From Maricaulis maris (GTDB taxonomy: Bacteria; Pseudomonadota; Alphaproteobacteria; Caulobacterales; Maricaulaceae), in the NCBI RefSeq assembly GCF_003634045.1, contig NZ_RBIM01000002.1, positions 186,001-250,000 of the forward strand: a stretch of 64,000 nucleotides of DNA, in the 5' to 3' direction. The number at the start of each line of letters is the position of its first letter. The first letter of the stretch is position 1. The translations under genes and the position numbers were made by a program. Below are positions 1 to 64,000 of the stretch, in pieces. Under the pieces are notes generated by a model. The model had not been told where the DNA came from. It saw nothing but the letters and a program-made list of their open reading frames with translations, and ran no database searches.

Positions 1-506
1 TCGAGAATGCAGACGGTGATCTCGGACACATCGACGCCTTTGGCCTTGGCCAGATTGCGGACATTGTCGCCCGGCGTCGCATCAAGATCGACCACCCCCG
101 CAGGCAGGCCCGGCCCGACAGCGATCTTGTCCATATAGGTGTCCGGCGCATACAGGAGACCACCGCGCAGCGCGAAGGAAACCAGAACCAGCGCATTGGC
201 CTGCCCCTTGGCGGTCAGGGAGGTGCCTTCGAGCGGGTCAAGCGCGATATCGATCTCCGGACCTTCACCGGTGCCGACTTCCTCGCCGATATACAGCATC
301 GGCGCCTCGTCGCGCTCGCCCTCGCCGATCACGATCCGGCCCTTCATCGGCATGGCGTTGAGACCGGTACGCAAAGCGTCGACGGCGGCCTGGTCAGCCA
401 GCTCCTTCTCACCGCGACCGATCCAGCCGGATGCGGCGACAGCGGCGCTTTCAGCCGCTCGGACGGCCTGGAAGGCCAGATTGGTCAAGGCATGCGTATC
501 GCTCAT
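1..506 (-). CDS. glpX: Fructose-1,6-bisphosphatase class II (partial, N-terminal part)
   Basis: This is the first ~168 residues of a GlpX-type fructose-1,6-bisphosphatase, a cytosolic metal-dependent enzyme of gluconeogenesis that hydrolyses fructose 1,6-bisphosphate to fructose 6-phosphate. The reading frame starts with MSDTHALTNL at 506 and runs off the left edge of the window. Family motifs visible are GRGEKELADQAAVDALR, the IGEGERDEAP segment that holds metal/substrate acidic residues, and DIALDPLEGT, which carries the D-P-L-E-G-T metal site. The gene lies 52 bp downstream of a small lipoprotein gene on the same strand. The identification is firm; the C-terminal half cannot be judged. Confidence 0.93.
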   Translation of the reverse strand, partial: MSDTHALTNLAFQAVRAAESAAVAASGWIGRGEKELADQAAVDALRTGLNAMPMKGRIVIGEGERDEAPMLYIGEEVGTGEGPEIDIALDPLEGTSLTAKGQANALVLVSFALRGGLLYAPDTYMDKIAVGPGLPAGVVDLDATPGDNVRNLAKAKGVDVSEITVCIL

Positions 507-558
507 CTCGTCTTCCTCAAAACACCGTCCGGATCGGGTCCGGTCGGAGACTTCCTGT

Positions 559-888
559 TCATTGCTGGGGCGGCTGCGTGCGTGCCTGCCCTTCGGACGT
601 GAATTCTTCTGGAGAGCCACGCCGGTTTTCCGCGTCCCGACGTTCGGCCTCGGCTGCCATGGCCGCGCGTTCTGCAAGCAGCCGGCGGGCCTCGGCATCC
701 ATGGCGCTGGTTTCCGCCGCGGGAATGGATGTTACCGGTACCACCGCCGGTGCCTGCCGTCCATCCCCGGCCTGGTCCAGACGATCCTCAACCCAATCCG
801 GATTGCCGGCATTCTCCGTCGGCCTGTCGATGACAGCACAGCCCCCGACAAGCAGCGTGATGGACACGGCGATCAGGACATGTTGCAT
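559..888 (-). CDS. Small predicted lipoprotein, unknown function
   Basis: This 109-residue protein begins MQHVLIAVSITLLVGGCAV, a short hydrophobic signal peptide ending in a lipobox (V-G-G-C, Cys17), so it is probably a lipid-anchored envelope protein. The mature part is hydrophilic and rich in Glu, Ala and Arg, with a likely helical stretch (EARRLLAERAAMAAEAERR) that could form a short coiled coil. I recognise no domain. It is divergent from phaC and lies upstream of glpX on the same strand, so the two may be co-transcribed, but no functional link to glpX is apparent. Confidence 0.65.
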   Translation of the reverse strand: MQHVLIAVSITLLVGGCAVIDRPTENAGNPDWVEDRLDQAGDGRQAPAVVPVTSIPAAETSAMDAEARRLLAERAAMAAEAERRDAENRRGSPEEFTSEGQARTQPPQQ

Positions 889-971
889 GGGATCTCCTCG
901 CGCTGGACGCGCGTCGCGCTTTCTATACGCTGATAAGGGTCTGAGTCACCCGTTGATAACAAGGGACTGCC

Positions 972-3038
972 ATGAGCGACAAGTCGGGCAAAGGCAAGGC
1001 CGGATCCGGTGCGGCGGGTTGGAGCGAGTTGACGGAGAAAGAACTCGAAACACTCGATCATCTTTCGCGCAATCTCATGCAGGCCTCGCTGAAATCGCAG
1101 CATCTGATGTCCGATGTTATGCGCAAGGCGCTTGAGGGTGACCCCGTCCTGCCCAACGCAGACCCGTTTCATTCGGCGCCGGAATTCCAGGAAGTCTGGA
1201 AACAGATCATCGCCCAGCCCGACCTGATGATGCGCGCCCAGGCCGATCTGATGAAGGGCTATATCGATCTCTGGTCGAATACCAGCAAGCGCGTGATGGC
1301 TGGCGAGGCCGAGACCAAGCCCGCGATCGAGCCGGAAGCCGGCGACAAACGCTGGCGCTCGTCCGACTGGTCGGAAAACCCGGTCTTTGACGCGATCAAA
1401 CAATCCTATCTCCTCAACCAGCATTTCCTGATGGGCCTGGTGGGCAGTGTCGAGGGCATTGATGATCGCACCAAACGCAAGGTCGAATTCCTGACGCGGC
1501 AAATGACCGACGCCCTGTCGCCGACCAATTTCGCCCTGACCAATCCCGATGTCCTGCGCGAGACCATGCAGAGCCAGGGCGAGAACCTGACCCGCGGCCT
1601 GCAAAACCTGCTCGACGATCTGGCCGGAGGCGACGGGCGGTTGGCACTCAAACAGACCGATATGGACGGTTTCCAGGTCGGCCGCGACATGGCGACGGCG
1701 CCGGGCGAAGTGGTGTTCGAAAACGCGCTGATGGAGCTGATCCAGTACACGCCGACCACCGAGACCGTGAAGCAGCGCCCACTGCTGATCGCGCCGCCCT
1801 GGATCAACAAATTCTACATCATGGATCTGCGCGAGAAGAACTCGATGATCCGCTGGCTGGTCGACCAGGGTTTCACCGTCTTCCTGATTTCGTGGGTCAA
1901 TCCCGGTCCCGAGCTGAAGGACAAGACCTTCAACGACTACATGCATGAAGGCCTGTTCGCGGCACTGCACGCGATTGAGGCGACAACCGGAGAGACCTCG
2001 GTCAATGCGGTCGGCTATTGCGTCGCCGGCACGCTGTTGTCCTCGGCCCTGGCGTGGCTGGAAGCGGAAGGCCAGGCCGACCGCATCGGCTCAGCCACCT
2101 TCTTTGCCGCCCAATCCGATTTTGAAAAGGCGGGTGATCTCCTGCTTTTCATTGACGACGTCTGGATGAAAGAGATCGAGCGCATCATGGATAGCCAGGG
2201 CGGCGTGCTCGATGGCCGTTCCATGGCCGACACATTCAACCTGCTGCGCTCGAACGATCTGGTCTGGTCCTTCGTGGTCAACAATTACCTGCTCGGGCGC
2301 CAGCCTCAGGCCTTTGACCTCCTGTTCTGGAATGCCGACCAGACCCGCATGCCCAAGGCGCTGCACCTCTGGTATCTCGACAATTTCTACAAGAATAACC
2401 GTCTGGCCAAGGGCGAGCTGGAGCTGGGCGGACACAAGCTCGATCTCGGCGCGGTCAAGACACCGGTCTATATCCAGGCCTCACGCGACGACCACATCGC
2501 CCCCTACCCGTCCGTCTATCGCGCGGCGCGGCTCTATGGCGGCGAAGCCCGCTTCATGATGGCGGGATCCGGTCACATCGCCGGCGTCATCAACCACCCG
2601 GACGCGAAGAAATACCAATACTGGACCAATGAGGCCCTGCCCGAGACGGTCGAGGCGTGGATTGATGGGGCCACCGAACATCCCGGCTCCTGGTGGGGCG
2701 ATTGGCGCGACTGGCTGTTCGAGCGCTCCGGCGACAACGTCCCGGCCCGCACGCCCGGCGATGGCAAGCTGAAACCCATCCGCAAGGCGCCAGGCCGTAA
2801 TGTCCTGGTGCGCAGCGATGCACCCAAGGGCCAAGCCGCGACCTCGGCCGGTCCTGAGTCCACGGCAGACAGTCGGCCTGCCACCACACCCGCGTCCAGC
2901 AAACCGGCGCCGAAAAAACAGGCGTCTGCAAAGGCCACGGCCAAGAAAACAACCGCAAAGAAACCTGCCGCGCGCAAACCTGCGGCCCGGAAAACCAGCG
3001 CCAGAAAGCCCGGAAAGACCACGCCGAAGGCCAACTAG
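972..3038 (+). CDS. phaC: Class I poly(3-hydroxyalkanoate) synthase with basic Lys/Ala/Pro tail
   Basis: This 688-residue enzyme polymerises (R)-3-hydroxyacyl-CoA into polyhydroxyalkanoate at the granule surface. The N-terminal helical domain is followed by the alpha/beta-hydrolase domain with the lipase-like box GYCVAG (nucleophile Cys350). Asp507 in RDDHIAPY and His535 in GSGHIAGVIN complete the triad, and the Asp-His spacing of 28 is that of class I enzymes. From about residue 617 the protein continues into a 72-residue low-complexity tail rich in Lys, Arg, Ala, Pro and Thr, with repeats such as AKKTTAKKPAARKPAARK; typical class I synthases end near residue 590-600. A possible AAGGGA ribosome site precedes ATG 972. 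The stop codon overlaps that of the convergent ABC gene. Confidence 0.95.
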   Translation: MSDKSGKGKAGSGAAGWSELTEKELETLDHLSRNLMQASLKSQHLMSDVMRKALEGDPVLPNADPFHSAPEFQEVWKQIIAQPDLMMRAQADLMKGYIDLWSNTSKRVMAGEAETKPAIEPEAGDKRWRSSDWSENPVFDAIKQSYLLNQHFLMGLVGSVEGIDDRTKRKVEFLTRQMTDALSPTNFALTNPDVLRETMQSQGENLTRGLQNLLDDLAGGDGRLALKQTDMDGFQVGRDMATAPGEVVFENALMELIQYTPTTETVKQRPLLIAPPWINKFYIMDLREKNSMIRWLVDQGFTVFLISWVNPGPELKDKTFNDYMHEGLFAALHAIEATTGETSVNAVGYCVAGTLLSSALAWLEAEGQADRIGSATFFAAQSDFEKAGDLLLFIDDVWMKEIERIMDSQGGVLDGRSMADTFNLLRSNDLVWSFVVNNYLLGRQPQAFDLLFWNADQTRMPKALHLWYLDNFYKNNRLAKGELELGGHKLDLGAVKTPVYIQASRDDHIAPYPSVYRAARLYGGEARFMMAGSGHIAGVINHPDAKKYQYWTNEALPETVEAWIDGATEHPGSWWGDWRDWLFERSGDNVPARTPGDGKLKPIRKAPGRNVLVRSDAPKGQAATSAGPESTADSRPATTPASSKPAPKKQASAKATAKKTTAKKPAARKPAARKTSARKPGKTTPKAN

Positions 3039-4939
3039 CGATCGGCGGTGGCGCCGTCCTGGCCGAACTGAAGTTCGACATAGCGGGCATAGAGGCCGCC
3101 GCGTGCCAGCAAGACCTCGTGCCGGCCTGTATCGACGACCAACCCATCTTCCAGCACGATGATCCGGTCAGCCGAGCGGACCGTCGCCAGGCGGTGGGCA
3201 ATGACCAGCGTGGTGCGTCCTTGGGACAGGCGTTCCACGGCAGACTGGATCAATTGCTCGCTTTCCGAATCGAGGGCGCTGGTCGCCTCGTCGAGCAGCA
3301 GCACCGGCGCGTCGCGCAGGATGGCCCGGGCAATGGCCAGGCGTTGCCGCTGGCCGCCCGACAGGGTCGCCGCCCGTTCGCCCAGTGCCGTGTCATAGCC
3401 CTGCGGCAGGGCCGCGATGAAACCGTCAGCATTGGCGGCCTGCGCCGCCGCGCGGACATCCGCATCAGACGCACCGGGGCGACCAAAGCGGATATTGTCG
3501 GCGACACTTCCGGAGAAAAGCGGCGCATTCTGCTGCACGATTGCCATTTCCTGCCGCACGGCGCGCGGATCGAGGTCGCGGATATCGACCCCGTCAAGAC
3601 GGACCTCCCCGGACTGCGGGTCGTACAGGCGCAGCAAGAGCTGGAACACTGTGCTCTTGCCGGCACCGGACGGGCCGACAATGGCGACGGTTTCGCCCGG
3701 CTCGACGGAAAAGGACACATCACGCAGCGCCGGGTCCTGCGGTCGCGATGGATAGGAAAAGGAGACCGCATCAAACCCGATGGCACCGCGTACTGGTTGG
3801 GCCAGCGGCAGGGCCGACTCGCGCACTGGCAGGGTCGACCGCGCCGCCAGCAATTCCATCAGGCGTTCCGTCGCACCGGCCGCCCGCATCATCTCGGTAT
3901 AGGTTTCCGTCAGCATCGCAACGCCGCTGACCGCAACGAAGGCATACATGACGAATTGCGTCATCGCGCCCGGCGTGATCGCGCCGGACTGGACCTGGAC
4001 CGCCCCGAACCACAACACCGCGATCAGGCCGGTGAGAATGACCGAGAAGATCAGGGCCGTCATGATCGAGCGCACGACGATCCGGCGCATCGAAGCGCCG
4101 AACGTCATCTCCACCGCATCGGCAAAACGGGTGGATTCCTCAGTTTCGCGGGTAAAGGCCTGCACGGTTTCAATTGCCTGCAGGGTCTCCCCGGCCCGCG
4201 CCGATGCGTCGGCCAGATTGTCCTGACTGACCCGGGACAGGCGCTGGATGCGGCGCCCGAAGAGCAGGATCGGTCCCAGCATGAGCGGGCCGAGTGCCAG
4301 CACCAGCAGCGCCAGCTGCCAGCTCACCACCACCATCAGGACCAGTGCCCCGGTCGTCGTCGCAACGGTGCGCAGGGCGACCGAGATCGACGAACCGACC
4401 ACGGTCTGGATCAGGGTTGTATCCGTGGTCAGGCGGGACAGGACCTCGCCCGTCCGGGTGCGGGCATAGAAGCCGGGATCGAGCGACAGGAGGTGGGCAA
4501 AGACATCGCGGCGCAGATCCGCCACCACTCGCTCGCCGAGCCGGCTGATGAAGTAGAAACGAAAGGCGCTGGCGAGCCCGAGCAGGACGGCGACGGCCAT
4601 GCCGGCCATGAAATACACGCCCAGACCGCCGCCATCGCCCAGCGTCCCGCAACTCGCCGGCCGGACATCGCCAGCGAAACCGCAATCCACCACGAGGCGG
4701 AAGGCGGCCGGCAGAACGAGGGTCAGGCCGGAGGCGAGCACCAGAAAGGCCGAAAACGCCGCCAATAGTCCCGGATAGCGCGTGATATAGGGCAGCAGGC
4801 GGCGCAAGGGCTGCACCGTCTTGGCCTTTTCGCGATGGGCCTGATCTCGTTCCAGCTCGGCGGCAAAGCCGGACCCGCGCGCTTCATCCACGGCATCACT
4901 GGCCGATGCGTCCTGTTGGCTCATCTGTGTGTCCTGCAA
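3035..4939 (-). CDS. ABC exporter, fused membrane and ATPase domains (MsbA/ABCB-like)
   Basis: A 634-residue half-transporter that should act as a dimer in the inner membrane. Residues ~45-340 form the six-helix ABC exporter domain. The nucleotide-binding domain follows, with Walker A GPSGAGKST starting near Gly422, signature LSGGQRQR near 526, Walker B VLLLDEATSALD and the H-loop in VIAHRL. The hydrophilic N-terminal ~40 residues are not family-typical. It resembles MsbA/LmrA-type exporters of lipids or drugs; the substrate cannot be read from the sequence. It is followed 18 bp upstream by a methyltransferase gene on the same strand. Its stop overlaps the phaC stop through a shared CTAG. Confidence 0.9.
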   Translation of the reverse strand: MQDTQMSQQDASASDAVDEARGSGFAAELERDQAHREKAKTVQPLRRLLPYITRYPGLLAAFSAFLVLASGLTLVLPAAFRLVVDCGFAGDVRPASCGTLGDGGGLGVYFMAGMAVAVLLGLASAFRFYFISRLGERVVADLRRDVFAHLLSLDPGFYARTRTGEVLSRLTTDTTLIQTVVGSSISVALRTVATTTGALVLMVVVSWQLALLVLALGPLMLGPILLFGRRIQRLSRVSQDNLADASARAGETLQAIETVQAFTRETEESTRFADAVEMTFGASMRRIVVRSIMTALIFSVILTGLIAVLWFGAVQVQSGAITPGAMTQFVMYAFVAVSGVAMLTETYTEMMRAAGATERLMELLAARSTLPVRESALPLAQPVRGAIGFDAVSFSYPSRPQDPALRDVSFSVEPGETVAIVGPSGAGKSTVFQLLLRLYDPQSGEVRLDGVDIRDLDPRAVRQEMAIVQQNAPLFSGSVADNIRFGRPGASDADVRAAAQAANADGFIAALPQGYDTALGERAATLSGGQRQRLAIARAILRDAPVLLLDEATSALDSESEQLIQSAVERLSQGRTTLVIAHRLATVRSADRIIVLEDGLVVDTGRHEVLLARGGLYARYVELQFGQDGATADR

Positions 4940-4957
4940 TCCTGCGCGTGAAAACGG

Positions 4958-5584
4958 TCAACCAGCCGGTTTGCGGGCGACAATGAAGAGCGCCGCCGAC
5001 GGCTTGGCGCGCCATTCATACTCGATCTCAAAGCCGGCATCGGCAATCTCGCGCTTCAGCGTCTTGGCGCCAAACGCCTTCACCGGCGGAAAGGCGCCCA
5101 GCATTCGCCCGATCGGCAGGATGGGGACCATGAACCAGAAACCGTCCAGCAGGCAGGCCGTGCTGGTAATGAAAAGACCGCCCGGCTTCAACAGCTGTCG
5201 CGCCTTGGCCATTGCCGCATGACGGTCGTCGAGCAGGTGCAGGATGCTCATCCCCAGGACCATGTCGAATTGACCTGCAGGAAGGTCGAGCTCGAGAAAA
5301 TCGCCGCGCTCATAGCTGATATTGGTCAATCCCTCTTCGTCCCCCCGAGCCTTGGCGATACGCAACATTTCGCCCGACAGGTCGGTTGCCAGGATCGACC
5401 CGGCATGGGGTGCCAGACGGCGGGCATTTCCGCCGGTGCCGCAACCGAACTCCAGCATGCGGGTGTCCGGGGTCAGATGGCTGCGGATCCGGTCCAGCTT
5501 GTGTTCCCAGCCGGGGATGTCCGCGATGGGTTGGGTCGAGTATTTCTCGGCGATCTTGTCCCACCAGCGGTGCGCTTGCGTCAT
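4958..5584 (-). CDS. Class I SAM-dependent methyltransferase
   Basis: A 208-residue protein with the Rossmann methyltransferase core. Motif I is LEFGCGTGG (residues ~45-53), followed by the acidic ATDLSGEML strand end, the GDFLELDL region and the post-motif LLKPGGLFI. It fits the UbiE/SAM-methyltransferase 11 group; several such proteins act on small molecules or lipids, but nothing here identifies the substrate. It lies just upstream of the ABC exporter on the same strand, so the two are probably co-transcribed, and it is divergent from a LysR regulator 112 bp away that may control it. Confidence 0.85.
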   Translation of the reverse strand: MTQAHRWWDKIAEKYSTQPIADIPGWEHKLDRIRSHLTPDTRMLEFGCGTGGNARRLAPHAGSILATDLSGEMLRIAKARGDEEGLTNISYERGDFLELDLPAGQFDMVLGMSILHLLDDRHAAMAKARQLLKPGGLFITSTACLLDGFWFMVPILPIGRMLGAFPPVKAFGAKTLKREIADAGFEIEYEWRAKPSAALFIVARKPAG

Positions 5585-5696
5585 GTTCTGTCTCTCCCGG
5601 CCACGACCACCCGTCGTGATCGCCTCGGCTGATATTTAGGCATACGCAGACCGGATATGAATTGCCGCAAAACGGGTTTCTGATATACGAAAACCC

Positions 5697-6608
5697 ATGA
5701 ATTGGTCCGCTATCGCCTTCGACTGGAATCAGATCCGCGCCTTCCTCGCCACAATCGAGGAAGGGTCGTTCTCCGGCGCTGCCCGCGCCCTGGGGCAAAC
5801 CCAACCCACGCTGAGCCGACAGATCGCGGCGCTGGAATCGGACCTGGGCGTCACGCTATTCGAGCGCAATCGGCGCGCCACCGTGCCGACCGGCGCCGCC
5901 ATGGAATTGGTCGAACATGTCCGCTCCATGGGCGAAGCCGCGCAACGGATATCCCTGACCGCCTCCGGCCAGTCCAGCACGATTGAAGGGCTGGTGACCG
6001 TGACGGCGACCAATATCATGGCCTCCTACTACCTGCCGCCGATCATCCGGCACATCCGCGAGACGGCACCCGGCATCCGGCTGGAGATCATCGCCTCGAA
6101 CGAGTTGCACGACCTGCAAAAGCGTGAAGCCGACATTGCGATCCGTCACGCAAGACCCGAACAGCCCGACCTGATCGCGCGACTGGTTGGCGAAACGACC
6201 GGCCATCTCTACGCCCATCCCGACTATCTCGACCGGGTCGGACGACCGACCTCAATCGACGACATCAATCGCATGGATTTCATCGGGTTCGAGCAGAATG
6301 AACGGGTGATCGAGGCCCTCAACGCGATCGGACTCAGCCTCACGCCTGACAATTTCCCCATCAGTTGCGGCAGCAGCACCGTTCACCATGCGCTGGCCAT
6401 GCAGGGCCTGGGCGTGACGCCGATGACGCGCGACTGGATCGAGCAGCATTCGGAGCTGGAGGAGCTGTGGCCGGCGCTGCCGCCCATCCCCGTCCAGACC
6501 TGGCTGGTCACCCATCGCGAGCTCAATACCAGCCGCCGTATCCGACTGGTCTTCGATGCGATCGCGGACGGGCTGGCAAAACAGGCGCGGTCGCGCCGCC
6601 GAAGCTGA
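5697..6608 (+). CDS. LysR-family transcriptional regulator
   Basis: A 303-residue regulator with the LysR winged helix-turn-helix at residues ~12-70 (NQIRAFLATIEEGSFSGAAR, then LGQTQPTLSRQIAALE) and a periplasmic-binding-protein-like effector domain from ~95. The start MNWSAIAFDWNQIRAF fits the family, although a later start near DWNQIR would also give a complete domain. It is transcribed away from the methyltransferase/ABC exporter genes, which are the natural target candidates. The effector is unknown. Confidence 0.9.
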   Translation: MNWSAIAFDWNQIRAFLATIEEGSFSGAARALGQTQPTLSRQIAALESDLGVTLFERNRRATVPTGAAMELVEHVRSMGEAAQRISLTASGQSSTIEGLVTVTATNIMASYYLPPIIRHIRETAPGIRLEIIASNELHDLQKREADIAIRHARPEQPDLIARLVGETTGHLYAHPDYLDRVGRPTSIDDINRMDFIGFEQNERVIEALNAIGLSLTPDNFPISCGSSTVHHALAMQGLGVTPMTRDWIEQHSELEELWPALPPIPVQTWLVTHRELNTSRRIRLVFDAIADGLAKQARSRRRS

Positions 6609-6620
6609 GACAAAAAGAAA

Positions 6621-6647
6621 ACGGGCGGCGCCATTGGCACCGCCCGT
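6621..6647 (-). terminator. Rho-independent terminator of rplM-rpsI
   Basis: A 12-bp GC-rich stem (ACGGGCGGTGCC paired with GGCGCCGCCCGT on the minus strand, one G-T pair) with a 4-base loop is followed on the minus strand by TTTTCTTTTTG. It lies 27 bp past the rpsI stop and 12 bp past the convergent lysR stop, so it may serve both, but the T-run favours the ribosomal operon. Confidence 0.8.
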
Positions 6648-6674
6648 CTTGTATTCGGCGTGTTCCCGTAAAGC

Positions 6675-7172
6675 TTAGCGCTTGGAGAACTGGAAGGAGC
6701 GGCGGGCCTTGGCCTTGCCGTACTTCTTACGCTCGACGACACGGCTGTCGCGGGTCAGGAAGCCACCGGCCTTCAGGACCGGGCGCAGGCCCGGCTCGAA
6801 CAGCTGGAGGGCCTTGGAGATGCCGTGACGCACAGCACCGGCCTGGCCGGACAGGCCACCACCGACGACGGTGGCGACAATGTCGAACTCGTCAACGCGC
6901 TCGGCGGCCTGCAGCGGCTGCTGGAGCAGCATGCGCAGGACCGGACGGGCGAAATAGGCTTCCTGGTCACGGCCATTGACCGTGATCTTGCCATTGCCGC
7001 GCTTGATCCAGACGCGGGCGACCGCGTTCTTGCGCTTGCCGGTGGCATAGGAACGGCCGTGCTCATCGATTTTGGGCTCAGCCGGAACGGACTCGTCAGC
7101 CACCACGGTGCCGGCATCGGCTTCCTTGATGACGTCTTTGAGGTCTTCGAGCGAGCGGGCTTCTTCAGACAT
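6675..7172 (-). CDS. rpsI: Small ribosomal subunit protein uS9
   Basis: A 165-residue S9 protein. Recognisable are [13 protein letters not shown] near residue 44, the [10 protein letters not shown] segment, [15 protein letters not shown] and the conserved basic C-terminus [18 protein letters not shown], whose tail reaches the P-site of the 30S subunit. The ~35-residue acidic N-terminal extension is typical of alphaproteobacterial S9. It follows rplM with a 1-bp gap, the near-universal rplM-rpsI operon, and is followed by a strong terminator. Confidence 0.97.
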
Positions 7173-7173
7173 A

Positions 7174-7638
7174 TCAGCCTCGCGTATTCTTGGAGTTCAT
7201 GGACTTGAAATCGACCACTTCCGGCTGTTGCGCCTCGTGCTTGTGGTCGGGACCGGCGTAAACACGCAGGTTCGAGAACTGCTGACGCGCCAGCGGGCTG
7301 TCTTTCGGCAGCATGCGCAGCACGGCTTTCTCGACAACGCGTTCCGGGAAACGGCCGTCCAGCAGTTTCGCCGGGCTGGTTTCCTTGATCCCACCCGGGT
7401 GACCGGTGTGGTGATAATAGCGTTTGTCATCGCGCTTGGTGCCGGTGAAGACGACCTTCTCGGCGTTCACGATGATGATGTTGTCGCCCATGTCGACATG
7501 GGGGGTGTAGTCCGGACGGTGCTTGCCGCGCAGGCGGGTGGCGACATAAGCAGCGAGGCGACCGACAACGGCACCTTCTGCGTCGATCACGACCCACTTT
7601 TTAACGACATCCGCCGGCTTAACGGAGATGGTTTTCAT
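7174..7638 (-). CDS. rplM: Large ribosomal subunit protein uL13
   Basis: A 154-residue L13, a full-length early-assembly protein of the 50S subunit. Motifs seen are [20 protein letters not shown] at residues 13-32, [12 protein letters not shown], the HTGHPGG segment and [17 protein letters not shown]. It is the first gene of the rplM-rpsI operon. The 213-bp gap upstream to the divergent PhoX-like gene should hold its promoter; this gap is clearly more AT-rich than its surroundings. Confidence 0.97.
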
Positions 7639-7851
7639 AATAATCCTGCCTCAGGCCTGATTGGATCAGGTTGAATTCGAGCGCGCCGTTTAGGGGGGAT
7701 TTTCCACTCGGTCAAGCGGGTGTCCGATTTTAGCTGTAATTTTATACACCTAGGGATGCGGTTAAATAATACCGTATGCTGCAGCGGCGTCATGCATCCG
7801 TCGCGAAGTCGTTGTAGTTACAAGGTGATCACGCACGCCCTGGAGAGCATC

Positions 7852-9267
7852 ATGTCCCTGTCCCGACGCCATTTCCTGCGCAACAGCGCTGCCACCACCC
7901 TCGCCTTTTCCGGCCTGGCTGCCCTGTCGGCCTGCCAGCGTCGCTATCCGGCCGAACAGGGCTATTTCAACCAGGTCGAAGGCTTTGGTGATCTGCAGGT
8001 CGATCCGGACGGCCTGTTCGATCTGCCCCGCGGCTTCACCTATGACGTGATCTCCTCGGCCGGCCAGCCGATGAGCGACGGCCTCATCGTGCCCGGCGAT
8101 TTTGATGGCATGGCCTGTTTCCAGCGGACCGACGGGCGCCTGGTCCTGGTGCGCAATCACGAATTGCGTGTCGGTGAGACCGACAAGAGCCCGTTTGGCG
8201 TCGACAATGCCGGGCTCGAATTGATTGATCGCTCGCTGGTGCATGACTGGGACGCCGACGGCAATCCGCATATTGGCGGCACCAGCCATGTCGTCCTCAA
8301 TCCGGAAACCCTCGCCGTCGAAGACGAATACCTGTCCCTGGTCGGCACCATCAATAATTGCGCCGGCGGCCAGACACCATGGGGCACCTGGCTGACGTGC
8401 GAAGAAAACGAAACCAATGCCGGACCGGAAGCCGGTGTCGAACATGGTTATGTATTCGAGGTTCCTGCTGACGCGACCGGCCTGGTCGAACCGGTCCCCC
8501 TCAAGGCAATGGGCCGTTTCCGCCACGAGGCCGTTGCCATTGATCCGCGGACGCTGATCGCCTACCTCACCGAGGACCGGTATGATGCGTGCCTGTTCTA
8601 CCGCTTTCTGGCCAATGTGCCGGGTGAGCTGGCGCAAGGCGGCCGGCTGCAGGGTCTCGCCGTGCGTGGCCGTCCGGGCTTGGATACCCGCAATTGGAAC
8701 GGTGCCGACATCGCGCAGGGCGAATGGCTGGACGTCGAGTGGATCGATCTCGACGATGTCGAGGCGCCCAATGCCGACCTGGCCCTGCGCGGGATCGCCG
8801 CCGGCGCCGCCAAATTCACCCGCGGCGAAGGCATCTGGTGGGGCGATAATGAGTGCTATTTCACCTGCACCGACGGCGGCCCGGAGCGTCTCGGCCAGAT
8901 CTGGCGCTATCAGCCCAGCCCGGCCGAAGGCGAAGCGGACGAAACAGCCGAGGCCGGTCGTCTCCAACTTTTCTTCGAGAGCCATGACGATGCCGTGATG
9001 GAGCGCTGCGACAATCTCTGCGTCGCGCCCTGGGGCGATCTGATCGTCGTCGAGGATGGGCCGCAGGACCAGTACATCCGCGGCGTGACGCCCGATGGCG
9101 AGGTGTATACGATTGGACGCAATGCGGCCTCCGGGCCGGAAGGTCAAAAAAGCGAGATTTGCGGTCCATGTTTCAGTCCCGACGGTTCGACCCTGTTTTT
9201 CAACGTTCAGCGCTATCCCGGACAAACCTTCGCGGTTCGCGGTCCTTGGCCCGCGCCTTCGCTCTAG
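7852..9267 (+). CDS. PhoX-type (DUF839) secreted phosphatase-family protein, Tat signal
   Basis: A 471-residue protein of the PhoX/DUF839 family, whose founding members are Ca/Fe-dependent periplasmic alkaline phosphatases. I chose ATG 7852, which has GGAGAG just upstream and gives the twin-arginine signal SRRHFLRNSA directly followed by a hydrophobic stretch and LSAC (Cys28). It may therefore be an exported lipoprotein. Family segments include WGTWLTCEENETNAG, GRFRHEAVAIDP, LTEDRYDACLFYRF and GEGIWWGDNECYFTC. The longer reading frame upstream lacks a ribosome site. The next lipoprotein gene overlaps its 3' end. Family membership is clear, substrate is not. Confidence 0.87.
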   Translation: MSLSRRHFLRNSAATTLAFSGLAALSACQRRYPAEQGYFNQVEGFGDLQVDPDGLFDLPRGFTYDVISSAGQPMSDGLIVPGDFDGMACFQRTDGRLVLVRNHELRVGETDKSPFGVDNAGLELIDRSLVHDWDADGNPHIGGTSHVVLNPETLAVEDEYLSLVGTINNCAGGQTPWGTWLTCEENETNAGPEAGVEHGYVFEVPADATGLVEPVPLKAMGRFRHEAVAIDPRTLIAYLTEDRYDACLFYRFLANVPGELAQGGRLQGLAVRGRPGLDTRNWNGADIAQGEWLDVEWIDLDDVEAPNADLALRGIAAGAAKFTRGEGIWWGDNECYFTCTDGGPERLGQIWRYQPSPAEGEADETAEAGRLQLFFESHDDAVMERCDNLCVAPWGDLIVVEDGPQDQYIRGVTPDGEVYTIGRNAASGPEGQKSEICGPCFSPDGSTLFFNVQRYPGQTFAVRGPWPAPSL

Positions 9268-10256
9268 GCGCTTCGCTGCTGGCACTCGCCGCCTGCGGTC
9301 CGAACGCGGAAGCGCCGGAAGGCGAGACGGCGGAGATTGAGGAAACCGGCCCGGTCGAGGTGCTTGTCACTGCGGCCTTCACCGCTGTTGAGGGTGGCGG
9401 CGGCCCGGTCGGTTTCCTGCCCGATCCGAACGCCCCTTCCTTGGGCTTTGTGCTGTCTGCACCCGGCGCCGGCGGGATCGACATTTTCGATCTCGACGGG
9501 CTCCTCAAGACCCGCCATGCCGGTGAACGCCTTACCGGTCTGGCTGTTGCGCCGGCCTTCGAGCTGCGCGGTGAAGCCCTGCCGCTCATTTTCGGATCGG
9601 TCAGCGACGCCAATGCCGTCCGGGGCTATGCCGTGGTGCGCGACGGTGCCCAGGTTCTCGACCTGCCGCTTGGCGCCATCGAGCCGGTCGACGGCGTCGC
9701 CGGGCTGTGCCTGATGCGTGAGGGCGTCGGCTTTGTCGAGCTGGTCATTCTGGGCACCGGTGCCCATGCCGAGATTTGGCGTGTCCGCGATGCCGGCAGC
9801 GACCAGCTCAGCGTCGAACGCGTCCGTGATTTCCCACTGCCCGCGCCGGCACGCCAGTGCGCGACCCTGGACGGCGACATCTACACGGCCAGCCCGGTCG
9901 GCGGCATTGCCCGCCTGTCCGGTGACGGCACGATCCTGGCCGAGGATCCCTTCCGGGCTGCCAATCTCACGCTCGGGGACTTCAACGGCACCCAGCGCGT
10001 GCTCGCGACCAGTGGCAGTGGCGAGACAGTGGAAAGCTTTGACGCGGAAACACTGGTGCGGGGCGCCTCGCTCGACATTGTCGACGGACTCTCAACCCCC
10101 GGCATCCAGACACCCGCCGCCCTCGCCGTCACCGATGCTGATTTCGGCTACACCGCCTACGCCAACGGGCTGATGGTCGTGTTCGATGAGGGTGCCGGCC
10201 GTCTCAAAGTCGTCTCGCGCGATGCCCTGATCCGGGCCGTTGTGGCGCAAGACTAG
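9168..10256 (+). CDS. Predicted lipoprotein, beta-propeller/phytase-like repeat protein
   Basis: The C-terminal ~320 residues are made of repeated short beta-strand units (for example GGIDIFDLDGLLKT, GGIARLSGDGTILA) spaced like propeller blades, reminiscent of beta-propeller phytases; I could not confirm the phytase active-site residues. The N-terminus carries a signal peptide ending LLALAAC (lipobox Cys43 from this start). The start is uncertain: ATG 9168 overlaps the PhoX-like gene by 100 bp, whereas TTG 9246 would give a compact signal (MARAFALGASLLALAAC) and overlap by 22 bp. Neither has a good ribosome site. The overlap suggests translational coupling with the phosphatase-like gene and perhaps a joint role in phosphate scavenging. 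Confidence 0.7.
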   Translation: MFQSRRFDPVFQRSALSRTNLRGSRSLARAFALGASLLALAACGPNAEAPEGETAEIEETGPVEVLVTAAFTAVEGGGGPVGFLPDPNAPSLGFVLSAPGAGGIDIFDLDGLLKTRHAGERLTGLAVAPAFELRGEALPLIFGSVSDANAVRGYAVVRDGAQVLDLPLGAIEPVDGVAGLCLMREGVGFVELVILGTGAHAEIWRVRDAGSDQLSVERVRDFPLPAPARQCATLDGDIYTASPVGGIARLSGDGTILAEDPFRAANLTLGDFNGTQRVLATSGSGETVESFDAETLVRGASLDIVDGLSTPGIQTPAALAVTDADFGYTAYANGLMVVFDEGAGRLKVVSRDALIRAVVAQD

Positions 10257-10287
10257 CGACGGGTTGAAATTCGATCAGACATCAAGG

Positions 10288-10311
10288 TGAGCCGCGCACG
10301 CGGCTCATTTT
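10288..10311 (+). terminator. Probable rho-independent terminator after the propeller lipoprotein
   Basis: TGAGCCGCG and CGCGGCTCA form a perfect stem with a very short loop, followed by TTTTG on the plus strand. It lies 32 bp after the lipoprotein stop at 10256 and before the convergent MarR gene. Confidence 0.7.
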
Positions 10312-10342
10312 GCATGGCCCTGTTTGCATGGCCATGGCCCGG

Positions 10343-10822
10343 TCAGGAAACCCGGTCGACCAACGGCGTCGCCTTCAGCGATCGGACCGCTTCCACGGCC
10401 TTGGCCGCCAGATCGACGCCCAACTCGTCAAACAGCGCGTCCATGGCCGCGCGAATTTTCTCCAGCATGATCATCATCAGATCATACTGGGTCCTGCCTA
10501 GCGCAGTGAATTCCAGAACCTTGCGGCGACTGTCCGATGAGTGAGGCCGCTTGGACACAAGTCCCAGCTTGATGAGGAGCGCCACCCGTTGGGTCGCAAC
10601 CTGGTGCGGCTGGTCCAGCGCGGTTGCGATATCCGCTGCAGTGACGTCGGGCACTTCACCAATCATCAGCACGGTGGAAATGGCGCGCGGCGGAATGACG
10701 ATGCCGGCTGTCTGCAACAAGACCTCACCCTGATCGGCAAGGGTTTCAACCAGCCGCAGAAGCTTGTTCGACACGAAAGCGCCGCTCAGCCGGTGGGTGT
10801 CCATGATATTGCTGTCACGCAT
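10343..10822 (-). CDS. MarR-family transcriptional regulator
   Basis: A 159-residue winged-helix protein: dimerisation helices at both ends and the DNA-binding core near residues 50-110 (VTAADIATALDQPHQVATQRVALLIKLGLVSKRPHSSDSR, shown here only as a location marker by its first and last residues VTAAD and HSSDSR). The basic wing R-P-H-S-S-D-S-R-R is characteristic. AAAGG lies upstream of ATG 10822. It is divergent from a CPBP-family membrane protease gene, and a perfect palindrome lies immediately upstream of both, so it probably represses itself and the protease gene. Confidence 0.87.
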   Translation of the reverse strand: MRDSNIMDTHRLSGAFVSNKLLRLVETLADQGEVLLQTAGIVIPPRAISTVLMIGEVPDVTAADIATALDQPHQVATQRVALLIKLGLVSKRPHSSDSRRKVLEFTALGRTQYDLMMIMLEKIRAAMDALFDELGVDLAAKAVEAVRSLKATPLVDRVS

Positions 10823-10834
10823 GGCTTGCCTTTA

Positions 10835-10852
10835 TACAATTAATTGTACAAT
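10835..10852. promoter_or_regulatory. Probable MarR operator
   Basis: TACAATTAATTGTA (10835-10848) is a perfect 14-bp palindrome, and the overlapping ATTGTACAAT (10843-10852) is a second perfect palindrome. The site lies 12 bp upstream of the MarR start in the divergent gap to the CPBP gene. Position, AT content and symmetry are typical for MarR self-control; binding is inferred. Confidence 0.65.
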
Positions 10853-10905
10853 TATGTGCATAAATTACACCTGACGGCCTCACACGTAAAGGAAAGCCGC
10901 ACACC

Positions 10906-11754
10906 ATGACCGAAACCCAGGCTGACAAACGCACGACTGTCATCACCCTGCTGGTATTTATCGGCATTCTCACAGTCCTGAGCGCCCTCGCCCACTACGC
11001 CATCGTCGCGCTCATTCCAACCTCGCTCTATGTCGGCACCCTCATGATGATGCCGGCCGTGGCGGCCTTCCTGACACTCAAACTCCGCCGCCGGACGATC
11101 GCGTCACTGCCCTGGAAATGGGGCAAGCACGGCGCCAATCGAGCCGGTTACCTGATCCCGGTTCTCTACGTATCGATTGCCTACGGGCTTGTCTGGCTGA
11201 CCGGGCTGGGCGGGTTTGGCAATGCCGAAACCATTACCGAATGGGGGCAGTCACTCGGACTGCCGGAAGCTCCGGCCTTCGTCGTGATCGGCTTGATGGG
11301 CGTGCTGATGGCCGTCGTACAATTCGTCAAATCATTGGGCACGATCGCCGGTGAGGAAATCGGCTGGCGCGGCTTCTTTGTGTGGGAGTTGCGCAAGATC
11401 TTCTCTTTCAATGCCACATGCCTGATCAGCGGCGGCATCTGGGCCGTCTGGCACTACCCGGTCATCATTGCCTATGGCGGCGGCAACACCCTGTTTCAGC
11501 TGGCGTGCTTCACCGTGATGATCATCGCGATGAGCGTCATCATGACCTACTACACGTTCAAGAGCGGGTCGGTTTGGCCTGCCATCATGTTTCACGGCGC
11601 CCACAATATCTACATCCAGAAAATCTTCACGCCCTTGACGGTGGAGAATGCCTCAACCGCCCTGTGGACCGATGAATACGGACTCATGATCCCGATCACC
11701 GTGAGCCTGATCGCGATCATCTACTGGCAGCGCGCGCGCCGGGCCGGTCTCTAG
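10906..11754 (+). CDS. CPBP-family intramembrane metalloprotease
   Basis: A 282-residue polytopic membrane protein with about eight hydrophobic segments. It carries the CPBP (Abi/Rce1-type) motifs GEEIGWRGFFVWEL with Glu150/Glu151 and Arg, then AVWHYP, then FHGAHNI, which together supply the presumed zinc/catalytic residues. Bacterial members include bacteriocin-immunity and regulatory proteases; the substrate here is unknown. It is divergent from a MarR regulator and shares its operator region, so induction by a small molecule or stress is likely. Confidence 0.85.
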   Translation: MTETQADKRTTVITLLVFIGILTVLSALAHYAIVALIPTSLYVGTLMMMPAVAAFLTLKLRRRTIASLPWKWGKHGANRAGYLIPVLYVSIAYGLVWLTGLGGFGNAETITEWGQSLGLPEAPAFVVIGLMGVLMAVVQFVKSLGTIAGEEIGWRGFFVWELRKIFSFNATCLISGGIWAVWHYPVIIAYGGGNTLFQLACFTVMIIAMSVIMTYYTFKSGSVWPAIMFHGAHNIYIQKIFTPLTVENASTALWTDEYGLMIPITVSLIAIIYWQRARRAGL

Positions 11755-11771
11755 CCTGACGAGGGCGTCTC

Positions 11772-12797
11772 TCAGACCGCCCGCCGCGCCGTCCAGGCCG
11801 CCCAGACCGTGGCGCTGAACAACAGGATCGCCCCCGCCTGGTGGGCCAGCGACAGGTGCAGCGGCACGACCGATACCAGGGCCGCAATGCCCAAAGCCAT
11901 CTGGCCGATCACCAGGGCCGGCAGAATGATCATGAAGGGTTTCAGCGACACCCGCGGCTCACGCCAGATCAGGACGGCATGCGCAAATACGCACAGCGCC
12001 ACCAGATAGGCCATCCAGCGATGGTGCATCTGGACGGCGGCATGGCTCTCGAAAATCGCCGGCAAGAACGACATGCCGCCGAGATAGTCAGACGGGATCA
12101 GCTCGCCATTCATCAGTGGCCAGGTGTTGTAGATGCGTCCGGCATCGAGGCCGGCCACAAACGCCCCCAGCAAGACCTGTACGAAGATCAGCGCCAGCAG
12201 ACCAGTGGTCACACCGGCCAGTCGTCCCCGGCGCAGCGGCGGCGGGCCGAAGCGCGCTTCCAGCGACAGCCAGATCGAAGCCCCCAATATGATAAAGGCC
12301 ATGCCCAAATGCGTGGCCAGCCGGTATTGGCTGACATCGAGCCGGTCGGACAATCCGCTCGCCACCATCCACCAGCCGATCGCGCCTTGAGCGCCGCCAA
12401 GCAGGAAAAGCCCGAACAGGCGCGGCTTGAGGCGGGCGCTGAGATGGCCGCGCAGCCAGAAGAAAACGAAGGGCACGAAATAGACCAGGCCGATCAGGCG
12501 ACCGAGCTGGCGATGGCCCCACTCCCACCAGAAGATGAATTCGAACTCGGCCAGCGTCATCGCCGAATTCTGGACCTGGAACTCGGTCGTCTGCTGATAG
12601 AGCGAAAACTCACGTTCCCAATCCGCTTGGCTGAGCGGCGGGATGGCGCCGGAGATCGGCTTCCACTCGGTGATCGACAGGCCGCTATCGGTCAGGCGCG
12701 TGGTGCCGCCGATAATGATCATGGCGCAGACGAGCGCGGCAACGACGAGCAGCCAGAGCGAGACGGCGCGGCTTGTGGTGCTGGAATGATACGACAT
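11772..12797 (-). CDS. ctaA: Haem A synthase (COX15/CtaA)
   Basis: A 341-residue inner-membrane protein with eight predicted helices in two four-helix halves. It oxidises the C8 methyl of haem O to give haem A for aa3-type cytochrome oxidase. Conserved features are GGTTRLTDSGLSITEW, the haem-ligand His in WWEWGHRQLGRLIG, the MHHRWMAYL His and LSLAHQAGA His near the C-terminus. The long loop after GLSITEWKPISGAIPPL is typical of the alphaproteobacterial/mitochondrial type. It stands alone here, away from the cox operon. Confidence 0.95.
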   Translation of the reverse strand: MSYHSSTTSRAVSLWLLVVAALVCAMIIIGGTTRLTDSGLSITEWKPISGAIPPLSQADWEREFSLYQQTTEFQVQNSAMTLAEFEFIFWWEWGHRQLGRLIGLVYFVPFVFFWLRGHLSARLKPRLFGLFLLGGAQGAIGWWMVASGLSDRLDVSQYRLATHLGMAFIILGASIWLSLEARFGPPPLRRGRLAGVTTGLLALIFVQVLLGAFVAGLDAGRIYNTWPLMNGELIPSDYLGGMSFLPAIFESHAAVQMHHRWMAYLVALCVFAHAVLIWREPRVSLKPFMIILPALVIGQMALGIAALVSVVPLHLSLAHQAGAILLFSATVWAAWTARRAV

Positions 12798-12944
12798 GCA
12801 ATCTCCCGGGCGGGCTACCTACCCCATCCACGCCGCAGCACAAGCCTTGTGCCTCACCGCCGGACCCCGACATGATGATATTGCACTCGCAGGACTGGAC
12901 CGGACGCGCCATCATGTCGCAAGCGGTTCGCGAATTGGGGAGAG

Positions 12945-14216
12945 ATGCGCGTGAGCAATACCGACGAGACAGTCGTCATTCTCGGCGCCGGCCAGGCAGG
13001 CGGCCAGTGTGCCGCGTCGCTGCGGCGCGGCGGCTTTGCCGGTCGTATCGTGCTGGCGGGCGACGAGCCCCATCCGCCCTATCAACGCCCGCCCTTGTCC
13101 AAGACCTATCTGTCCGGCGAGATCGATGAAAGCCGGCTGTGGCTGCAGCCGCCGGAAACCTGGGCAGAGCAGAATGTCGAGCTGCACCTGGGCAGCGAAG
13201 CGACCGAAATCGACCGCGATGCCCGCATCGTGCGCTTTGCCGACGAGTCGAGCGAGACCTATACCCATCTCGTCCTGGCGACCGGATCGCGGGTCCGCCG
13301 CCTGCCCGTCTCCGGCGCGGATCTCGACGGTGTGCGCTATCTGCGCACCATTGCCGATGTCGACGCCCTGAAGGCCGATTTCGCGCCCGGCAAGCGCATC
13401 GCCATCATCGGTGGCGGTTATATCGGTCTGGAAGCGGCCTCCGTGGCCCAAAAGTGCGGCGCCGAACCGGTCGTGATCGAAGCGATGGACCGGTTGCTGG
13501 CCCGCGTCGCCGTCCCCGAAGTTTCGGAATTTTACCGCACCGCCCATGAAACGCGCAGCGTTTCGGTGCGGCTGGACAGCCAGGTCGCGGCGCTCAAGGC
13601 CAAATCCGGCCTGTTCTCACGCGGCAAGCACGTGCAGGCGGTCAAACTGACCAGTGGAGAGACGATTGCCTGCGACAGTGTCCTCGTCGGCATCGGCGTC
13701 ATCCCCAATCAGGAATTGGCCGCGGCCAGCGGTCTCGCCACCGCCAACGGTATCTGCGTCGGCGCCGAGTGCCGCACCGATGACCCGGCCATTTTCGCCA
13801 TCGGCGATTGCGCCGAACAGCACAACTGGCTCACCGGCACCCGCCTGCGCCTGGAAAGCGTGCCCAATGCCCTCGACCAGGCCAAGCACGCCGCCGCGGC
13901 GATTTGCGGCGCGGCCGCACCGAAACCCGAAGTGCCCTGGTTCTGGTCCGACCAGTTCGATCTCAAGCTCCAGACCGCCGGCCTGATCGGCCAACACGAC
14001 ACCACCATCACCCGTGGCGGCGACGGTGAAACCCCGCGCAGCTTCTTCCACCTCGCCAATGGCGTCCTCATTGCCGCCGACTGCATCAATGACCCGCAAA
14101 GCTTCATGGCCGCCAAGATGATGATCCTGAAACGCGCCAAGCCGGACCCGGTCGCGCTGGCGGATCCGGAGATGGCGATGAAGGATGTGATGAAAGCGGC
14201 TATGGCGGGGGTGTAA
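12945..14216 (+). CDS. FAD/NAD(P)-dependent oxidoreductase, ferredoxin/rubredoxin reductase type
   Basis: A 423-residue flavoprotein with an FAD-binding fold at the N-terminus (VVILGAGQAGGQCAASL), the second nucleotide-binding fold near residue 145 (IAIIGGGYIGLEAASVAQ), the ATG motif LATGSRVRRLP and the FAD-binding FAIGDCAEQHN. The C-terminal reductase domain follows. It resembles the reductases that feed electrons to [2Fe-2S] ferredoxins of P450 or Rieske oxygenase systems, but no ferredoxin or oxygenase gene lies nearby. It is transcribed alone, divergent from ctaA. Confidence 0.9.
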   Translation: MRVSNTDETVVILGAGQAGGQCAASLRRGGFAGRIVLAGDEPHPPYQRPPLSKTYLSGEIDESRLWLQPPETWAEQNVELHLGSEATEIDRDARIVRFADESSETYTHLVLATGSRVRRLPVSGADLDGVRYLRTIADVDALKADFAPGKRIAIIGGGYIGLEAASVAQKCGAEPVVIEAMDRLLARVAVPEVSEFYRTAHETRSVSVRLDSQVAALKAKSGLFSRGKHVQAVKLTSGETIACDSVLVGIGVIPNQELAAASGLATANGICVGAECRTDDPAIFAIGDCAEQHNWLTGTRLRLESVPNALDQAKHAAAAICGAAAPKPEVPWFWSDQFDLKLQTAGLIGQHDTTITRGGDGETPRSFFHLANGVLIAADCINDPQSFMAAKMMILKRAKPDPVALADPEMAMKDVMKAAMAGV

Positions 14217-14246
14217 AGGCGGTCGCGCGCGTCTGCCACCTGCCTT

Positions 14247-14354
14247 CCCTCTCCCTGGGGAGAGGGTCAGGGTGAGGGGTAAATCCCGGTGACCGCAGAG
14301 CGAATCCCCCTCATCCGGCCCTTCGGGCCACCTTCTCCCCAAGGAGAAGGTGGG
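14247..14354. repeat. Dispersed palindromic repeat, family 1, copy 1
   Basis: A ~108-bp element made of an outer hairpin (CCCTCTCCCTGGGGAGAGGG), then GTCAGGGTGAGGGG, a spacer, CCCCCTCATCCGGCCCTTCG, and a second hairpin (CCTTCTCCCCAAGGAGAAGG). The same series of blocks occurs in reverse orientation at 20183-20284. It fills most of the gap between the reductase stop and tRNA-Pro. Similar GTCAGGGTGAGGG elements are common between genes in many proteobacteria. It might also act as a terminator. Confidence 0.75.
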
Positions 14355-14401
14355 TTGATACCCGCAACGGGGTCAGAATTGTCGAGAACATCGCAAGCAA
14401 A

Positions 14402-14479
14402 TGGTCGGAGCGGCGAGATTCGAACTCGCGACCCCCGGTCCCCCAGACCGGTGCGCTAACCGGGCTGCGCCACGCTCCG
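14402..14479 (-). tRNA. tRNA-Pro (anticodon GGG)
   Basis: On the minus strand a complete cloverleaf can be drawn: acceptor stem CGGAGCG pairing with CGCTCCG, D-arm GCGCAGCCCGGTTAGCGC, anticodon stem CCGGT/ACCGG with loop CTGGGGG (anticodon GGG), and T-arm with GTTCGAATC. The discriminator is A and CCA is encoded in the genome. It sits downstream of merR-ihfA-fabH-plsX, a known alphaproteobacterial arrangement. Confidence 0.95.
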
Positions 14480-14599
14480 ACACTCACTTGCTGGACAGGC
14501 AGGCCCGTCCGATGGGGAAGTCGCTTATAGGGGGAGGTTTGCCGCTGGGCAACAGGCCTGTCAGCACCATCTGCGGTGACGACGCCCGGGCACCCAGGG

Positions 14600-15052
14600 T
14601 CACGGTTCCAGCGCCGCTTTCAGCTTGGCCTGGGCGTTTTCCAGGTCGGCGAGGATATCATCGAGCTGGCGTTGCGCGCCATCAGCCGGACGCGGTTTGG
14701 CCGGCGTCCGCACGGTCGGTGTTTCACGATCCGCGGCATCGATTGCCAGCGCGTCACGCGGCTGGCTGCCGGACGGGTCACCCATTTCCATCACGGCAGC
14801 GACACCATGATCCTTGAAATATTTGCGGGCGCCCTTGATCGTGTAGCCGTCCTCATAGAGAAGACGCTTCACGCCGCGCAGCAATTGCAGGTCTTGCGGC
14901 CGGTAGAAACGGCGGCCACCGGCCCGTTTTAGCGGGCTGATCTGGGCGAATTTGCTTTCCCAAAAGCGCAGCACATGCGCGGGGATATCCAATTCCTCAG
15001 CGGCTTCGCTGATGGTTCGAAATGCGTCTGCAGACTTGTTCGTGACCGACAT
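14600..15052 (-). CDS. MerR-family transcriptional regulator
   Basis: A 150-residue protein with an N-terminal MerR winged helix at residues ~10-80: [20 protein letters not shown], then the wing [20 protein letters not shown] and a helix [20 protein letters not shown]. The C-terminal half is Pro/Ala-rich with a final helix [18 protein letters not shown] that may dimerise. No cysteines suggesting metal sensing are present. It follows ihfA by 30 bp on the same strand and is the usual partner of ihfA in alphaproteobacteria; its target is not known to me. Confidence 0.9.
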
Positions 15053-15082
15053 GCGCTGTTCGCGTCAGTCTGCGGGTCCGCC

Positions 15083-15388
15083 CTAATCCTTGGACAGAGC
15101 CGAGTCGACGCGCTCCTTTAGTACTTGTGACGGTTTGAACACCAGAACGCGGCGGGCCTCAATCGGCACTTCCACCCCGGTCTTCGGATTACGCCCCACA
15201 CGTCCACGCTTGTCCCTGAGCAGGAACGAGCCGAAGGAGGAGAGCTTCACGGACTCGCCTTTCGCCAGCGTGTCCGAAACCATGCCCAGCACGGATTGGA
15301 CCAGATCTGCGGATTCCTGACGAGACAGACCTACCTCCCGGTAGACTGCTTCCGCCAGATCCGCTCGCGTCAAGGTTTTATCTGCCAT
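15083..15388 (-). CDS. ihfA: Integration host factor subunit alpha
   Basis: A 101-residue HU/IHF-family DNA-bending protein. [20 protein letters not shown] begins the dimer domain; the beta-arm includes [20 protein letters not shown] with the intercalating Pro. I chose ATG 15388 because GGGG lies nine bases upstream, rather than the GTG four codons earlier. IHF bends DNA in recombination, replication and sigma-54 transcription. It lies 86 bp downstream of fabH and before merR, the conserved order plsX-fabH-ihfA-merR. Confidence 0.94.
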
Positions 15389-15486
15389 GGCTATCCCCAC
15401 AAAGACGATATCAGGCTACGCCCCGAAACCGGGTCAGGTCAACGCCAAGGTCTTGGATAGGTGCGAGAAACTCTGGAAAATGTCGA

Positions 15487-16464
15487 TCAGAACCGGGCCA
15501 GGGCTGCGCCCCAGGTAAATCCGCCGCCCAATGCTTCCATCAAAACCAGGTCGCCCCGCTTGATCCGACCGTCCTGCACAGCGCGGTCAAAAGCCAGCGG
15601 GACCGAGGCTGCCGACGTGTTGCCATGGTCGGCGACGGTGGAAATCACCTTCTCGGTCGGGATCGACAACTTGCGCGCGACACCCTCGAGAATGCGCTGA
15701 TTGGCCTGGTGCGGCACGAACCAGTCAACCTCCTCGATCGTGACGCCTGACCGGCCCGCAATCGTGGTCATCGACTCTGCAATATTGGTGATGGCGTGCC
15801 GGAAGACCTGATTGCCGACCATGCGCAAATGCCCGACCGTGCCCGTCGAGGACGGACCGCCATCGACGTGCAGCAAATCCTTGAAACGCCCGTCCGAGCG
15901 CAGATAGGTGCCCAGAATGCCGGACCGCTCGGGACCGCTGGCGGTCTCGTCGGCCTGCAACACCATGGCACCGGCGCCGTCACCGAACAGGACGCAGGTC
16001 GAACGGTCGGTCCAGTCGAGGATACGCGACATGGTCTCGGCGCCCACCACCAGAGCGGTCCGGGCCTGACCACGAGCGATCATGTTGTCCGCCATGGCAA
16101 GCGCATAGACAAAGCCGGTGCACACAGCCTGGACGTCAAACGCGGCGCCCTTGGTCGCCCCGAGGCGCGCCTGCAACATGGTGCCAACCGACGGGAAGGT
16201 GAAATCCGGCGTCGTGGTGGCAACCACGATCAGGTCGAGGTCTTCCGCGGCCAGACCGGCATCGTCCAGCGCACGCCGGGCTGCCCGTTCGGCCAGATCA
16301 CAAGTGGTCACCCCCTCGCCCGCAATATGGCGCTGGCGGATCCCCGTGCGCTCGCGGATCCAGCTGTCGCTGGTATCCACCATCGCCGAGATCTCATCAT
16401 TGGTGAGAATCCGTTCGGGCAGATGCGAGCCGATACCGGCTATACGCGAACTCAATTCAGTCAT
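15487..16464 (-). CDS. fabH: 3-oxoacyl-[acyl-carrier-protein] synthase III
   Basis: A 325-residue thiolase-fold condensing enzyme that joins acetyl-CoA with malonyl-ACP to start fatty acid synthesis. The catalytic triad is visible: Cys in DVQAVCTGFVYAL, His in DWFVPHQANQRI and Asn in VADHGNTSAAS. Length is normal. It overlaps plsX by 4 bp (ATGA), so the two genes are translationally coupled, linking acyl-phosphate supply for phospholipids with initiation of fatty acid synthesis. Confidence 0.96.
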   Translation of the reverse strand: MTELSSRIAGIGSHLPERILTNDEISAMVDTSDSWIRERTGIRQRHIAGEGVTTCDLAERAARRALDDAGLAAEDLDLIVVATTTPDFTFPSVGTMLQARLGATKGAAFDVQAVCTGFVYALAMADNMIARGQARTALVVGAETMSRILDWTDRSTCVLFGDGAGAMVLQADETASGPERSGILGTYLRSDGRFKDLLHVDGGPSSTGTVGHLRMVGNQVFRHAITNIAESMTTIAGRSGVTIEEVDWFVPHQANQRILEGVARKLSIPTEKVISTVADHGNTSAASVPLAFDRAVQDGRIKRGDLVLMEALGGGFTWGAALARF

Positions 16465-17516
16465 GACGCGGCTGCGACTTCCTGTTCTTCGAAACTGGCA
16501 AACTTGTCGAGATTGGCGCGAATCTGGGCCATGAAATCGCTCTGCGCCATGACATAGGCAAGGCCGAGTGCCGAGGCAAAGCCCTCGCCATCGGCACCGC
16601 CATGGGACTTTACCACGATGCCCTTGAGACCCAGCAGCACGCCGCCATTGATATAGCGCGGATCCATGCGCTGACGCAGGCGTTCAAGCGCGCCCAGCGA
16701 CAACAGGCCGGCCGCCAGCTTGGCCAGCAGCGAACTGGTCAGCGCATCACGCACCCAGCCGGCCACGAGGCGGGCCGTGCCTTCAGCCGTTTTCAGCGCA
16801 ATATTGCCGGTGAAACCGTCGGTGACGACGACATCGATACCGCCGGCGGAAATGTCATTGCCCTCGATGAAGCCCTGATACGCGATGTCCAGATTGGCCT
16901 TGCGGATCAGCTGATCGGCCTCACGGACGGTGTCATTGCCCTTGAGTTCTTCCTGACCGACATTCAACAGGCCGACACTGGGCGCCTCGCCGCCGAACAC
17001 GGCACGATGATAGGCCTCGCCCATGATCGCAAACTCGACCAGCTGGGTCGCATTGCATTGAACATTGGCCCCCACATCGAGCACCACGGTGTGGCCCTTC
17101 GGGGTCGGCCAGTTGGCCGAGATCGCGGGGCGGTGGACGCCCTTCTTCATGCGCAGGATGACCTTGCTGATCGCCATCAATGCGCCGGTATTGCCCGACG
17201 ACACGATGGCGCCCGCCTCACCCGCCTTGACGCTCTGGATCGCGTTCCACATCGACGAGCCGCGCGCCCGGCGCACGGCTTCGCTGGGCTTGTCAGTCAT
17301 CTGGACCAGCGTGTCGGTGTGGCGCAGCTCGCACACGGCGGCGACCTTGGGATGTTTGGCCAGCAAGGGGGCCAGCAAGGCCTCGTCGCCGTGAAGGAGG
17401 TAGGTTGCCTTGCGGTCCGGCCAGCGCTTGAGCGCGTGTCCGATGCCCTCGACGACCGCCTCCGGTCCGAGATCGCCGCCCATGGCGTCGACCGAAATCG
17501 TGGGGATACCTGTCAT
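16461..17516 (-). CDS. plsX: Phosphate acyltransferase
   Basis: A 351-residue enzyme converting acyl-ACP to acyl-phosphate, the donor for PlsY in phospholipid synthesis; it acts at the membrane surface. Family motifs are ISVDAMGGDLGPEAVVEG, the SSGNTGALMAIS region, LDVGANVQCNATQL and VTDGFTGNIALKTAEG. Start ATG 17516 fits the family start. It heads the plsX-fabH-ihfA-merR cluster; the 97-bp gap to the upstream chaperone gene may hold a promoter. Confidence 0.96.
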   Translation of the reverse strand: MTGIPTISVDAMGGDLGPEAVVEGIGHALKRWPDRKATYLLHGDEALLAPLLAKHPKVAAVCELRHTDTLVQMTDKPSEAVRRARGSSMWNAIQSVKAGEAGAIVSSGNTGALMAISKVILRMKKGVHRPAISANWPTPKGHTVVLDVGANVQCNATQLVEFAIMGEAYHRAVFGGEAPSVGLLNVGQEELKGNDTVREADQLIRKANLDIAYQGFIEGNDISAGGIDVVVTDGFTGNIALKTAEGTARLVAGWVRDALTSSLLAKLAAGLLSLGALERLRQRMDPRYINGGVLLGLKGIVVKSHGGADGEGFASALGLAYVMAQSDFMAQIRANLDKFASFEEQEVAAAS

Positions 17517-17613
17517 GAGTAGCGGTGCTCAGTCCCTCGCAGAGGCGCCATGCGCCAAAAAGCTCGCGGAACTTAGACCATGACCGAAGCAATGCAAGGC
17601 AGCAAGGCGGCGA

Positions 17614-18147
17614 TCAGGATTGCGGGAAATCGGGCGCCGCGCCATCAAGAAGCGCTTGCCCGCCCTGGCCGTTCAGCGCCTCGACCGCCGAGTTGACGTA
17701 TAGGGCAAGGGCGGGCGCACGCGGATCATCCGGCCCGGCATTGAACACATTCCGCGCCAGCACGGCCTGCAATTGGCCGGGATCGGGACTGTCGATGGCA
17801 TCGCGAAGGGCTTCGGCACGGCCATAAAACCCCTGCGCCATGAAGCGGATTTTCTTGCCGACGCCCGAATCCCCGACTCCCATTTCGCGCATGGCGGCGT
17901 CGAAATCATCAAACATGGTGTCAAACAGCGCCTGGCTGAGCCCGCGGGCCGGGTCGCTGTCGACCGGCTTCAGGGTCAATACGACCACGGCGCAATGCAG
18001 GATGATCATCTCGAACCGGCCCTCCACCGTGTCCGGCACGCCAAGCCCGGCATAGAGATGCGGCGCGCGGGCCGCTGTCACGACGTCACGATACAATGCC
18101 TCGGCCCGGCGTTTTTCCGGCTTGCGGCTGAAAAGACGGTTCAACAT
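17614..18147 (-). CDS. Ubiquinol-cytochrome c chaperone family protein (CBP3-like)
   Basis: A 177-residue protein matching the Ubiq_cyt_C_chap family: the core ALYRDVVTAARAPHLYAG, the region RFEMIILHCAVVVL, then QALFDTMFDDFDAAMREMG, followed by GDSGVGKKIRFMAQGFYGR. Mitochondrial CBP3/UQCC1 homologues help assemble cytochrome b of complex III, so a role in cytochrome bc1 assembly is likely. It is divergent from bamE, a gene pair often seen together in alphaproteobacteria. Confidence 0.9.
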   Translation of the reverse strand: MLNRLFSRKPEKRRAEALYRDVVTAARAPHLYAGLGVPDTVEGRFEMIILHCAVVVLTLKPVDSDPARGLSQALFDTMFDDFDAAMREMGVGDSGVGKKIRFMAQGFYGRAEALRDAIDSPDPGQLQAVLARNVFNAGPDDPRAPALALYVNSAVEALNGQGGQALLDGAAPDFPQS

Positions 18148-18265
18148 GCGATCCGCACTCCCAAGAATTGGCGCTTGAAGCTAAGCTCGCCCTTGGTTAG
18201 GTCAAGACAGGGCCGCACGCGTCATCACGTCGCGCGGGGCTGATCCCATGTCGCAGGAGTTCCTG

Positions 18266-18760
18266 ATGAAGCGTCGCGTTAGCCTTACAGTCCTGATTGC
18301 CGCTTGCGCGATCGGCGCCTCGGCCTGCAATCCGGTCCTCCGCTCGCACGGCTATCGCTACACGACGCAGGAAGAGCCCAATATCGTGGTCGCCGAGGAC
18401 ACGGAAAGCTCCGTATTGTCGCGCCTTGGCAACCCGTCGACCCGTGGCACATTTGAAGACAATACTTGGTATTACATCTCCGCGACACGCGAGAGCCTCG
18501 CCTATCTGCGGCCCGCCACGCGCGATCGCCGCATCATTGCCGTCACCTTCGACGCAGAGGGCGTGGTCAGCGAAGTGTCTGAATACGGTCTGGAAGACGG
18601 CCGCGTCGTCGCCTATGCCGGTCGCGAAACCCCGACCCGTGGCCGGGAGCTGACCTTCCTCGAGCAGCTGCTCGGCAATGTCGGACGGCTCCCGACGGAA
18701 CAATTCGGTGGCGAACAGAACCTGCCCGGCGGCGCCGGCGGCCCGCGTCGGGACCAGTAA
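18266..18760 (+). CDS. bamE: Outer membrane assembly lipoprotein BamE-like
   Basis: A 164-residue lipoprotein of the SmpA/OmlA (BamE) family, an accessory part of the BAM complex that inserts outer-membrane beta-barrels. I chose ATG 18266, six bases after AGGAG, giving the signal MKRRVSLTVLIAACAIGASAC with the lipid-attachment Cys at position 21; the ATG 18 bp upstream lacks this spacing. The domain contains VLSRLGNPSTRGTFEDNTWY and the RIIAVTFDAEGVVSEV hairpin. The Gly/Pro-rich C-terminus GGEQNLPGGAGGP is a common alphaproteobacterial extension. Confidence 0.88.
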   Translation: MKRRVSLTVLIAACAIGASACNPVLRSHGYRYTTQEEPNIVVAEDTESSVLSRLGNPSTRGTFEDNTWYYISATRESLAYLRPATRDRRIIAVTFDAEGVVSEVSEYGLEDGRVVAYAGRETPTRGRELTFLEQLLGNVGRLPTEQFGGEQNLPGGAGGPRRDQ

Positions 18761-18795
18761 GACGATCGGCATAACAGCGTCGCATCCACAAAAAA

Positions 18796-18825
18796 AGCCC
18801 CGACCATCCGGTCGGGGCTTTTCTT
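18796..18825 (+). terminator. Rho-independent terminator, likely bidirectional
   Basis: AGCCCCGACC and GGTCGGGGCT form a perfect 10-bp stem around ATCC. TTTTCTTT follows on the plus strand, and an A-run precedes it, giving a T-run on the minus strand. It lies 35 bp after bamE and serves bamE and probably the opposite strand. Confidence 0.9.
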
Positions 18826-18898
18826 TGCTGAAGGCCCGGACACAGGCCGGCCTCAGCGGCGTTTGTCATCCAAGGACGTTCGCCGGCAGCGCTCGGGA

Positions 18899-20011
18899 TT
18901 ATTCACCACATCCCATCATGGTTTCCATCAATCGCGCTGACAGGGCGAACATTTCACCCTGGCTTTCATCCACATTGGTCATGATGGCCACGGCGTAACC
19001 TGACTGGATATCGAAGGCCGACGTCATGTTGGACGCCCCGTTGGAGCCCGACTGGGTCGAGACAAGGCGGGGCTCGCCACACAGCTCCCAGTCCCGATAG
19101 CGGCCGCCAAAAGCATAGGCTTGCTGTGGCGCCTGCACCGTCCGGAACAACTCCAGGCGCGCCGCGCTCAACACACGCCCATCGGCAAGCGCCCGCTCCA
19201 GTGCGATCATGTCCGCCGCGGTCGTATAGCTGCCGCGAAAAAAGCTCGGCGACCAATAATCGCCCTGCCCCGCCGGGTCGCCCGGGTCGAATCCGATCGC
19301 GACATCATCTACCCGCGGGTCGGTATTGAACAGGTCGTTGAGATAGCCGCCACTCTGGCGCATTTGCGCCGGATCGAAGACAAAGCGCGCCCGCAATTGC
19401 GGGTAAGGCAGGCCTGTCACTTCCTCCAGAAGGTGTTGAACCAAAAGCCAATTCGACAGGACATAGTCGAATTGCGCCCCCGGCTCGAAGCCGAGATCAC
19501 CGCTGGCGTAGAGCGAAACAGCATCAGGGACACGGATCGCTTCGACCGCCTCCATCTCGCCATTGGCAGCCCGTCGGAACGCCTGGAGAATGTCATTGGG
19601 AAGGCCTGACTGATTGCTCAGGATATGGCGCAGGGTCAGCTGGTCGCCGGTATCGCTCCGGTAATCGGGAAGATAGGCCGAGATCGGGGTGTCAATGTCC
19701 AGCACCCCCTCATCCATCAGGGCGAAAACCACGATTGCCGCGAAATACTTCTCGACCGAGCCGGTCTGGAATGCCGTATCCGCTGTCAGCGGCCGCGCGG
19801 TATCCGGGTCCGCCACGCCAACGACCAGTTGATAGGCTGGGTGCCCTGGCGCGCTCGACATGATGACGCCATTGAAGTCATGCGCTTCGACCCATTCACG
19901 CGCTATCGCGTCTACCGCCTGATCGTGCGCCATCACAGCCGGAGTTGAACCGGTATTCGCGGAACATGCGGCCAGCCCCGCCGCCAGGGCAATCGTCAAA
20001 ATATGCGTCAT
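18899..20011 (-). CDS. Serine hydrolase, beta-lactamase class C/esterase family, lipoprotein
   Basis: A 370-residue exported protein: signal peptide with lipobox LAAC (Cys16), then a penicillin-binding-protein-like serine hydrolase fold. The nucleophile motif SVEK (Ser85, Lys88) is present. The expected Y-x-N motif aligns with FDYVLSNW, where Tyr183 is kept but Leu185 occupies the usual Asn position, with an Asn two residues later. The third motif region reads STQSGSNGAS rather than HxG or KTG. It may be an esterase or D-aminopeptidase; true beta-lactamase activity is doubtful. It is a single gene between terminator-like sequences. Confidence 0.82.
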   Translation of the reverse strand: MTHILTIALAAGLAACSANTGSTPAVMAHDQAVDAIAREWVEAHDFNGVIMSSAPGHPAYQLVVGVADPDTARPLTADTAFQTGSVEKYFAAIVVFALMDEGVLDIDTPISAYLPDYRSDTGDQLTLRHILSNQSGLPNDILQAFRRAANGEMEAVEAIRVPDAVSLYASGDLGFEPGAQFDYVLSNWLLVQHLLEEVTGLPYPQLRARFVFDPAQMRQSGGYLNDLFNTDPRVDDVAIGFDPGDPAGQGDYWSPSFFRGSYTTAADMIALERALADGRVLSAARLELFRTVQAPQQAYAFGGRYRDWELCGEPRLVSTQSGSNGASNMTSAFDIQSGYAVAIMTNVDESQGEMFALSARLMETMMGCGE

Positions 20012-20182
20012 GGAAGACCTGTCTCCTTGCTATCGCGGCGGGTTCCGGTGCCGCAGCCATGAAGCAAGGCTAGCTGACCTGACCCCGCCAATCATCGCCG
20101 CTCGACGATCCATCGCCACCGCCGAACGATTGCCCCGCGCCGAGCGCGACGTCGACGTGCCGACCCCGCTCCCGGCCACTTG

Positions 20183-20284
20183 CCGTCTCCCTGGGAGTAA
20201 GGTGCGCACAACGCGGATGAGGGGGGAAACGCCTCCGCCCACCGGGACTTGCCCCTCACCCTGACCCTCTCCCAAGGGAGAGGG
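20183..20284. repeat. Dispersed palindromic repeat, family 1, copy 2 (inverted)
   Basis: Read on the minus strand this ~102-bp element matches copy 14247-14354 block by block: CCCTCTCCCTTGGGAGAGGG, then GTCAGGGTGAGGGG, a spacer with TCCCGGTG, CCCCCTCATCCG, and a weaker second hairpin ending TCCCAGGGAGA. Mismatches are concentrated in the spacer and the second hairpin. It lies in the gap between the serine hydrolase and hppA. Confidence 0.75.
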
Positions 20285-20488
20285 AAAGCGCGCCACATCA
20301 AAAAATCGAGAAAACTTGTCCGCCCCCCTTTTCGCCCACCCCATCATCACTCCCGTTCCCAGGCCATGGATCGGTTATCCAGGGGATTGGGGAGAGCGAA
20401 GCGCATCCGGTCTGGCGGGCCTGTCAGGCCGCCTATTCCGACGCCGAGGAAACCTGGAAATCGCGCTGCGAGACCCTGGCAAAAAGAA
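20285..20488. other. Unassigned intergenic sequence with coding-like stretch
   Basis: No complete gene is seen here. One plus-strand frame from about 20392 reads GESEAHPVWRACQAAYSDAE and continues for ~38 codons to a stop, with a protein-like composition and GC-rich third positions, but it has no start codon or ribosome site. It could be the tail of a decayed gene or chance. The hppA terminator overlaps its 3' end. Confidence 0.3.
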
Positions 20489-20515
20489 GGAGCTCCGGCC
20501 GCTGGCCGGAGCTCC
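20481..20515 (-). terminator. Rho-independent terminator of hppA
   Basis: GGAGCTCCGGCC and GGCCGGAGCTCC form a perfect 12-bp stem (20489-20515) around a 3-base loop, followed on the minus strand by TTCTTTTT. It lies 26 bp after the hppA stop. Confidence 0.92.
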
Positions 20516-20541
20516 CAGATCGTCTCGATGATCCTGCCTGA

Positions 20542-22635
20542 CTAGTGGGCCAGGAAGGCCAGCAGCAGCAAGGCCACGATATTGGTGATCTTGATCATCG
20601 GGTTCACAGCCGGGCCGGCGGTGTCCTTGTAGGGATCACCGACGGTATCGCCGGTCACGGAGGCCTTGTGGGCTTCCGAGCCCTTGCCGCCATGATGGCC
20701 GTCTTCGATATACTTCTTGGCATTGTCCCAAGCGCCGCCGCCGACAGTCATGGAGACCGCGACAAACAGGCCATTGACGATGACACCCAGAAGCATCGCG
20801 CCGACTGCCGCCAGTGCCTGCGCCTGACCGGCGATGGCATTGATGGCAAAGTAGAGCACGATCGGCGACAGGACGGGCAGAAGCGATGGCACGATCATCT
20901 CGCGGATCGCGGCCTTGGTCAGGATGTCCACGGCGCGGCCATAATCCGGCTTTGCCTTGTACTCCATGATGCCCGGGATTTCCTTGAACTGGCGGCGCAC
21001 TTCGGCGACCACGGCCGTGGCCGCACGGCCCACCGCCATCATCGACATGCCACCGAACAGGTAAGGCAGCAGCCCGCCGAACAGCAGGCCGACGATCACA
21101 TACGGATTCTCGAGCGAGAAGTCCGGCTGGATGCCAAGCAGGTGTTCAACATCGGTCGTATAGGCCGCAAACAGGACCAGGGCGCCGAGACCGGCGGAAC
21201 CGATCGCATAGCCCTTGGTGACCGCCTTGGTCGTGTTGCCCACGGCGTCCAGCGTGTCGGTCGTGTTGCGGACGCTTTCATCGAGCCCAGCCATTTCAGC
21301 GATACCGCCGGCATTATCGGTGACCGGCCCGAAGGCATCGAGAGCCACGATCAAGCCAGCGAGCGCCAGCATGGTTGTCACCGAGATGGCAATGCCGAAC
21401 AGGCCCGCCAGCATGTAGGTGCCGAGGATGCCGCCAATGATGATCAGGGCCGGCAGCGCCGTCGATTCCAGCGAAACCGCGAGGCCCTGGATGACATTTG
21501 TGCCGTGCCCGGACTCAGACGCCAGGGCGACCGATTTGACCGGGCGGTACTCGGTGCCGGTGTAGTATTCAGTGACCCAGATAATGGCCGCCGTGACGAC
21601 CAGGCCGATGATCCCGGAATAGAACAGGTTCATGCCGGTGATCATCTTGCCATTGACCTCGGCGATATCGCCCATGCCGATCGTGAAATCGGTCACGAAA
21701 TAAAGCGCACCGATGGACAAGACACCGGCAACGATGAGGCCCTTGTAGAGCGCCCCCATCACATTGGTGCCCTTGCCCAGGCTGACAAAGAAGGTGCCGA
21801 TGATGGACGTGACGATACAAGCCGCCGCGATCATCAGCGGATAGAGCACCATTGTGGTGGCCAGTCCGCCGGTGAAGAAGATGGCGGCGAGCACCATGGT
21901 GGCAACCACGGTCACGGCATAGGTCTCGAACAGGTCAGCCGCCATGCCGGCGCAATCACCGACATTGTCACCGACATTATCGGCAATGGTGGCGGCATTC
22001 CGCGGATCGTCTTCGGGAATACCCGCTTCAATCTTGCCGACCATGTCGCCACCGACATCCGCACCCTTGGTGAAGATACCGCCGCCGAGACGGGCGAAAA
22101 TCGAGATCAGCGACGCGCCGAAGCCGAGCGCGACCAAGGAGTCGATGATGACCCGGCCATTCTCTTCACTGCCGAGCACGAAGCCCATCGGACCGGTCAG
22201 AATCCAGTAATAGCCAGCGACACCCAGCAGGGCCAAACCGGCGACCAACATGCCGGTCACCGCACCGGAGCGGAACGCGACGGCCAGGCCTGCAGCCAGG
22301 CTCGTGCTGGCAGCCTGGGTGGTGCGCACATTCGCGCGGACCGAGACCAGCATGCCGATAAAACCGGCAGCGCCCGACAGGACGGCGCCAATGGCGAAAC
22401 CCAGCGCGACCTGCCAACCAAGGAAGACAGCGATCAGGACGCAGACGGCGACGCCGACGATGCCGATGGTGGTGTATTGACGTTTGAGGTAGGCGTTCGC
22501 GCCTTCCTGAATGGCCGATGCGATTTCCTGCATCTTCTCAGTGCCTGCACTCGCCGCCATCAAACGCTGGGTCTGCACGACCCCGTAGATGATGGCGAGA
22601 ACAGCTGCCGCAATGGCCAACAAAAGCATGTTCAT
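20542..22635 (-). CDS. hppA: K+-independent membrane-bound H+-pyrophosphatase
   Basis: A 697-residue proton pump with about 16 membrane helices that couples pyrophosphate hydrolysis to H+ export. Conserved active-site segments include [20 protein letters not shown] with [20 protein letters not shown], the later [16 protein letters not shown], and the C-terminal [20 protein letters not shown]. The K+-dependence position in [10 protein letters not shown] is Lys470; K+-dependent enzymes have Ala there, so this one should be K+-independent and H+-pumping. It is monocistronic with its own terminator. Such pumps are typical of phototrophic and marine alphaproteobacteria. Confidence 0.96.
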
Positions 22636-22795
22636 GGATTCCAGCCCCGTTTGTTCACTTCGTTGTGGTCTCGGAATGAATGCAGGGAGTCATGCGCGTG
22701 TGCCCACGCCGACCTTAGACATCTCCCCGCTTTTGTTCTTATTGTTGGGGGGACTATGCCCAAAGCATTAGAGCGGTGCAACACGCACTCTTTAA

Positions 22796-22815
22796 CAAGT
22801 CAAAACATTGACTTG
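22796..22815. promoter_or_regulatory. 20-bp palindrome upstream of hppA
   Basis: CAAGTCAA and TTGACTTG are perfect 8-bp arms around AACA. It lies 160 bp upstream of hppA and 18 bp past the stop of the acidic secreted protein gene. It lacks a T-run and is not GC-rich, so a protein-binding site is as likely as a terminator. Confidence 0.4.
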
Positions 22816-22833
22816 CTGCAGCGCAATATAGAA

Positions 22834-23352
22834 TTATCGACGAAAGAGCCGGGTATCGGCATTGCGAATCTCGACACGCTCGATTGCCCGCGGTCCGTAA
22901 TGCTCGGCCAACGCCGCCTGCCACACGGCCACCGCCCGCGTCACGTCGAGGCCGGAGCCTTCGACATTGGACACGGAATTGCGATAGGCCGCCCGGACGG
23001 CAGCATCGAGCGCGTAATGCGCGTCGTCGCGGATGGACCAGATATTCTGCCCGTCAGCGATACGGACCCGGATCTGCACGTAGGCAAAGCCGGTCAGCCG
23101 GCCTTCGCGCGACAAGGGCGCGACCACGGTCGGCATGGTGAAGGAACGCGGATCATCCTCGTCCTCTTCCTCGACTTCGTCCTCTTCGTCGTCGGACCCG
23201 GCAAGATTGAAGAGCGTCAGGATGCGGTTGCCACGCTGGCCGCCTTCGGACTCATTTCCGGAATCCGCCGGCGGCGACGCCAAGGCCAAGCCCGGCACTG
23301 GCGAAGCCGACACCAGAAGGGCAGCAAACAGGAATGCAAAGACGGAACGCAT
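22834..23352 (-). CDS. Secreted protein with acidic stretch, unknown function
   Basis: A 172-residue protein with a clear signal peptide (MRSVFAFLFAALLVSASPVP, cleavage probably after Ala25). Residues 54-67 are almost entirely Asp/Glu (DDEEDEVEEEDEDD), then comes a predicted alpha/beta domain: a strand FTMPTVVAPLSREGRLTGFA, a second strand YVQIRVRIADG and helices with AHYALDAAVRAAYRNSV. I do not recognise the family; the strand-helix order slightly recalls FliL, but no similarity can be claimed. It lies 40 bp downstream of thiL and is the last gene of the large rib-nusB-thiL transcription unit. Confidence 0.75.
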   Translation of the reverse strand: MRSVFAFLFAALLVSASPVPGLALASPPADSGNESEGGQRGNRILTLFNLAGSDDEEDEVEEEDEDDPRSFTMPTVVAPLSREGRLTGFAYVQIRVRIADGQNIWSIRDDAHYALDAAVRAAYRNSVSNVEGSGLDVTRAVAVWQAALAEHYGPRAIERVEIRNADTRLFRR

Positions 23353-23392
23353 GACAGCCTCTCAATCACGACAGGAGACTGACAGACTTGCC

Positions 23393-24355
23393 TCAAAAAT
23401 GCGTAAACCCGGCCGTCTGCGGCTCAAGGCGGCGCCCGTCGGCGGTTTCGGCCACGACGCCGGCCCCATCACGCACCGCACCAATCCGGGTCAACGACAG
23501 ACCAAGCCGACCGCCCAGCGCTGTCAGCGCAGCGCTGTCGTCCGACGATGCGGTAAACAGGAGTTCATAATCATCACCCGAGGTCAAAAGCGTTTCGACC
23601 TGTCCACCGTCGCGCAGCCAAGCGTGCGCGGTGGGCGAATGCGGCACGGCATCGACATCAATCCGGATCGCACAGCGGCTCGCCATCGCGACATGACCGG
23701 CATCGGCCAGCAACCCGTCAGAGACGTCAATTGCTGCACTGGCGAAACCGCGCAGCGCCTGCCCGAGCGCCAAGCGCGGCTCTGGCGCCTCATAGGCGGC
23801 GCAACAAGCGGCGAGGTCGCCCCCTGCCCCACCGGCCGCCTTCAGGCCAAGACCGGCATCGCCAACCACGCCGGAGATCCAGACATCATCGCCAATACGC
23901 GCGCCGTTGCGACGCAGCGCGGTTCCGGCCGGCACGGTTCCGACCAGGGTGAGGCTGATCGTCAGGGGGCCCGGTGTCGATGTGGTGTCGCCGCCGATCA
24001 GGGTGAGACCGAACCCCGCCTGCTCACGGTGCAAGGCAGCCGTGAATGCGGCGCGCCAATCAGCATCCAGCTCGCGCGGCCAGGCGATGGCCGACAGATA
24101 GGCCCGCGGAACGGCGCCCATGGCGGCCAGGTCGGACAGGTTGGTCCGCAGCGTCCGGCTCGCGACGACTTGCGGCGTGTCGGTCTCGAGGAAATGCACG
24201 CCGGCAACCAGTGTGTCGCAGGCCAGCACCAGATCCTCGCCCGCTCCGGGTGTCAGCAAGGCGGCGTCGTCGGCCAGGTCGAGAGCGGCGGGATCGCCTT
24301 CTGTCAGCGGCTGCAGCCGCTGTCGGATGAAGTCGAACTCGCCGTCGCCGGCCAT
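23393..24355 (-). CDS. thiL: Thiamine-monophosphate kinase
   Basis: A 320-residue ATP-dependent kinase of the PurM/ThiL superfamily making thiamine diphosphate from thiamine monophosphate. N-terminal EFDFIRQRLQPL, the metal-binding LDLADDAALLTPGAGEDLVL, the conserved DLAAMGAVPRAYLSAIAWP and GGDTTSTPGPLTISLTLVG segments, then AIDVSDGLLADAGH and LLTSGDDYELLFT are all present. It starts 3 bp after the nusB stop, so it is in the same operon, an association often seen in proteobacteria. Confidence 0.95.
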   Translation of the reverse strand: MAGDGEFDFIRQRLQPLTEGDPAALDLADDAALLTPGAGEDLVLACDTLVAGVHFLETDTPQVVASRTLRTNLSDLAAMGAVPRAYLSAIAWPRELDADWRAAFTAALHREQAGFGLTLIGGDTTSTPGPLTISLTLVGTVPAGTALRRNGARIGDDVWISGVVGDAGLGLKAAGGAGGDLAACCAAYEAPEPRLALGQALRGFASAAIDVSDGLLADAGHVAMASRCAIRIDVDAVPHSPTAHAWLRDGGQVETLLTSGDDYELLFTASSDDSAALTALGGRLGLSLTRIGAVRDGAGVVAETADGRRLEPQTAGFTHF

Positions 24356-24358
24356 CGC

Positions 24359-24847
24359 CTAGAATTCGTCCGGACGGGCGCCGCGGGCGCAGCGATCAAA
24401 GGCTGCATTGATGAATTTGGGTTCCGAGCCCTCGAAGAAGGCATTGGCGACCTCGATATATTCGTCGATCACAACGCGGGCCGGAACGTCCTTGCGGTAC
24501 AGGAGTTCAAAACCGCCGACACGCAGGATCGCACGCACGGTCGCATCGAGACGTTCTAGGCGCCATTTGTCGGCCAACAGCGCATCCATCGCCGGATCGA
24601 CCTCGGCCTGGCGCTCGACCACGCCGGCCACCAGGCTCTCGAAGAAATCCTCATCCGCCTCAACATATTCCGGACCTTCATGGTCGGCGCCGAAACGATG
24701 GTCGCGAAACTCGCGGATGACAGCACTGGCACCCAGCCCGCCGATTTCCATCTGGTAGAGCGCCTGAACAGCGGACAGACGGGCCGCCCGACGCAGACGG
24801 GCGCGGCTTTCCGACGGGGTTTCCTTGCTGGCAGTGGCCATGCTCAC
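24359..24847 (-). CDS. nusB: Transcription antitermination protein NusB
   Basis: A 162-residue all-helical RNA-binding protein that with NusE/S10 forms part of the rRNA antitermination complex. The core has RLSAVQALYQMEIGG near residue 27 and the C-terminal LLYRKDVPARVVIDEYIEVA with the final AAFDRCARGARPDEF. The ~20-residue charged N-terminal extension is usual in alphaproteobacteria. Its start overlaps the ribH stop by 4 bp, giving the classic ribH-nusB pair. Confidence 0.95.
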   Translation of the reverse strand: MSMATASKETPSESRARLRRAARLSAVQALYQMEIGGLGASAVIREFRDHRFGADHEGPEYVEADEDFFESLVAGVVERQAEVDPAMDALLADKWRLERLDATVRAILRVGGFELLYRKDVPARVVIDEYIEVANAFFEGSEPKFINAAFDRCARGARPDEF

Positions 24848-25272
24848 GCGCTCCTGAAGCGATTGCGCAGCTCGATCAGCATCATCGCTGCATTGGCTGC
24901 GTCCGCGCCTTTATTCTTGTCGACCGCCCGCTTCAAGGCCTGGGCGCGGTTCTCGACCGTCAGGATACCATTTCCGACGGGAATGGCACGCAGGTTCAAA
25001 TCCATGATTCCCCGCGCAGATTCGCCGCAGACATAGTCGTAATGAGAGGTTTCGCCACGAATGACACATCCCAAAGCAACATAGCCGTCATAGCCGGCCC
25101 CGGCCTTTTCGGCCTGGGCGATGGTGCCGGGAATTTCCAGCGCGCCGGGAACTTCCACAACGTCATGGGCAAAGCCCTTGGCCTCAACGGCTTCAACGGC
25201 GCCCTTGATCAGGGCATCGGCGATATCACGGTAGAAGGTGCCCGCAATGATGAGATATTTCGGCGCGCTCAT
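24844..25272 (-). CDS. ribH: 6,7-dimethyl-8-ribityllumazine synthase
   Basis: A 142-residue lumazine synthase that condenses the ribityl-pyrimidinedione with dihydroxybutanone phosphate, the penultimate step of riboflavin synthesis. Seen are the VPGALEIPGTI active-site loop, YDGYVALGCVIRGETSHYDYV with the catalytic His, and GNGILTVENRAQAL. It overlaps ribBX upstream and nusB downstream by 4 bp each. Confidence 0.96.
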   Translation of the reverse strand: MSAPKYLIIAGTFYRDIADALIKGAVEAVEAKGFAHDVVEVPGALEIPGTIAQAEKAGAGYDGYVALGCVIRGETSHYDYVCGESARGIMDLNLRAIPVGNGILTVENRAQALKRAVDKNKGADAANAAMMLIELRNRFRSA

Positions 25273-26402
25273 GCGTCACCCTCCGGAAAATGCCGCTCTT
25301 CGCGGATGGACAGACCATATCCTTCCAAGCCCACAATCGTCTGCGGCTTGGTTGACAAAAGCACCATGTCGCGCACGCCGAGATCGAGCAGGATCTGGGC
25401 GCCGACACCATATTCGCGCAGACGCCGCGCTTCACGCTCGTCCTGCGGCAGGCTGGGATGGGCGCCAAGGCGCTCGATGATGGCGGTGTGCGAGGTCTCG
25501 CGGATAAAGACCATCACCGCCGGTCCCTTGGCCTCAGCGATGGCGCGGATCCCGGCCTCGATCAGCTCACCGCGCGGACCGCTCTCATGCAGGACATCGT
25601 CGACGAAACTGACCTTGTGCATGCGCACCGTCGTGGGTTCCGACGCATTCGGTTCGCCCTTGACCAGCGCCACATGCTCGGCACCGTCCAGGGTGTTGCG
25701 GAAGACGATCAGTTTGAACGGACCGCCAAATTGACTGGTGAACTCGCTTTCGATCCGGCGCTCGATGAAGCGGTCATTCTTGCGACGATAGGCAATCAGG
25801 TCGGCAATCGTGCCGATTTTGAGACCGTGCAACTGGGCAAAGGCGACAAGGTCCGGCAGGCGCGCCATCGACCCGTCCTCATTCATGATCTCGCAGATCA
25901 CACCGGCCGAACCGGCACCGGCCAGACGCGCGACATCAACCGAGGCCTCGGTGTGGCCGGCGCGGACCAGCACGCCGCCATCACGGGCAACCAGCGGGAA
26001 GACATGGCCCGGCGTGGCGATATCGTCGGCGCCCTTGGACGGGTCGGTCGCAACTTCGATGGTACGGGCCCGGTCATGAGCGGAAATGCCGGTGGTGACG
26101 CCCTCACGCGCTTCGATCGAGGTGGTGAAGGCGGTCTGGTGGCGCGAGCGATTGTCGCTGGACATCAATTTGAGATCGAGCTGTTCGACCCGCTCCTGGC
26201 TCATCGCCAAGCAGATCAGGCCGCGGCCATGCTTGGCCATGAAGTTGACCGCGTCCGGCGTGGCGAACTTCGCGGGGATGACCAGGTCGCCCTCATTCTC
26301 GCGGTCCTCGGCATCGACCAGGATGAACATGCGCCCATTGCGCGCATCCTCAATGACGTCCTCGATGGGGGAAAGTGGGATGTCGCTCACGCGCGTCTCC
26401 AA
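25269..26402 (-). CDS. ribB: 3,4-dihydroxy-2-butanone-4-phosphate synthase fused to degenerate RibA-like domain
   Basis: This 377-residue protein has an intact N-terminal RibB domain (residues ~8-210): DAEDRENEGDLVIPAKF supplies the acidic metal site, and RHQTAFTTSIEAREGVTTG, HVFPLVARDGGVLVRAGHTE and the conserved DVARLAG follow. The C-terminal domain has the GTP cyclohydrolase II fold order (VRMHK, then EYGVGAQILLDLGVRDMVLL and GLEGYGL) but contains no cysteine at all, so the three zinc ligands are missing. The catalytic loop region normally reading GRGIGL is changed to SHTAII. It matches the 'RibBX' type, active only as RibB. It lies in the rib operon between ribE and ribH. Confidence 0.92.
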   Translation of the reverse strand: METRVSDIPLSPIEDVIEDARNGRMFILVDAEDRENEGDLVIPAKFATPDAVNFMAKHGRGLICLAMSQERVEQLDLKLMSSDNRSRHQTAFTTSIEAREGVTTGISAHDRARTIEVATDPSKGADDIATPGHVFPLVARDGGVLVRAGHTEASVDVARLAGAGSAGVICEIMNEDGSMARLPDLVAFAQLHGLKIGTIADLIAYRRKNDRFIERRIESEFTSQFGGPFKLIVFRNTLDGAEHVALVKGEPNASEPTTVRMHKVSFVDDVLHESGPRGELIEAGIRAIAEAKGPAVMVFIRETSHTAIIERLGAHPSLPQDEREARRLREYGVGAQILLDLGVRDMVLLSTKPQTIVGLEGYGLSIREERHFPEGDA

Positions 26403-26405
26403 ATA

Positions 26406-27011
26406 TCAGGCCGGCGAGAATTCGCTCAGGCGGGCGGCGTAGCGCGCCATGAGGTCAACCTCAAGATTGACGTGCGCGCCAATTTGCAGCGCGCCCAGCG
26501 TCGTGACCTCGGCTGTGTGGGGAATGATCATGAGATCAAAGCTGTCGGCGGTCACGTCATTGACGGTCAGCGACACGCCATCAACGGTGATCGAACCCTT
26601 GCGGGCGATGAAACGGTTGAGTTCGGCCGGGGGCCGCACGGTCAGCACGATCCACTCGCCCTCATCGCGCCGCTCGACAAGTTCGCCGACACCATCGACA
26701 TGGCCGGTAACCAGGTGCCCGCCCAGCTCCTCGCCCAGTGCCAGCGCACGTTCAAGATTGACCGGGTCACCCTCGCGCCAGTCGCCGAGTGTGGTCAGGC
26801 GAAGTGTCTCCGGGGAAATCTCGACCGCAAACCAGCAGCCCTCGCCCGACACGCCCTTGTCGACCACGGTCAGGCAGGTGCCGGCATGGGCGATCGACGC
26901 ACCGAGCGCGATCGTGTCGGCGTCATAGGGCGCCTCGATCTCAAAGCGTCGCACAGTCTCGCCACTGATCGCGCGGATGCGGCCCTTGGCGGTGACAATC
27001 CCGGTGAACAT
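26406..27011 (-). CDS. ribE: Riboflavin synthase subunit alpha
   Basis: A 201-residue enzyme made of two similar lumazine-binding beta-barrels that dismutates two lumazines to riboflavin. It starts [12 protein letters not shown], the invariant start of the family. Barrel 1 contains SIAHAGTCLTVV and GDPVNLERALALGEELGGHL; VTGHVDGVGEL joins to barrel 2 with GSITVDGVSLTVNDV and GAHVNLEVDLMARYAARL. Length is complete. It abuts the ribD reductase gene and sits 3 bp before ribBX. Confidence 0.96.
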   Translation of the reverse strand: MFTGIVTAKGRIRAISGETVRRFEIEAPYDADTIALGASIAHAGTCLTVVDKGVSGEGCWFAVEISPETLRLTTLGDWREGDPVNLERALALGEELGGHLVTGHVDGVGELVERRDEGEWIVLTVRPPAELNRFIARKGSITVDGVSLTVNDVTADSFDLMIIPHTAEVTTLGALQIGAHVNLEVDLMARYAARLSEFSPA

Positions 27012-27586
27012 CAGCGTATCCGTTCGTATGTTTCCTGCAGGTCGGCGCCGCGTTCAACGACACCGGTCCGCCTGAAAATGGGGGCTTCATCCAGCGTCTC
27101 AAGGCCCAGCGCTGCCATCACAGGCAATCCGTCGCCGCCGAGAACGATCGGAGCGCGGAACCATTCGATGCAATCAACCAGGTTCGCCTTGATCATGGCG
27201 GCGGCTATCTTGCCACCCGCCTCGACCATCACACGCTCATGGCCGGTGATGGCGCGAGCAAGATCACGGTGCGGGATCAAGGTCACCGACCGGTCGCCGC
27301 CCTTGAACACGGCGGCATCGCCCGGTGTCCGCCCGGTTGAGTCCATGATGATGACATCCGGCTGGCGCTCGCAGCCGCCTTCGGGCCGAGCCGTCAATTG
27401 CGGGTTATCGGCGAGTACGGTGCCGATACCGGTGAGAATGGCATCATGCGCCGCCCGCATCCGGTGCACCACGGCACGGCTTTCGGGACCGGTGATCCAT
27501 TTGGACGCGCCATTGCCCAGCGCAATCATGCCGTCGAGCGAGGTGGCAAGCTTGAGCGTGACCCGCGGTCGCTCGGTGCCGGTCAT
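27011..27586 (-). CDS. Stand-alone RibD-type reductase domain (no deaminase)
   Basis: A 191-residue protein corresponding to the C-terminal reductase half of RibD, which reduces the ribosyl-aminopyrimidinedione to the ribityl form with NADPH. Motifs are [20 protein letters not shown] with [16 protein letters not shown], then [18 protein letters not shown], and [14 protein letters not shown]. Normal RibD is ~360 residues with a zinc deaminase domain in front. Here the start codon overlaps the nrdR stop by 4 bp, leaving no room for a deaminase domain, and none is found elsewhere in the window. The position nrdR-ribD-ribE is the canonical one, so this looks like a genuine shortened form. Confidence 0.88.
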
Positions 27587-28071
27587 GCCCCGCCGTCGTC
27601 GTCAGGTTCGCCGAAATGAGCGGTGAGCGCTTCATCGGTGATGAATTCGCGGAAATCCTCAACCTTGTGGAAGTCCTTGTAGACCGAGGCGTAGCGGACA
27701 TAGGCCACAGCATCGAGGTTTTTCAGGCCTTCCATCACCAGTTCACCGACGCGATCCGAGGTGACATCGGTCTCGCCGGTCGATTCGAGGCGGCGCACGA
27801 TGCCGGAAATCATCTGGTCGATCCGGTCCGGTTCGATATTGCGCTTCTGCATCGCCAGCTGGATCGAGCGATTGAGCTTTTCACGATCAAACGGCACCCG
27901 GCGTCCCGACTTCTTCATCACCGTCAGCTCGCGCAGCTGCACGCGCTCGAACGTGGTGAAACGGGCCGCGCAGGACGGGCATTGCCGCCGACGCCGGATG
28001 GCATTCCCGTCCTCGGCAGGACGGGAATCTTTGACCTGGGTGTCAGGATGACCGCAAAAAGGACAACGCAT
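27583..28071 (-). CDS. nrdR: Transcriptional repressor NrdR
   Basis: A 162-residue repressor of ribonucleotide reductase genes. The zinc ribbon uses Cys3, Cys6 ([10 protein letters not shown]) and Cys31, Cys34 ([14 protein letters not shown]), followed by the ATP-cone domain from ~49 ([20 protein letters not shown], then [15 protein letters not shown]). Ribonucleotide-reductase operons are not in the window, so its targets lie elsewhere. It follows glyA by 9 bp and leads into the rib genes. Confidence 0.96.
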
Positions 28072-28080
28072 GCGGGTATC

Positions 28081-29388
28081 TTAGGCCAGTTCGGGATAGA
28101 TGGGGAAGCGTGCCGTGAGCGCCTTCACCGCCTCGCGCACTTCAGCCTCGATTTCGGCATTGCCGTCGGGCGCATCAACCAAGGAGTCGAGGACCTTCAC
28201 CATCAACTCGCCAACCAAGGTAAATTCGGCTTCACCGAAGCCTCGCGTGGTCGCGGCAGGCGAGCCGACGCGCAAGCCGGAGGTGACGGTCGGCTTCTCC
28301 GGGTCGAAAGGAACGCCGTTCTTGTTGCAGGTGATGTAGGCACGCTCGAGCGCCTGCTCGGCAATATTGCCCTTCAGACCCTTGGGGCGCAGGTCAACAA
28401 GTGCGAGATGACTGTCGGTGCCGCCCGAGACGATCGCATATCCGCCATCGGTGATGGCCTTGGCCAGCGCCTGGCAATTGGCGACGACCTGTTTGACATA
28501 ATCCTTGAATTCCGGCTGCAGCGCTTCACCGAAGGCCACGGCCTTGCCGGCGATGACATGCATCAGCGGGCCACCCTGCAGGCCCGGGAAAATGGCCGAA
28601 TTGAACTTCTTGCCGAGATCGGCGTCATTGGTGAGGATCATGCCGCCACGCGGGCCACGCAATGTCTTGTGGGTCGTCGTGGTGCAGACATGGGCGTGCG
28701 GCATCGGATTGGGATAGACCCCGCCCGCGACCAGGCCGGCAACATGCGCCATGTCGACCATGAACCAGGCGCCGACCTCGTCGGCGATCTTGCGGAATTC
28801 GGCAAAATCGATCTCGCGCGGATAAGCCGAGCCTCCGGCAATGATCAGCTGTGGCCGGACCTCCTGCGCCTTGGCGCGTACCGCGTCATAGTCGATGCGC
28901 GCATCGCTCTCGCGCACGCCATAGCTCTCGGCGTTGAACCATTTGCCGGACATGTTCGGGCGGGCGCCGTGGGTGAGGTGTCCACCCGCGTCCAGCGACA
29001 TGCCGAGAATAGTATCACCCGGCTGAAGCAGGGCGAGGAAAACGCCCTGGTTGGCCTGGCTGCCGGAATTGGGCTGGACATTGGCGTACTGGGCGCCGAA
29101 CAGCGCCTTGGCGCGCTCGATGGCCAGGGTCTCGACCACATCGACATGCTCGCAGCCGCCATAATAACGACGACCAGGATAACCCTCCGCGTATTTATTG
29201 GTCAGCGGCGAGCCTTGTGCCTCGAGCACGGCTCGCGACACGATATTCTCCGACGCAATCAGCTCGATCTGGCTCTGCTGGCGCTGGATTTCCTCATGAA
29301 TGGCGTGCGCGATCTCACGATCACTCTCGACGATGGAGCGCGTGAAAAACGGGCTTTCATTACCGGCTTCGACCTGGGTATCGGGCAT
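28081..29388 (-). CDS. glyA: Serine hydroxymethyltransferase
   Basis: A 435-residue PLP enzyme that interconverts serine and glycine with tetrahydrofolate. Seen are [40 protein letters not shown], the [12 protein letters not shown] Asp, and the PLP lysine in [17 protein letters not shown] 29388 begins [15 protein letters not shown], slightly longer than the shortest homologues. It is the first gene of the glyA-nrdR-rib-nusB-thiL run; the 267-bp AT-richer gap to mucR should contain the promoter. I did not find an FMN or glycine riboswitch there. Confidence 0.97.
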
Positions 29389-29655
29389 GACACATCCTCA
29401 TCATATTTGACCCGTGTGATAAGGTGCTGCTCCCGACGGGGCAAGCGGGCAATTGACGGTATGACAGGTCTGCTGCCCACCAGCCCAGGTCAGCCAGTTT
29501 ACTTACGCAGTGTTATGTGTGGTATCGCGCATGAAAGATATTCATACTCACACGCTTGAACTGAACATCAACTCATAATACCGATCACCCATTGCAATAA
29601 TGAATGAAGTCACCACTTGTGACAAAAGCAAGACAACGTTTGAAAGGTTGCCCCG

Positions 29656-30078
29656 ATGGCCGAAGACATGCTCCCTGACGTCGACAAGGAAGAATTGCTG
29701 CGAATGACGACCGATGTCGTCGCATCTTATCTCTCGCACAACTCCATGCCGGCAGATAATGTTCCTGACCTGATCCGGTCTGTCCACGCAACCATGAAGG
29801 AAGTTTCGGAATCCGAAGTGAAGCCGGAGCCGAAGACCAAACCGGCCGTTGCCGTGTCCAAGTCTGTCGCCGACGACTACATTGTCTGTCTGGAAGACGG
29901 CAAGAAACTGAAAATGCTCAAGCGCTATCTGCGCTCGCAATACAACATGTCGCCGGATGATTATCGCCGGAAATGGGGCCTGCCATCGGATTACCCGATG
30001 GTGGCACCGGCCTATTCGCGCAAGCGCTCGCAGTTTGCCAAGGATATCGGTCTGGGCCGCGGCAAGAAAGACGGCTAA
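29656..30078 (+). CDS. mucR: MucR/Ros-family transcriptional regulator lacking zinc-finger histidines
   Basis: A 140-residue protein of the MucR/Ros family, regulators and nucleoid-like proteins of alphaproteobacteria that in Caulobacter affect cell-cycle genes. The N-terminal helical oligomerisation part (EELLRMTTDVVASYLSHNSM) is followed by the DNA-binding domain CLEDGKKLKMLKRYLRSQYN, then MSPDDYRRKWGLPSDYPMVA. Relative to usual MucR (C-x2-D ... H-x3-H), Cys78 and Asp81 remain but both His are replaced, by Tyr91 and Gln95. The domain may therefore fold without zinc. An AT-rich leader and AAAGG precede the start; a strong terminator follows. Confidence 0.93.
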   Translation: MAEDMLPDVDKEELLRMTTDVVASYLSHNSMPADNVPDLIRSVHATMKEVSESEVKPEPKTKPAVAVSKSVADDYIVCLEDGKKLKMLKRYLRSQYNMSPDDYRRKWGLPSDYPMVAPAYSRKRSQFAKDIGLGRGKKDG

Positions 30079-30089
30079 GCCGACCGCAC

Positions 30090-30317
30090 CTAGACTTCGA
30101 TTCCGCGACGGCCGGGCCTTGTGTCCGGCCGTTTTTCGTTGGCGGAGGCGCGCTTGAGTTTCCAGGCCAGCTTGGCCCGGGCCAGATCGTCGATACTGGC
30201 CCGCGGCGTGTTTGACGGCACCTGAAAGACAACTTCTTCAGCCGTCGTGGCGTCGATCGCCGCAACGCGCAACGCATTCCCCACACGCTGGATTTCGACG
30301 AATATGTCGCCGGCCAT
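30090..30317 (-). CDS. Conserved hypothetical 75-residue protein
   Basis: A short basic protein starting MAGDIFVEIQRVGNALRVAA, with a beta-rich N-terminal half (AIDATTAEEVVFQVP), a helix DDLARAKLAWKLKR and a basic tail ending RPGRRGIEV. It lies 30 bp upstream of hemA on the same strand in transcription order after it (hemA stops at 30348, this gene starts at 30317), a neighbour relation I have seen in Caulobacterales; function is unknown. The mucR terminator lies inside its 3' end on the opposite strand. Confidence 0.6.
   Translation of the reverse strand: MAGDIFVEIQRVGNALRVAAIDATTAEEVVFQVPSNTPRASIDDLARAKLAWKLKRASANEKRPDTRPGRRGIEV
30108..30137 (+). terminator. Rho-independent terminator of mucR
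   Basis: ACGGCCGG and CCGGCCGT form an 8-bp stem around a 9-base loop, followed by TTTTTC on the plus strand, 30 bp after the mucR stop. It overlaps the 3' coding end of the opposite-strand small gene. Confidence 0.88.
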
Positions 30318-30347
30318 CTTGCTACCTCGGCATGCGGGCGCTGCCTG

Positions 30348-31571
30348 TCAGGCCCGGGCCACCCCGGTCTGTTCGCAAGCCCGTTCCCAGACATCATCGA
30401 GAGCCGCAATGAGTTGGTCAAACATTTCATCGCTGTGCAGCGGTGTCGGTGTCAGCCGCAAGCGCTCGGTTCCGCGCGGTACCGTCGGATAATTGATCGG
30501 CTGCACGTAGATGCCATGATCTTCCAGCAGCATGTCGGACATGCGCTTGCACAAGACCGGATCACCGACCTTGACCGGTACGATATGGGTCATCGAGGGC
30601 ATCACCGGATAACCGGCATCGCTCAGCTTGGCCTTGAGCGTCGCGGCGCGTTCCTGATGTTGTTCGCGCAAGTGATGGCCGGCCTTGAGATATTCGACAC
30701 TGGCCCGGGCCCCGGCGGCCAATGCCGGCGGCAGCGCCGTGGTGAAAATGAAGCCAGGTGCCAGCGAACGGATGGCGTCGACGATGGCCCCGTCGGCTGC
30801 GATATACCCACCCATCACACCGAAAGCCTTGCCGAGCGTGCCTTCGACAATGTCGATCCGGTCCATCAGCCCTTCGCGCTCGGCGATGCCGGCGCCGCGC
30901 AGACCGTAGAGCCCCACAGCATGGACTTCGTCGAGATAGGTCAGCGCGCCGTACTTCTCGGCGAGATCACAGACGGCTTCCAGCGGCCCGATATCACCGT
31001 CCATCGAGTAGACGGATTCAAACGCGATGACTTTCGGCGCGTCCGGCGGCGCTGCGGCCAGCAATTCCTCAAGATGGGCGATGTCATTATGGCGCCAGAT
31101 CCGCTTTTCACAGCGCGCGCCCTTCACGCCTTCGATCATCGAGGCGTGATTGAGTTCATCGGAGAACATGATCAGGCCCGGCAGGATTTTGCCGAGCGTC
31201 GCCAGCGTCGCCTCATTGGCAATATAGCCCGAGGTGAAGAGCAGCGCCGCGTCCTTCTGGTGCAGATCGGCGAGCGACCGCTCCAGCTCGACATGATAAT
31301 GCGTTGTGCCCGAAATATTGCGCGTGCCGCCGGCGCCGGACCCGACATCATCGATCGCTTTTTTCATCGACTCGACGACGCAGGGCAATTGCCCCATGCC
31401 GAGATAATCGTTGGAGCACCAGACCGTGACATCACGCACCTTGCCGTCTTCCGAGCGCCAGCGTGCAACCGGAAACTCGCCCTTGCGGCGCAGCAGGTCA
31501 GCAAAGACGCGATAGCGCCCTTCGGCCTTGACCCGGCGGACAGCATCTTCAAAGGCGCGTTCATAATTCAT
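30348..31571 (-). CDS. hemA: 5-aminolevulinate synthase
   Basis: A 407-residue PLP enzyme condensing glycine and succinyl-CoA, the first step of haem synthesis by the C4 route used by alphaproteobacteria. [20 protein letters not shown] starts at ATG 31571, preceded by AAAGG; a 34-codon upstream extension has no such signal. Seen are [28 protein letters not shown], the conserved [20 protein letters not shown] and the PLP lysine in [14 protein letters not shown]. The companion enzyme gene hemB lies 5.5 kb away on the other strand. Confidence 0.96.
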
Positions 31572-31810
31572 CTCGGGGCCTTTCGTGGTGCGTGCCCGAT
31601 CATGTCGTGATCTGACAGCCTGTCTAGCCGCATTGCCACGCCAGGGCGACAGGACAGACAGCCGCACCCCCATGAAATATCACAACAACCTGCAGTGACG
31701 CGAACTATATCCCTATAAAATTGAGGGCTTGCACGATCGAAAGCCAGGAACAACGCCCGATGGCGACGCTGCATTTCATGCCCGCGCATGATCAAATGGC
31801 CGACGGATCG

Positions 31811-32164
31811 TCAGGCTGTGCGCAGTATCCGTACCATCGCCTTGCCGCGTGCCAGCTCGTCGACAAGCTTGTCGAGATAGCGGATCTCTTGCATCGTCGC
31901 ATCCTCGACCTCTTCCACGCGGACACCGCAGACCACGCCCTTGATCAAACGCCTCAAGGGGTTGAGACACGGCGCTGTGGCGAAGAAGGTCTCGAAATCT
32001 GTCCCGGCCGCAATCCGGGCATCCAGCTCAGTTTGGCTGTATCCCGTCAGCCAGCAAATGATCTCATCGACCTCTGCCTTCTTCCGCCCCTTGCGTTCCG
32101 CCTTGGCGACATAGTGCGGATAGACGGAAGAAAAGCTCATTGTGTAGATACGGTGTTTGGTCAT
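31811..32164 (-). CDS. DUF2200 family protein
   Basis: A 117-residue cytosolic protein beginning [20 protein letters not shown] at ATG 32164, continuing [20 protein letters not shown] and [11 protein letters not shown], then [21 protein letters not shown]. It matches DUF2200, a small family of unknown function in diverse bacteria. Seventeen extra in-frame codons upstream come from a tandem repeat and are unlikely to be translated. The C-terminal part ([20 protein letters not shown]) is helical and basic. It is a single gene between hemA and a MarR regulator. Confidence 0.87.
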
Positions 32165-32199
32165 GCCTCGTCCCCCTCGCCTCGTCCCCCTCGCCTCGT
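32165..32199. repeat. Tandem 14-bp repeat upstream of the DUF2200 gene
   Basis: GCCTCGTCCCCCTC occurs twice in perfect tandem and is followed by half a copy (2.5 units). On the coding strand it reads GAGGGGGACGAGGC just before ATG 32164, so the unit carries the ribosome-binding purines; copy number changes would move or multiply the binding site. Confidence 0.85.
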
Positions 32200-32367
32200 T
32201 CCAACGCTCGACCACGCCTTACCGGCAAGGTCGACCCGCCAGACCGACTCTGGTGAAAACTAGCACAACCGCCGAGCGCGCGGGAACAAGGGTTCCAGGC
32301 ACGACAAACCACCGCTGTCCGGCAAGGATAGCGGTGGTGTTGCAGATTTGATCGCTGGAAAGTTCGG

Positions 32368-32859
32368 CTACATCCGGAAGCGGATATGATCGGCCCAGAA
32401 ACGCTCGATACGGGCCAGCGCGGTGTTGATGCCCGGCAGCTGGTCGACATCTACTCCGCCGACCGGATTCAGTGCCGTGCCCTGACGATCGAACAGCTTG
32501 TTGAGATGGCCACACACGGCAAACCCGTTCTCGGTCAGGCTGACCCGGACCGAACGACGATCAACGGCCGAACGCTCGTGGCGGATATAGCCGGCATCAA
32601 CAAGCTTTTTCAGATTGTAGGAGACATTCGAGCCAAGATAATGGCCACGCGTACGCAATTCGCCGGCGGTCAGTTCCTGGTCACCGATATTGAACAACAG
32701 CAGAGCCTGCACACTGTTCAGATCGTCCAGTCCCTCGCGGTCCAGCTCGTCCTTGACCACATCAAGCAATTGCCGGTGGAGACGTTCCACCAGTTGAAGA
32801 AGCTCAAGATAGTCGGAACTCGGCGCCGCTTCCGGTGCCACGCTTTCTGCCATCGCCAT
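32368..32859 (-). CDS. MarR-type winged-helix regulator (LdtR-like)
   Basis: A 163-residue regulator closely resembling the LdtR subgroup of alphaproteobacterial MarR proteins: LLDVVKDELDREGLDDLNSV, QALLLFNIGDQELTAGELRT, RGHYLGSNVSYNLKKLVDAG, then the wing HERSAVDRRSVRVSLTENG. I chose ATG 32859, eight bases after GGAG; a GTG three codons earlier is also possible. In rhizobia and Liberibacter LdtR controls an L,D-transpeptidase and envelope stress genes; no such target lies next to it here. Confidence 0.88.
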   Translation of the reverse strand: MAMAESVAPEAAPSSDYLELLQLVERLHRQLLDVVKDELDREGLDDLNSVQALLLFNIGDQELTAGELRTRGHYLGSNVSYNLKKLVDAGYIRHERSAVDRRSVRVSLTENGFAVCGHLNKLFDRQGTALNPVGGVDVDQLPGINTALARIERFWADHIRFRM

Positions 32860-32961
32860 CACACACACTCCACCCGATCTTTGATGATCGTTTTTTACGT
32901 TCAGTGAGGACTGTAATGTGAAAGCGCAAAAATCCCCTTAACAGGCACGCTCAAATGCGAA

Positions 32962-33855
32962 TCACCTGTTCTGCCAGCTGCCATCGAGCAGTTTGTAGAT
33001 GCCCGAAAAATCTGCCGAACCGCCGCCAAGATTGTCGAACATGGCATAGAGCGCTTCGGCCTGCGCACCCAGCGGCGTGGTCGCCCCGGCGCTTTGTGCC
33101 GCGTCCTGGGCGAGCTTGAGATCTTTCAGCATCATCGCTGTGGCAAAGCCCGGCGTGTAGCCGTTATTCGCCGGCGTGGTCGGGATCGGACCCGGCACCG
33201 GGCAATAGGACGTCATCGACCAGGACTGGCCGGACGCCTTGGAGGCAATGTCGAAGAAATTCTGTTGGTCCAGACCCAGTTTCTCGGCCAGGGCAAACGC
33301 CTCGCAGGTGCCGATCATGGTGATCGCCAGCAGCATGTTGTTGCAGATCTTGGCGGCTTGGCCGGCACCGACATCGCCGGCGCGGATCACCGCCTTGCCC
33401 ATCGCATCGAGGATCGGTTCGGCCGCCGCAAAGTCACTCTCAGAGCCACCGACCATGAAGGTCAGCGTGCCAGCCTGTGCCGCCGCGACGCCGCCTGAAA
33501 CGGGTGCATCGACAAAACGGAATCCCTTGTCCACCGCGAGGCCGCCGACATGGCGCGCACTGTCGACATCAATGGTCGAGCAATCGAGGAAAAGCGTACC
33601 AGGCGCTGCGGCGTCGAAGATCTGGCCCTCATAGACACCGCGGACATGCTTGCCCGCGGGCAGCATGGTGACCACGGCATCAGAGCCGGTGACCGCATCC
33701 ACCGCCGAACCGGCGGCTTTGGCGCCCTGCTCCACGGCGTGGGCAACTGCGTCGGCGCTGAGGTCGAAAGCGTGGACCTCATGGCCGGCCTTGACCAGGT
33801 TGGCGGCCATGCCGGAGCCCATGTTTCCAAGTCCGATAAAGGCGATGCGGGCCAT
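32962..33855 (-). CDS. mmsB: 3-hydroxyisobutyrate dehydrogenase
   Basis: A 297-residue NAD-dependent enzyme oxidising 3-hydroxyisobutyrate to methylmalonate semialdehyde in valine degradation. N-terminal IAFIGLGNMGSGMAANLVKA is the dinucleotide fold, the substrate motif is DAPVSGGVAAAQAGTLTFMV, and GQAAKICNNMLL contains the catalytic Lys. The C-terminal part with GYTPGFATAMMLKDLKLAQD matches the HIBADH subgroup. It lies downstream of the hydrolase that makes its substrate, supporting the assignment. Confidence 0.93.
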   Translation of the reverse strand: MARIAFIGLGNMGSGMAANLVKAGHEVHAFDLSADAVAHAVEQGAKAAGSAVDAVTGSDAVVTMLPAGKHVRGVYEGQIFDAAAPGTLFLDCSTIDVDSARHVGGLAVDKGFRFVDAPVSGGVAAAQAGTLTFMVGGSESDFAAAEPILDAMGKAVIRAGDVGAGQAAKICNNMLLAITMIGTCEAFALAEKLGLDQQNFFDIASKASGQSWSMTSYCPVPGPIPTTPANNGYTPGFATAMMLKDLKLAQDAAQSAGATTPLGAQAEALYAMFDNLGGGSADFSGIYKLLDGSWQNR

Positions 33856-33922
33856 TTTGTGTCTCCCGGTGGATGGTGGTGTTCTTTGTGGTGTCTTCTT
33901 GGTGGTCTGCGTGTCGTGACCG

Positions 33923-34978
33923 TCAGGCCTCGTCGAGAAAGCTCATCTCATGGGCCGCATCAAGCGGTGCGAACGCCTTTTCGATCGCGCTGTCATCTGC
34001 GGCCGGCGCCCAATTCGGCGCGTGGTCCTTGTCAATGATCACGGCCCGGACGCCCTCGTAGAAATCGGTCCCGGTCAGGCACCAGCTGGACACCCGCAAA
34101 TCCTGGCACATCACACCCTCGAAGGAGAGATCAGCGCCCTTGCGCAGGCAGGCCAGGGTCAGTTTGAGCGCGGTCGGTGATTTGGTGGCGAGGACTTTCG
34201 CCTGTTTGGCCGACCAAGGGTCACCGGCCGCCGCGATGCGGGCGAGGATATCTTCGACGCTATCACCGGCAAAGGCCGCATCAATCAGGCCGCGCGTCAC
34301 CGAGAGGTCACTGTCACCCGGATCGCCGGAATATTCCTCAAGCAGGACTTCCAGCGCATCCTCGCCGGTCAGGTCAGCGGCCTCCAGAGCCGAGACCAGC
34401 GCATCGAACTGGCCGGACGGGCAGTAATGCGTGGCGAGGCCCGCGGCGACACAATCGGGGGCTTTCAGACGGGCGCCGGTCAACCCCATCCAGATGCCGA
34501 TCTCGCCAGCGAGGCGCGGCAGGAAATAGGCACCGCCGACATCGGGGTGAAAACCGATCCCAGTTTCTGGCATGGCCAACATCGTCCGGTCGCCGGCGAC
34601 CCGGTGCGAGCCATGAACCGACACACCCACACCGCCGCCCATGGTGATGCCATCAATCAGGGCGACATAGGGTTTGGGATAGTGATGGATCAGCGTGTTG
34701 AGCTGGTACTCATCGCGCCAGAACAGCCAGGCCTTGTCATCGCCCGCCTTGCCGGAATTGTGCAGCTGGAGAATGTCGCCGCCAGCGCAGAACCCTTTCT
34801 CGCCAGCCCCGTCCACAACGATGGCCTGAACGTCATCATCATTCCGCCAAGCCTGCAGCGCTTCGATCATCGACAGGCACATGCCATGGGTCAGCGCATT
34901 GAGCGCCTTGGGACGATTGAGCGTGATCCGGCCAACCTGGCCGATCTTGCGGGCGATGATTTCGGGTTCGTCGGTCAT
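33923..34978 (-). CDS. 3-hydroxyisobutyryl-CoA hydrolase (HIBCH-type)
   Basis: A 351-residue member of the crotonase superfamily. EIIARKIGQVGRITLNRPKA with LNALTHGM starts the fold, GFCAGGDILQLHN and GGGVGVSVHGSHRVAGDRTM form the oxyanion hole region, and AMPETGIGFHPDVGGAYFL with the C-terminal VRAVIIDKDHAPNW is characteristic of the hydrolase rather than of enoyl-CoA hydratases. It releases free 3-hydroxyisobutyrate for the downstream dehydrogenase. Upstream, a toxin-antitoxin pair separates it from the acyl-CoA dehydrogenase gene. Confidence 0.93.
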   Translation of the reverse strand: MTDEPEIIARKIGQVGRITLNRPKALNALTHGMCLSMIEALQAWRNDDDVQAIVVDGAGEKGFCAGGDILQLHNSGKAGDDKAWLFWRDEYQLNTLIHHYPKPYVALIDGITMGGGVGVSVHGSHRVAGDRTMLAMPETGIGFHPDVGGAYFLPRLAGEIGIWMGLTGARLKAPDCVAAGLATHYCPSGQFDALVSALEAADLTGEDALEVLLEEYSGDPGDSDLSVTRGLIDAAFAGDSVEDILARIAAAGDPWSAKQAKVLATKSPTALKLTLACLRKGADLSFEGVMCQDLRVSSWCLTGTDFYEGVRAVIIDKDHAPNWAPAADDSAIEKAFAPLDAAHEMSFLDEA

Positions 34979-34990
34979 GATTTTTCCGCT

Positions 34991-35404
34991 CTACTCATTC
35001 AGGTCGTGACACGGGATGGCGTGCGCCCGCGCCGCCGTCAACAGGGCTCTGTCGCGTGAGACCAGTTCCGCATCGGCTTCGGCCGCCAGGGCGAGATAGG
35101 CCGCACCATACACGCTGAGCCTCAGCTCAAAGGCGACAGGTGCAAGCTCATATATCCGCTGGGTCGGTCGCGAAGGCGCATGACGAATATCCAGAGCCGA
35201 CAACTCACCCAGACCCTCCTCCAAGTCCAGCACGCCTGCCAACGTGAAGCGACGCAGGAGGTCGGCCATCTCCCAGGCAAAGACATCCGGCGCGATCAAC
35301 TCGTAAGCGTCCAGCCTGCCGATAAAGGCTTCACTCACCGGCCCCGATTGCGAGCGCACCAACCAGGCGATGGCCGCTGATGCGTCAACGACAAGCGGCG
35401 TCAC
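34991..35404 (-). CDS. vapC: PIN-domain toxin, VapC family
   Basis: A 137-residue PIN-domain protein, a Mg-dependent ribonuclease in VapBC toxin-antitoxin systems. The acidic site is visible: Asp7 in LVVDASAAIAWL, Glu in FAWEMADLLRRF, and Asp residues in EADAELVSRDRALLTAAR. It overlaps the antitoxin by 4 bp (ATGA), the usual arrangement. Its stop is 12 bp before the HIBCH start, so readthrough from the toxin-antitoxin promoter could reach the valine genes. Confidence 0.92.
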   Translation of the reverse strand: MTPLVVDASAAIAWLVRSQSGPVSEAFIGRLDAYELIAPDVFAWEMADLLRRFTLAGVLDLEEGLGELSALDIRHAPSRPTQRIYELAPVAFELRLSVYGAAYLALAAEADAELVSRDRALLTAARAHAIPCHDLNE

Positions 35405-35664
35405 TTCCGATTCTCGTCCTTGATTTCGTCCCAGACAAGACCGTCCAGTTCCGGCGCTGATGATTGGCGCTCGCGAAAAGCCTTCAAGCGCGCTGCCAAT
35501 TCCGTACCGGACAGGCGCGGCGGCTCGTCATAGCTGACATCCTTGGCAAGGACCGCAATCCGCTTGCCGTATCGGGTGATCGCGATCGGCCCCTCACCCT
35601 GTTCGATCATCTCGAGCAGGGCGGAGAGCCGGGTCTTGGCTTCCAGGACACCGACTTCGATCAT
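35401..35664 (-). CDS. vapB: Antitoxin, Phd/YefM (VapB) type
   Basis: An 87-residue antitoxin. MIEVGVLEAKTRLSALLEMI, then EGPIAITRYGKRIAVLAKD, is the DNA-binding Phd/YefM fold; the C-terminal helical tail (ELAARLKAFRERQSSAPELD) should wrap the toxin. AGGAG precedes ATG 35664. A 20-bp inverted repeat immediately upstream is the probable site of self-repression. Confidence 0.92.
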   Translation of the reverse strand: MIEVGVLEAKTRLSALLEMIEQGEGPIAITRYGKRIAVLAKDVSYDEPPRLSGTELAARLKAFRERQSSAPELDGLVWDEIKDENRK

Positions 35665-35673
35665 GATTTTCTC

Positions 35674-35693
35674 CTGACCAGCATTATGGTCAG
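35674..35693. promoter_or_regulatory. Probable autoregulatory operator of vapBC
   Basis: CTGACCA and TGGTCAG are perfect 7-bp arms around GCATTA, ending 9 bp before the antitoxin start and overlapping the expected promoter region. Toxin-antitoxin complexes usually bind such sites. Confidence 0.7.
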
Positions 35694-35730
35694 ATCATAA
35701 CGCGAAACCGGGTCCCCGAACAGCGTTTCC

Positions 35731-36867
35731 CTACCTCATCACATCCTTGGCGATAATCACCCGCATGATCTCGTTCGTGCCTTCCAGGATCTGGTGGACG
35801 CGGAGATCGCGGACGATGCGTTCGAGCGGATAGTCCTGGAGATAGCCATAGCCGCCATGCAGCTGCAGGGCCTGGTTGGCGACGTCGAAACAGGTGTCGG
35901 TCGCAAAGCGCTTGGCCATCGCGCAATACTTGGCGGCGGACGGGTCACCGGCATCAATCGCCGCGGCGCCGCGATAAAGCATCATGCGCGAGGCTTCGAG
36001 TTCGGTGGCCATGTCGGCCAGCTTGAACTGGGTGACCTGGAATTGCCCGATCTCGCGGCCGAACTGCTTGCGCGTGCCGACATAGTCTTTCGCCAGTTCG
36101 AAAGCCTCGGTGGCGCCGCCCAGCGAGCAGGCGCCGATATTGATGCGGCCGCCATTGAGGCCCTTCATCGCCAGGGTGAAGCCCATCCCCTCTTCCGCCA
36201 GCAGGTTGGCAGCCGGCACGCGGCAATCCTCGAAGGTGACAACGCGGGTCGGCTGGGCATTCCAGCCCATTTTCCGCTCGTTCGCTCCAAAGGAGAGGCC
36301 CGGCGTGTCCTTCTCGACGACGATGGTCGAGATGCCTTTGGGTCCGTCGCCGCCGGTGCGGCACATGACGACATAATAATCCGATGTACCGGCACCCGAG
36401 ATGAAGGCCTTGGCACCGTTGAGCACGTAGTGGTCGCCATCGCGTACGGCTTTGGTCCGCAGATTGGCGGCATCCGACCCGGCACCCGGCTCGGTCAGGC
36501 AATAGGAGGCGATCTTCTCCATCGACATCATTCCAGGCAGGAAGCGCTGGCGCTGGTCCTCGGTGCCCCAGCTGTCGATCATCCAGGCGCACATGTTGTG
36601 GATCGACAGGAAAGCCGCGGTCGGCACACAGCCGCGCGACAACTCTTCAAAGATGATCGCGGCATCGAGGCGCGACAGCGCCGATCCGCCAACATCCTCG
36701 GCCGTGTAGATGCCGGCGAAACCCAGCTCGGCGGCTTCGCGCATCACCTGGACGGGGAAGTGCTTTTCCTCGTCCCACTGCGCGGCATTGGGCTTCAGAC
36801 GGTCTTCGGCGAATTTTCTCGCCATGTCGCGGATCAGGGTCTGATCTTCTGTGAGAGCGAAATCCAC
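35731..36867 (-). CDS. Acyl-CoA dehydrogenase, isobutyryl-CoA dehydrogenase type
   Basis: A 378-residue FAD enzyme. I chose GTG 36867, which has AGGAG seven bases upstream and starts MDFALTEDQTLIRDMARKFA, typical for the family; the frame extends 40 codons further but without family similarity. Conserved are YCLTEPGAGSDAANLRT (FAD/substrate loop), GLNGGRINIGACSLGGA, QLHGGYGYLQDYPLERIVRD and the catalytic Glu in ILEGTNEIMR. Context with HIBCH and HIBADH points to isobutyryl-CoA as substrate in valine catabolism; short-branched acyl-CoA activity is the alternative. Confidence 0.93.
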   Translation of the reverse strand: MDFALTEDQTLIRDMARKFAEDRLKPNAAQWDEEKHFPVQVMREAAELGFAGIYTAEDVGGSALSRLDAAIIFEELSRGCVPTAAFLSIHNMCAWMIDSWGTEDQRQRFLPGMMSMEKIASYCLTEPGAGSDAANLRTKAVRDGDHYVLNGAKAFISGAGTSDYYVVMCRTGGDGPKGISTIVVEKDTPGLSFGANERKMGWNAQPTRVVTFEDCRVPAANLLAEEGMGFTLAMKGLNGGRINIGACSLGGATEAFELAKDYVGTRKQFGREIGQFQVTQFKLADMATELEASRMMLYRGAAAIDAGDPSAAKYCAMAKRFATDTCFDVANQALQLHGGYGYLQDYPLERIVRDLRVHQILEGTNEIMRVIIAKDVMR

Positions 36868-37001
36868 AGCAGCACTCCTGTTGCTATTCGGTTGTTTGGC
36901 GGACAAATCTTGTCCGACGGCTTTGGCCGGAGCCGTAACGCGGGTTTGCCGCGGCGGCAAGTTTGATATGTCATTGCAAACGAACAAGACCAGAGGCCGA
37001 C

Positions 37002-37982
37002 ATGTATCCCAATACCCGCCTTCGCCGCACCCGCCAGGCCGACTGGTCCCGCCGCCTCGTGCGCGAAAATGCCCTGTCGGTGAATGACCTCATCTGGTCG
37101 GTCGTGGTCTCCGACACCGCCGGCCCGGTCGAACCGGTCGCCGCCATGCCCGGCGTGGAACGCCTCTCCCTCGCTGCACTGGCGAAGGCCGCCAAGGAAG
37201 CCCAGGCCCTGGGCATCCCGGCGATGGCGATCTTCCCGCATATCGATCCGGCCAAGAAAGATGATGCCGGCAACGAAGCCCTGAATCCGGACGGCCTCGT
37301 GCCCAATGCCATCCGCACCATCAAGGATGCCGCCCCCGATCTCGGCGTGATCTGTGATGTCGCGCTCGACCCCTTCACCACCCATGGTCATGACGGGATC
37401 CTGCAGGGCGACAGGATCGCCAATGACGAGACCGTCGAACGCCTGATCGAGCAGGCCCTGCTGCAGGCCGCTGCCGGCTGCGATGTCGTCGCCCCGTCCG
37501 ACATGATGGATGGCCGCATCGGTGCCATCCGCGAAGCGCTGGAGGGCGAAGGCCATCACGACACGATGATCCTCTCCTACGCCGCGAAATACGCGTCGGG
37601 CTTTTACGGCCCCTATCGCGAAGCGATCGGTTCAGCGGCGGCGCTGAAAGGCGACAAGCAGACCTATCAGATGGACCCGTCCAATCGCGATGAGTGCCTG
37701 CGCGAGGTCGAACTCGACATCGCCGAGGGCGCCGACATGGTCATGGTCAAGCCCGGCCTGCCCTATCTCGACATCGTCCGCGCCCTCTCCGACACCTTCC
37801 CGGTCCCGGTCTATGCCTTCCAGGTCTCCGGCGAATACGCGATGATCGAAGCCGCCGCCGCCAATGGCTGGATCGATGGCGAACGGGTGATGATGGAGAG
37901 TCTGCTGGCCTTCAAACGGGCGGGGGCAGCGGGGGTTGTGACGTATTTCGCCAAGCGGGCGGCGATGAAGTTGGCGAGGTAG
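37002..37982 (+). CDS. hemB: Delta-aminolevulinic acid dehydratase, Mg-type
   Basis: A 326-residue enzyme that joins two aminolevulinates into porphobilinogen. ATG 37002 with AGAGG upstream gives MYPNTRLRRTRQADWSRRLV. The metal site reads DVALDPFTTHGHDGIL, with Asp replacing the zinc-binding Cys of DVCLCEYTSHGHCG enzymes, so it should be Mg- rather than Zn-dependent, as in other alphaproteobacteria and Pseudomonas. The two catalytic lysines are in MILSYAAKYASGFYGP and MVMVKPGLPYLD. It is divergent from the acyl-CoA dehydrogenase. Confidence 0.96.
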   Translation: MYPNTRLRRTRQADWSRRLVRENALSVNDLIWSVVVSDTAGPVEPVAAMPGVERLSLAALAKAAKEAQALGIPAMAIFPHIDPAKKDDAGNEALNPDGLVPNAIRTIKDAAPDLGVICDVALDPFTTHGHDGILQGDRIANDETVERLIEQALLQAAAGCDVVAPSDMMDGRIGAIREALEGEGHHDTMILSYAAKYASGFYGPYREAIGSAAALKGDKQTYQMDPSNRDECLREVELDIAEGADMVMVKPGLPYLDIVRALSDTFPVPVYAFQVSGEYAMIEAAAANGWIDGERVMMESLLAFKRAGAAGVVTYFAKRAAMKLAR

Positions 37983-37989
37983 CGAGACC

Positions 37990-38379
37990 ATGGCGTGGGG
38001 ACGGATGAAATGTCTCGGTTGCGGGCATGTATTCGATGCCTACGTCGCCGAACTCCAGGATAAGCGGCGACAGCTTGGTCCGGCCGGTGAGCCGATATCT
38101 CACATTGGGGACTATTATCACTTCACTGGTCGTGACCCGATACCGCATTGCCCTGTTTGCAATCTTGCTCAACGCATGGCGATCTGGCCATTCATCCCGC
38201 TGATCTGTTCGTTTGCATCGGTATGGTTGGCCGGGATGACCATGATGGTCATCTTGCTATCCGACAAGATTCCCGACGAATTCGCCGCGCCCTTGCCGTG
38301 GATCGCCGGCATATTTTTCGCGGCAAGCCTCGTCTACGCCATCATTGCTCACTCAATCGCCAAGCCGATCCGCTGCTAG
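37990..38379 (+). CDS. Small membrane protein with four-cysteine zinc-ribbon-like motif
   Basis: A 129-residue protein starting 7 bp after the hemB stop, so probably co-transcribed. Two CxxC pairs (Cys8/Cys11 in MKCLGCGHVF and Cys54/Cys57 in PHCPVCNLAQ) suggest one cytosolic zinc ribbon of ~50 residues, followed by two membrane helices (about residues 66-88 and 103-122) and a short tail ending KPIRC. I recognise no named family. It could be a hypothetical membrane-associated redox or metal sensor; proximity to hemB is the only clue. Confidence 0.7.
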   Translation: MAWGRMKCLGCGHVFDAYVAELQDKRRQLGPAGEPISHIGDYYHFTGRDPIPHCPVCNLAQRMAIWPFIPLICSFASVWLAGMTMMVILLSDKIPDEFAAPLPWIAGIFFAASLVYAIIAHSIAKPIRC

Positions 38380-38399
38380 CGCCTTTGGCGCCCACGCCG

Positions 38400-38530
38400 C
38401 CATAAACCGCTTGCCGAGAGAAAGCCGTATCCGGTTCTTGAGCTCAAGGGTTTCAACCGCGGAGCGGCGCCTGCGGCGCCCTTGACTTGAAGAAACGGAT
38501 ACGGCCCGCTGGCTGACAAGTGATTTAAGG
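38400..38530. repeat. Dispersed long palindromic element, copy A
   Basis: This ~131-bp element has imperfect outer arms (CCATAAACCGCTTG against CCTTAAATCACTTG), different spacers on each side (CCGAGAG on the left, TCAGCCAGC on the right when read inward), and a 26-bp inner stem from 38425 to 38504 beginning CCGTATCC on both arms and ending CAAGGG. The centre holds CGGAGCGGCGCCTGCGGCGC. The same element in opposite orientation is at 55819-55948, with compensating stem changes. It lies 20 bp after the zinc-ribbon gene. Confidence 0.85.
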
Positions 38531-38580
38531 TCGGCTCCGCGCGAGGCGCCGATTTTTTTCGCACCGCGCACCTCCAGCTG

Positions 38581-38698
38581 TTGTCATCCCGGATGGACGC
38601 CCCGCGAAGGTGGGGCGAAAGTCAGGGACCTAGATGTTCGAATACATAGGTCCCCGCCATCCGTCCGGCCTTCGCCGGACATACTGCGGGGATGACAA
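38581..38698. repeat. Long inverted repeat, TTGTCATCCC family
   Basis: Arms start TTGTCATCCC on the left and end GGGATGACAA on the right; inside, GCGAAGG/CCTTCGC and GGGACCTA/TAGGTCCC also pair, giving an imperfect ~50-bp stem with an apex near GATGTTCGAATACAT. Elements with GTCATCCC ends and GGGACCT cores occur in many alphaproteobacterial genomes. No coding content is seen. The rest of this gap (38699-38927) holds only promoter-like AT-richer DNA before the next gene. Confidence 0.8.
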
Positions 38699-38927
38699 GT
38701 GTACCGGGAAGGAAGGATTGCGCATGCCGTGCTCATCCCGTCGCAAATGACCTGCCGAGAGACAGCATCCCGACCCTTGCCAGAAATCAAAATAGAGTAT
38801 GCCGAACCCCAGTAATCCACAATATATAGCGCGACGACGCTTGCGTCACCCGTAACACAGGCCTACCGTCCGTCATGTGTTGTGGTTCACGAGCGTTGTT
38901 GCAAACAAACACTCTGGGGAGACACAC

Positions 38928-39254
38928 ATGTCGCTGGACAAAATTCTCTATGCCGTCGCTGCACTCGCCGCGATTGTTTTCGCCTTTGTCACCTTTGAAT
39001 TCACGGGCCTCATCCTGGCCATTCTCGGCCTGGCTTGCGGCTTCTTCGTGAAGGGTGATCATCGCCGCGGCCTGTTGATCGCCGCGATCTTTCTCATGGC
39101 CGGCGGGGCTGGCGCCCTCGGTGGCATTCCGGCGGTCGGTGAGTATCTGACCGCCATCTTCAGCAATTACGGCGCCGTACTCGCGGCCGCCTCCCTCATG
39201 GTCATCGTGATGGCAACGGCCGAGCGGCTCGTACCAGGCATGTCGGGCGACTGA
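38928..39254 (+). CDS. Small integral membrane protein, unknown function
   Basis: A 108-residue protein with about four hydrophobic segments: ILYAVAALAAIVFAFVTFEF, then GLILAILGLACGFFV, GLLIAAIFLMAGGAGALGGI and AVLAAASLMVIVMATAERLV. ATG 38928 follows GGGGAGA, a strong ribosome site, and excludes a longer upstream frame. I do not recognise a family. It is followed by an excellent terminator and is therefore a single-gene transcript. Confidence 0.78.
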   Translation: MSLDKILYAVAALAAIVFAFVTFEFTGLILAILGLACGFFVKGDHRRGLLIAAIFLMAGGAGALGGIPAVGEYLTAIFSNYGAVLAAASLMVIVMATAERLVPGMSGD

Positions 39255-39280
39255 GACCCGCCAGCCGATCTGACATCCAC

Positions 39281-39312
39281 AGAGCTCCGGGCTATACGCC
39301 CGGGGCTCTTTT
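39281..39312 (+). terminator. Rho-independent terminator
   Basis: AGAGCTCCGGGC and GCCCGGGGCTCT form a 12-bp stem (one T-G pair) around TATAC with TTTT following. It lies 26 bp after the small membrane protein gene. Confidence 0.92.
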
Positions 39313-39385
39313 CGTTGGGGATTGATTGACCTGGCGCCAACCCCTGCCTAGTCAGCTTGCATCATGACCGAGCAGGCAAACTGAT

Positions 39386-40531
39386 ATGTCCAACAAACCG
39401 ACCCGCACCACCCTCACCGTCCAGGCCCTGCACGCGATCGACGAAATAACCGGCGCGGTCATCCCGCCAATTCATCCGGCGACGACCTATGCGCGCGACG
39501 CTGACAACCAGCTGATCGGTGAGCAGGATTATCGCCGCCCCTCGGGTCCGACCGAGAAACAGGCGGCCCGGGTTCTGGCCATGCTGGAGGGCGCGCCGGA
39601 GGCCAAATTGTTTTCCTCCGGGATGGCAGCCATCACGGCGGTGATTGAGAGCGTGCCGACGGGCGGCCATGTGATCGCCCAGACCGAAATGTATTACGGC
39701 GCCAAATTGCTGATGCAGCGCGCGGCGGGGAAGAAGCGGATATCGCTCAATCTCGTCGCCCCCGGCGACCTGCACGCCCTCACCGCCGCCGCCCGGCCCG
39801 ACACAGACCTGATCTGGATCGAAAGCCCGGCCAACCCGTCCTGGGCGGTCGTCGATATCGCCAAGACGGCCGATATCGCCCATGCGGTCGGAGCGACACT
39901 GGCGGTCGATTCAACCTGCGCCCCGCCCTGCACCACCCAGGCCCTGGCGCTGGGCGCCGATATCGTCATGCATTCGGCAACCAAATACCTCAACGGCCAT
40001 TCCGATGTGCTGGCCGGCGTTTTGGCGACGCGGGAGGTCAATGAGCGCTGGACCGAGATCGGCGAGATTCACTCCAAGACGGGCGCGGTGCCCGGTGCAT
40101 TCGAGACCTGGCTTCTGATCCGGGGCCTGCGCACACTCTGGGTCCGCTTCGAGCGGCAAAGTACCAGTGCATTGGCCATCGCCGAGGCGCTGCAGGGCGC
40201 GGACGGGCTTGAGGCCGTCCTCTATCCGGGCCTGGCGGACCATCCCGGACATGCAATCGCGGCACGTCAGATGACGAACGGTTTTGGCGGCATGCTCTCG
40301 CTGCACATCGCAGGTGGCTACGAGGCCGCGGCCCGTTTTGCGGCGTCGACACGGATCTTCACCCAGGCGACCTCGCTGGGCGGCGTGGAAAGCCTCGTCG
40401 AACATCGCAAACCGATCGAGGGGCCGGACAGTCCGGTGGCCGACAATCTGGTGCGGCTGTCAGTCGGACTGGAGGACGCAGCCGACCTGCTGGTCGACAT
40501 CCGCCAGGCGCTCCGTCACGGGCGGATTTAA
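39386..40531 (+). CDS. PLP-dependent trans-sulfuration enzyme (cystathionine gamma-synthase/beta-lyase family)
   Basis: A 381-residue Cys/Met-metabolism PLP enzyme. Conserved are AVIPPIHPATTYAR, DYRRPSGPTEKQAARVLAML, LFSSGMAAITAVIE, TEMYYGAKLLM, the Asp in AVDSTCAPPCTTQAL and the PLP lysine in MHSATKYLNGHSDVLAG. The family includes MetB, MetC, MetZ and methionine gamma-lyase; the sequence alone does not separate them, though homologues are usually called cystathionine gamma-synthase. It stands alone without other methionine genes. Confidence 0.9.
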   Translation: MSNKPTRTTLTVQALHAIDEITGAVIPPIHPATTYARDADNQLIGEQDYRRPSGPTEKQAARVLAMLEGAPEAKLFSSGMAAITAVIESVPTGGHVIAQTEMYYGAKLLMQRAAGKKRISLNLVAPGDLHALTAAARPDTDLIWIESPANPSWAVVDIAKTADIAHAVGATLAVDSTCAPPCTTQALALGADIVMHSATKYLNGHSDVLAGVLATREVNERWTEIGEIHSKTGAVPGAFETWLLIRGLRTLWVRFERQSTSALAIAEALQGADGLEAVLYPGLADHPGHAIAARQMTNGFGGMLSLHIAGGYEAAARFAASTRIFTQATSLGGVESLVEHRKPIEGPDSPVADNLVRLSVGLEDAADLLVDIRQALRHGRI

Positions 40532-40558
40532 AGCCTGTCGACCGCCTGCAACCCAGCC

Positions 40559-41188
40559 TTACTCACCCAGCTTGATCGCCGGCAGCGACCATTTGAACTG
40601 GATCGCGCAGCCGCGCAGGACCAGCGCCAGAAGTGCCGAGCCAAGCGTGACCAGGCTCGCATTGAAGCCCAGCGCCATGCCGCCGACATAGGCCGCCGCC
40701 CCGGCCAAGGCGGCGAGCGCATAAATGTCTTCACGCAGGACCAGCGGCACATCATTGACGATGATATCGCGCAACAGCCCGCCAAAGGCCGCACTCATCA
40801 TCCCGGTCAAAAGCGCGATCGTCCAATGGGCGCCGGCGGCGAGACCGGCCTGGGCACCCAGCACGCAAAAGACCGACAGCCCGATCGCATCGGCCCAGAT
40901 CAGGGCGGCGCGGCGGGTGGCGATGGCTTGCGCCCAGGGCGAGGTAAAATAGCCCAGCAGCGCGCCGAAGACGGCAACCAGCAGGTATTTCGGTTCGACG
41001 ATCCAATAGACCGGCAACGAGCCGAGCAGGATGTCGCGCAGCGTTCCGCCGCCCATGCCGGTCACCGCGCCGATGATCACCGCTCCAAACGGATCAAGGG
41101 ATTTGCGCGCCGCCAGCATGCCGCCGGAATAGGCGAAAAAGCCGATGCCAGCATAATCGAGGACGATGAAGAGGAGCTCGATGCTCAC
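40559..41188 (-). CDS. UPF0126/TRIC-type membrane channel protein
   Basis: A 209-residue protein with seven predicted helices formed by two homologous three-helix halves. Each half has the glycine-rich signature: GAVTGMGGGTLRDILLGSLP near residue 40 and AAFGGLLRDIIVNDVPLVLR near 130. This is the YadS/UPF0126 family, prokaryotic homologues of trimeric intracellular cation channels. The ATG overlaps the next gene upstream by 4 bp, so it is translated together with the 175-residue membrane protein. Confidence 0.9.
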   Translation of the reverse strand: MSIELLFIVLDYAGIGFFAYSGGMLAARKSLDPFGAVIIGAVTGMGGGTLRDILLGSLPVYWIVEPKYLLVAVFGALLGYFTSPWAQAIATRRAALIWADAIGLSVFCVLGAQAGLAAGAHWTIALLTGMMSAAFGGLLRDIIVNDVPLVLREDIYALAALAGAAAYVGGMALGFNASLVTLGSALLALVLRGCAIQFKWSLPAIKLGE

Positions 41189-41712
41189 GCGCTTTCAGCT
41201 CCCGCCTGCGCCCGCTTGAGCGCGCGGCGGGCCTTTTCCAGATCCAGCAGATCGGCGAGGTCACGGGCGCGCCAGGCCGCCGCCATCATCACGCCGCTGA
41301 CCAGCATCCAGGCCCCGATGATGAAGATCAGCGTATCGAGACGGGCAAAACCGAGGCTTTCCCAAATGCCGGGGTCCAACTCGGAGATGCCGAATACTGC
41401 GGCCACAGGGATCGAAACAATGATAAGCGCCGTGGAGCGGAAAATACGCTCGGTCCGCTCGGCATTGAGGCGCGCCCAGTCCGCAAGGAAGATAATTTGC
41501 GCCTCATCCAGCCCGCCGAGCAGGCCGAGGCCGAGCTTCCAGTGCCGCGACCGCATCAGCGTACTCATCTGGTCATTGGTCACCTGATAGAGCATCCGCT
41601 TGGAAAAGCCTGCAAACACGATCAGGCGCCAGACGGCAAACAATTGGGTCAGCCGTTTCCACACGCCCATCACGACGGGATCATTGGCGATCTGGCCCTG
41701 CGGTTCGCTCAT
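41185..41712 (-). CDS. Hypothetical membrane protein
   Basis: A 175-residue protein with a charged N-terminal half (RSRHWKLGLGLLGGLDEAQI, then FLADWARLNAERTERIF), two membrane helices (about 93-113 and 130-152) and a basic C-terminal helix LEKARRALKRAQAG. No family is recognised. It overlaps both neighbours by 4 bp (an oxidoreductase upstream, a UPF0126 channel downstream), so the three genes form a coupled operon. Confidence 0.75.
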   Translation of the reverse strand: MSEPQGQIANDPVVMGVWKRLTQLFAVWRLIVFAGFSKRMLYQVTNDQMSTLMRSRHWKLGLGLLGGLDEAQIIFLADWARLNAERTERIFRSTALIIVSIPVAAVFGISELDPGIWESLGFARLDTLIFIIGAWMLVSGVMMAAAWRARDLADLLDLEKARRALKRAQAGAESA

Positions 41713-42587
41713 GCCTCGCTCCCGCCTTTTGGACGCTCCAGCCGCGCAATCAGGCTCGACGTGTCCCAGCGATTGCCGCCCATGGCCTGCACGTCGGCAT
41801 AGAATTGATCGACCTGGGCTGCGACCGGCAGCGTGGCGCCATTGCGGCGCGCTTCATCCAGCGTGATGCGGAGGTCCTTGCGCATCCAGTCGATGGCGAA
41901 GCCATAGTCGAACTTGCCGGCGACCATGGTCTCCCAGCGGTTTTCCATCTGCCAGGATTGGGCCGCACCTTTCGAGATGGCGCCGATCACCAGGGCCGGG
42001 TCGAGCCCGGCGCGCTGGGCAAAGTGCAGGCCTTCCGACAGGCCCTGCACAATGCCGGCAATGCAGATCTGGTTGACCATCTTGGCCAACTGGCCGGAGC
42101 CGGCCGGGCCGATCAGCGAGATCGCCTTGGCATAGGCGTTCATCACCGGTTCGGCTGCCGCAAACGTGTCCGCCTCGCCGCCACACATGATGGTCAACTG
42201 ACCGTTTTCGGCCCCGGCCTGGCCACCCGAGACCGGCGCGTCGACAAAACCGATGCCGGCATCGCGCGCCTCGATATCCAGCTCGCGTGCCAACTCGGCA
42301 GAGGCCGTGGTGTGGTCAACCAGAACCGAGCCCGACTTCATGGCAGGTATCGCCTGTTCGGCGACAAGCCGTACATCGGGATCATCGCCAAGGCACATCA
42401 AGACGAAATCAGCGTCGCCGACCGCGGCCTCCACCGTATCAGCGGCAACGCCAGGATGCCGCGACGCCCAGTCCGTGGCCTTGCCGGCGGTGCGGTTCCA
42501 GACCGTCACCTGATGACCGGCAGCAGCGAGATGTCCGGCCATCGGGTAGCCCATTACGCCCAGACCCAAAAACGTACAGCGTGCCAT
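41709..42587 (-). CDS. NAD(P)-dependent beta-hydroxyacid dehydrogenase (GarR/HIBADH family)
   Basis: A 292-residue oxidoreductase starting MARCTFLGLGVMGYPMAGHL at ATG 42587, preceded by GGGGAG; 23 earlier in-frame codons are not needed. The substrate motif is VDAPVSGGQAGAENGQLTIM and the catalytic Lys is in SGQLAKMVNQICIAG. It belongs to the beta-hydroxyacid dehydrogenases (tartronate semialdehyde reductase, 3-hydroxyisobutyrate dehydrogenase, succinic semialdehyde reductases). The valine cluster already has a HIBADH, so another substrate is likely. It leads a three-gene coupled operon. Confidence 0.9.
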   Translation of the reverse strand: MARCTFLGLGVMGYPMAGHLAAAGHQVTVWNRTAGKATDWASRHPGVAADTVEAAVGDADFVLMCLGDDPDVRLVAEQAIPAMKSGSVLVDHTTASAELARELDIEARDAGIGFVDAPVSGGQAGAENGQLTIMCGGEADTFAAAEPVMNAYAKAISLIGPAGSGQLAKMVNQICIAGIVQGLSEGLHFAQRAGLDPALVIGAISKGAAQSWQMENRWETMVAGKFDYGFAIDWMRKDLRITLDEARRNGATLPVAAQVDQFYADVQAMGGNRWDTSSLIARLERPKGGSEA

Positions 42588-42648
42588 TGCGCTCTCCCCA
42601 ATCATCTCGCCCCTTGCTAGTCTCCTCGCGAATGGGGAGCAAGTCATC

Positions 42649-44973
42649 ATGATCAAACGTGTTCTGCGCTATCTCGGCTGGGCGGTCGGAGGACTTGTCG
42701 CGCTTGTCCTCGTTGGCGCCCTGATCTTTGCCAACCGGCTCTATGCCTCCCTGCCCCAGACGACCGGCACGATGGAAATGGCCGGGCTTGAGGCCGATGC
42801 CAGCATCGTGCGTGACGGGTATGGCGTGCCGCACATCTTCGCGCAGACCGATCATGACGGGTTTTACGCCATGGGGGTGGCCCACGCCCAGGACCGGCTC
42901 TGGCAGATGGAGATCACCCGTCGCGCCCTTCGTGGCAGACTGGCGGAAATCCTCGGCGAACCCGGTCTCGACGCCGATATTTTCTTCCGCACGATGGGAC
43001 TGGGCGCGGCGGCCGACACAGCCGTCGAAAATCTGCCCGCCGATGTCCGGGCCGCGCTGCAGGCCTATGCCGATGGGGTCAATGCGGTCATGGCAGCGCC
43101 CGGATTCGTGCCGCCACCGGAATTCCAGATCCTGATGTTCGCACCGGAACCCTGGCAGCCGGCCGACACCGTTGTGGTTTACAAGGCGATTGCGCTCGAC
43201 CTGTTCGGCAATGCGTTCCAGGAACCGGCAATGGCAGCCCTGGTTGACCATCTGGGCGAACAGCGCGCCGCTGAATTCATTGGCCGCTATCCCGATGACG
43301 CGCCGCGCTCGCTGAGCATGGCCGATATCGGTATCGAGGCGACCGACTTGCCGCCGGCGCAGGAGCCCGCGCCCATGGTGGGGCCTGAAGACACTGGTCG
43401 CGACGGCTCGAACAATTGGGTTCTGGCCGGGTCGCGGACCACAAGCGGCCTGCCAATCCTCGCCAATGACCCGCATCTGGGCCTCGCAGCTCCGGCGATC
43501 TGGTATCTGGCCCGCCTGACCACGCCGAACGGCTCCGTTGTCGGCGCCACCCTGCCCGGCACACCTTTTGTCACCCTGGGCCGTACCGACGAGATCGCCT
43601 GGGGCTTTACCAATACCGGACCCGATGTCGGTGACCTTCACCCCGTCACCGAGGCCGATGTGACCGGTCAGCGCGAGGAGCATATCCGCGTGCGCTTTGG
43701 CGAGGACGTGATCATCCAGCGCCGCGAAACCGCGACCGGCCCTGTGCTCGACCCGAAAAATTTCAATTATCCCGTGCCCGAAGGCAGCGATTTCTTCGCG
43801 CTTCAGTGGATGCTCGACGAACCCGATGACGCCACGACCGGCGTCGGCTTGCACATTATCGAGGCCGATGACTGGGACGGTTTTGTTGCCGCTGTTCGCG
43901 GCTTTGTCGCCCCGCAGCAGAACATGGTCTTCGCCGACCGCGACGGTGATATCGGCTTTTACGCACCGGCCCGTATCCCGGTCCGCGACGAGGCCGGCAA
44001 TTGGGTCTCCACCATCCCCTTCGAGGAGCTGCCGCACACGCTGAACCCGGACCGCGGCTTCGTCGCCACCGCCAACAACAAGATCGTGCCGGACGATTAC
44101 CCGCACTACATCACGTCGGAATGGTATGGCGTGTCACGCATCCGCCGGATTTACGAGGGCATCGAGGAGCAGCCTGTCCACGATCTCGACAGCATGCAGG
44201 CGCTGCAGATCGATACGGTCAGCGACACCGCCCGCCGTCTCCTGCCGGTCCTGCTCGAGGCCGAACCAAGCAGTGAAGCAGGCCGGGCCGCCCTTGCCCT
44301 GTTGGCGGACTGGAATGCCGACATGGCCGTCGATCGGCCCGAACCGCTGATCTATTCCGCCTGGATGCGACAGCTCAGCCAGGACATTTATGGCGACGAG
44401 TTGGACGCCCTGATGCCACGCTGGCACGGCGACCGGCGTGTTTTCATGATGGATGTCCTGACCGGCGATCTGGGCCATTGGTGCGACAATCCGGCCGTGG
44501 CACGCACCGTGACCTGTCAGGACCTGACCGGGCCGGCTCTGGATCAGGCGATGTCAGCAGCCATGGCCGACTATGGCGATGATTTCACGGCCTGGCGCTG
44601 GGGTGATGTGCATTATGCCCGCCACGCCCACCGGCCCTTCTCGGACTTCCCGGTCCTGTCGGACTGGTTCACCATCACCACGCCGGTGCCGGGTGACGGG
44701 TCGACGGTCAATGTCGCCCACTACTCTTACCGCTCGCCGGGATATGACGTGTTCCACGGCGCCTCCTACCGGGCGCTCTACGACATGGCAGCTCCGGACA
44801 CGTCGCGCTTCATGATCACGACAGGACAGTCCGGTAATGTGATGTCTCGCCATTATGATGATCTGGCCCCGCTGTGGGGGCGCGGTGAATACATCACCAT
44901 TCCGACCGGCTGGACGCTGGAGACCATGCCCGAAGGCCTGTCGGTGCTGACCCTTCAGCCCGGCTCGCAATAG
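42649..44973 (+). CDS. Penicillin-acylase-family Ntn hydrolase
   Basis: A 774-residue precursor. An N-terminal membrane helix (VGGLVALVLVGALIFANRL) is followed by the alpha-subunit region with SIVRDGYGVPHIFAQTDHDG and GVAHAQDRLWQMEITRRALR. Self-processing should expose Ser254 in GSNNWVLAGSRTTSG as the nucleophile of the beta subunit, with NDPHLGLAAPAIWYL next. Near the C-terminus the CDNPAVARTVTC pair may form a disulfide. Family members hydrolyse N-acyl amides such as acyl-homoserine lactones or penicillins; which one cannot be decided. Its 3' end overlaps the convergent flavin reductase gene by 19 bp. Confidence 0.93.
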   Translation: MIKRVLRYLGWAVGGLVALVLVGALIFANRLYASLPQTTGTMEMAGLEADASIVRDGYGVPHIFAQTDHDGFYAMGVAHAQDRLWQMEITRRALRGRLAEILGEPGLDADIFFRTMGLGAAADTAVENLPADVRAALQAYADGVNAVMAAPGFVPPPEFQILMFAPEPWQPADTVVVYKAIALDLFGNAFQEPAMAALVDHLGEQRAAEFIGRYPDDAPRSLSMADIGIEATDLPPAQEPAPMVGPEDTGRDGSNNWVLAGSRTTSGLPILANDPHLGLAAPAIWYLARLTTPNGSVVGATLPGTPFVTLGRTDEIAWGFTNTGPDVGDLHPVTEADVTGQREEHIRVRFGEDVIIQRRETATGPVLDPKNFNYPVPEGSDFFALQWMLDEPDDATTGVGLHIIEADDWDGFVAAVRGFVAPQQNMVFADRDGDIGFYAPARIPVRDEAGNWVSTIPFEELPHTLNPDRGFVATANNKIVPDDYPHYITSEWYGVSRIRRIYEGIEEQPVHDLDSMQALQIDTVSDTARRLLPVLLEAEPSSEAGRAALALLADWNADMAVDRPEPLIYSAWMRQLSQDIYGDELDALMPRWHGDRRVFMMDVLTGDLGHWCDNPAVARTVTCQDLTGPALDQAMSAAMADYGDDFTAWRWGDVHYARHAHRPFSDFPVLSDWFTITTPVPGDGSTVNVAHYSYRSPGYDVFHGASYRALYDMAAPDTSRFMITTGQSGNVMSRHYDDLAPLWGRGEYITIPTGWTLETMPEGLSVLTLQPGSQ

Positions 44974-45419
44974 GTCGAGCGGTAAAAGACCAGGGCGGGC
45001 GCGTCGCGCGGTTCGTCGATTGCCATCACCCGGCCGACCATGATGTCATGGTCGCCGCCGGGATGGACGGCGTCCGCCTGGCAGGTGAAGCGGGCCACGG
45101 CACCATCGATCAACGGCACCAGATCGCCGCTCCAACCGGTGCGGCAGGCGGCGAGATCAGCTTCCAGCGCACAGGCATGCGCCAGCCCGGCCTGATCGGC
45201 CGCTAGGACGTTGACACCCCAATGGGTCGCTTGCTCGAAAATGCCGTAGCGCTCGGTCGATGTCTCGATCGACCACAAGACCAGCGGCGGGTCCAGCGAA
45301 ACCGAGGCGAAGGAATTCACCGTCATGCCGAGCGCCTTGCCGTCGACAAAGGCGGTGACAATGGCAACGCCAGTCGGGTAGCGCCCAAGCGCGTCGCGGA
45401 AAGAGCGGCTGTCGACCAC
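44955..45419 (-). CDS. Flavin reductase-like domain protein
   Basis: A 154-residue protein of the flavin reductase (FMN-binding split barrel) family that supplies reduced flavin to monooxygenases. Seen are FRDALGRYPTGVAIVTAF, GMTVNSFASVSLDPPLVLWS and the HDIMVGRVMAIDEP segment with the conserved H-D. No partner monooxygenase is nearby. ATG 45417 region gives MVDSRSFRDAL. The gene is convergent with the penicillin acylase gene. Confidence 0.9.
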   Translation of the reverse strand: MVDSRSFRDALGRYPTGVAIVTAFVDGKALGMTVNSFASVSLDPPLVLWSIETSTERYGIFEQATHWGVNVLAADQAGLAHACALEADLAACRTGWSGDLVPLIDGAVARFTCQADAVHPGGDHDIMVGRVMAIDEPRDAPALVFYRSTYCEPG

Positions 45420-45519
45420 GGCAAGTCCTCATCTGTTCCAGATCGGTTCGGGTTTTGAAACCGGACCTTAACGCTAACGGTCTACAAGACGCCTAGGTAA
45501 GTAAACAAGGTGGGTGGAC

Positions 45520-46443
45520 ATGGCAGCCTCTGATCGGCCGATTGTCATCAAGAAAGTCATCAAGGGCGGCGGCGGCGGCCATCATGGCGGCGCGTGGAAA
45601 GTCGCCTATGCCGACTTCGTCACCGCGATGATGGCTTTCTTCCTGCTGATGTGGCTGATCAACACCACCACACCCGAGCAAAAGCGCGGCATTGCCGACT
45701 ATTTCGCGCCCGCCAGCGTATCACCGTCGAACTCCGGCTCCGGCGCCCCGCTTGCCGGGACATCGCCGGGTGATGACGGCGTCCAGGGCTCCGGCGACAG
45801 CTCGATGCGCCAGCGCCTGGCCCCAACAGCGCCACAACTCAATGACCGTGACCGCCAGCAATCACCGGAAGGCTCGCCGGAAGCGGTCGAGAGCGAATCC
45901 ACGGTGATGGCCACCGCCATGGCCGAAGCGCGCCAACGCCGCGATGCAGCCGAACTGCATTCAGCCGCCATGTCGCTGCGCCAGGCGATGCAGGACATGC
46001 CGGAGCTGGCAGAATTGTCCAATCACGTCCTGATTGACGAAACGCCGGAAGGCCTGCGTATCCAGCTGGTCGACCAGGAAGGGCGGCCGATGTTTGACCC
46101 GGGTGCCGTCACGCCCAATGAGCGGGCCATCACCCTCCTGCGCGCCGTTGCCCGGATCGCGGAACGCCTGCCCAACCGTTTGTCGATCGCCGGCCACACC
46201 GACAGTGCGCCCTCGGCACCGGGCGCGGACTACACGAATTGGGAACTCTCGGCCGACCGCGCCAACGCCTCCCGCGCCGTTCTTCAGCGCGCTGGCATCA
46301 CCGATGACCGCATCTATGAGGTGCGCGGCAAGGCCGGCTCGGAACCACTCTATCCGGACGATCCCTACATGCCCGGCAATCGCCGCATCTCGGTCGTCCT
46401 GCTGCGTGAAGCGCCGGTCCTGCCCAGCGGGCATGAACTCTAG
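45520..46443 (+). CDS. motB: Flagellar motor protein MotB
   Basis: A 307-residue stator protein. After a Gly/His-rich N-terminus (KGGGGGHHGGAWK), a single membrane helix carries the proton-binding Asp: VAYADFVTAMMAFFLLMWL. A long Pro/Ser/Gly-rich periplasmic linker follows, then an OmpA-like peptidoglycan-binding domain (IAGHTDSAPSAPGADYTNWE, LSADRANASRAVL, NRRISVVLL). ATG 45520 is preceded by AAGGTGG. MotA is not adjacent, as in Caulobacter where motA and motB are separate. The cell is therefore probably flagellated. Confidence 0.95.
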   Translation: MAASDRPIVIKKVIKGGGGGHHGGAWKVAYADFVTAMMAFFLLMWLINTTTPEQKRGIADYFAPASVSPSNSGSGAPLAGTSPGDDGVQGSGDSSMRQRLAPTAPQLNDRDRQQSPEGSPEAVESESTVMATAMAEARQRRDAAELHSAAMSLRQAMQDMPELAELSNHVLIDETPEGLRIQLVDQEGRPMFDPGAVTPNERAITLLRAVARIAERLPNRLSIAGHTDSAPSAPGADYTNWELSADRANASRAVLQRAGITDDRIYEVRGKAGSEPLYPDDPYMPGNRRISVVLLREAPVLPSGHEL

Positions 46444-46922
46444 CCGCCAGAAAACTGCCCTGCGAGCTTGTCGAAGGCCTGCATCCAGCCGCCTTCACCC
46501 GCGCTGCCTGCCGGAACGCCGACATGCACCATCCTCATCAGGGTCTGGTCACCGCTTGGCGTCAGTTCGACGATGACCTCGGTGACGTCAGGACTGCCCT
46601 CCGGCATGCCCATGGATTGCGGTGACAAGATATTGCCCTCCGCATCACACATGCTTTCCGTGTAGCGCAGGCGGCGCGGCGCCGAAATTTCCGTGAAGAC
46701 GCCTGTGAACCACAGGCTCATCGTCCGATCCGGACGCTGCATCTCCATACAGATTTTCCGTATTCCGCCGACTTCCAAGTCCATGTGAGCAACCGGAACA
46801 GAAAAGCCCATCGGCCCGTACCATTGCTTGAACAAGTCCGGATCGGTCCACATTTTCCACACCGTCTCAAGCGGCGCATCGAAACGCCGTTCGATTTTCA
46901 CCCAGTCCTTCACATCAGTCAT
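46440..46922 (-). CDS. SRPBCC/AHSA1-domain protein
   Basis: A 160-residue START-like ligand-binding protein: KIERRFDAPLETVWKMWTDP, DLFKQWYGPMGFSV, then EVIVELTPSGDQTLMRMVHV and GWMQAFDKLAGQF at the C-terminus. This matches activator-of-Hsp90-like (AHSA1) domains. It overlaps the ArsR regulator upstream by 8 bp, a standard two-gene module in which the regulator controls the ligand-binding protein. Its stop overlaps the motB stop through CTAG. Confidence 0.9.
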   Translation of the reverse strand: MTDVKDWVKIERRFDAPLETVWKMWTDPDLFKQWYGPMGFSVPVAHMDLEVGGIRKICMEMQRPDRTMSLWFTGVFTEISAPRRLRYTESMCDAEGNILSPQSMGMPEGSPDVTEVIVELTPSGDQTLMRMVHVGVPAGSAGEGGWMQAFDKLAGQFSGG

Positions 46923-47253
46923 CGGCCTTGCCTTTCATGGTTTCAATGGCGCGGGTCATGGCGTCGAACCTTGCCTGCCAGATATGCCGGTATTGGTCGG
47001 CCCAGCCCGCGACCGCCTCAAGCGGCTCCGGTTCCAGATGGCAGGGCCGGAACTGGGCCCGTTTGCCCCGGGAGATGATACCGGCCGCCTCCAGCACGCG
47101 CAGGTGTTTGGAGATCGCCGGCAAACTCATATCGAAGGGCTCTGCCAACTCGTTGACCGTCGCGTCCTGCTCGGCAAGCCGGGCCAGTATCTGCCGGCGA
47201 ACAGGATGCGCCAGGGCGCCGAACACGGCGTCGAGAGGGTCGGAATCAGTCAT
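46915..47253 (-). CDS. ArsR-family transcriptional regulator
   Basis: A 112-residue winged-helix repressor: DPLDAVFGALAHPVRRQILA, then LAEQDATVNELAEPFDMSLP and AISKHLRVLEAAGIISRGKR. No metal-binding cysteine pair is seen, so it probably belongs to the non-metal subgroup that accompanies SRPBCC proteins. ATG 47253 is preferred over a GTG two codons earlier. An AT-rich palindrome just upstream is a likely operator. Confidence 0.9.
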   Translation of the reverse strand: MTDSDPLDAVFGALAHPVRRQILARLAEQDATVNELAEPFDMSLPAISKHLRVLEAAGIISRGKRAQFRPCHLEPEPLEAVAGWADQYRHIWQARFDAMTRAIETMKGKADD

Positions 47254-47269
47254 GCCCACAAATTAAACT

Positions 47270-47285
47270 GATTAGTTAATTAATC
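47270..47285. promoter_or_regulatory. Probable ArsR operator
   Basis: GATTAGTTAATTAATC is a 16-bp palindrome with a single mismatched pair in an AT-rich tract 16 bp upstream of the ArsR gene, consistent with self-repression of the ArsR/SRPBCC pair. Confidence 0.5.
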
Positions 47286-47475
47286 AACTGGTTTATTTTA
47301 CTGTGGGCGCCACGATGGCAACGAGGCCGGACAAGCCAAGCATGCCGCCCCAGCAGCCCTGGCAAGAAAACCGTATCGACCTGCAACTCGTCACATGAAA
47401 GGCTTCGCAAGCGCCCAAGCCACATGCTAGCGTTTTGCATGGACATATCGGGTCCATGGATTCCAACAAATCGCG

Positions 47476-49317
47476 ATGATTGAATCAGCGTCACTTGATG
47501 CGTGGCAAATGTGGGCAATTCTCGGCGGGTTATCGCTGGCGATTGCCTTTTATGTCTGGGACCGCTTCCCGATCGAGATCGTTTCGGCCTCGATCGTGGC
47601 AGTCCTGATGGCCTTCTTCCATCTCTTCCCGCTGGAGACGAGCAACCCCACGACAGCAGACCTGCTGGCCGGTTTTGCCAATCCCGCCCTGATCACCATT
47701 CTGTGCTTGTTGATCGTCGGCCAGGGCATTTTCCAGACCGGCGCCATGGAAGGCCCGACCCAGCGGCTGCTCAACGCCTACGACCAGCACCCCAAGGCGA
47801 CGCTGGTGGGAATGTTCGCCTTCGTCTTCGTGATCAGTGCCTTCATCAACAACACGCCGGTCGTTGTGATGTTCGTGCCGATCCTCGTGGCGATCGCCAA
47901 GCGGATGGAGAAAAGCCCGTCTAAACTCCTGATCCCGCTGAGCTATATGTGCATTCTGGCCGGTATGACGACGCTGATCGGCTCGTCGACCAACCTGCTT
48001 GTGGCCGACACGCTGATGAATGTGACCGGCGAACAGCTGGCATTTTTCAGCCCGTCCATTCCCGGCCTTTTCCTGGCGGCGGTCGGCATCGTCTACATCA
48101 TCTTCATCCTGCCCCATTTGCTGCCCGACCGGGCGTCGATGGAAAGCGAGATCGCCGGCGCAGGCGGCAAGCAATATATCGCGCAACTGGACGTCACCAG
48201 CGACCACCCGCTGGTTGGCAAGAAGCCGGTCGCCGGCATGTTCGCGGACCTGCCCGACATGACTGTCCGGATGATCCAGCGCGGCGAGCACGCCCTGCTC
48301 CCACCCTTCGACCAGATTGAGTTGAAGGCCGGGGATTTGGTGATCGTCGCCGCGACCCGGCAAACCCTGACAAACCTGCTGGCCAAGCGTGCCGATTTCA
48401 TGCGCGGCATGCTGGAAGCCTCCGGTCCGGGCGACAATCCGACACCCGGCGACAATCTGGTGATGGCCGAAGCCGTCGTGGCGCCGGGGTCACGTGTCAT
48501 TGGCCGCACCATCCAGCAGATCGGCTTTCGTCATACGACCGGCTGCGTTGTGCTCGGAATCCAGCGCCGCTCGCGCATGATCCGCTCGCGCATGGGCGAA
48601 ATCCGCCTTGAGGCCGGTGACACACTCCTCCTGTTCGGTGCTTCCGGCTCGCTGCGCAGCCTGCGCGCCGACCGCGATCTGCTGGTCATGGAATGGGCCA
48701 CCACATCGCTGGCCGATCCAAGACGCGCCAATTTCGCGCGTGCCATTTTCGGCGGGGTGGTGATCACCGCCGCGACCGGCATCCTGCCAATCATCCTCGC
48801 CTCCTTCCTCGGCGCCGTGGGAATGATCGTGGCCGGTTGTCTCAATACCCGCCAGGCGGCGCGCGCTTTTGACATGCGGGTCTACCTGTTGATTGGCTCG
48901 GCCATTGCACTGGGCACGGCCCTGCAAGTAACCGGCGGCGCTGACCTGCTGGCGACGGGCGTGGTTTCAGTTTTCGCGCCGTTCGGACCGATCGTCCTCA
49001 TGTCAGCGCTCTTCCTGCTGGTCGCTGTACTGACCAATGTCCTGTCGAACAGCGCCACGGCCATCCTGTTCACCCCGATCGCGGTGGGTGCTGCCAACCA
49101 GATCGGGGCCGATCCGACACTCTTCGCGCTAACCGTGCTTTTTGCGGCCAACACCTGCTTTGCCACACCAATCGGCTATCAAACCAACCTACTCGTCATG
49201 GGGCCGGGTCATTACCGCTTTGCCGACTATTTGCGCGCCGGTACGCCGATGGTGGTTCTGTTCTGGATTGCTTTCACCGTCTATGTCAGCCTGCTCCATG
49301 TCTTCGGCATGGCTTAG
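47476..49317 (+). CDS. SLC13-family permease with two TrkA-C (RCK_C) domains
   Basis: A 613-residue inner-membrane transporter. The N-terminal helices include ILCLLIVGQGIFQTGAMEGP and the SxxS-type signature in MTTLIGSSTNLLVADTL. Residues ~225-400 form two soluble TrkA-C-like domains (for example VIGRTIQQIGFRHTTGCVVL and RLEAGDTLLLFGASGSLRSL), followed by a second membrane half with VLSNSATAILFTPIAVGAAN. This arrangement occurs in SLC13/CitT relatives that carry sulfate, carboxylates or possibly regulate cation transport. It is 38 bp upstream of bpt. Confidence 0.88.
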   Translation: MIESASLDAWQMWAILGGLSLAIAFYVWDRFPIEIVSASIVAVLMAFFHLFPLETSNPTTADLLAGFANPALITILCLLIVGQGIFQTGAMEGPTQRLLNAYDQHPKATLVGMFAFVFVISAFINNTPVVVMFVPILVAIAKRMEKSPSKLLIPLSYMCILAGMTTLIGSSTNLLVADTLMNVTGEQLAFFSPSIPGLFLAAVGIVYIIFILPHLLPDRASMESEIAGAGGKQYIAQLDVTSDHPLVGKKPVAGMFADLPDMTVRMIQRGEHALLPPFDQIELKAGDLVIVAATRQTLTNLLAKRADFMRGMLEASGPGDNPTPGDNLVMAEAVVAPGSRVIGRTIQQIGFRHTTGCVVLGIQRRSRMIRSRMGEIRLEAGDTLLLFGASGSLRSLRADRDLLVMEWATTSLADPRRANFARAIFGGVVITAATGILPIILASFLGAVGMIVAGCLNTRQAARAFDMRVYLLIGSAIALGTALQVTGGADLLATGVVSVFAPFGPIVLMSALFLLVAVLTNVLSNSATAILFTPIAVGAANQIGADPTLFALTVLFAANTCFATPIGYQTNLLVMGPGHYRFADYLRAGTPMVVLFWIAFTVYVSLLHVFGMA

Positions 49318-49355
49318 GTCATGGTCGATCCTTCGAGCGGAAAGAGGCGAATGGC

Positions 49356-50120
49356 GTGACACACCCGTTTGCGACACGGCAAATCCCCTTCTTCCTGACG
49401 GCGTCCGGGCCGTGCCCCTATCTGCCGGGTCGGTTTGAACGCAAGGTCTTCACACGAATCGAGGTCAGTGAGGGTCCGGCTCTCAATGACGCCCTGACCC
49501 ATGCCGGCTTTCGCCGTTCCCAAGGCGTGCTCTACCGCCCGGCCTGTGAAGCCTGCGATGCCTGCAAATCAGTGCGCATCGATGCCGAGGCCTTCGACTG
49601 GAAGCGGCGCTGGCGCAAGATTCTCAACCGCAATGACGATTTGCACGTATCGATCGATCAGCAGACCGCGACGATGGAACAGTTCGACCTGCTCTCACGC
49701 TATCTCGACAGTCGCCACGGCGATGGCGACATGGCCGGCATGTCGTTTGGCGAATACGTGATGATGGTTGAGGAAGGTGCCCAGCGCACCCATGTCACCG
49801 AATATCGTGACGGGCACGGCGTGCTGCGTGCGGCCGCCCTCACCGATGTCCTCAAGGACGGCTTGTCGCTGATCTACAGCTATTTCGATCCCGACTGGGA
49901 TCGTCGCAGCCCGGGCGCCTACATGATCCTCGACGCTGTCCGCCAGGCGGAATTGGCCGGCCTGCCCTTCGTCTATCTAGGCTATTGGGTGAGCGAGAGC
50001 CGCAAGATGAATTACAAGGCGCAATACCAGCCGCTGCAAGTTTTGACGCCCTCGGGCTGGCAGCCGCATGCCGAACTCGCTAACCATGAGGACGAGGACG
50101 AATACGACGATTTCGACTGA
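49356..50120 (+). CDS. bpt: Aspartate/glutamate leucyltransferase (arginyltransferase family)
   Basis: A 254-residue aminoacyl-tRNA-protein transferase of the ATE/Bpt family, which adds Leu to proteins with N-terminal Asp or Glu and marks them for ClpAP/ClpS degradation. Motifs are SGPCPYLPGRFERKVF, then FRRSQGVLYRPACEACDACK, SVRIDAEAF and the conserved YVYLGYWV-like segment FVYLGYWVSESRKMNYKAQY. The start is GTG 49356 (MTHPFATRQIPFF), a common start for the family, with AAAGAGG upstream. The acidic C-terminal tail EDEDEYDDF is a normal alphaproteobacterial extension. Confidence 0.93.
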   Translation: MTHPFATRQIPFFLTASGPCPYLPGRFERKVFTRIEVSEGPALNDALTHAGFRRSQGVLYRPACEACDACKSVRIDAEAFDWKRRWRKILNRNDDLHVSIDQQTATMEQFDLLSRYLDSRHGDGDMAGMSFGEYVMMVEEGAQRTHVTEYRDGHGVLRAAALTDVLKDGLSLIYSYFDPDWDRRSPGAYMILDAVRQAELAGLPFVYLGYWVSESRKMNYKAQYQPLQVLTPSGWQPHAELANHEDEDEYDDFD

Positions 50121-50156
50121 CCAAAAGCGTGCAGCGAAATCCCGGGGGAGACAGAC

Positions 50157-51278
50157 ATGGATCGACGCACATTCATCAGCGGCGGCGCCGTCGCTGCGGC
50201 CACGGTTGCCACGGCCTGCGGTGAAACCGGGCAGGACACGTCCGGCGGCCCGGCGGCGCCGAACATCAATCGCGGCGTCACCCGCCTGCGCATGGTCACC
50301 ACCTGGCCAGCCAATTTCCCGGGCCTGGGCACGGCCGCCAATAATGTCGCCGATTATATCAACCGCATGTCGGGCGGGTCGCTGGAAGTGCGGGTCTATG
50401 CCGCCGGCGAGATCGTCTCGGCCTTCGAGGCCTTTGATGCCGTCTCCGAAGGCACCGCCGACATGTATCACGGCGCCGAGTATTACTGGCAGGGCAAGTC
50501 GCCAGCCTTCAACTTCTTCACCGCCGTGCCGATGGGCATGACCGCTTATGAGATCATGGGCTGGGTCGAGGCCGGTGGTGGTCAGGCTCTGTGGGACGAG
50601 TTGTCGGCCCAGTTCAACATCAAGCCCTTCCAGGCCGGCAATTCCGGTCACCAGATGGGTGGCTGGTTCAAGCGCGAGATCAATTCACTGGAGGACTTCC
50701 GCGGCCTGCGCATGCGTATCCCCGGCCTCGGCGGCAATGTGCTGCGCGAGCTCGGCGGCGCGGCGGTGACCCTGTCCGGCGGCGAGATCTATCCGGCCCT
50801 GCAATCGGGCGCGATTGACGGTACCGAATGGGTCGGTCCGTGGAATGACCTCGCTTTCGGCTTTTATCGCGAAGCGCCCTATTATTACGGCCCGGGCTTC
50901 CACGAGCCGGGCTCCTGCCTCGGTGTCGGGATCAACAAGACAGTCTGGGACGGTCTGGCGAGCGACCATCAGGCGATCATCGCCTCGGCCTGTCGCACGG
51001 CCAACAATATCTCGATCGCCGAATTCCAGTACCAGAATGGCCTCGCGCTCGACGTGCTGGTCAATGAGCACGGTGTCGAGCTGCGCCAATTCTCCGACGA
51101 AATCTGGACCCGGATCGGCGAAATCTCCGAACAGGTCGTCGCCGACACCGGCAATGCCGATGACATGACCCGCCGCGTTTATGACAGCTATCTGGCGGCG
51201 CGTGACGCCATGCGCAGCTGGGGCCGAATCTCCGAAATGCCCTACATGGTCCAGCGCGAGCGGGTCCTGGGCCGCTGA
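50157..51278 (+). CDS. TRAP transporter solute-binding protein, DctP/TakP-like
   Basis: A 373-residue periplasmic binding protein with a twin-arginine-type signal (MDRRTFISGGAVAAATVATA, Cys22 could be lipidated). The mature part shows the DctP fold: TRLRMVTTWPANFPGLG, then ADMYHGAEYYWQGKSPAFNF and FTAVPMGMTAYE, and FRGLRMRIPGLGGNVLRELG with the conserved Arg that binds the carboxylate. The AEYYWQGK type points to 2-oxoacid or related organic-acid ligands. It is the first TRAP gene, 2 bp before the small permease. Confidence 0.93.
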   Translation: MDRRTFISGGAVAAATVATACGETGQDTSGGPAAPNINRGVTRLRMVTTWPANFPGLGTAANNVADYINRMSGGSLEVRVYAAGEIVSAFEAFDAVSEGTADMYHGAEYYWQGKSPAFNFFTAVPMGMTAYEIMGWVEAGGGQALWDELSAQFNIKPFQAGNSGHQMGGWFKREINSLEDFRGLRMRIPGLGGNVLRELGGAAVTLSGGEIYPALQSGAIDGTEWVGPWNDLAFGFYREAPYYYGPGFHEPGSCLGVGINKTVWDGLASDHQAIIASACRTANNISIAEFQYQNGLALDVLVNEHGVELRQFSDEIWTRIGEISEQVVADTGNADDMTRRVYDSYLAARDAMRSWGRISEMPYMVQRERVLGR

Positions 51279-51280
51279 TC

Positions 51281-52060
51281 ATGCGCAAGGGTGACGGTCT
51301 TCTACTGGCGCTGATCGCCCTGTCGCTGGGCCTGATTCTGGTCGACATGGCGACCGGCGGCAATGTCTCGGATTGGTCCGGCGCGCATCTGCCCGGGTTG
51401 GCCCAATCGGCCGGCGGCTGGATCGGCCGGATCGGTGTCTGGCTGTCGCCCCTCCTCCTGCTGCCACTGTTATCGGGCGTGCTGGGACGTTTTGTGGCAT
51501 TGCCGACCTCGCTCTGGTCGCTTGAAAGCCGGGCCGTCGACCTGATCGACAGCCTGACCGAGCAGGTCGCCGGTGCGGCGCGCTGGTTCGCGCTCGGCCT
51601 GGTGCTGGCAACCGCGATCATCGTCATCCAGCGCTATGTTTTCGGCTATGCCTCGACCAAGCTCGCCGAGAGCGTGATCTACATGCATGCTGGCCTTTTC
51701 CTCTTGTCCTCCGGCAGCGCGCTCCTGCATGGCGCTCATGTCCGGGTCGATGTTTCCTTCGCCAAGATGAGCGAGCGCGGGAAAGCCTGGGTCGATCTCC
51801 TCGGGACGTATCTCGCCTTGATGCCGATGAGCGCACTCATCCTGTGGTCCTCGACCGGTTATCTGGGGTCGACCTGGCGCATCCTGGAAAGTTCACGCGA
51901 AAGCGATGGACTGGCCTTCGTCTTTCTCCTGAAAACCGCCATCCCGCTCTTTGCCATCCTGATGATCCTGCAGGGGTTCTCCATGGCCGCCCGGGCTGCG
52001 ATGACGCTGGCCGGACAAGCCTCACCGGCCCTGCCGGCGACCGGCGCGCGGGAGGTCTGA
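51281..52060 (+). CDS. TRAP transporter small permease (DctQ), extended
   Basis: A 259-residue membrane protein. The C-terminal four-helix DctQ domain starts near residue 85 (LGLVLATAIIVIQRYVFGYA, then MHAGLFLLSSGSALLHGAHV and RVDVSFAKMSERGKAWVDL). Unlike standard DctQ (~160-200 residues), it has an extra N-terminal region with two hydrophobic segments (LLLALIALSLGLILVDMATG and IGVWLSPLLLLPLLSGVLG). This extended type is known with TakP-like systems. It is 3 bp from dctM. Confidence 0.9.
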   Translation: MRKGDGLLLALIALSLGLILVDMATGGNVSDWSGAHLPGLAQSAGGWIGRIGVWLSPLLLLPLLSGVLGRFVALPTSLWSLESRAVDLIDSLTEQVAGAARWFALGLVLATAIIVIQRYVFGYASTKLAESVIYMHAGLFLLSSGSALLHGAHVRVDVSFAKMSERGKAWVDLLGTYLALMPMSALILWSSTGYLGSTWRILESSRESDGLAFVFLLKTAIPLFAILMILQGFSMAARAAMTLAGQASPALPATGAREV

Positions 52061-52063
52061 GTC

Positions 52064-53656
52064 ATGGCCCTGTTCATCGAACTCCTGCCCTTCGCGATGT
52101 TTCTCGCAGCCTTTGCCGCCCTTTTGCGCGGCTATCCGGTTGCCTTCACCCTCGCCGGCGTCGCCCTCGCCTTTGCCCTGATCGGCATGGCTATTGGTGC
52201 GTTCGACCCGATCCATTTCCGCGCCTTCCCGCAACGCATCTACGGCAATCTGATGGAGATGGACCGCTCCATCCTCGTCGCCGTGCCGCTCTTCGTCTTC
52301 ATGGGCGTGATGCTGGAAAAATCCAAGATCGCTGAGGAACTGCTCGAAGCGATGGGCGCCCTCTTCGGCACCATGCGCGGCGGGCTGGGCATTTCCGTGG
52401 TCATCGTCGGCGGCCTGCTGGCGGCCTCGACCGGGATTGTCGGCGCCACCGTGGTGACGATGGGGCTTTTGTCGCTGCCGACCATGCTCAAGCGCGGCTA
52501 TGACCCGGCCCTCGCAACCGGCACGATTGCCGCCTCCGGCACGCTGGGCCAGATCATCCCGCCCTCCATCGTGCTGGTCCTGCTCGGCGATCAGATTTCC
52601 AACGCCTACCAGGAAGCCCAGCGCGCCCAGGGCATCTTCTCACCGGACATTGTCTCGGTCGGTGACCTGTTCGCCGGCGCGCTCATCCCCGGCATCCTGC
52701 TGGTGACGCTCTATATCGGCTACCAGATCGTGATGGCGATCATGAAGCCCGACAGCGCTCCCGCCGCACCGGCGGAAGGCGAAGTCTCGATCGCCGGCCT
52801 GATGCATGCGCTGGTGCCGCCACTGGCGCTGATCATCGGCGTGCTCGGATCGATCCTCACCGGGCTGGCAACCCCAACAGAGGCGGCCGGTGTCGGCGCA
52901 GTCGGGGCAACCTTCATCGCGGCCGCGCGCAATGCCGGGCGCGACAGCAATCCCAGGCTTGGCCAGATCATCAGCTATCTCGGCCTCGCCGCCCTGCTCG
53001 GCCTGATCGCCTTGGTCGTGTTTGCCAATATCGGCGCCGAGCGCCGCCTCTATGTCACGGATCTGGGGACGCTGGGCGGCCTTGTGACCGGCGTCCTGGT
53101 GACCCTCACCCTGCTCGGCGCTGGCTGGAGCCTGGTCCGGCTGAAGCGCTCCGGCGTGCTCGACGAGGTGATGAGCTCGACCGCCATGATCTCGGCCATG
53201 GTCTTCGTGATCCTGATCGGCGCCTCGCTGTTCTCGCTGATCTTCAGGGAGCTGGGTGGCGATGACACCGTGGCCGCTGCGCTCGAGGCGGTTCCGGGCG
53301 GCGTGTTCGGCGCCGTCGCCGTGGTCATGCTGGTCATGTTCATCCTCGGATTCTTCCTCGACTTCATCGAGATCACCTTCGTGGTGGTGCCGATCGTCGC
53401 GCCGATCCTGTTGATGATGGGCGTCGACCCGGTCTGGCTTGGCGTGCTGATGGCGATGAATTTGCAGACCAGCTTTTTGACGCCGCCCTTCGGTTTTGCA
53501 CTCTTCTATCTGCGCGGCGTGGCACCCAAAGCGGTCAAGACCACCGACATCTATCGCGGCGCCATTCCCTTTGTGATCATCCAGATCCTGGCCATCATCG
53601 CCGTCGCCATTTTCCCATGGCTGGCCACCGGCCTGCCGGAGTGGCTGTACGGATAG
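52064..53656 (+). CDS. TRAP transporter large permease (DctM)
   Basis: A 530-residue ion-transporter-superfamily protein with ~12-14 membrane segments. Characteristic motifs: ALLRGYPVAFTLAGVALAFA, VPLFVFMGVMLEKSKIAEEL, GIVGATVVTMGLLSLPTMLK and IAASGTLGQIIPPSIVLVLL in the first half, and LDFIEITFVVVPIVAPILLM, then TSFLTPPFGFALFYLRGVAP in the second. It carries out Na+-dependent import together with DctQ. The ~100-residue insertion between halves (from ~290) with extra helices makes it longer than the usual 430 residues. Confidence 0.94.
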   Translation: MALFIELLPFAMFLAAFAALLRGYPVAFTLAGVALAFALIGMAIGAFDPIHFRAFPQRIYGNLMEMDRSILVAVPLFVFMGVMLEKSKIAEELLEAMGALFGTMRGGLGISVVIVGGLLAASTGIVGATVVTMGLLSLPTMLKRGYDPALATGTIAASGTLGQIIPPSIVLVLLGDQISNAYQEAQRAQGIFSPDIVSVGDLFAGALIPGILLVTLYIGYQIVMAIMKPDSAPAAPAEGEVSIAGLMHALVPPLALIIGVLGSILTGLATPTEAAGVGAVGATFIAAARNAGRDSNPRLGQIISYLGLAALLGLIALVVFANIGAERRLYVTDLGTLGGLVTGVLVTLTLLGAGWSLVRLKRSGVLDEVMSSTAMISAMVFVILIGASLFSLIFRELGGDDTVAAALEAVPGGVFGAVAVVMLVMFILGFFLDFIEITFVVVPIVAPILLMMGVDPVWLGVLMAMNLQTSFLTPPFGFALFYLRGVAPKAVKTTDIYRGAIPFVIIQILAIIAVAIFPWLATGLPEWLYG

Positions 53657-53666
53657 GAGAGCCGGC

Positions 53667-54833
53667 ATGACCCCGTTCCGCAAACTGGAACTCCAGCGCG
53701 GCTTCATTGCCGCCCTCGCCCTGATCATTTCAGGCATCTTCCTGTGGATGATCCGCGACTATCTCGCAGCGCTTTTCCTGGCCGGCGTGGTGACGCTTTT
53801 CCTGGCCAGACCGCACGACTGGCTGTCCACCAAGCTGGGTGAGCGCCGCGGCCTTGCTGCCGGCCTGCTGGTCGCCGGGGCCGTGCTCGCTTTCGTCATC
53901 CCCGCCGCCATTTTGATGGGCATTGTCGCCGAGCAGGCGATCGATGTGACCGGCATGGTCACACCCTGGGTGCAGGACCAGGTCAGCCAGATCCGCCAGG
54001 ACGGGCTGGACGGCCTGCCTGACTGGCTGCCCTTCCGTGATGAGATGATCGAATACCAGGCTTCGATCACCGCCCAGATCGGCAATCTGGCCGGCACGGT
54101 CGGCCGCGTCCTGGTCAATTCCCTGCGCGCCGGCACGGGCGGTTTCCTGGTCGCGACTCTGAACTTTTTCATTCTTGTCTACGCGCTCTTCTTCTTCCTG
54201 ATGACCGGCCGCCAGGCAGCGCGCTCTGCCGTGACCCTGCTGCCGATGACGGTGGAGTCGCGTGACCTGTTGGCCGAACGTGCGGTCTCGACCATTCGCG
54301 CCACGGTGAAGGGCTCCTTCCTGATCGCGCTGGTGCAAGGCGGGTTGACCGGAGTCGGCCTGTTCGTGGCCGGTGTGCCGGGTTCGATCTTCTGGGCCGC
54401 GGTCGCCGCCCTGCTCTCCATCATCCCGATGATCGGACCGCCGCTGATCTGGGTGCCAGCCGCCATCTGGCTGGGTGCCACCGGCCACCCCATCGCCGCC
54501 GCCGGTCTGGCTGCCTGGGGTGCCATTGTGGTCTCGACCTCGGACAATGTCCTGCGGCCCATCCTGGTCGGCAAGGACGCCAAGATGTCCGACCTGATGG
54601 TGTTGATCTCGACGCTCGGCGGGCTGACCCTGTTCGGTGCCGTCGGCATCATCATCGGCCCGGTCATCGCGGCCCTATTCACCTCGGTCTGGTTCATTTT
54701 CCGCGAGAGTTTTGCGGGCCTGCTGGAGGATGAGGAGGCGGACGAGGAAACCCGCGAGCAAGACCCGGACGAGATCGCGCCACCGGACAGCGGGCCCAGT
54801 CCCGACGCCTCGATCGAACCGGTGACGGACTGA
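53667..54833 (+). CDS. AI-2E family transporter
   Basis: A 388-residue membrane protein of the AI-2E/PerM family with about eight helices and a central soluble segment. Signature parts are FFLMTGRQAARSAVTLLPM, then ATVKGSFLIALVQGGLTGVG and LLSIIPMIGPPLIWVPAAIW, and VLRPILVGKDAKMSDLMVLI. The acidic tail EDEEADEETREQDPDEIAPP is cytosolic. The family exports or exchanges diverse solutes, and the quorum-signal name should not be taken literally. It starts 10 bp after the TRAP large permease, so it is probably in the same operon. Confidence 0.9.
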   Translation: MTPFRKLELQRGFIAALALIISGIFLWMIRDYLAALFLAGVVTLFLARPHDWLSTKLGERRGLAAGLLVAGAVLAFVIPAAILMGIVAEQAIDVTGMVTPWVQDQVSQIRQDGLDGLPDWLPFRDEMIEYQASITAQIGNLAGTVGRVLVNSLRAGTGGFLVATLNFFILVYALFFFLMTGRQAARSAVTLLPMTVESRDLLAERAVSTIRATVKGSFLIALVQGGLTGVGLFVAGVPGSIFWAAVAALLSIIPMIGPPLIWVPAAIWLGATGHPIAAAGLAAWGAIVVSTSDNVLRPILVGKDAKMSDLMVLISTLGGLTLFGAVGIIIGPVIAALFTSVWFIFRESFAGLLEDEEADEETREQDPDEIAPPDSGPSPDASIEPVTD

Positions 54834-54837
54834 CCCG

Positions 54838-55656
54838 TCAGCTCTCGCCGGTCCGGTCGAAACCCGCCTCAACCTCGCGCAGGAAACGGCTGACTTCGCG
54901 CATGCTGAGCGAGGCCGCCAAGGCATCGCATTCCAGCCTGGCCGTGTCGGAGTAATAGCCCCGCATGGCGGAAATCGCGGTGCGATGGGCCGCAATATCG
55001 CCGGGCGGCGCGGCGCGCAAAAGCGCCTTGAACTCGGACAGGGCTTCACGATCACTCGCGGTCGGCATTTCCAGCGCCGCAAACAAGGCGTCGACATAGT
55101 CAAGATAGAGTTCAGGCCGATTGCCGACGAGGTCCGGGGCGTGGCCGTCAAACAGATGGCCATAGGTTTCGCCATAGGCCTGACCCACCGGATTGGTGTG
55201 GGCATAGCTGTCGCCCAGCGCATGGACCAAAAAGCCGGTCTGCCAGGAGGCCCGGGCTTCGGACCGGTTGCGCGCTTCAATCATGTTGGCCAGATCGAGC
55301 CGGCGTTGCGCAACGGCGGCCGGGTCCCCGCCATGCAGCGAATGCAGGACGGCATTGATCCGGTGCCGATAACCCCAGGCTCCGAACGACGCCCAGACGC
55401 TGACCTGCGGCGCCGCATAGCGCATCGCCAGATCGTCGGCGGCCTGGTTGAAAAAGGCCAGCCGGGCCGCATCTTCGGAGCCATGCCCGGCGAGACGGGC
55501 AATCACATAGGTCGTCTCCTGATGCCCGTCACGCTGGTATTTCGGCTGAACATGGGCCTCCAGGCAATTGGGATTGAGGCTGCGATAGCCCGGCGTCGAG
55601 CAGGCCGCGAGCGCGGTGAGTGACACCAGTGCGGCCGTGCGAAGCAGAAATTTCAT
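54838..55656 (-). CDS. Predicted lipoprotein, zinc phospholipase-C/S1-P1-like fold
   Basis: A 272-residue exported protein with lipobox ALAACS (Cys19). Residues ~45-150 are helical with QETTYVIARLAGHGSEDAAR near the start, RRLDLANMIEARNRSEARAS, and the motif FLVHALGDSYAHTNP, whose His-Asp-His pattern resembles zinc ligands of phospholipase C/S1-P1 nuclease-like proteins and the DUF6765 group. Catalytic activity is not proven. It is convergent with the AI-2E transporter gene, with 4 bp between stops. Confidence 0.7.
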   Translation of the reverse strand: MKFLLRTAALVSLTALAACSTPGYRSLNPNCLEAHVQPKYQRDGHQETTYVIARLAGHGSEDAARLAFFNQAADDLAMRYAAPQVSVWASFGAWGYRHRINAVLHSLHGGDPAAVAQRRLDLANMIEARNRSEARASWQTGFLVHALGDSYAHTNPVGQAYGETYGHLFDGHAPDLVGNRPELYLDYVDALFAALEMPTASDREALSEFKALLRAAPPGDIAAHRTAISAMRGYYSDTARLECDALAASLSMREVSRFLREVEAGFDRTGES

Positions 55657-55818
55657 GTGGTTCGTCCCCCGGGCGTGAAGCGCCCCTTTCGGGGAGGTTA
55701 GAGGGTGGGGACGCTTCTGCCAAAGGATTGCCGCCTACTGCATGAAACACGTTCCCAACACTGCACCCATGGTCCAGCCATTTCGGTAAGTTCGCACTGC
55801 GCAGCGTGCAGGACTGAT

Positions 55819-55948
55819 CCATAGATCGCTTGTCAGCCAGCAAGCCGCATCCTGTTTTCCAGCTCAAGGGTGAAACCGCGAAGCGGCCGCTGCGCGGCCC
55901 TTGACCTGGAAAACAGGATGCGGCGACGTCTCGGCAAGCGATTTACGG
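55819..55948. repeat. Dispersed long palindromic element, copy B (inverted relative to copy A)
   Basis: This ~130-bp element has outer arms CCATAGATCGCTTG and CCGTAAATCGCTTG (right end read inward), spacers TCAGCCAGC on the left and CCGAGAC on the right, i.e. reversed from copy A, and a nearly perfect 26-bp inner stem beginning CCGCATCCTG on both arms and ending CAAGGG. The centre holds CGAAGCGGCCGCTGCGCGGC. It occupies most of the 338-bp gap between the lipoprotein and the M48 protease gene; the rest of that gap shows nothing recognisable. Confidence 0.85.
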
Positions 55949-55994
55949 ACAATCGCGCGCCCGGGCGCGATCAATGAACCATTTCTGCCTCGCC

Positions 55995-57014
55995 CTAGAC
56001 CTCAGGCACGGCACTCACCGGCACGCGCCGTTTGCCGCCGGCGTGTTCGACCAGCATCTCGATGCGTTTTTCAATCGGTGGGTGGGTGGCGAAAACGCCC
56101 ATGAAGCCGGACTTCGGATTCTCGATGAACATCTCGCGGACTTCGTCCGGTGAGTCCTCGATGTCGGAATTCCCGGAAATCTTCTCCAGCGCCGAGATCA
56201 TGGCGTCAGGATTTCGGGTCAGCTCGACGGCGCCGGCATCGGCCATGTATTCGCGGCGGCGCGACAGGGAAAAGCGGATCATGATGGCGAGGAAATAGGC
56301 CACGGCGATGATCGCAATGGCGATCACGATGACCAGCCCGCCGCCGCGTCCGCCCGAACGGCGGTCGCCACCTGCGCGCATGCCCATCCAGAACATGCGG
56401 CGAAACATGATCTCGGCGACAAAGGAGATGATGCCCACAAAGATGATCGAGATGACCAGCAGTCGCACATCCTGATGCCGGATATGCGAAAGCTCGTGAG
56501 CCAGAACGGCTTCCAGCTCGGCCTTGTTGAGCCGCTGCATCAGACCGCGGGTCACAGTGACCGTGTATTGCCCCTCGCGGACACCCGAGGCATAGGCATT
56601 GAGCGCACCGCTTTCGATCACGGCCAGTTTCGGCATGGTCAGCCCGCGTGAGATGCACAGGTTTTCCAGCAGATTATAGAGTTCCGGCTCGTCCTTGCGC
56701 GTCACCGAATGCGCACCGGTCGCGGCATTGATCATGGCCTGATGGCCAAACCAGGCGATGATGAACCAGACACCGGCAATCCCCAGTGACCAAGCCGCGA
56801 TCATCGGCAAGCGGGAGATTTCCGACGTCAGGAAATCAGTCCCGCCCCCGTCCTTGCCGGCTTGCGGATAGGACGGGTCGCCAAATCCGGTCATCAGGAT
56901 TGTCAGGGCATAGCCAATGGCGATCAGCAGAAGCGGGAATGCCGCCAGCAGGAAAACCGACCGCAGATTATTGTTCCAGATATGGGTGCGGAGCCCTGTT
57001 GCGCCGCCCAACAT
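55995..57014 (-). CDS. M48-family (HtpX-like) membrane metalloprotease
   Basis: A 339-residue zinc protease. The catalytic motif is AHELSHIRHQD with His173, preceded by YTVTVTRGLMQRLNKAELEA and followed by the third ligand region SRRREYMADAGAVELTRNPD. Two membrane helices lie near the N-terminus (VFLLAAFPLLLIAIGYALTI and MIAAWSLGIAGVWFIIAW) and one or two after the active site (LVIVIAIAIIAVAYFLAIMI). It cuts misfolded membrane proteins in related bacteria. Three bp separate it from lemA, a frequent pairing. Confidence 0.93.
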   Translation of the reverse strand: MLGGATGLRTHIWNNNLRSVFLLAAFPLLLIAIGYALTILMTGFGDPSYPQAGKDGGGTDFLTSEISRLPMIAAWSLGIAGVWFIIAWFGHQAMINAATGAHSVTRKDEPELYNLLENLCISRGLTMPKLAVIESGALNAYASGVREGQYTVTVTRGLMQRLNKAELEAVLAHELSHIRHQDVRLLVISIIFVGIISFVAEIMFRRMFWMGMRAGGDRRSGGRGGGLVIVIAIAIIAVAYFLAIMIRFSLSRRREYMADAGAVELTRNPDAMISALEKISGNSDIEDSPDEVREMFIENPKSGFMGVFATHPPIEKRIEMLVEHAGGKRRVPVSAVPEV

Positions 57015-57017
57015 GAC

Positions 57018-57569
57018 TTAGAACTGCACCTTCGGAGCGCCGCGTTCGGCCTCGGCCACTTCGAAATATTCGCGCATCTTGAAGCCCATCGCATTGGCGA
57101 TCACAACGGCCGGGAATTGCTCGGTCGAGGTGTTGTACTCGTTGACGGCGTTGTTGAAGAAGCGGCGGGCGGCAGCGATCTTGTTTTCCAGATCGGACAG
57201 CTCTGCCTGGAGCTGCATGAAATTCTGATTGGCCTTGAGATCGGGATAGGCTTCCGACAGGGCGAACAGCTGGCGCAGCGCGCCGGAAAGCATGTTCTCG
57301 GCGCCGGCCAGATCCTTCACCGAGGTCGCATCAATCGCGGTCTGGCGCGCCTTGATGACGTTTTCCAGCGTCTCTTTCTCATGGCTGGCATAGCCCTGGA
57401 CCGTGCTGACCAGATTGGGCACCAGATCATGGCGCTGTTTCAGCTGGACATCGATATCGCCCCAAGCCTGGTTGCAGGTCTGCCGCAGCGCGACCAGCCG
57501 GTTGTAGACCATGACCAGAAACACGCCGAGGGCGATGATCACGAGCAAAAGAATGAGGCCGGTATCCAT
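57018..57569 (-). CDS. lemA: LemA family protein
   Basis: A 183-residue protein with an N-terminal membrane helix (LILLLVIIALGVFLVMVYNR) followed by the helical LemA domain: LRQTCNQAWGDIDVQLKQRH, DLVPNLVSTVQGYASHEKET and a C-terminal FNNAVNEYNTSTEQFPAVV. LemA proteins are of uncertain function; several are partners of membrane proteases of the M48 family, which the adjacent gene encodes. It begins MDTGLILLL at ATG 57569. Confidence 0.93.
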   Translation of the reverse strand: MDTGLILLLVIIALGVFLVMVYNRLVALRQTCNQAWGDIDVQLKQRHDLVPNLVSTVQGYASHEKETLENVIKARQTAIDATSVKDLAGAENMLSGALRQLFALSEAYPDLKANQNFMQLQAELSDLENKIAAARRFFNNAVNEYNTSTEQFPAVVIANAMGFKMREYFEVAEAERGAPKVQF

Positions 57570-57644
57570 GCCTGTCTCTCCTTGAGGGGCAAAACTGAAA
57601 CAAACCCAACGCCCGGACCGGGCGCTGCGCTTTCAAATCACTAC

Positions 57645-59921
57645 CTATTCCGCTTTCGCCTGTGAAGCGAGGAATTCCGAACCGCGGGGCGAAAAACGGA
57701 GCGAGCGCGGGAAACCGCGCGGCGCCATCTTGCCAGCCTGGGCCCGTTTGGCGGTCCATAACAACCAGTCATCCAGATTGAAGCGGCGACCGGCACCGTC
57801 GAGCCAGGTCAGCCCATCTTCGGCATTGAACACGGTGGCGTCGGCCAGCTTGGCCCCCTTGCCGCCCAGAAGGCGCACCCCCTTGCCGCGGCTCATGACC
57901 GGGATTTCCTCCAGTTCGAACACCAACAGCTTCTTGTTCTCGCCGATCAGGGCGACGCGGTCGCCAGTGGCCGGAATACACAGAAAGGCCTCGTCGCCTT
58001 CGGCCAGATTGAGGATCTGCTTGCCACCTTTTTTCAGGGCCAGGCAATCCTTCTCCTGGATACGGAAGCCGGAATTGCCATCCGACGCGACCAGCAGCGT
58101 GCGTTCGGGGTCATATTTGAACAGGCCGATCGGCGCGGCGTCGTCGGGCAGGTCGACATGCAGACGCACCGGCTCGCCATGGCCGCGACCGCCGGGCAGT
58201 TTGGACGCTTCCAGCGTGTAGAATTTGCCATCGGTGGCGAACATCAACAATCGGTCGGTCGTCTCGCATTTGACCGCGAAGGCGGACTTGTCGCCCTCCT
58301 TGAATTTCAGCTCGGTGACATCGTTGATATGGCCCTTCAGCGCCCGCACCCAGCCGCGCTCGGAGAGGACGGCGGTGATGGGTTCGCGCACCACGAACGC
58401 CTCGATGGGCGCCTCGCCGGAAATGTCCGGCGCGTCACCGAACACGGTGCGACGTTTGCCCAGCGGTGTGGTCTCGGCATAGATCTCGCCCAGGCTTTTC
58501 ACCTCGCCGCGGACCTTGTCCCATTGCAGCGCCGTCGACCCGATCAATTCTTTCAGCGTCTTGCGCTCGCCGCGAAGGTTCTCGTCCTCCTTGCGGATTT
58601 CCAGCTCTTCCAACTTGCGCAAGGCGCGCAGGCGCATGTTGAGAATGGCTTCGGCCTGACGCTCGGTCAGCTCGAAATGGGCCATCAGCTTGGCCTTGGG
58701 CTCATCCTCGAAACGGATGATGCGGATCACCTCGTCCAGATCGGCATAGACGATGAGATAGCCGGCCAGCACTTCCAACCGATCCTCGACCTTGGCCAGA
58801 CGCGTCGTGGCCCGGCGGACCGCGACCTCGCGGCGATGCTCGAGCCAGATTTGCAGCACTTCGCGCAGACTCATCACCCGTGGCACGCCGTTCGGGTCGA
58901 GCACATTGAGGTTCAGCGAGACGCGGGTTTCCAGATCGGTCAGCTTGAACAGGCTCTCCATGAGCATGTCCGGATCGACCAGTTTGGATTTCGGCTCGAG
59001 CACGAGGCGGATATCCTCGGTACTCTCATCGAGCACATCATCGAGCAGCGGCAGTTTCTTGGCGTCCATCAACTGGGCGATGCGTTCGACCAGCTTGGAT
59101 TTTTGCACCAGATACGGGATCTCGGTGACAACGATCCGCCACATGCCGCGGCCGATATCTTCCTTCTCCCACTTGGCCCGTACCCGGAAGCCGCCGCGCC
59201 CGGTCTCATAGGCGGAACGGATCGCTTCGGGCGGTTCGACAATCGTGCCGCCGGTCGGCAGGTCCGGCCCCTTGATATGTTTCAGCAGCGCTTCGGTTTC
59301 GGTCTCCGGATTGTCGATCAGCGTCATCGCGGCGGCGCAGATCTCGGCGACATTGTGCGGCGGAACCGAGGTCGCCATGCCGACAGCAATACCGGTCGAG
59401 CCATTGGCCAGGAGGTTGGGGAAAGCGCCGGGCAGGACCAGCGGTTCACGCTCGGAGCCGTCATAGGTCTCCTCGAAATCAACCGTGCCCTGGTCGATAT
59501 CCTGCAGCAGCAGTTCCGCCGCCTTGGTCAGACGGGCTTCGGTGTAACGCATGGCGGCCGCGCCATCGCCGTCGATATTGCCGAAATTGCCCTGCCCTTC
59601 GACCAGCGGATAGCGCGAGGCAAAATCCTGGGCCAGACGGACCAGCGCCTCATAGACCGACTGGTCGCCATGCGGGTGGTATTTACCGATCACGTCACCG
59701 ACCACACGGGCCGACTTCTTGAACGCCTGGTCCGGGTTCAGCTTCAGCTCACGCATGGCGTAGAGAAGACGCCGGTGGACCGGTTTCAGGCCATCGCGGG
59801 CATCGGGCAGCGCCCGCTGGGTGATCGTCGAGAGCGCATAGGCGAGATATCGCCGGGACAAGGCCTCGTCGAATTTCTCTTCAATGATATGCCCGCCGTC
59901 GGGATCAAAATGATCGCCCAT
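57645..59921 (-). CDS. parC: DNA topoisomerase IV subunit A
   Basis: A 758-residue type IIA topoisomerase subunit that separates replicated chromosomes. N-terminal [20 protein letters not shown] and [20 protein letters not shown] are diagnostic; [20 protein letters not shown] contains the quinolone-resistance region, and the catalytic Tyr126 lies in [33 protein letters not shown] marks the tower/coiled-coil region. The C-terminal beta-propeller is shorter than in GyrA and lacks the GyrA box QRRGGKG, supporting ParC. Confidence 0.95.
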
Positions 59922-60014
59922 CGTCCACCGCCTCGTGATTCGGAGACGATCAGTATAGCGAACCGGGCTTGCGTGGCAGGACCCAGTCGCAGGCTTTGCT
60001 GTGGGGAACCGGTA

Positions 60015-60704
60015 TCAGACCGTCTCTAGCTGCGCGCCCAGCAAAGTCGATACATAACTCTCACGTCGGACGAGAAATTCCCGCAAACGAACCGGGTAAT
60101 CGCCCGCTACGGCATCGCGCACAGAGGAGCGGTCCGCCAGCGCCTGACGCCAGCGCGTCACCGGGCCAAGACCGGTGAAAACACCGAAATCACCGATCGC
60201 GTCGAATATGTCGAAATAACGGAAGATTGGCGCATAGACGGCATCAACGAGGGAAAAGTCCGGCCCGGCAAAATACGGACCTTCGCCCAGCACACCGGCC
60301 AGTCGCGCGAAATTCAGCGACAGCGCATCCGCCTTGTCCTGAAAACCCTGTCGGTCCGGCGCGTTGTAAAGGCCGGCAATGAGCGCAAGCTGGGCGGAGC
60401 CGAATTCGATCCAGGCGCGGTGGCGGGCCCGGTCCAGCGTGTCGCCTGGATGCAGTCGCGGTTCGAACCTGTCTTCCAGATATTCGAGGATCACGGCCGA
60501 TTCAAAGACCGGCACCCCGTCGACCAGCAGGACCGGGACCTTGCCCAGCGGTGAAATGCCCAAAAACCAGTCAGGCTTGTTGGCAAGGTCGATATCGACC
60601 CGTTCAAAGGGTATCCGCTTCTCGAAAAGCGTGATGGCCACCCGTTGGGCATAGGGGCAGAGTTTGTGGCTGATCAGCCGGAGTTGCGGCTTTGCGGTGG
60701 ACAT
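60015..60704 (-). CDS. Glutathione S-transferase family protein (Cys-type)
   Basis: A 229-residue GST. The thioredoxin-like domain has a cysteine in the active-site position: HKLCPYAQRVAITLF (Cys16), as in omega/glutathionyl-hydroquinone-reductase-like enzymes, followed by SPLGKVPVLLVDGVPVFES and ILEYLEDRF. The helical C-terminal domain contains FSLVDAVYAPIFRYFDIFDA. A role in deglutathionylation or electrophile defence is likely. It is divergent from a MarR regulator with duplicated palindromes in the gap, so it is probably its target. Confidence 0.92.
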   Translation of the reverse strand: MSTAKPQLRLISHKLCPYAQRVAITLFEKRIPFERVDIDLANKPDWFLGISPLGKVPVLLVDGVPVFESAVILEYLEDRFEPRLHPGDTLDRARHRAWIEFGSAQLALIAGLYNAPDRQGFQDKADALSLNFARLAGVLGEGPYFAGPDFSLVDAVYAPIFRYFDIFDAIGDFGVFTGLGPVTRWRQALADRSSVRDAVAGDYPVRLREFLVRRESYVSTLLGAQLETV

Positions 60705-60718
60705 CGGACTTCCCTTTC

Positions 60719-60766
60719 ATGCAGATGCATGGAAAATGGGATGTACGAAACTATATGCAAGTGCAT
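60719..60766. promoter_or_regulatory. Duplicated inverted-repeat operator
   Basis: ATGCA-GA-TGCAT (60719-60730) and ATGCA-AG-TGCAT (60755-60766) are two perfect 12-bp inverted repeats, each followed by GGAA, with centres 36 bp apart. They lie in the divergent gap between the GST and MarR genes; the second covers the probable MarR start codon at 60765. Confidence 0.65.
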
Positions 60767-61205
60767 GGAACAGAAAATTTCATCTTCAATTGCCAAAATT
60801 GGCGCCTGGGTCGCGCTCAACCGCGCCTGGACACGCATTTCCGGCGCGGTCGAGGCGCAGCTGAAACGCGCCGGCCATCCGCCGCTCGCCTGGTATGATG
60901 TGTTGTGGGAGCTGGAAAAGGCCGAGGCTTGTTGCCTGCGTCCGATCGAGCTGGAAGCCCGCCTCCTGATCCGGCAGCACAATCTCTCCCGCCTTCTCAC
61001 CCGGATGGCGACGGCCGGCCTGGTCAAAAAACTCAGCTGTCCCGAGGACGGGCGCAGCCTGCGCATCGAGCTGACGCCGGCCGGACGGCGAACCCGCAAA
61101 GCCATGTGGGAGATCTATCGGCCCGCCCTGGATGCAGCGCTGGAGGGGCTGGCGCCCGCCGAAGCGCGGCAACTCGCCGAACAGCTTGACCGTTTGGGCA
61201 GGTAA
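60765..61205 (+). CDS. MarR-family transcriptional regulator
   Basis: A 146-residue regulator from ATG 60765 (MEQKISSSIAKIGAWVALNR). Helix-turn-helix and wing are in CLRPIELEARLLIRQHNLSR and LLTRMATAGLVKKLSCPEDG, then RSLRIELTPAGR. Earlier in-frame ATGs at 60729 and 60741 would add 12 or 8 residues; none has a good ribosome site, and the start is uncertain. Cys residues near the recognition domain (EACCLRP, KLSCPEDG) might sense oxidants or thiols, which would fit with the divergent GST gene. Confidence 0.83.
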   Translation: MEQKISSSIAKIGAWVALNRAWTRISGAVEAQLKRAGHPPLAWYDVLWELEKAEACCLRPIELEARLLIRQHNLSRLLTRMATAGLVKKLSCPEDGRSLRIELTPAGRRTRKAMWEIYRPALDAALEGLAPAEARQLAEQLDRLGR

Positions 61206-61281
61206 GCGCGCCGGCCCGGGTGCGAACACTTCCGGTGGTGACGGGAGACTGGGGCACGCACGCCTGTCTCCCGCCCCTGGC

Positions 61282-62034
61282 TCAGGCCTTCAGAATCGAG
61301 TTTCCGCCGTCCGCGAGGAAAGCGGTGCCGGTCACAAAGCTTGACTCCTCGCTGGCGAGGAACAGCGCCGCCCGGGCGATCTCGATCGGCTCGGCCATCC
61401 GTTTCAGGGCGTGGAAACTCGCGATCTGCGCGTGATAGTCCGGATCATCGCCCGCCATCGCGGTTTTCGTACCGCCGGGCAAGAGCGCATTGACCCGCAC
61501 CCCGGCCTGCCCGAGCTCCACGGCCAAAGTCTGCACCAGGCCGATCAGGCCCGCCTTGCTGGCCGCATAGGCCCCCATGCCGGGTATGCCGATGGTGTGA
61601 CCGACGAAGGAACCGGTAAAGGTGATGGAACCGCCGCCGCGAGCCAGCATCGCCGGCACCTGGGCACAGGCCGCCAGGTGCGCACTGTCCAGATTGACGG
61701 CAAGCGTCTCGCGCCAGCCGGCTGCGCTGACCTCATGGGCCGGCCCCATTTCTCCCAGCGTCCCGGCATTGTTGAAGGCAATGTCCAATCCGCCAAACCG
61801 GTCGCTGGCACGATTGACCATCGCGGCGTGGAATTCCGGGTCGACGACGTCGCCGACAACGCATTCCGCCTCGCCGCCGGCCTCGCGGATCCGCCCGGCA
61901 ACGGCATCGAGTTCAACCGCCCGGCGCGCGCCCAGCACAAGACGCGCGCCCTCGCTGGCAAAGAGTTCCGCGGCCGCGGCACCAATGCCGCTGCTGGCCC
62001 CGGTAATGATGGCGGTTTTCTGTTTCAGTCGCAT
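61282..62034 (-). CDS. Short-chain dehydrogenase/reductase
   Basis: A 250-residue classical SDR. MRLKQKTAIITGASSGIGAA starts at ATG 62034, eight bases after AGGAG; 25 upstream codons are excluded. Cofactor motif TGASSGIG, the NNAG motif (FNNAGTLGEMG), catalytic Ser in ITFTGSFVG and the Tyr-Lys pair in YAASKAGLIGL are intact. The C-terminus SFVTGTAFLADGGNSILKA is typical. The substrate is unknown; it is not linked to a neighbouring pathway. Confidence 0.92.
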   Translation of the reverse strand: MRLKQKTAIITGASSGIGAAAAELFASEGARLVLGARRAVELDAVAGRIREAGGEAECVVGDVVDPEFHAAMVNRASDRFGGLDIAFNNAGTLGEMGPAHEVSAAGWRETLAVNLDSAHLAACAQVPAMLARGGGSITFTGSFVGHTIGIPGMGAYAASKAGLIGLVQTLAVELGQAGVRVNALLPGGTKTAMAGDDPDYHAQIASFHALKRMAEPIEIARAALFLASEESSFVTGTAFLADGGNSILKA

Positions 62035-62216
62035 GCTCAATCTCCTGTTTGCGAACAAACGGAGTTGACCACCCGCCCCGGCGCCTCCCGACCCGATCCT
62101 TGTGATCACCGCGCATTTTACGTTTCTTGCGCCTAGAGCCGCCCCGCCCGCGGCAATTGCTTGTCGATTAGGCCTGGGCGCCGCGTTCAGGAAAACAATC
62201 GGTTACCAAGCGCCGT

Positions 62217-62908
62217 TCAGGCTTGCACGACAGGTCCACCGAATGTGTCCATGATTTCATCAGTGAGGCTAAGGTCCATGGCCATGTCTTGCATGCACAT
62301 GCGGAGCCATTCAGGGTTTCGTATACCGGCCACAGCCGCATCGTAGGCGGCATCGATCGCCGAGCCATAGGCCGCGCGCCCTTTCGTCCACGCGGACTCG
62401 GGAATCGCCCCCCAACGGGACATCATCAATCCGAGGTCGATAATGTCCCGGCTTCTCACGGCGCGGTCGGCATACCGGTCCGCATTAGCCAGCAATTTCT
62501 CGCAATACAGATCCTCGCGAGCCAATACCGGGACATCGAGTTGCCCGGTCATCGCGCCTGACAGGTCCACGCGGCCCTCGCGGATAATTTCGAACTTGAT
62601 TTTGATGCCATCCACATCAAGCACAGTTCTGATCCCGTATTGATCGGCGCGTAGCTCGCGAAGCATGTCAATGCGCGCGCCCGGGTTCAGGAGCGGGGAG
62701 TTTGCCCCTTGAAGGTGAGTTCACGCAACCGCCGATACCCTTGCGCCGAAGCGCACCGAAAATCGACATCGACGCTTTCGCGATATTCGTCCAGCAACAG
62801 AACAATTGCCGTTCCACCGCCAAAATAACATTCGGCATCCTGCAGCAGGTCCGAATTGAATGCGGCAAGAAGCTTGGCGATCGCGTTGTGGTGAGCGCGC
62901 TTATACAT
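62217..62908 (-). pseudogene. Nucleotidyltransferase (AbiEii/MNT-like), frameshifted
   Basis: Two frames together make one nucleotidyltransferase-type protein. The first (62908 to 62687) has AECYFGGGTAIVLLLDEYRE and SVDVDFRCASAQGYRRLREL, then stops after KGQTPRS. The second frame resumes as ANSPLLNPGARIDMLRELRA and continues DQYGIRTVLDVDGIKIKFEI, DVPVLAREDLYCEKLLANAD to the stop at 62217. A one-base loss near the run AAGGGG (about 62715) would explain the change of frame. Similar proteins act as toxin-like enzymes with a small partner gene. A translational frameshift or sequencing error is possible. Confidence 0.75.
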
Positions 62909-63107
62909 TCATCGCGCCGTTGCCATAGCGGGCAACGAGGGTATCCAGCATCCGGCGTTCGTCGACAGTCAGTGCTTCGGGCACCACAAAGCGCCAATTC
63001 CGTTCGTAGATCGCAAGCGCATCCGCCCCGTCCAAAACCGCGTCAGCGGGACGGTTCCAGCAGAGTTGTTCCAACTGCGGATAGTCTTTAACCCGGACTT
63101 GCATCAT
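62901..63107 (-). CDS. Small partner protein of the nucleotidyltransferase
   Basis: A 68-residue protein starting MMQVRVKDYPQLEQLCWNR near 63107 (ATG 63104 is equally possible; AAGGGA lies just upstream). It continues with ALAIYERNWRFVVPEALTVD, then ERRMLDTLVARYGNGAMNV. It overlaps the nucleotidyltransferase start by 8 bp, the same arrangement as toxin-antitoxin modules, and I recall similar small proteins beside this type of nucleotidyltransferase. Its function is probably to neutralise or accompany it. The frame extends 32 codons upstream without ribosome site. Confidence 0.7.
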   Translation of the reverse strand: MMQVRVKDYPQLEQLCWNRPADAVLDGADALAIYERNWRFVVPEALTVDERRMLDTLVARYGNGAMNV

Positions 63108-63222
63108 CTTCCCTTTGCAGCCCTCAACATAAGCGATCTCGATACCCGTTTCCATAGGCGGCTGTTTCACCCCGTAACGGACAGATTGAAGACCATCCTC
63201 CATTGCCCGGGAAGCCCCGCCC

Positions 63223-63951
63223 CTAAAGCCGCCCCACCCGCTCCAATTCCGCCGTCAGCCGTCCCCGCGCCTCCGGCAATTGCTTGTCGATCGGCCACAG
63301 CACCCGGCGTTCGAGGAAATAGCCGGTTAGCGCCAAACCGCGCGCAATATCGCCCTCGCCGATCTTGCCGGACCCGGCCATGAAGGGCGGGAGTTCGAGG
63401 AGTTTGGGGGCATAGGGGGCAGCTTCCTCACGGCAGACGGCGCGGCCGGTGCGCGGCGAGATATGGGTCAGATCCTCGGTAACGCCGGTCACGGCACAGG
63501 CCGACATGTCGAGGCCATAGCCGAGGTCAGACAAGAGCCCCGCCTCCCAACGCACATAGAGCGCCGGCCAGATATCGGGATTGTCGAAAGCGTTCAGCAG
63601 CAGCTGGAAACCCTGGTGGACACGCGGATGGGCTTCGCGCTCCGGCAGGCACATCACGGCAACGGCGCAAGCGGAATTGAGGCCGGCCAGCGCGGTGCGA
63701 TCCTCCATCACCATGCCGGCGGTCAAATCATCGGCCTCGATCTGGAACATGCCCAAATGTTCCGACAGGCGGGCACGCCAATTGACCGTGATCTGGTTGC
63801 CCGGCTGCAGAATCGGCCGCATCGACCGCGACCGCCCGCCCCGCACCAGCCCGGCATGACGCCCCTGCCCGGCCGTCAATACCTCGACAATCGCCGACGT
63901 CTCGCCATGCGGCCGCACCGCCAGCACTATGCCCTGATCGCGCCATTCCAT
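63223..63951 (-). CDS. recO: DNA repair protein RecO
   Basis: A 242-residue recombination mediator that with RecR loads RecA on SSB-coated DNA. N-terminal OB-fold: MEWRDQGIVLAVRPHGETSA, then LTAGQGRHAGLVRGGRSRSM. C-terminal helical part with YVRWEAGLLSDLGYGLDMSA and CAVTGVTEDLTHISPRTGRA, FLERRVLWPIDKQLPEAR. The zinc cysteines of some RecO proteins are only partly present. The 49 bp between its start and the right edge contain no recognisable feature. Confidence 0.93.
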   Translation of the reverse strand: MEWRDQGIVLAVRPHGETSAIVEVLTAGQGRHAGLVRGGRSRSMRPILQPGNQITVNWRARLSEHLGMFQIEADDLTAGMVMEDRTALAGLNSACAVAVMCLPEREAHPRVHQGFQLLLNAFDNPDIWPALYVRWEAGLLSDLGYGLDMSACAVTGVTEDLTHISPRTGRAVCREEAAPYAPKLLELPPFMAGSGKIGEGDIARGLALTGYFLERRVLWPIDKQLPEARGRLTAELERVGRL

Positions 63952-64000
63952 GGGGTGGTTGTAGGTGAGTCTTGTCGCGGAGACACCGTGATTTCCCCCT

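Follow-up and report, generated by a model that had tools for sequence, protein, structure and literature searches.

The enterobacterial intergenic repeat units RU-1 and RU-2 are often called ERIC or IRU. Their published description, in the sections drawn on here, gives a length of 127 bp for RU-1 and 168 bp for RU-2 (PMC2759123), and by that description they are like the element reported in this work in size, intergenic placement and MITE-like nature; they belong to another bacterial class. REPINs and their RAYTs, as presented in the relevant passages of PMC3116915 and PMC8266576, are likewise short, intergenic, non-autonomous and able to form a hairpin in single-stranded DNA; unlike them, our element is a much larger unit in which no GTAG tag was seen, in a host without a PF01797 gene. 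The CGTC-tagged palindromes of PMC3733652 are, according to the portions of that paper used here, palindromic, found mostly in alphaproteobacteria and without a dedicated transposase, in all of which they resemble the element, and they differ from it in having stems of 8-9 bp. A further comparison is with inverted repeats altered by template switching, which has been described, in the excerpts of the two papers considered, as homogenising arms and inverting spacers (PMC8604942) and as leaving RNA genes with inverted loops and with multiple compensatory changes (PMC8794818). The element shares with those repeats the homogenisation of arms, the multiple paired changes and the inversion of the spacer or loop; the reports, as far as these excerpts go, concern yeast coding DNA and RNA genes, whereas here we deal with a dispersed bacterial repeat.

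Here we describe a palindromic element of Maricaulis maris that is present as copies A and B in the window, by which we mean the whole stretch of 64,000 nucleotides that was analysed. The reading we favour, with a probability of roughly two in three, is that it is a non-coding, non-autonomous, MITE/REP-like palindrome spreading in Maricaulis intergenic DNA, whose arms have been matched and whose apex has been turned by template switching. The unit measures about 175 bp. Its GC-rich apex sits on a 26-bp inner stem, which is flanked by two conserved spacers, then by outer arms and, at the ends, by GCGC mini-hairpins (Table 1). An earlier note on this DNA had placed copy A at 38400-38530 and copy B at 55819-55948, with the same layered design in both and B reversed relative to A; the positions and the design are as it described, and the swapped spacers bear out the reversal. 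Where the two copies differ, the arms do change together as it had said, copy A having CCGTATCC on each of its arms where copy B has CCGCATCC. To this picture we add the inversion of the apex in copy B, the high copy number, and the extent of about 175 bp. The ends were set by column conservation (46 copies for the left end, 48 for the right), and the unit runs about 24 bp further left and 21 bp further right than the limits given above, into GCGC-N3/5-GCGC mini-hairpins, where it stops. The left spacer is kept among the copies as CCGRGA and the right as GCTGGCTGA, and there is almost no variation in the TCAAGG box or at most of the spacer positions. The inner arms, 27 nt long in copy A, are 85% complementary there and 96% complementary in copy B, and the predicted folds have z-scores of -5.6 for copy A and -10.2 for copy B, with none of 200 shuffles folding as well in either case. 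The outer arms are imperfectly paired, in copy A CCATAAACCGCTTG against CAAGTGATTTAAGG.

Table 1. Positions in the window of copies A and B of the element and of their parts.
Feature	Position	Strand	Remark
Copy A, full unit	38376..38551	+	~176 bp; column conservation
Copy A, left terminal mini-hairpin	38379..38391	+	GCGCC-TTT-GGCGC; inner GCGC bases each kept in 42-45 of 46 copies
Copy A, left outer arm	38400..38413	+	
Copy A, left spacer	38414..38423	+	CCGRGA conserved
Copy A, left inner arm	38424..38450	+	3' end is the nearly invariant TCAAGG box
Copy A, GC-rich apex	38451..38478	+	orientation type A
Copy A, right inner arm	38479..38505	+	
Copy A, right spacer	38506..38516	+	GCTGGCTGA conserved
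Copy A, right outer arm	38517..38530	+	
Copy A, right terminal mini-hairpin	38539..38549	+	GCGC-GAG-GCGC
Copy B, full unit	55798..55972	-	reversed, by spacers
Copy B, right outer arm	55819..55832	-	named as read on the minus strand
Copy B, right spacer	55833..55843	-	TTGCTGGCTGA on the minus strand
Copy B, inner arm	55844..55870	-	
Copy B, apex	55871..55897	-	orientation type B, inverted relative to the spacers
Copy B, inner arm	55898..55924	-	
Copy B, left spacer	55925..55934	-	CCGAGACGTC on the minus strand
Copy B, left outer arm	55935..55948	-	named as read on the minus strand

Copy A lies downstream of a delta-aminolevulinic acid dehydratase gene (36963-37982) and upstream of a gene for a Cys/Met-metabolism enzyme (39386-40531), and the small ORFs between these two genes have no Pfam match. 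Copy B lies between an ORF at 54838-55656 (minus strand, with a marginal DUF6765 match) and an M48 peptidase gene at 55995-57014 (minus strand). The surroundings of copy A are a variable site: the adjoining segment 37967-38400, with its ORF 37990-38379, has no match in nine genus genomes among the matches listed, and at the corresponding locus of the related genome G016 similarity resumes within the apex of copy A. Rfam models, run over the whole window, matched a tRNA and nothing at copy A or B; this tRNA-Pro (GGG) at 14402-14479 is the sole RNA gene found in the window.

The earlier note had suggested a search of this and related genomes with a covariance model, and such a search did recover further copies, with paired substitutions, in the host and in its relatives. 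By blastn with each copy and then with a covariance model built from 45 copies oriented by their spacers, 56 places were counted in the 3.57-Mb Maricaulis maris genome: 54 full-length model matches, one partial match interrupted by a run of N (C7:215489) and a half copy on contig C9, with the short matches C7:3909 and C7:91396 excluded as inner-hairpin deletions. The 45 copies, which align well once oriented in this way, are what remained of 49 aligned copies after L015:3581 (a run of N in the flank) and L015:3802, L046 and L047 (anchor missing) were dropped. The element is intergenic in all 54 copies checked, a set without the places C9 and C3:391164, in that predicted genes overlap the core by at most 20 bases; the terminal hairpin enters a predicted gene by 1-28 bases in 5 of the 54. 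The gene calls are those of our own codon-based predictor, not a curated annotation. Both neighbours were called for 42 copies (the 12 of 54 without a neighbour call being left out), and these occupy 19 tandem, 16 convergent and 7 divergent gaps. Convergent gaps account for 7512 of the 47348 intergenic bases on contig C7, and the excess of copies in them has a p of 0.0004 by bases and of 0.005 by gap number (gaps of at least 150 bases). By a hand tally, the copies in tandem gaps lie on the gene strand in 12 cases and on the opposite strand in 7. The copies are also unevenly spread along the genome. Contig C7 holds 15 of the 56 places (binomial tail 1.8e-5) and C4 holds one (0.004), and 11 pairs of neighbouring copies are less than 5 kb apart against 6.0 expected with per-contig counts kept (37 of 2000 simulations as high). 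By eye, and among the matches listed, there is crowding too at about 0.5-1.9 Mb in G016 and about 1.7-2.2 Mb in G010.

Beyond the host, a genome survey with stricter filters found model matches in 17 of 19 genus genomes (host included), in none of 18 further genomes of the family to which the genus belongs and in 3 of 24 from the order's remaining families. Within the genus, a genome has between 0 and at least 56 matches; both strands may count, so these are not copy numbers. The exact core pattern occurs in 74 stretches of the named genomes, 34 of them with a model match at E ≤1e-8. Three Maricaulis MAGs account for 33 of these 34, and the last (L114) comes from an unclassified alphaproteobacterial MAG; the remaining 40 include chance 19-mers in unrelated bacteria as well as Maricaulis stretches without such a match. 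In G033 and G037, from another family of the order, five loci carry TCAAGG...CCTTGA atop a long stem, then GCTGGCT, and after it a different hairpin, GGCCGAATGGC...GCCATTCGGCC or near it. Two of these, L227 and L230, resemble each other in their flanks and may represent a single site found in two species. Their apex and, less closely, that of L221 resemble by eye the Maricaulis copies (GGGTGAAA, GCRAAGCG); the apex of L222 is inverted relative to L227 and L230, and that of L228 differs from them but has the same C.C mismatch (both by eye). We take the five loci as distant relatives. A match in G055, which has TCAAGGG/CCCTTGA without GCTGGCT, is doubtful as a relative and was left out. Blastn of copy A against the plasmid and phage collections gave no match. 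A scan of viral contigs (IMG/VR) gave five stretches, four of which carry full copies (L231, L232, L233 and L235), and at least L232 is host DNA, since it is identical to the G016 chromosome over 6635 bases. In the open-access literature there is apparently no paper on such a Maricaulis repeat, which is weak evidence of absence, as subscription papers lie mostly outside it.

The earlier note took the paired differences between the arms as a sign of selection for the hairpin itself. The paired changes stand up well against shuffles: among 45 copies, 21 of 39 pairs show two-sided changes, in 124 cells (39.2 in shuffles, none of 500 reaching the observed value), and an alignment of 83 rows, which was fitted to the model and in which one row repeats another on the opposite strand, has 252 such cells against 68.4, the cells in neither case being independent events. 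Selection for the hairpin as the better reading of them did not hold, given the pattern of changes in place, the pattern of wobble pairs and the behaviour of the apex, and abundant paired substitutions by themselves do not show such selection. Over 82 copies the inner stem comprises 2050 cells, of which 2020 are Watson-Crick pairs, 7 G-T, 8 A-C and 15 other, and the wobble pair G-T is thus no commoner than the mismatch A-C. In the outer stem A-C exceeds G-T (57 against 21), where the opposite strand would show an excess of wobble. Double transversions outnumber double transitions, 108 cells to 68; if a pair changed to each of the three other types at the same rate, the ratio would be 2:1, which the observed ratio does not reach, and the excess therefore indicates no more than that the wobble route is not the dominant one. 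Among paralogues the outer stem too has two-sided differences, at the pair of columns 10 and 125, and none arose in place in the comparisons that follow.

How the arms change in place can be followed at sites that are syntenic between species, for which we made 16 comparisons at 14 sites, host against G016 or G010. In the inner stem we counted 12 Watson-Crick changes that were two-sided, 2 further two-sided changes and 7 that were one-sided; the corresponding counts for the outer stem are 0, 1 and 42. The numbers are small, and two of the 14 sites compare the host copy twice, with G016 and with G010, so that the host's own changes count twice there. If the arms changed independently, 35 base changes over 800 arm positions would by our own arithmetic give about 0.8 two-sided cells in the inner stem. 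The 14 comparisons between host and G016 alone give 11 two-sided Watson-Crick, 2 other two-sided and 4 one-sided changes in the inner stem and 0, 0 and 35 in the outer stem. The most changed site, L025/L190, is the source of 5 of the 12 two-sided changes, and without it the counts for host and G016 become 6, 2 and 4 in the inner stem and 0, 0 and 34 in the outer stem; with or without that site, two-sided Watson-Crick changes in place are confined to the arms that lie close together. Left out of the count were C7:96822/L194 and C7:194553/g10 (orthology doubtful), L028/L173 (two copies against one) and L171/L176, where L171 falls below the E-value cut and the inner-stem changes are by eye mostly paired. 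The flanks were collinear on both sides in all eight pairs checked, and at L025/L190 G016 has about 0.7 kb extra beside the element. Again by our own arithmetic, 35 of 800 bases changed in place in the inner stem against 44 of 448 in the outer stem, and this low divergence of the inner stem could reflect purifying selection that acts on that stem alone.

The apex, with its C.C or G.G mismatch, is found either way round with respect to the spacers (39 and 31 of 82 copies, the other 12 having G-C), and is inverted not only in copy B but also, by eye, in one of the five distant relatives; a clean inversion of the whole apex in place was not seen between species, the case of L035/L178 being one of remodelling. 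The changes that are paired in place, the lack of a wobble excess and the two orientations of the apex speak for a DNA mechanism, and the paired arm changes look more like copying from arm to arm in DNA than like selection for an RNA. In such a mechanism the long inner quasi-palindrome would fold into a hairpin or cruciform during replication and the polymerase would switch template between the two inner arms, which would re-match them, giving rise to the apparently compensating changes, and could flip the apex. With about 106 bp between them, the outer arms would be beyond the reach of template switching and would drift apart. Some observations count against this account. According to the part of PMC8794818 considered here, that study found no significance for the joint occurrence of a compensatory change and a loop inversion, and, in the element itself, a mismatch adjoining the apex (C.C in 39, G.G in 31 and G-C in 12 of 82 copies) is kept as C.C or G.G in 70 of the 82, which arm-to-arm copying should erase. 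The kept mismatch implies that some of the sequence is under selection or has recently spread. With boxes, spacers and mismatch all kept, selection on part of the sequence is likely, and part of it is probably read by something.

That the element might be a structural DNA site, kept by selection as a cruciform with the paired changes fixed by the same selection, is in our judgement unlikely. Such a site might be the target of a protein of the nucleoid, of replication or of recombination, or serve as a roadblock between convergent genes, which would suit the conserved boxes and spacers, the excess in convergent gaps, the regional crowding (15 of 56 places on C7) and a core common to another family of the order. 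It fits poorly with copy positions that differ between species, with an outer stem that is not maintained in place and with matches per genus genome that vary from 0 to at least 56. We hold it quite improbable that the element is a structured RNA, be it an sRNA, an attenuator or a stabiliser of mRNA ends, whose covariation comes from selection on the RNA. The strong predicted fold and strong covariation are what such an RNA would show; the inner stem, however, has no preference for wobble (7 G-T, 8 A-C), double transitions are not dominant (68 against 108 double transversions), in tandem gaps the element takes either strand (12 on that of the genes, 7 on the other), the apex is found in both orientations, and neither window copy matches Rfam.

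The reading of the earlier note that this is a mobile palindromic unit of MITE/REP-like kind gains support from the copy number, the intergenic placement, the patchiness and a near-identical pair of copies that are not orthologous, and the element is, as a MITE would be, short and non-coding with many dispersed intergenic copies. The presence of copies at syntenic sites differs between species, with untidy borders; clean empty sites were not found, the borders being too diverged, and some of the differences may be deletions. The best case for recent movement is a pair of copies in G016 (L180:8192 and L189:9225) that are 98.5% identical at different loci, the first of them absent from the matching stretch of the host (G000); its borders are not clean. 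Derivatives that have lost most of the inner hairpin (C7:3909-3964, C7:91396-91446, C2:468608 and, in G010, L211:11505), together with half copies broken near the apex (on C9, and in G016 at the site of copy A), show the instability expected of a long palindrome.

Of the hallmarks of transposition that the earlier note had named, a RAYT/TnpA-like transposase and a target-site duplication, both looked for in the host, neither was found. Flanking direct repeats of 2-9 bp were in no excess over shuffled partners for 79 copies, whose ends are placed only to within a few bases. A search of the host genome with the end patterns (up to 3 mismatches) found no longer element that shares either end of the repeat, as an autonomous parent would. 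It returned the known copies, the inner-hairpin deletions, truncated pieces (C2:494429, C9:5224, C7:220970, C7:184541 and C1:394493) and a few matches that look like chance in genes (C2:511647 and C3:161685), the match at C4:208681 being left out of the inspection. The RAYT-type gene (PF01797, Y1_Tnp) is absent from the host by a search that was positive in 5 of the 14 named genomes used as control. Among the 19 genus genomes five have it, copy-rich G010 among them, and copy-rich G006, G015, G016 and G017 do not. The element is palindromic, intergenic and dispersed, as a REPIN is, and a few copies have GGTNNNTGTCMC-like flank motifs above expectation. With the gene missing from the host and from four copy-rich relatives, and with no GTAG-type tag seen by eye at the aligned ends, an origin as a REPIN-type element moved by a RAYT is nonetheless very improbable, and for the host mobilisation by a RAYT is disfavoured. 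We file the element as MITE/REP-like in behaviour and do not assign it to the MITEs or the REPINs, because target duplication, parent and RAYT were tested for and not found.

The favoured reading, a palindrome that spreads and is reshaped by template switching, would have the element moved by an enzyme acting in trans, which might read the conserved boxes, that is the apical GTCAAGG, the spacer motifs CCGRGA and GCTGGCTGA and the terminal GCGC hairpins. More speculatively, and with rather little credence on our part, the boxes, the mismatch, the GCTGGCT spacer and the flippable apex could be the site of an undescribed enzyme that moves hairpin DNA and perhaps actively inverts it, and elements of this type would be old enough to occur in at least two of the order's families, their outer parts being exchangeable.

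The family points to a putative mobilising factor in Maricaulis and its relatives. Its copies and their orthologues provide replicates, and thus a natural system in which template switching can be measured in a bacterium. Covariation is usually taken as the mark of a structured RNA or of a selected hairpin, and the element is a warning for RNA discovery pipelines.

Other short sequences lie beside some of the copies. At 38580-38708 the window holds, next to copy A, a second palindromic repeat family (TGTCATCCC...GGGATGACA) with many matches in relatives, which may be of the CGTC/TGTC-tagged kind treated in the cited portions of PMC3733652. By eye, the TGTC/CGTC-ended repeats beside some copies resemble the CGTC-tagged palindromes, as far as those portions describe them, more than the element itself does. 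The motif GGTNNNTGTCMC is present in the right flank of 6 of 91 copies against 0.33 expected, in three of them 27-28 bases from the core, and GGGACASNNNNAATT in the left flank of 4 of 91 against 0.04 expected, in three of them 51-53 bases away; examples of such flank motifs are at L018:1487, L184:8133, L185:3570 and C7:51961.
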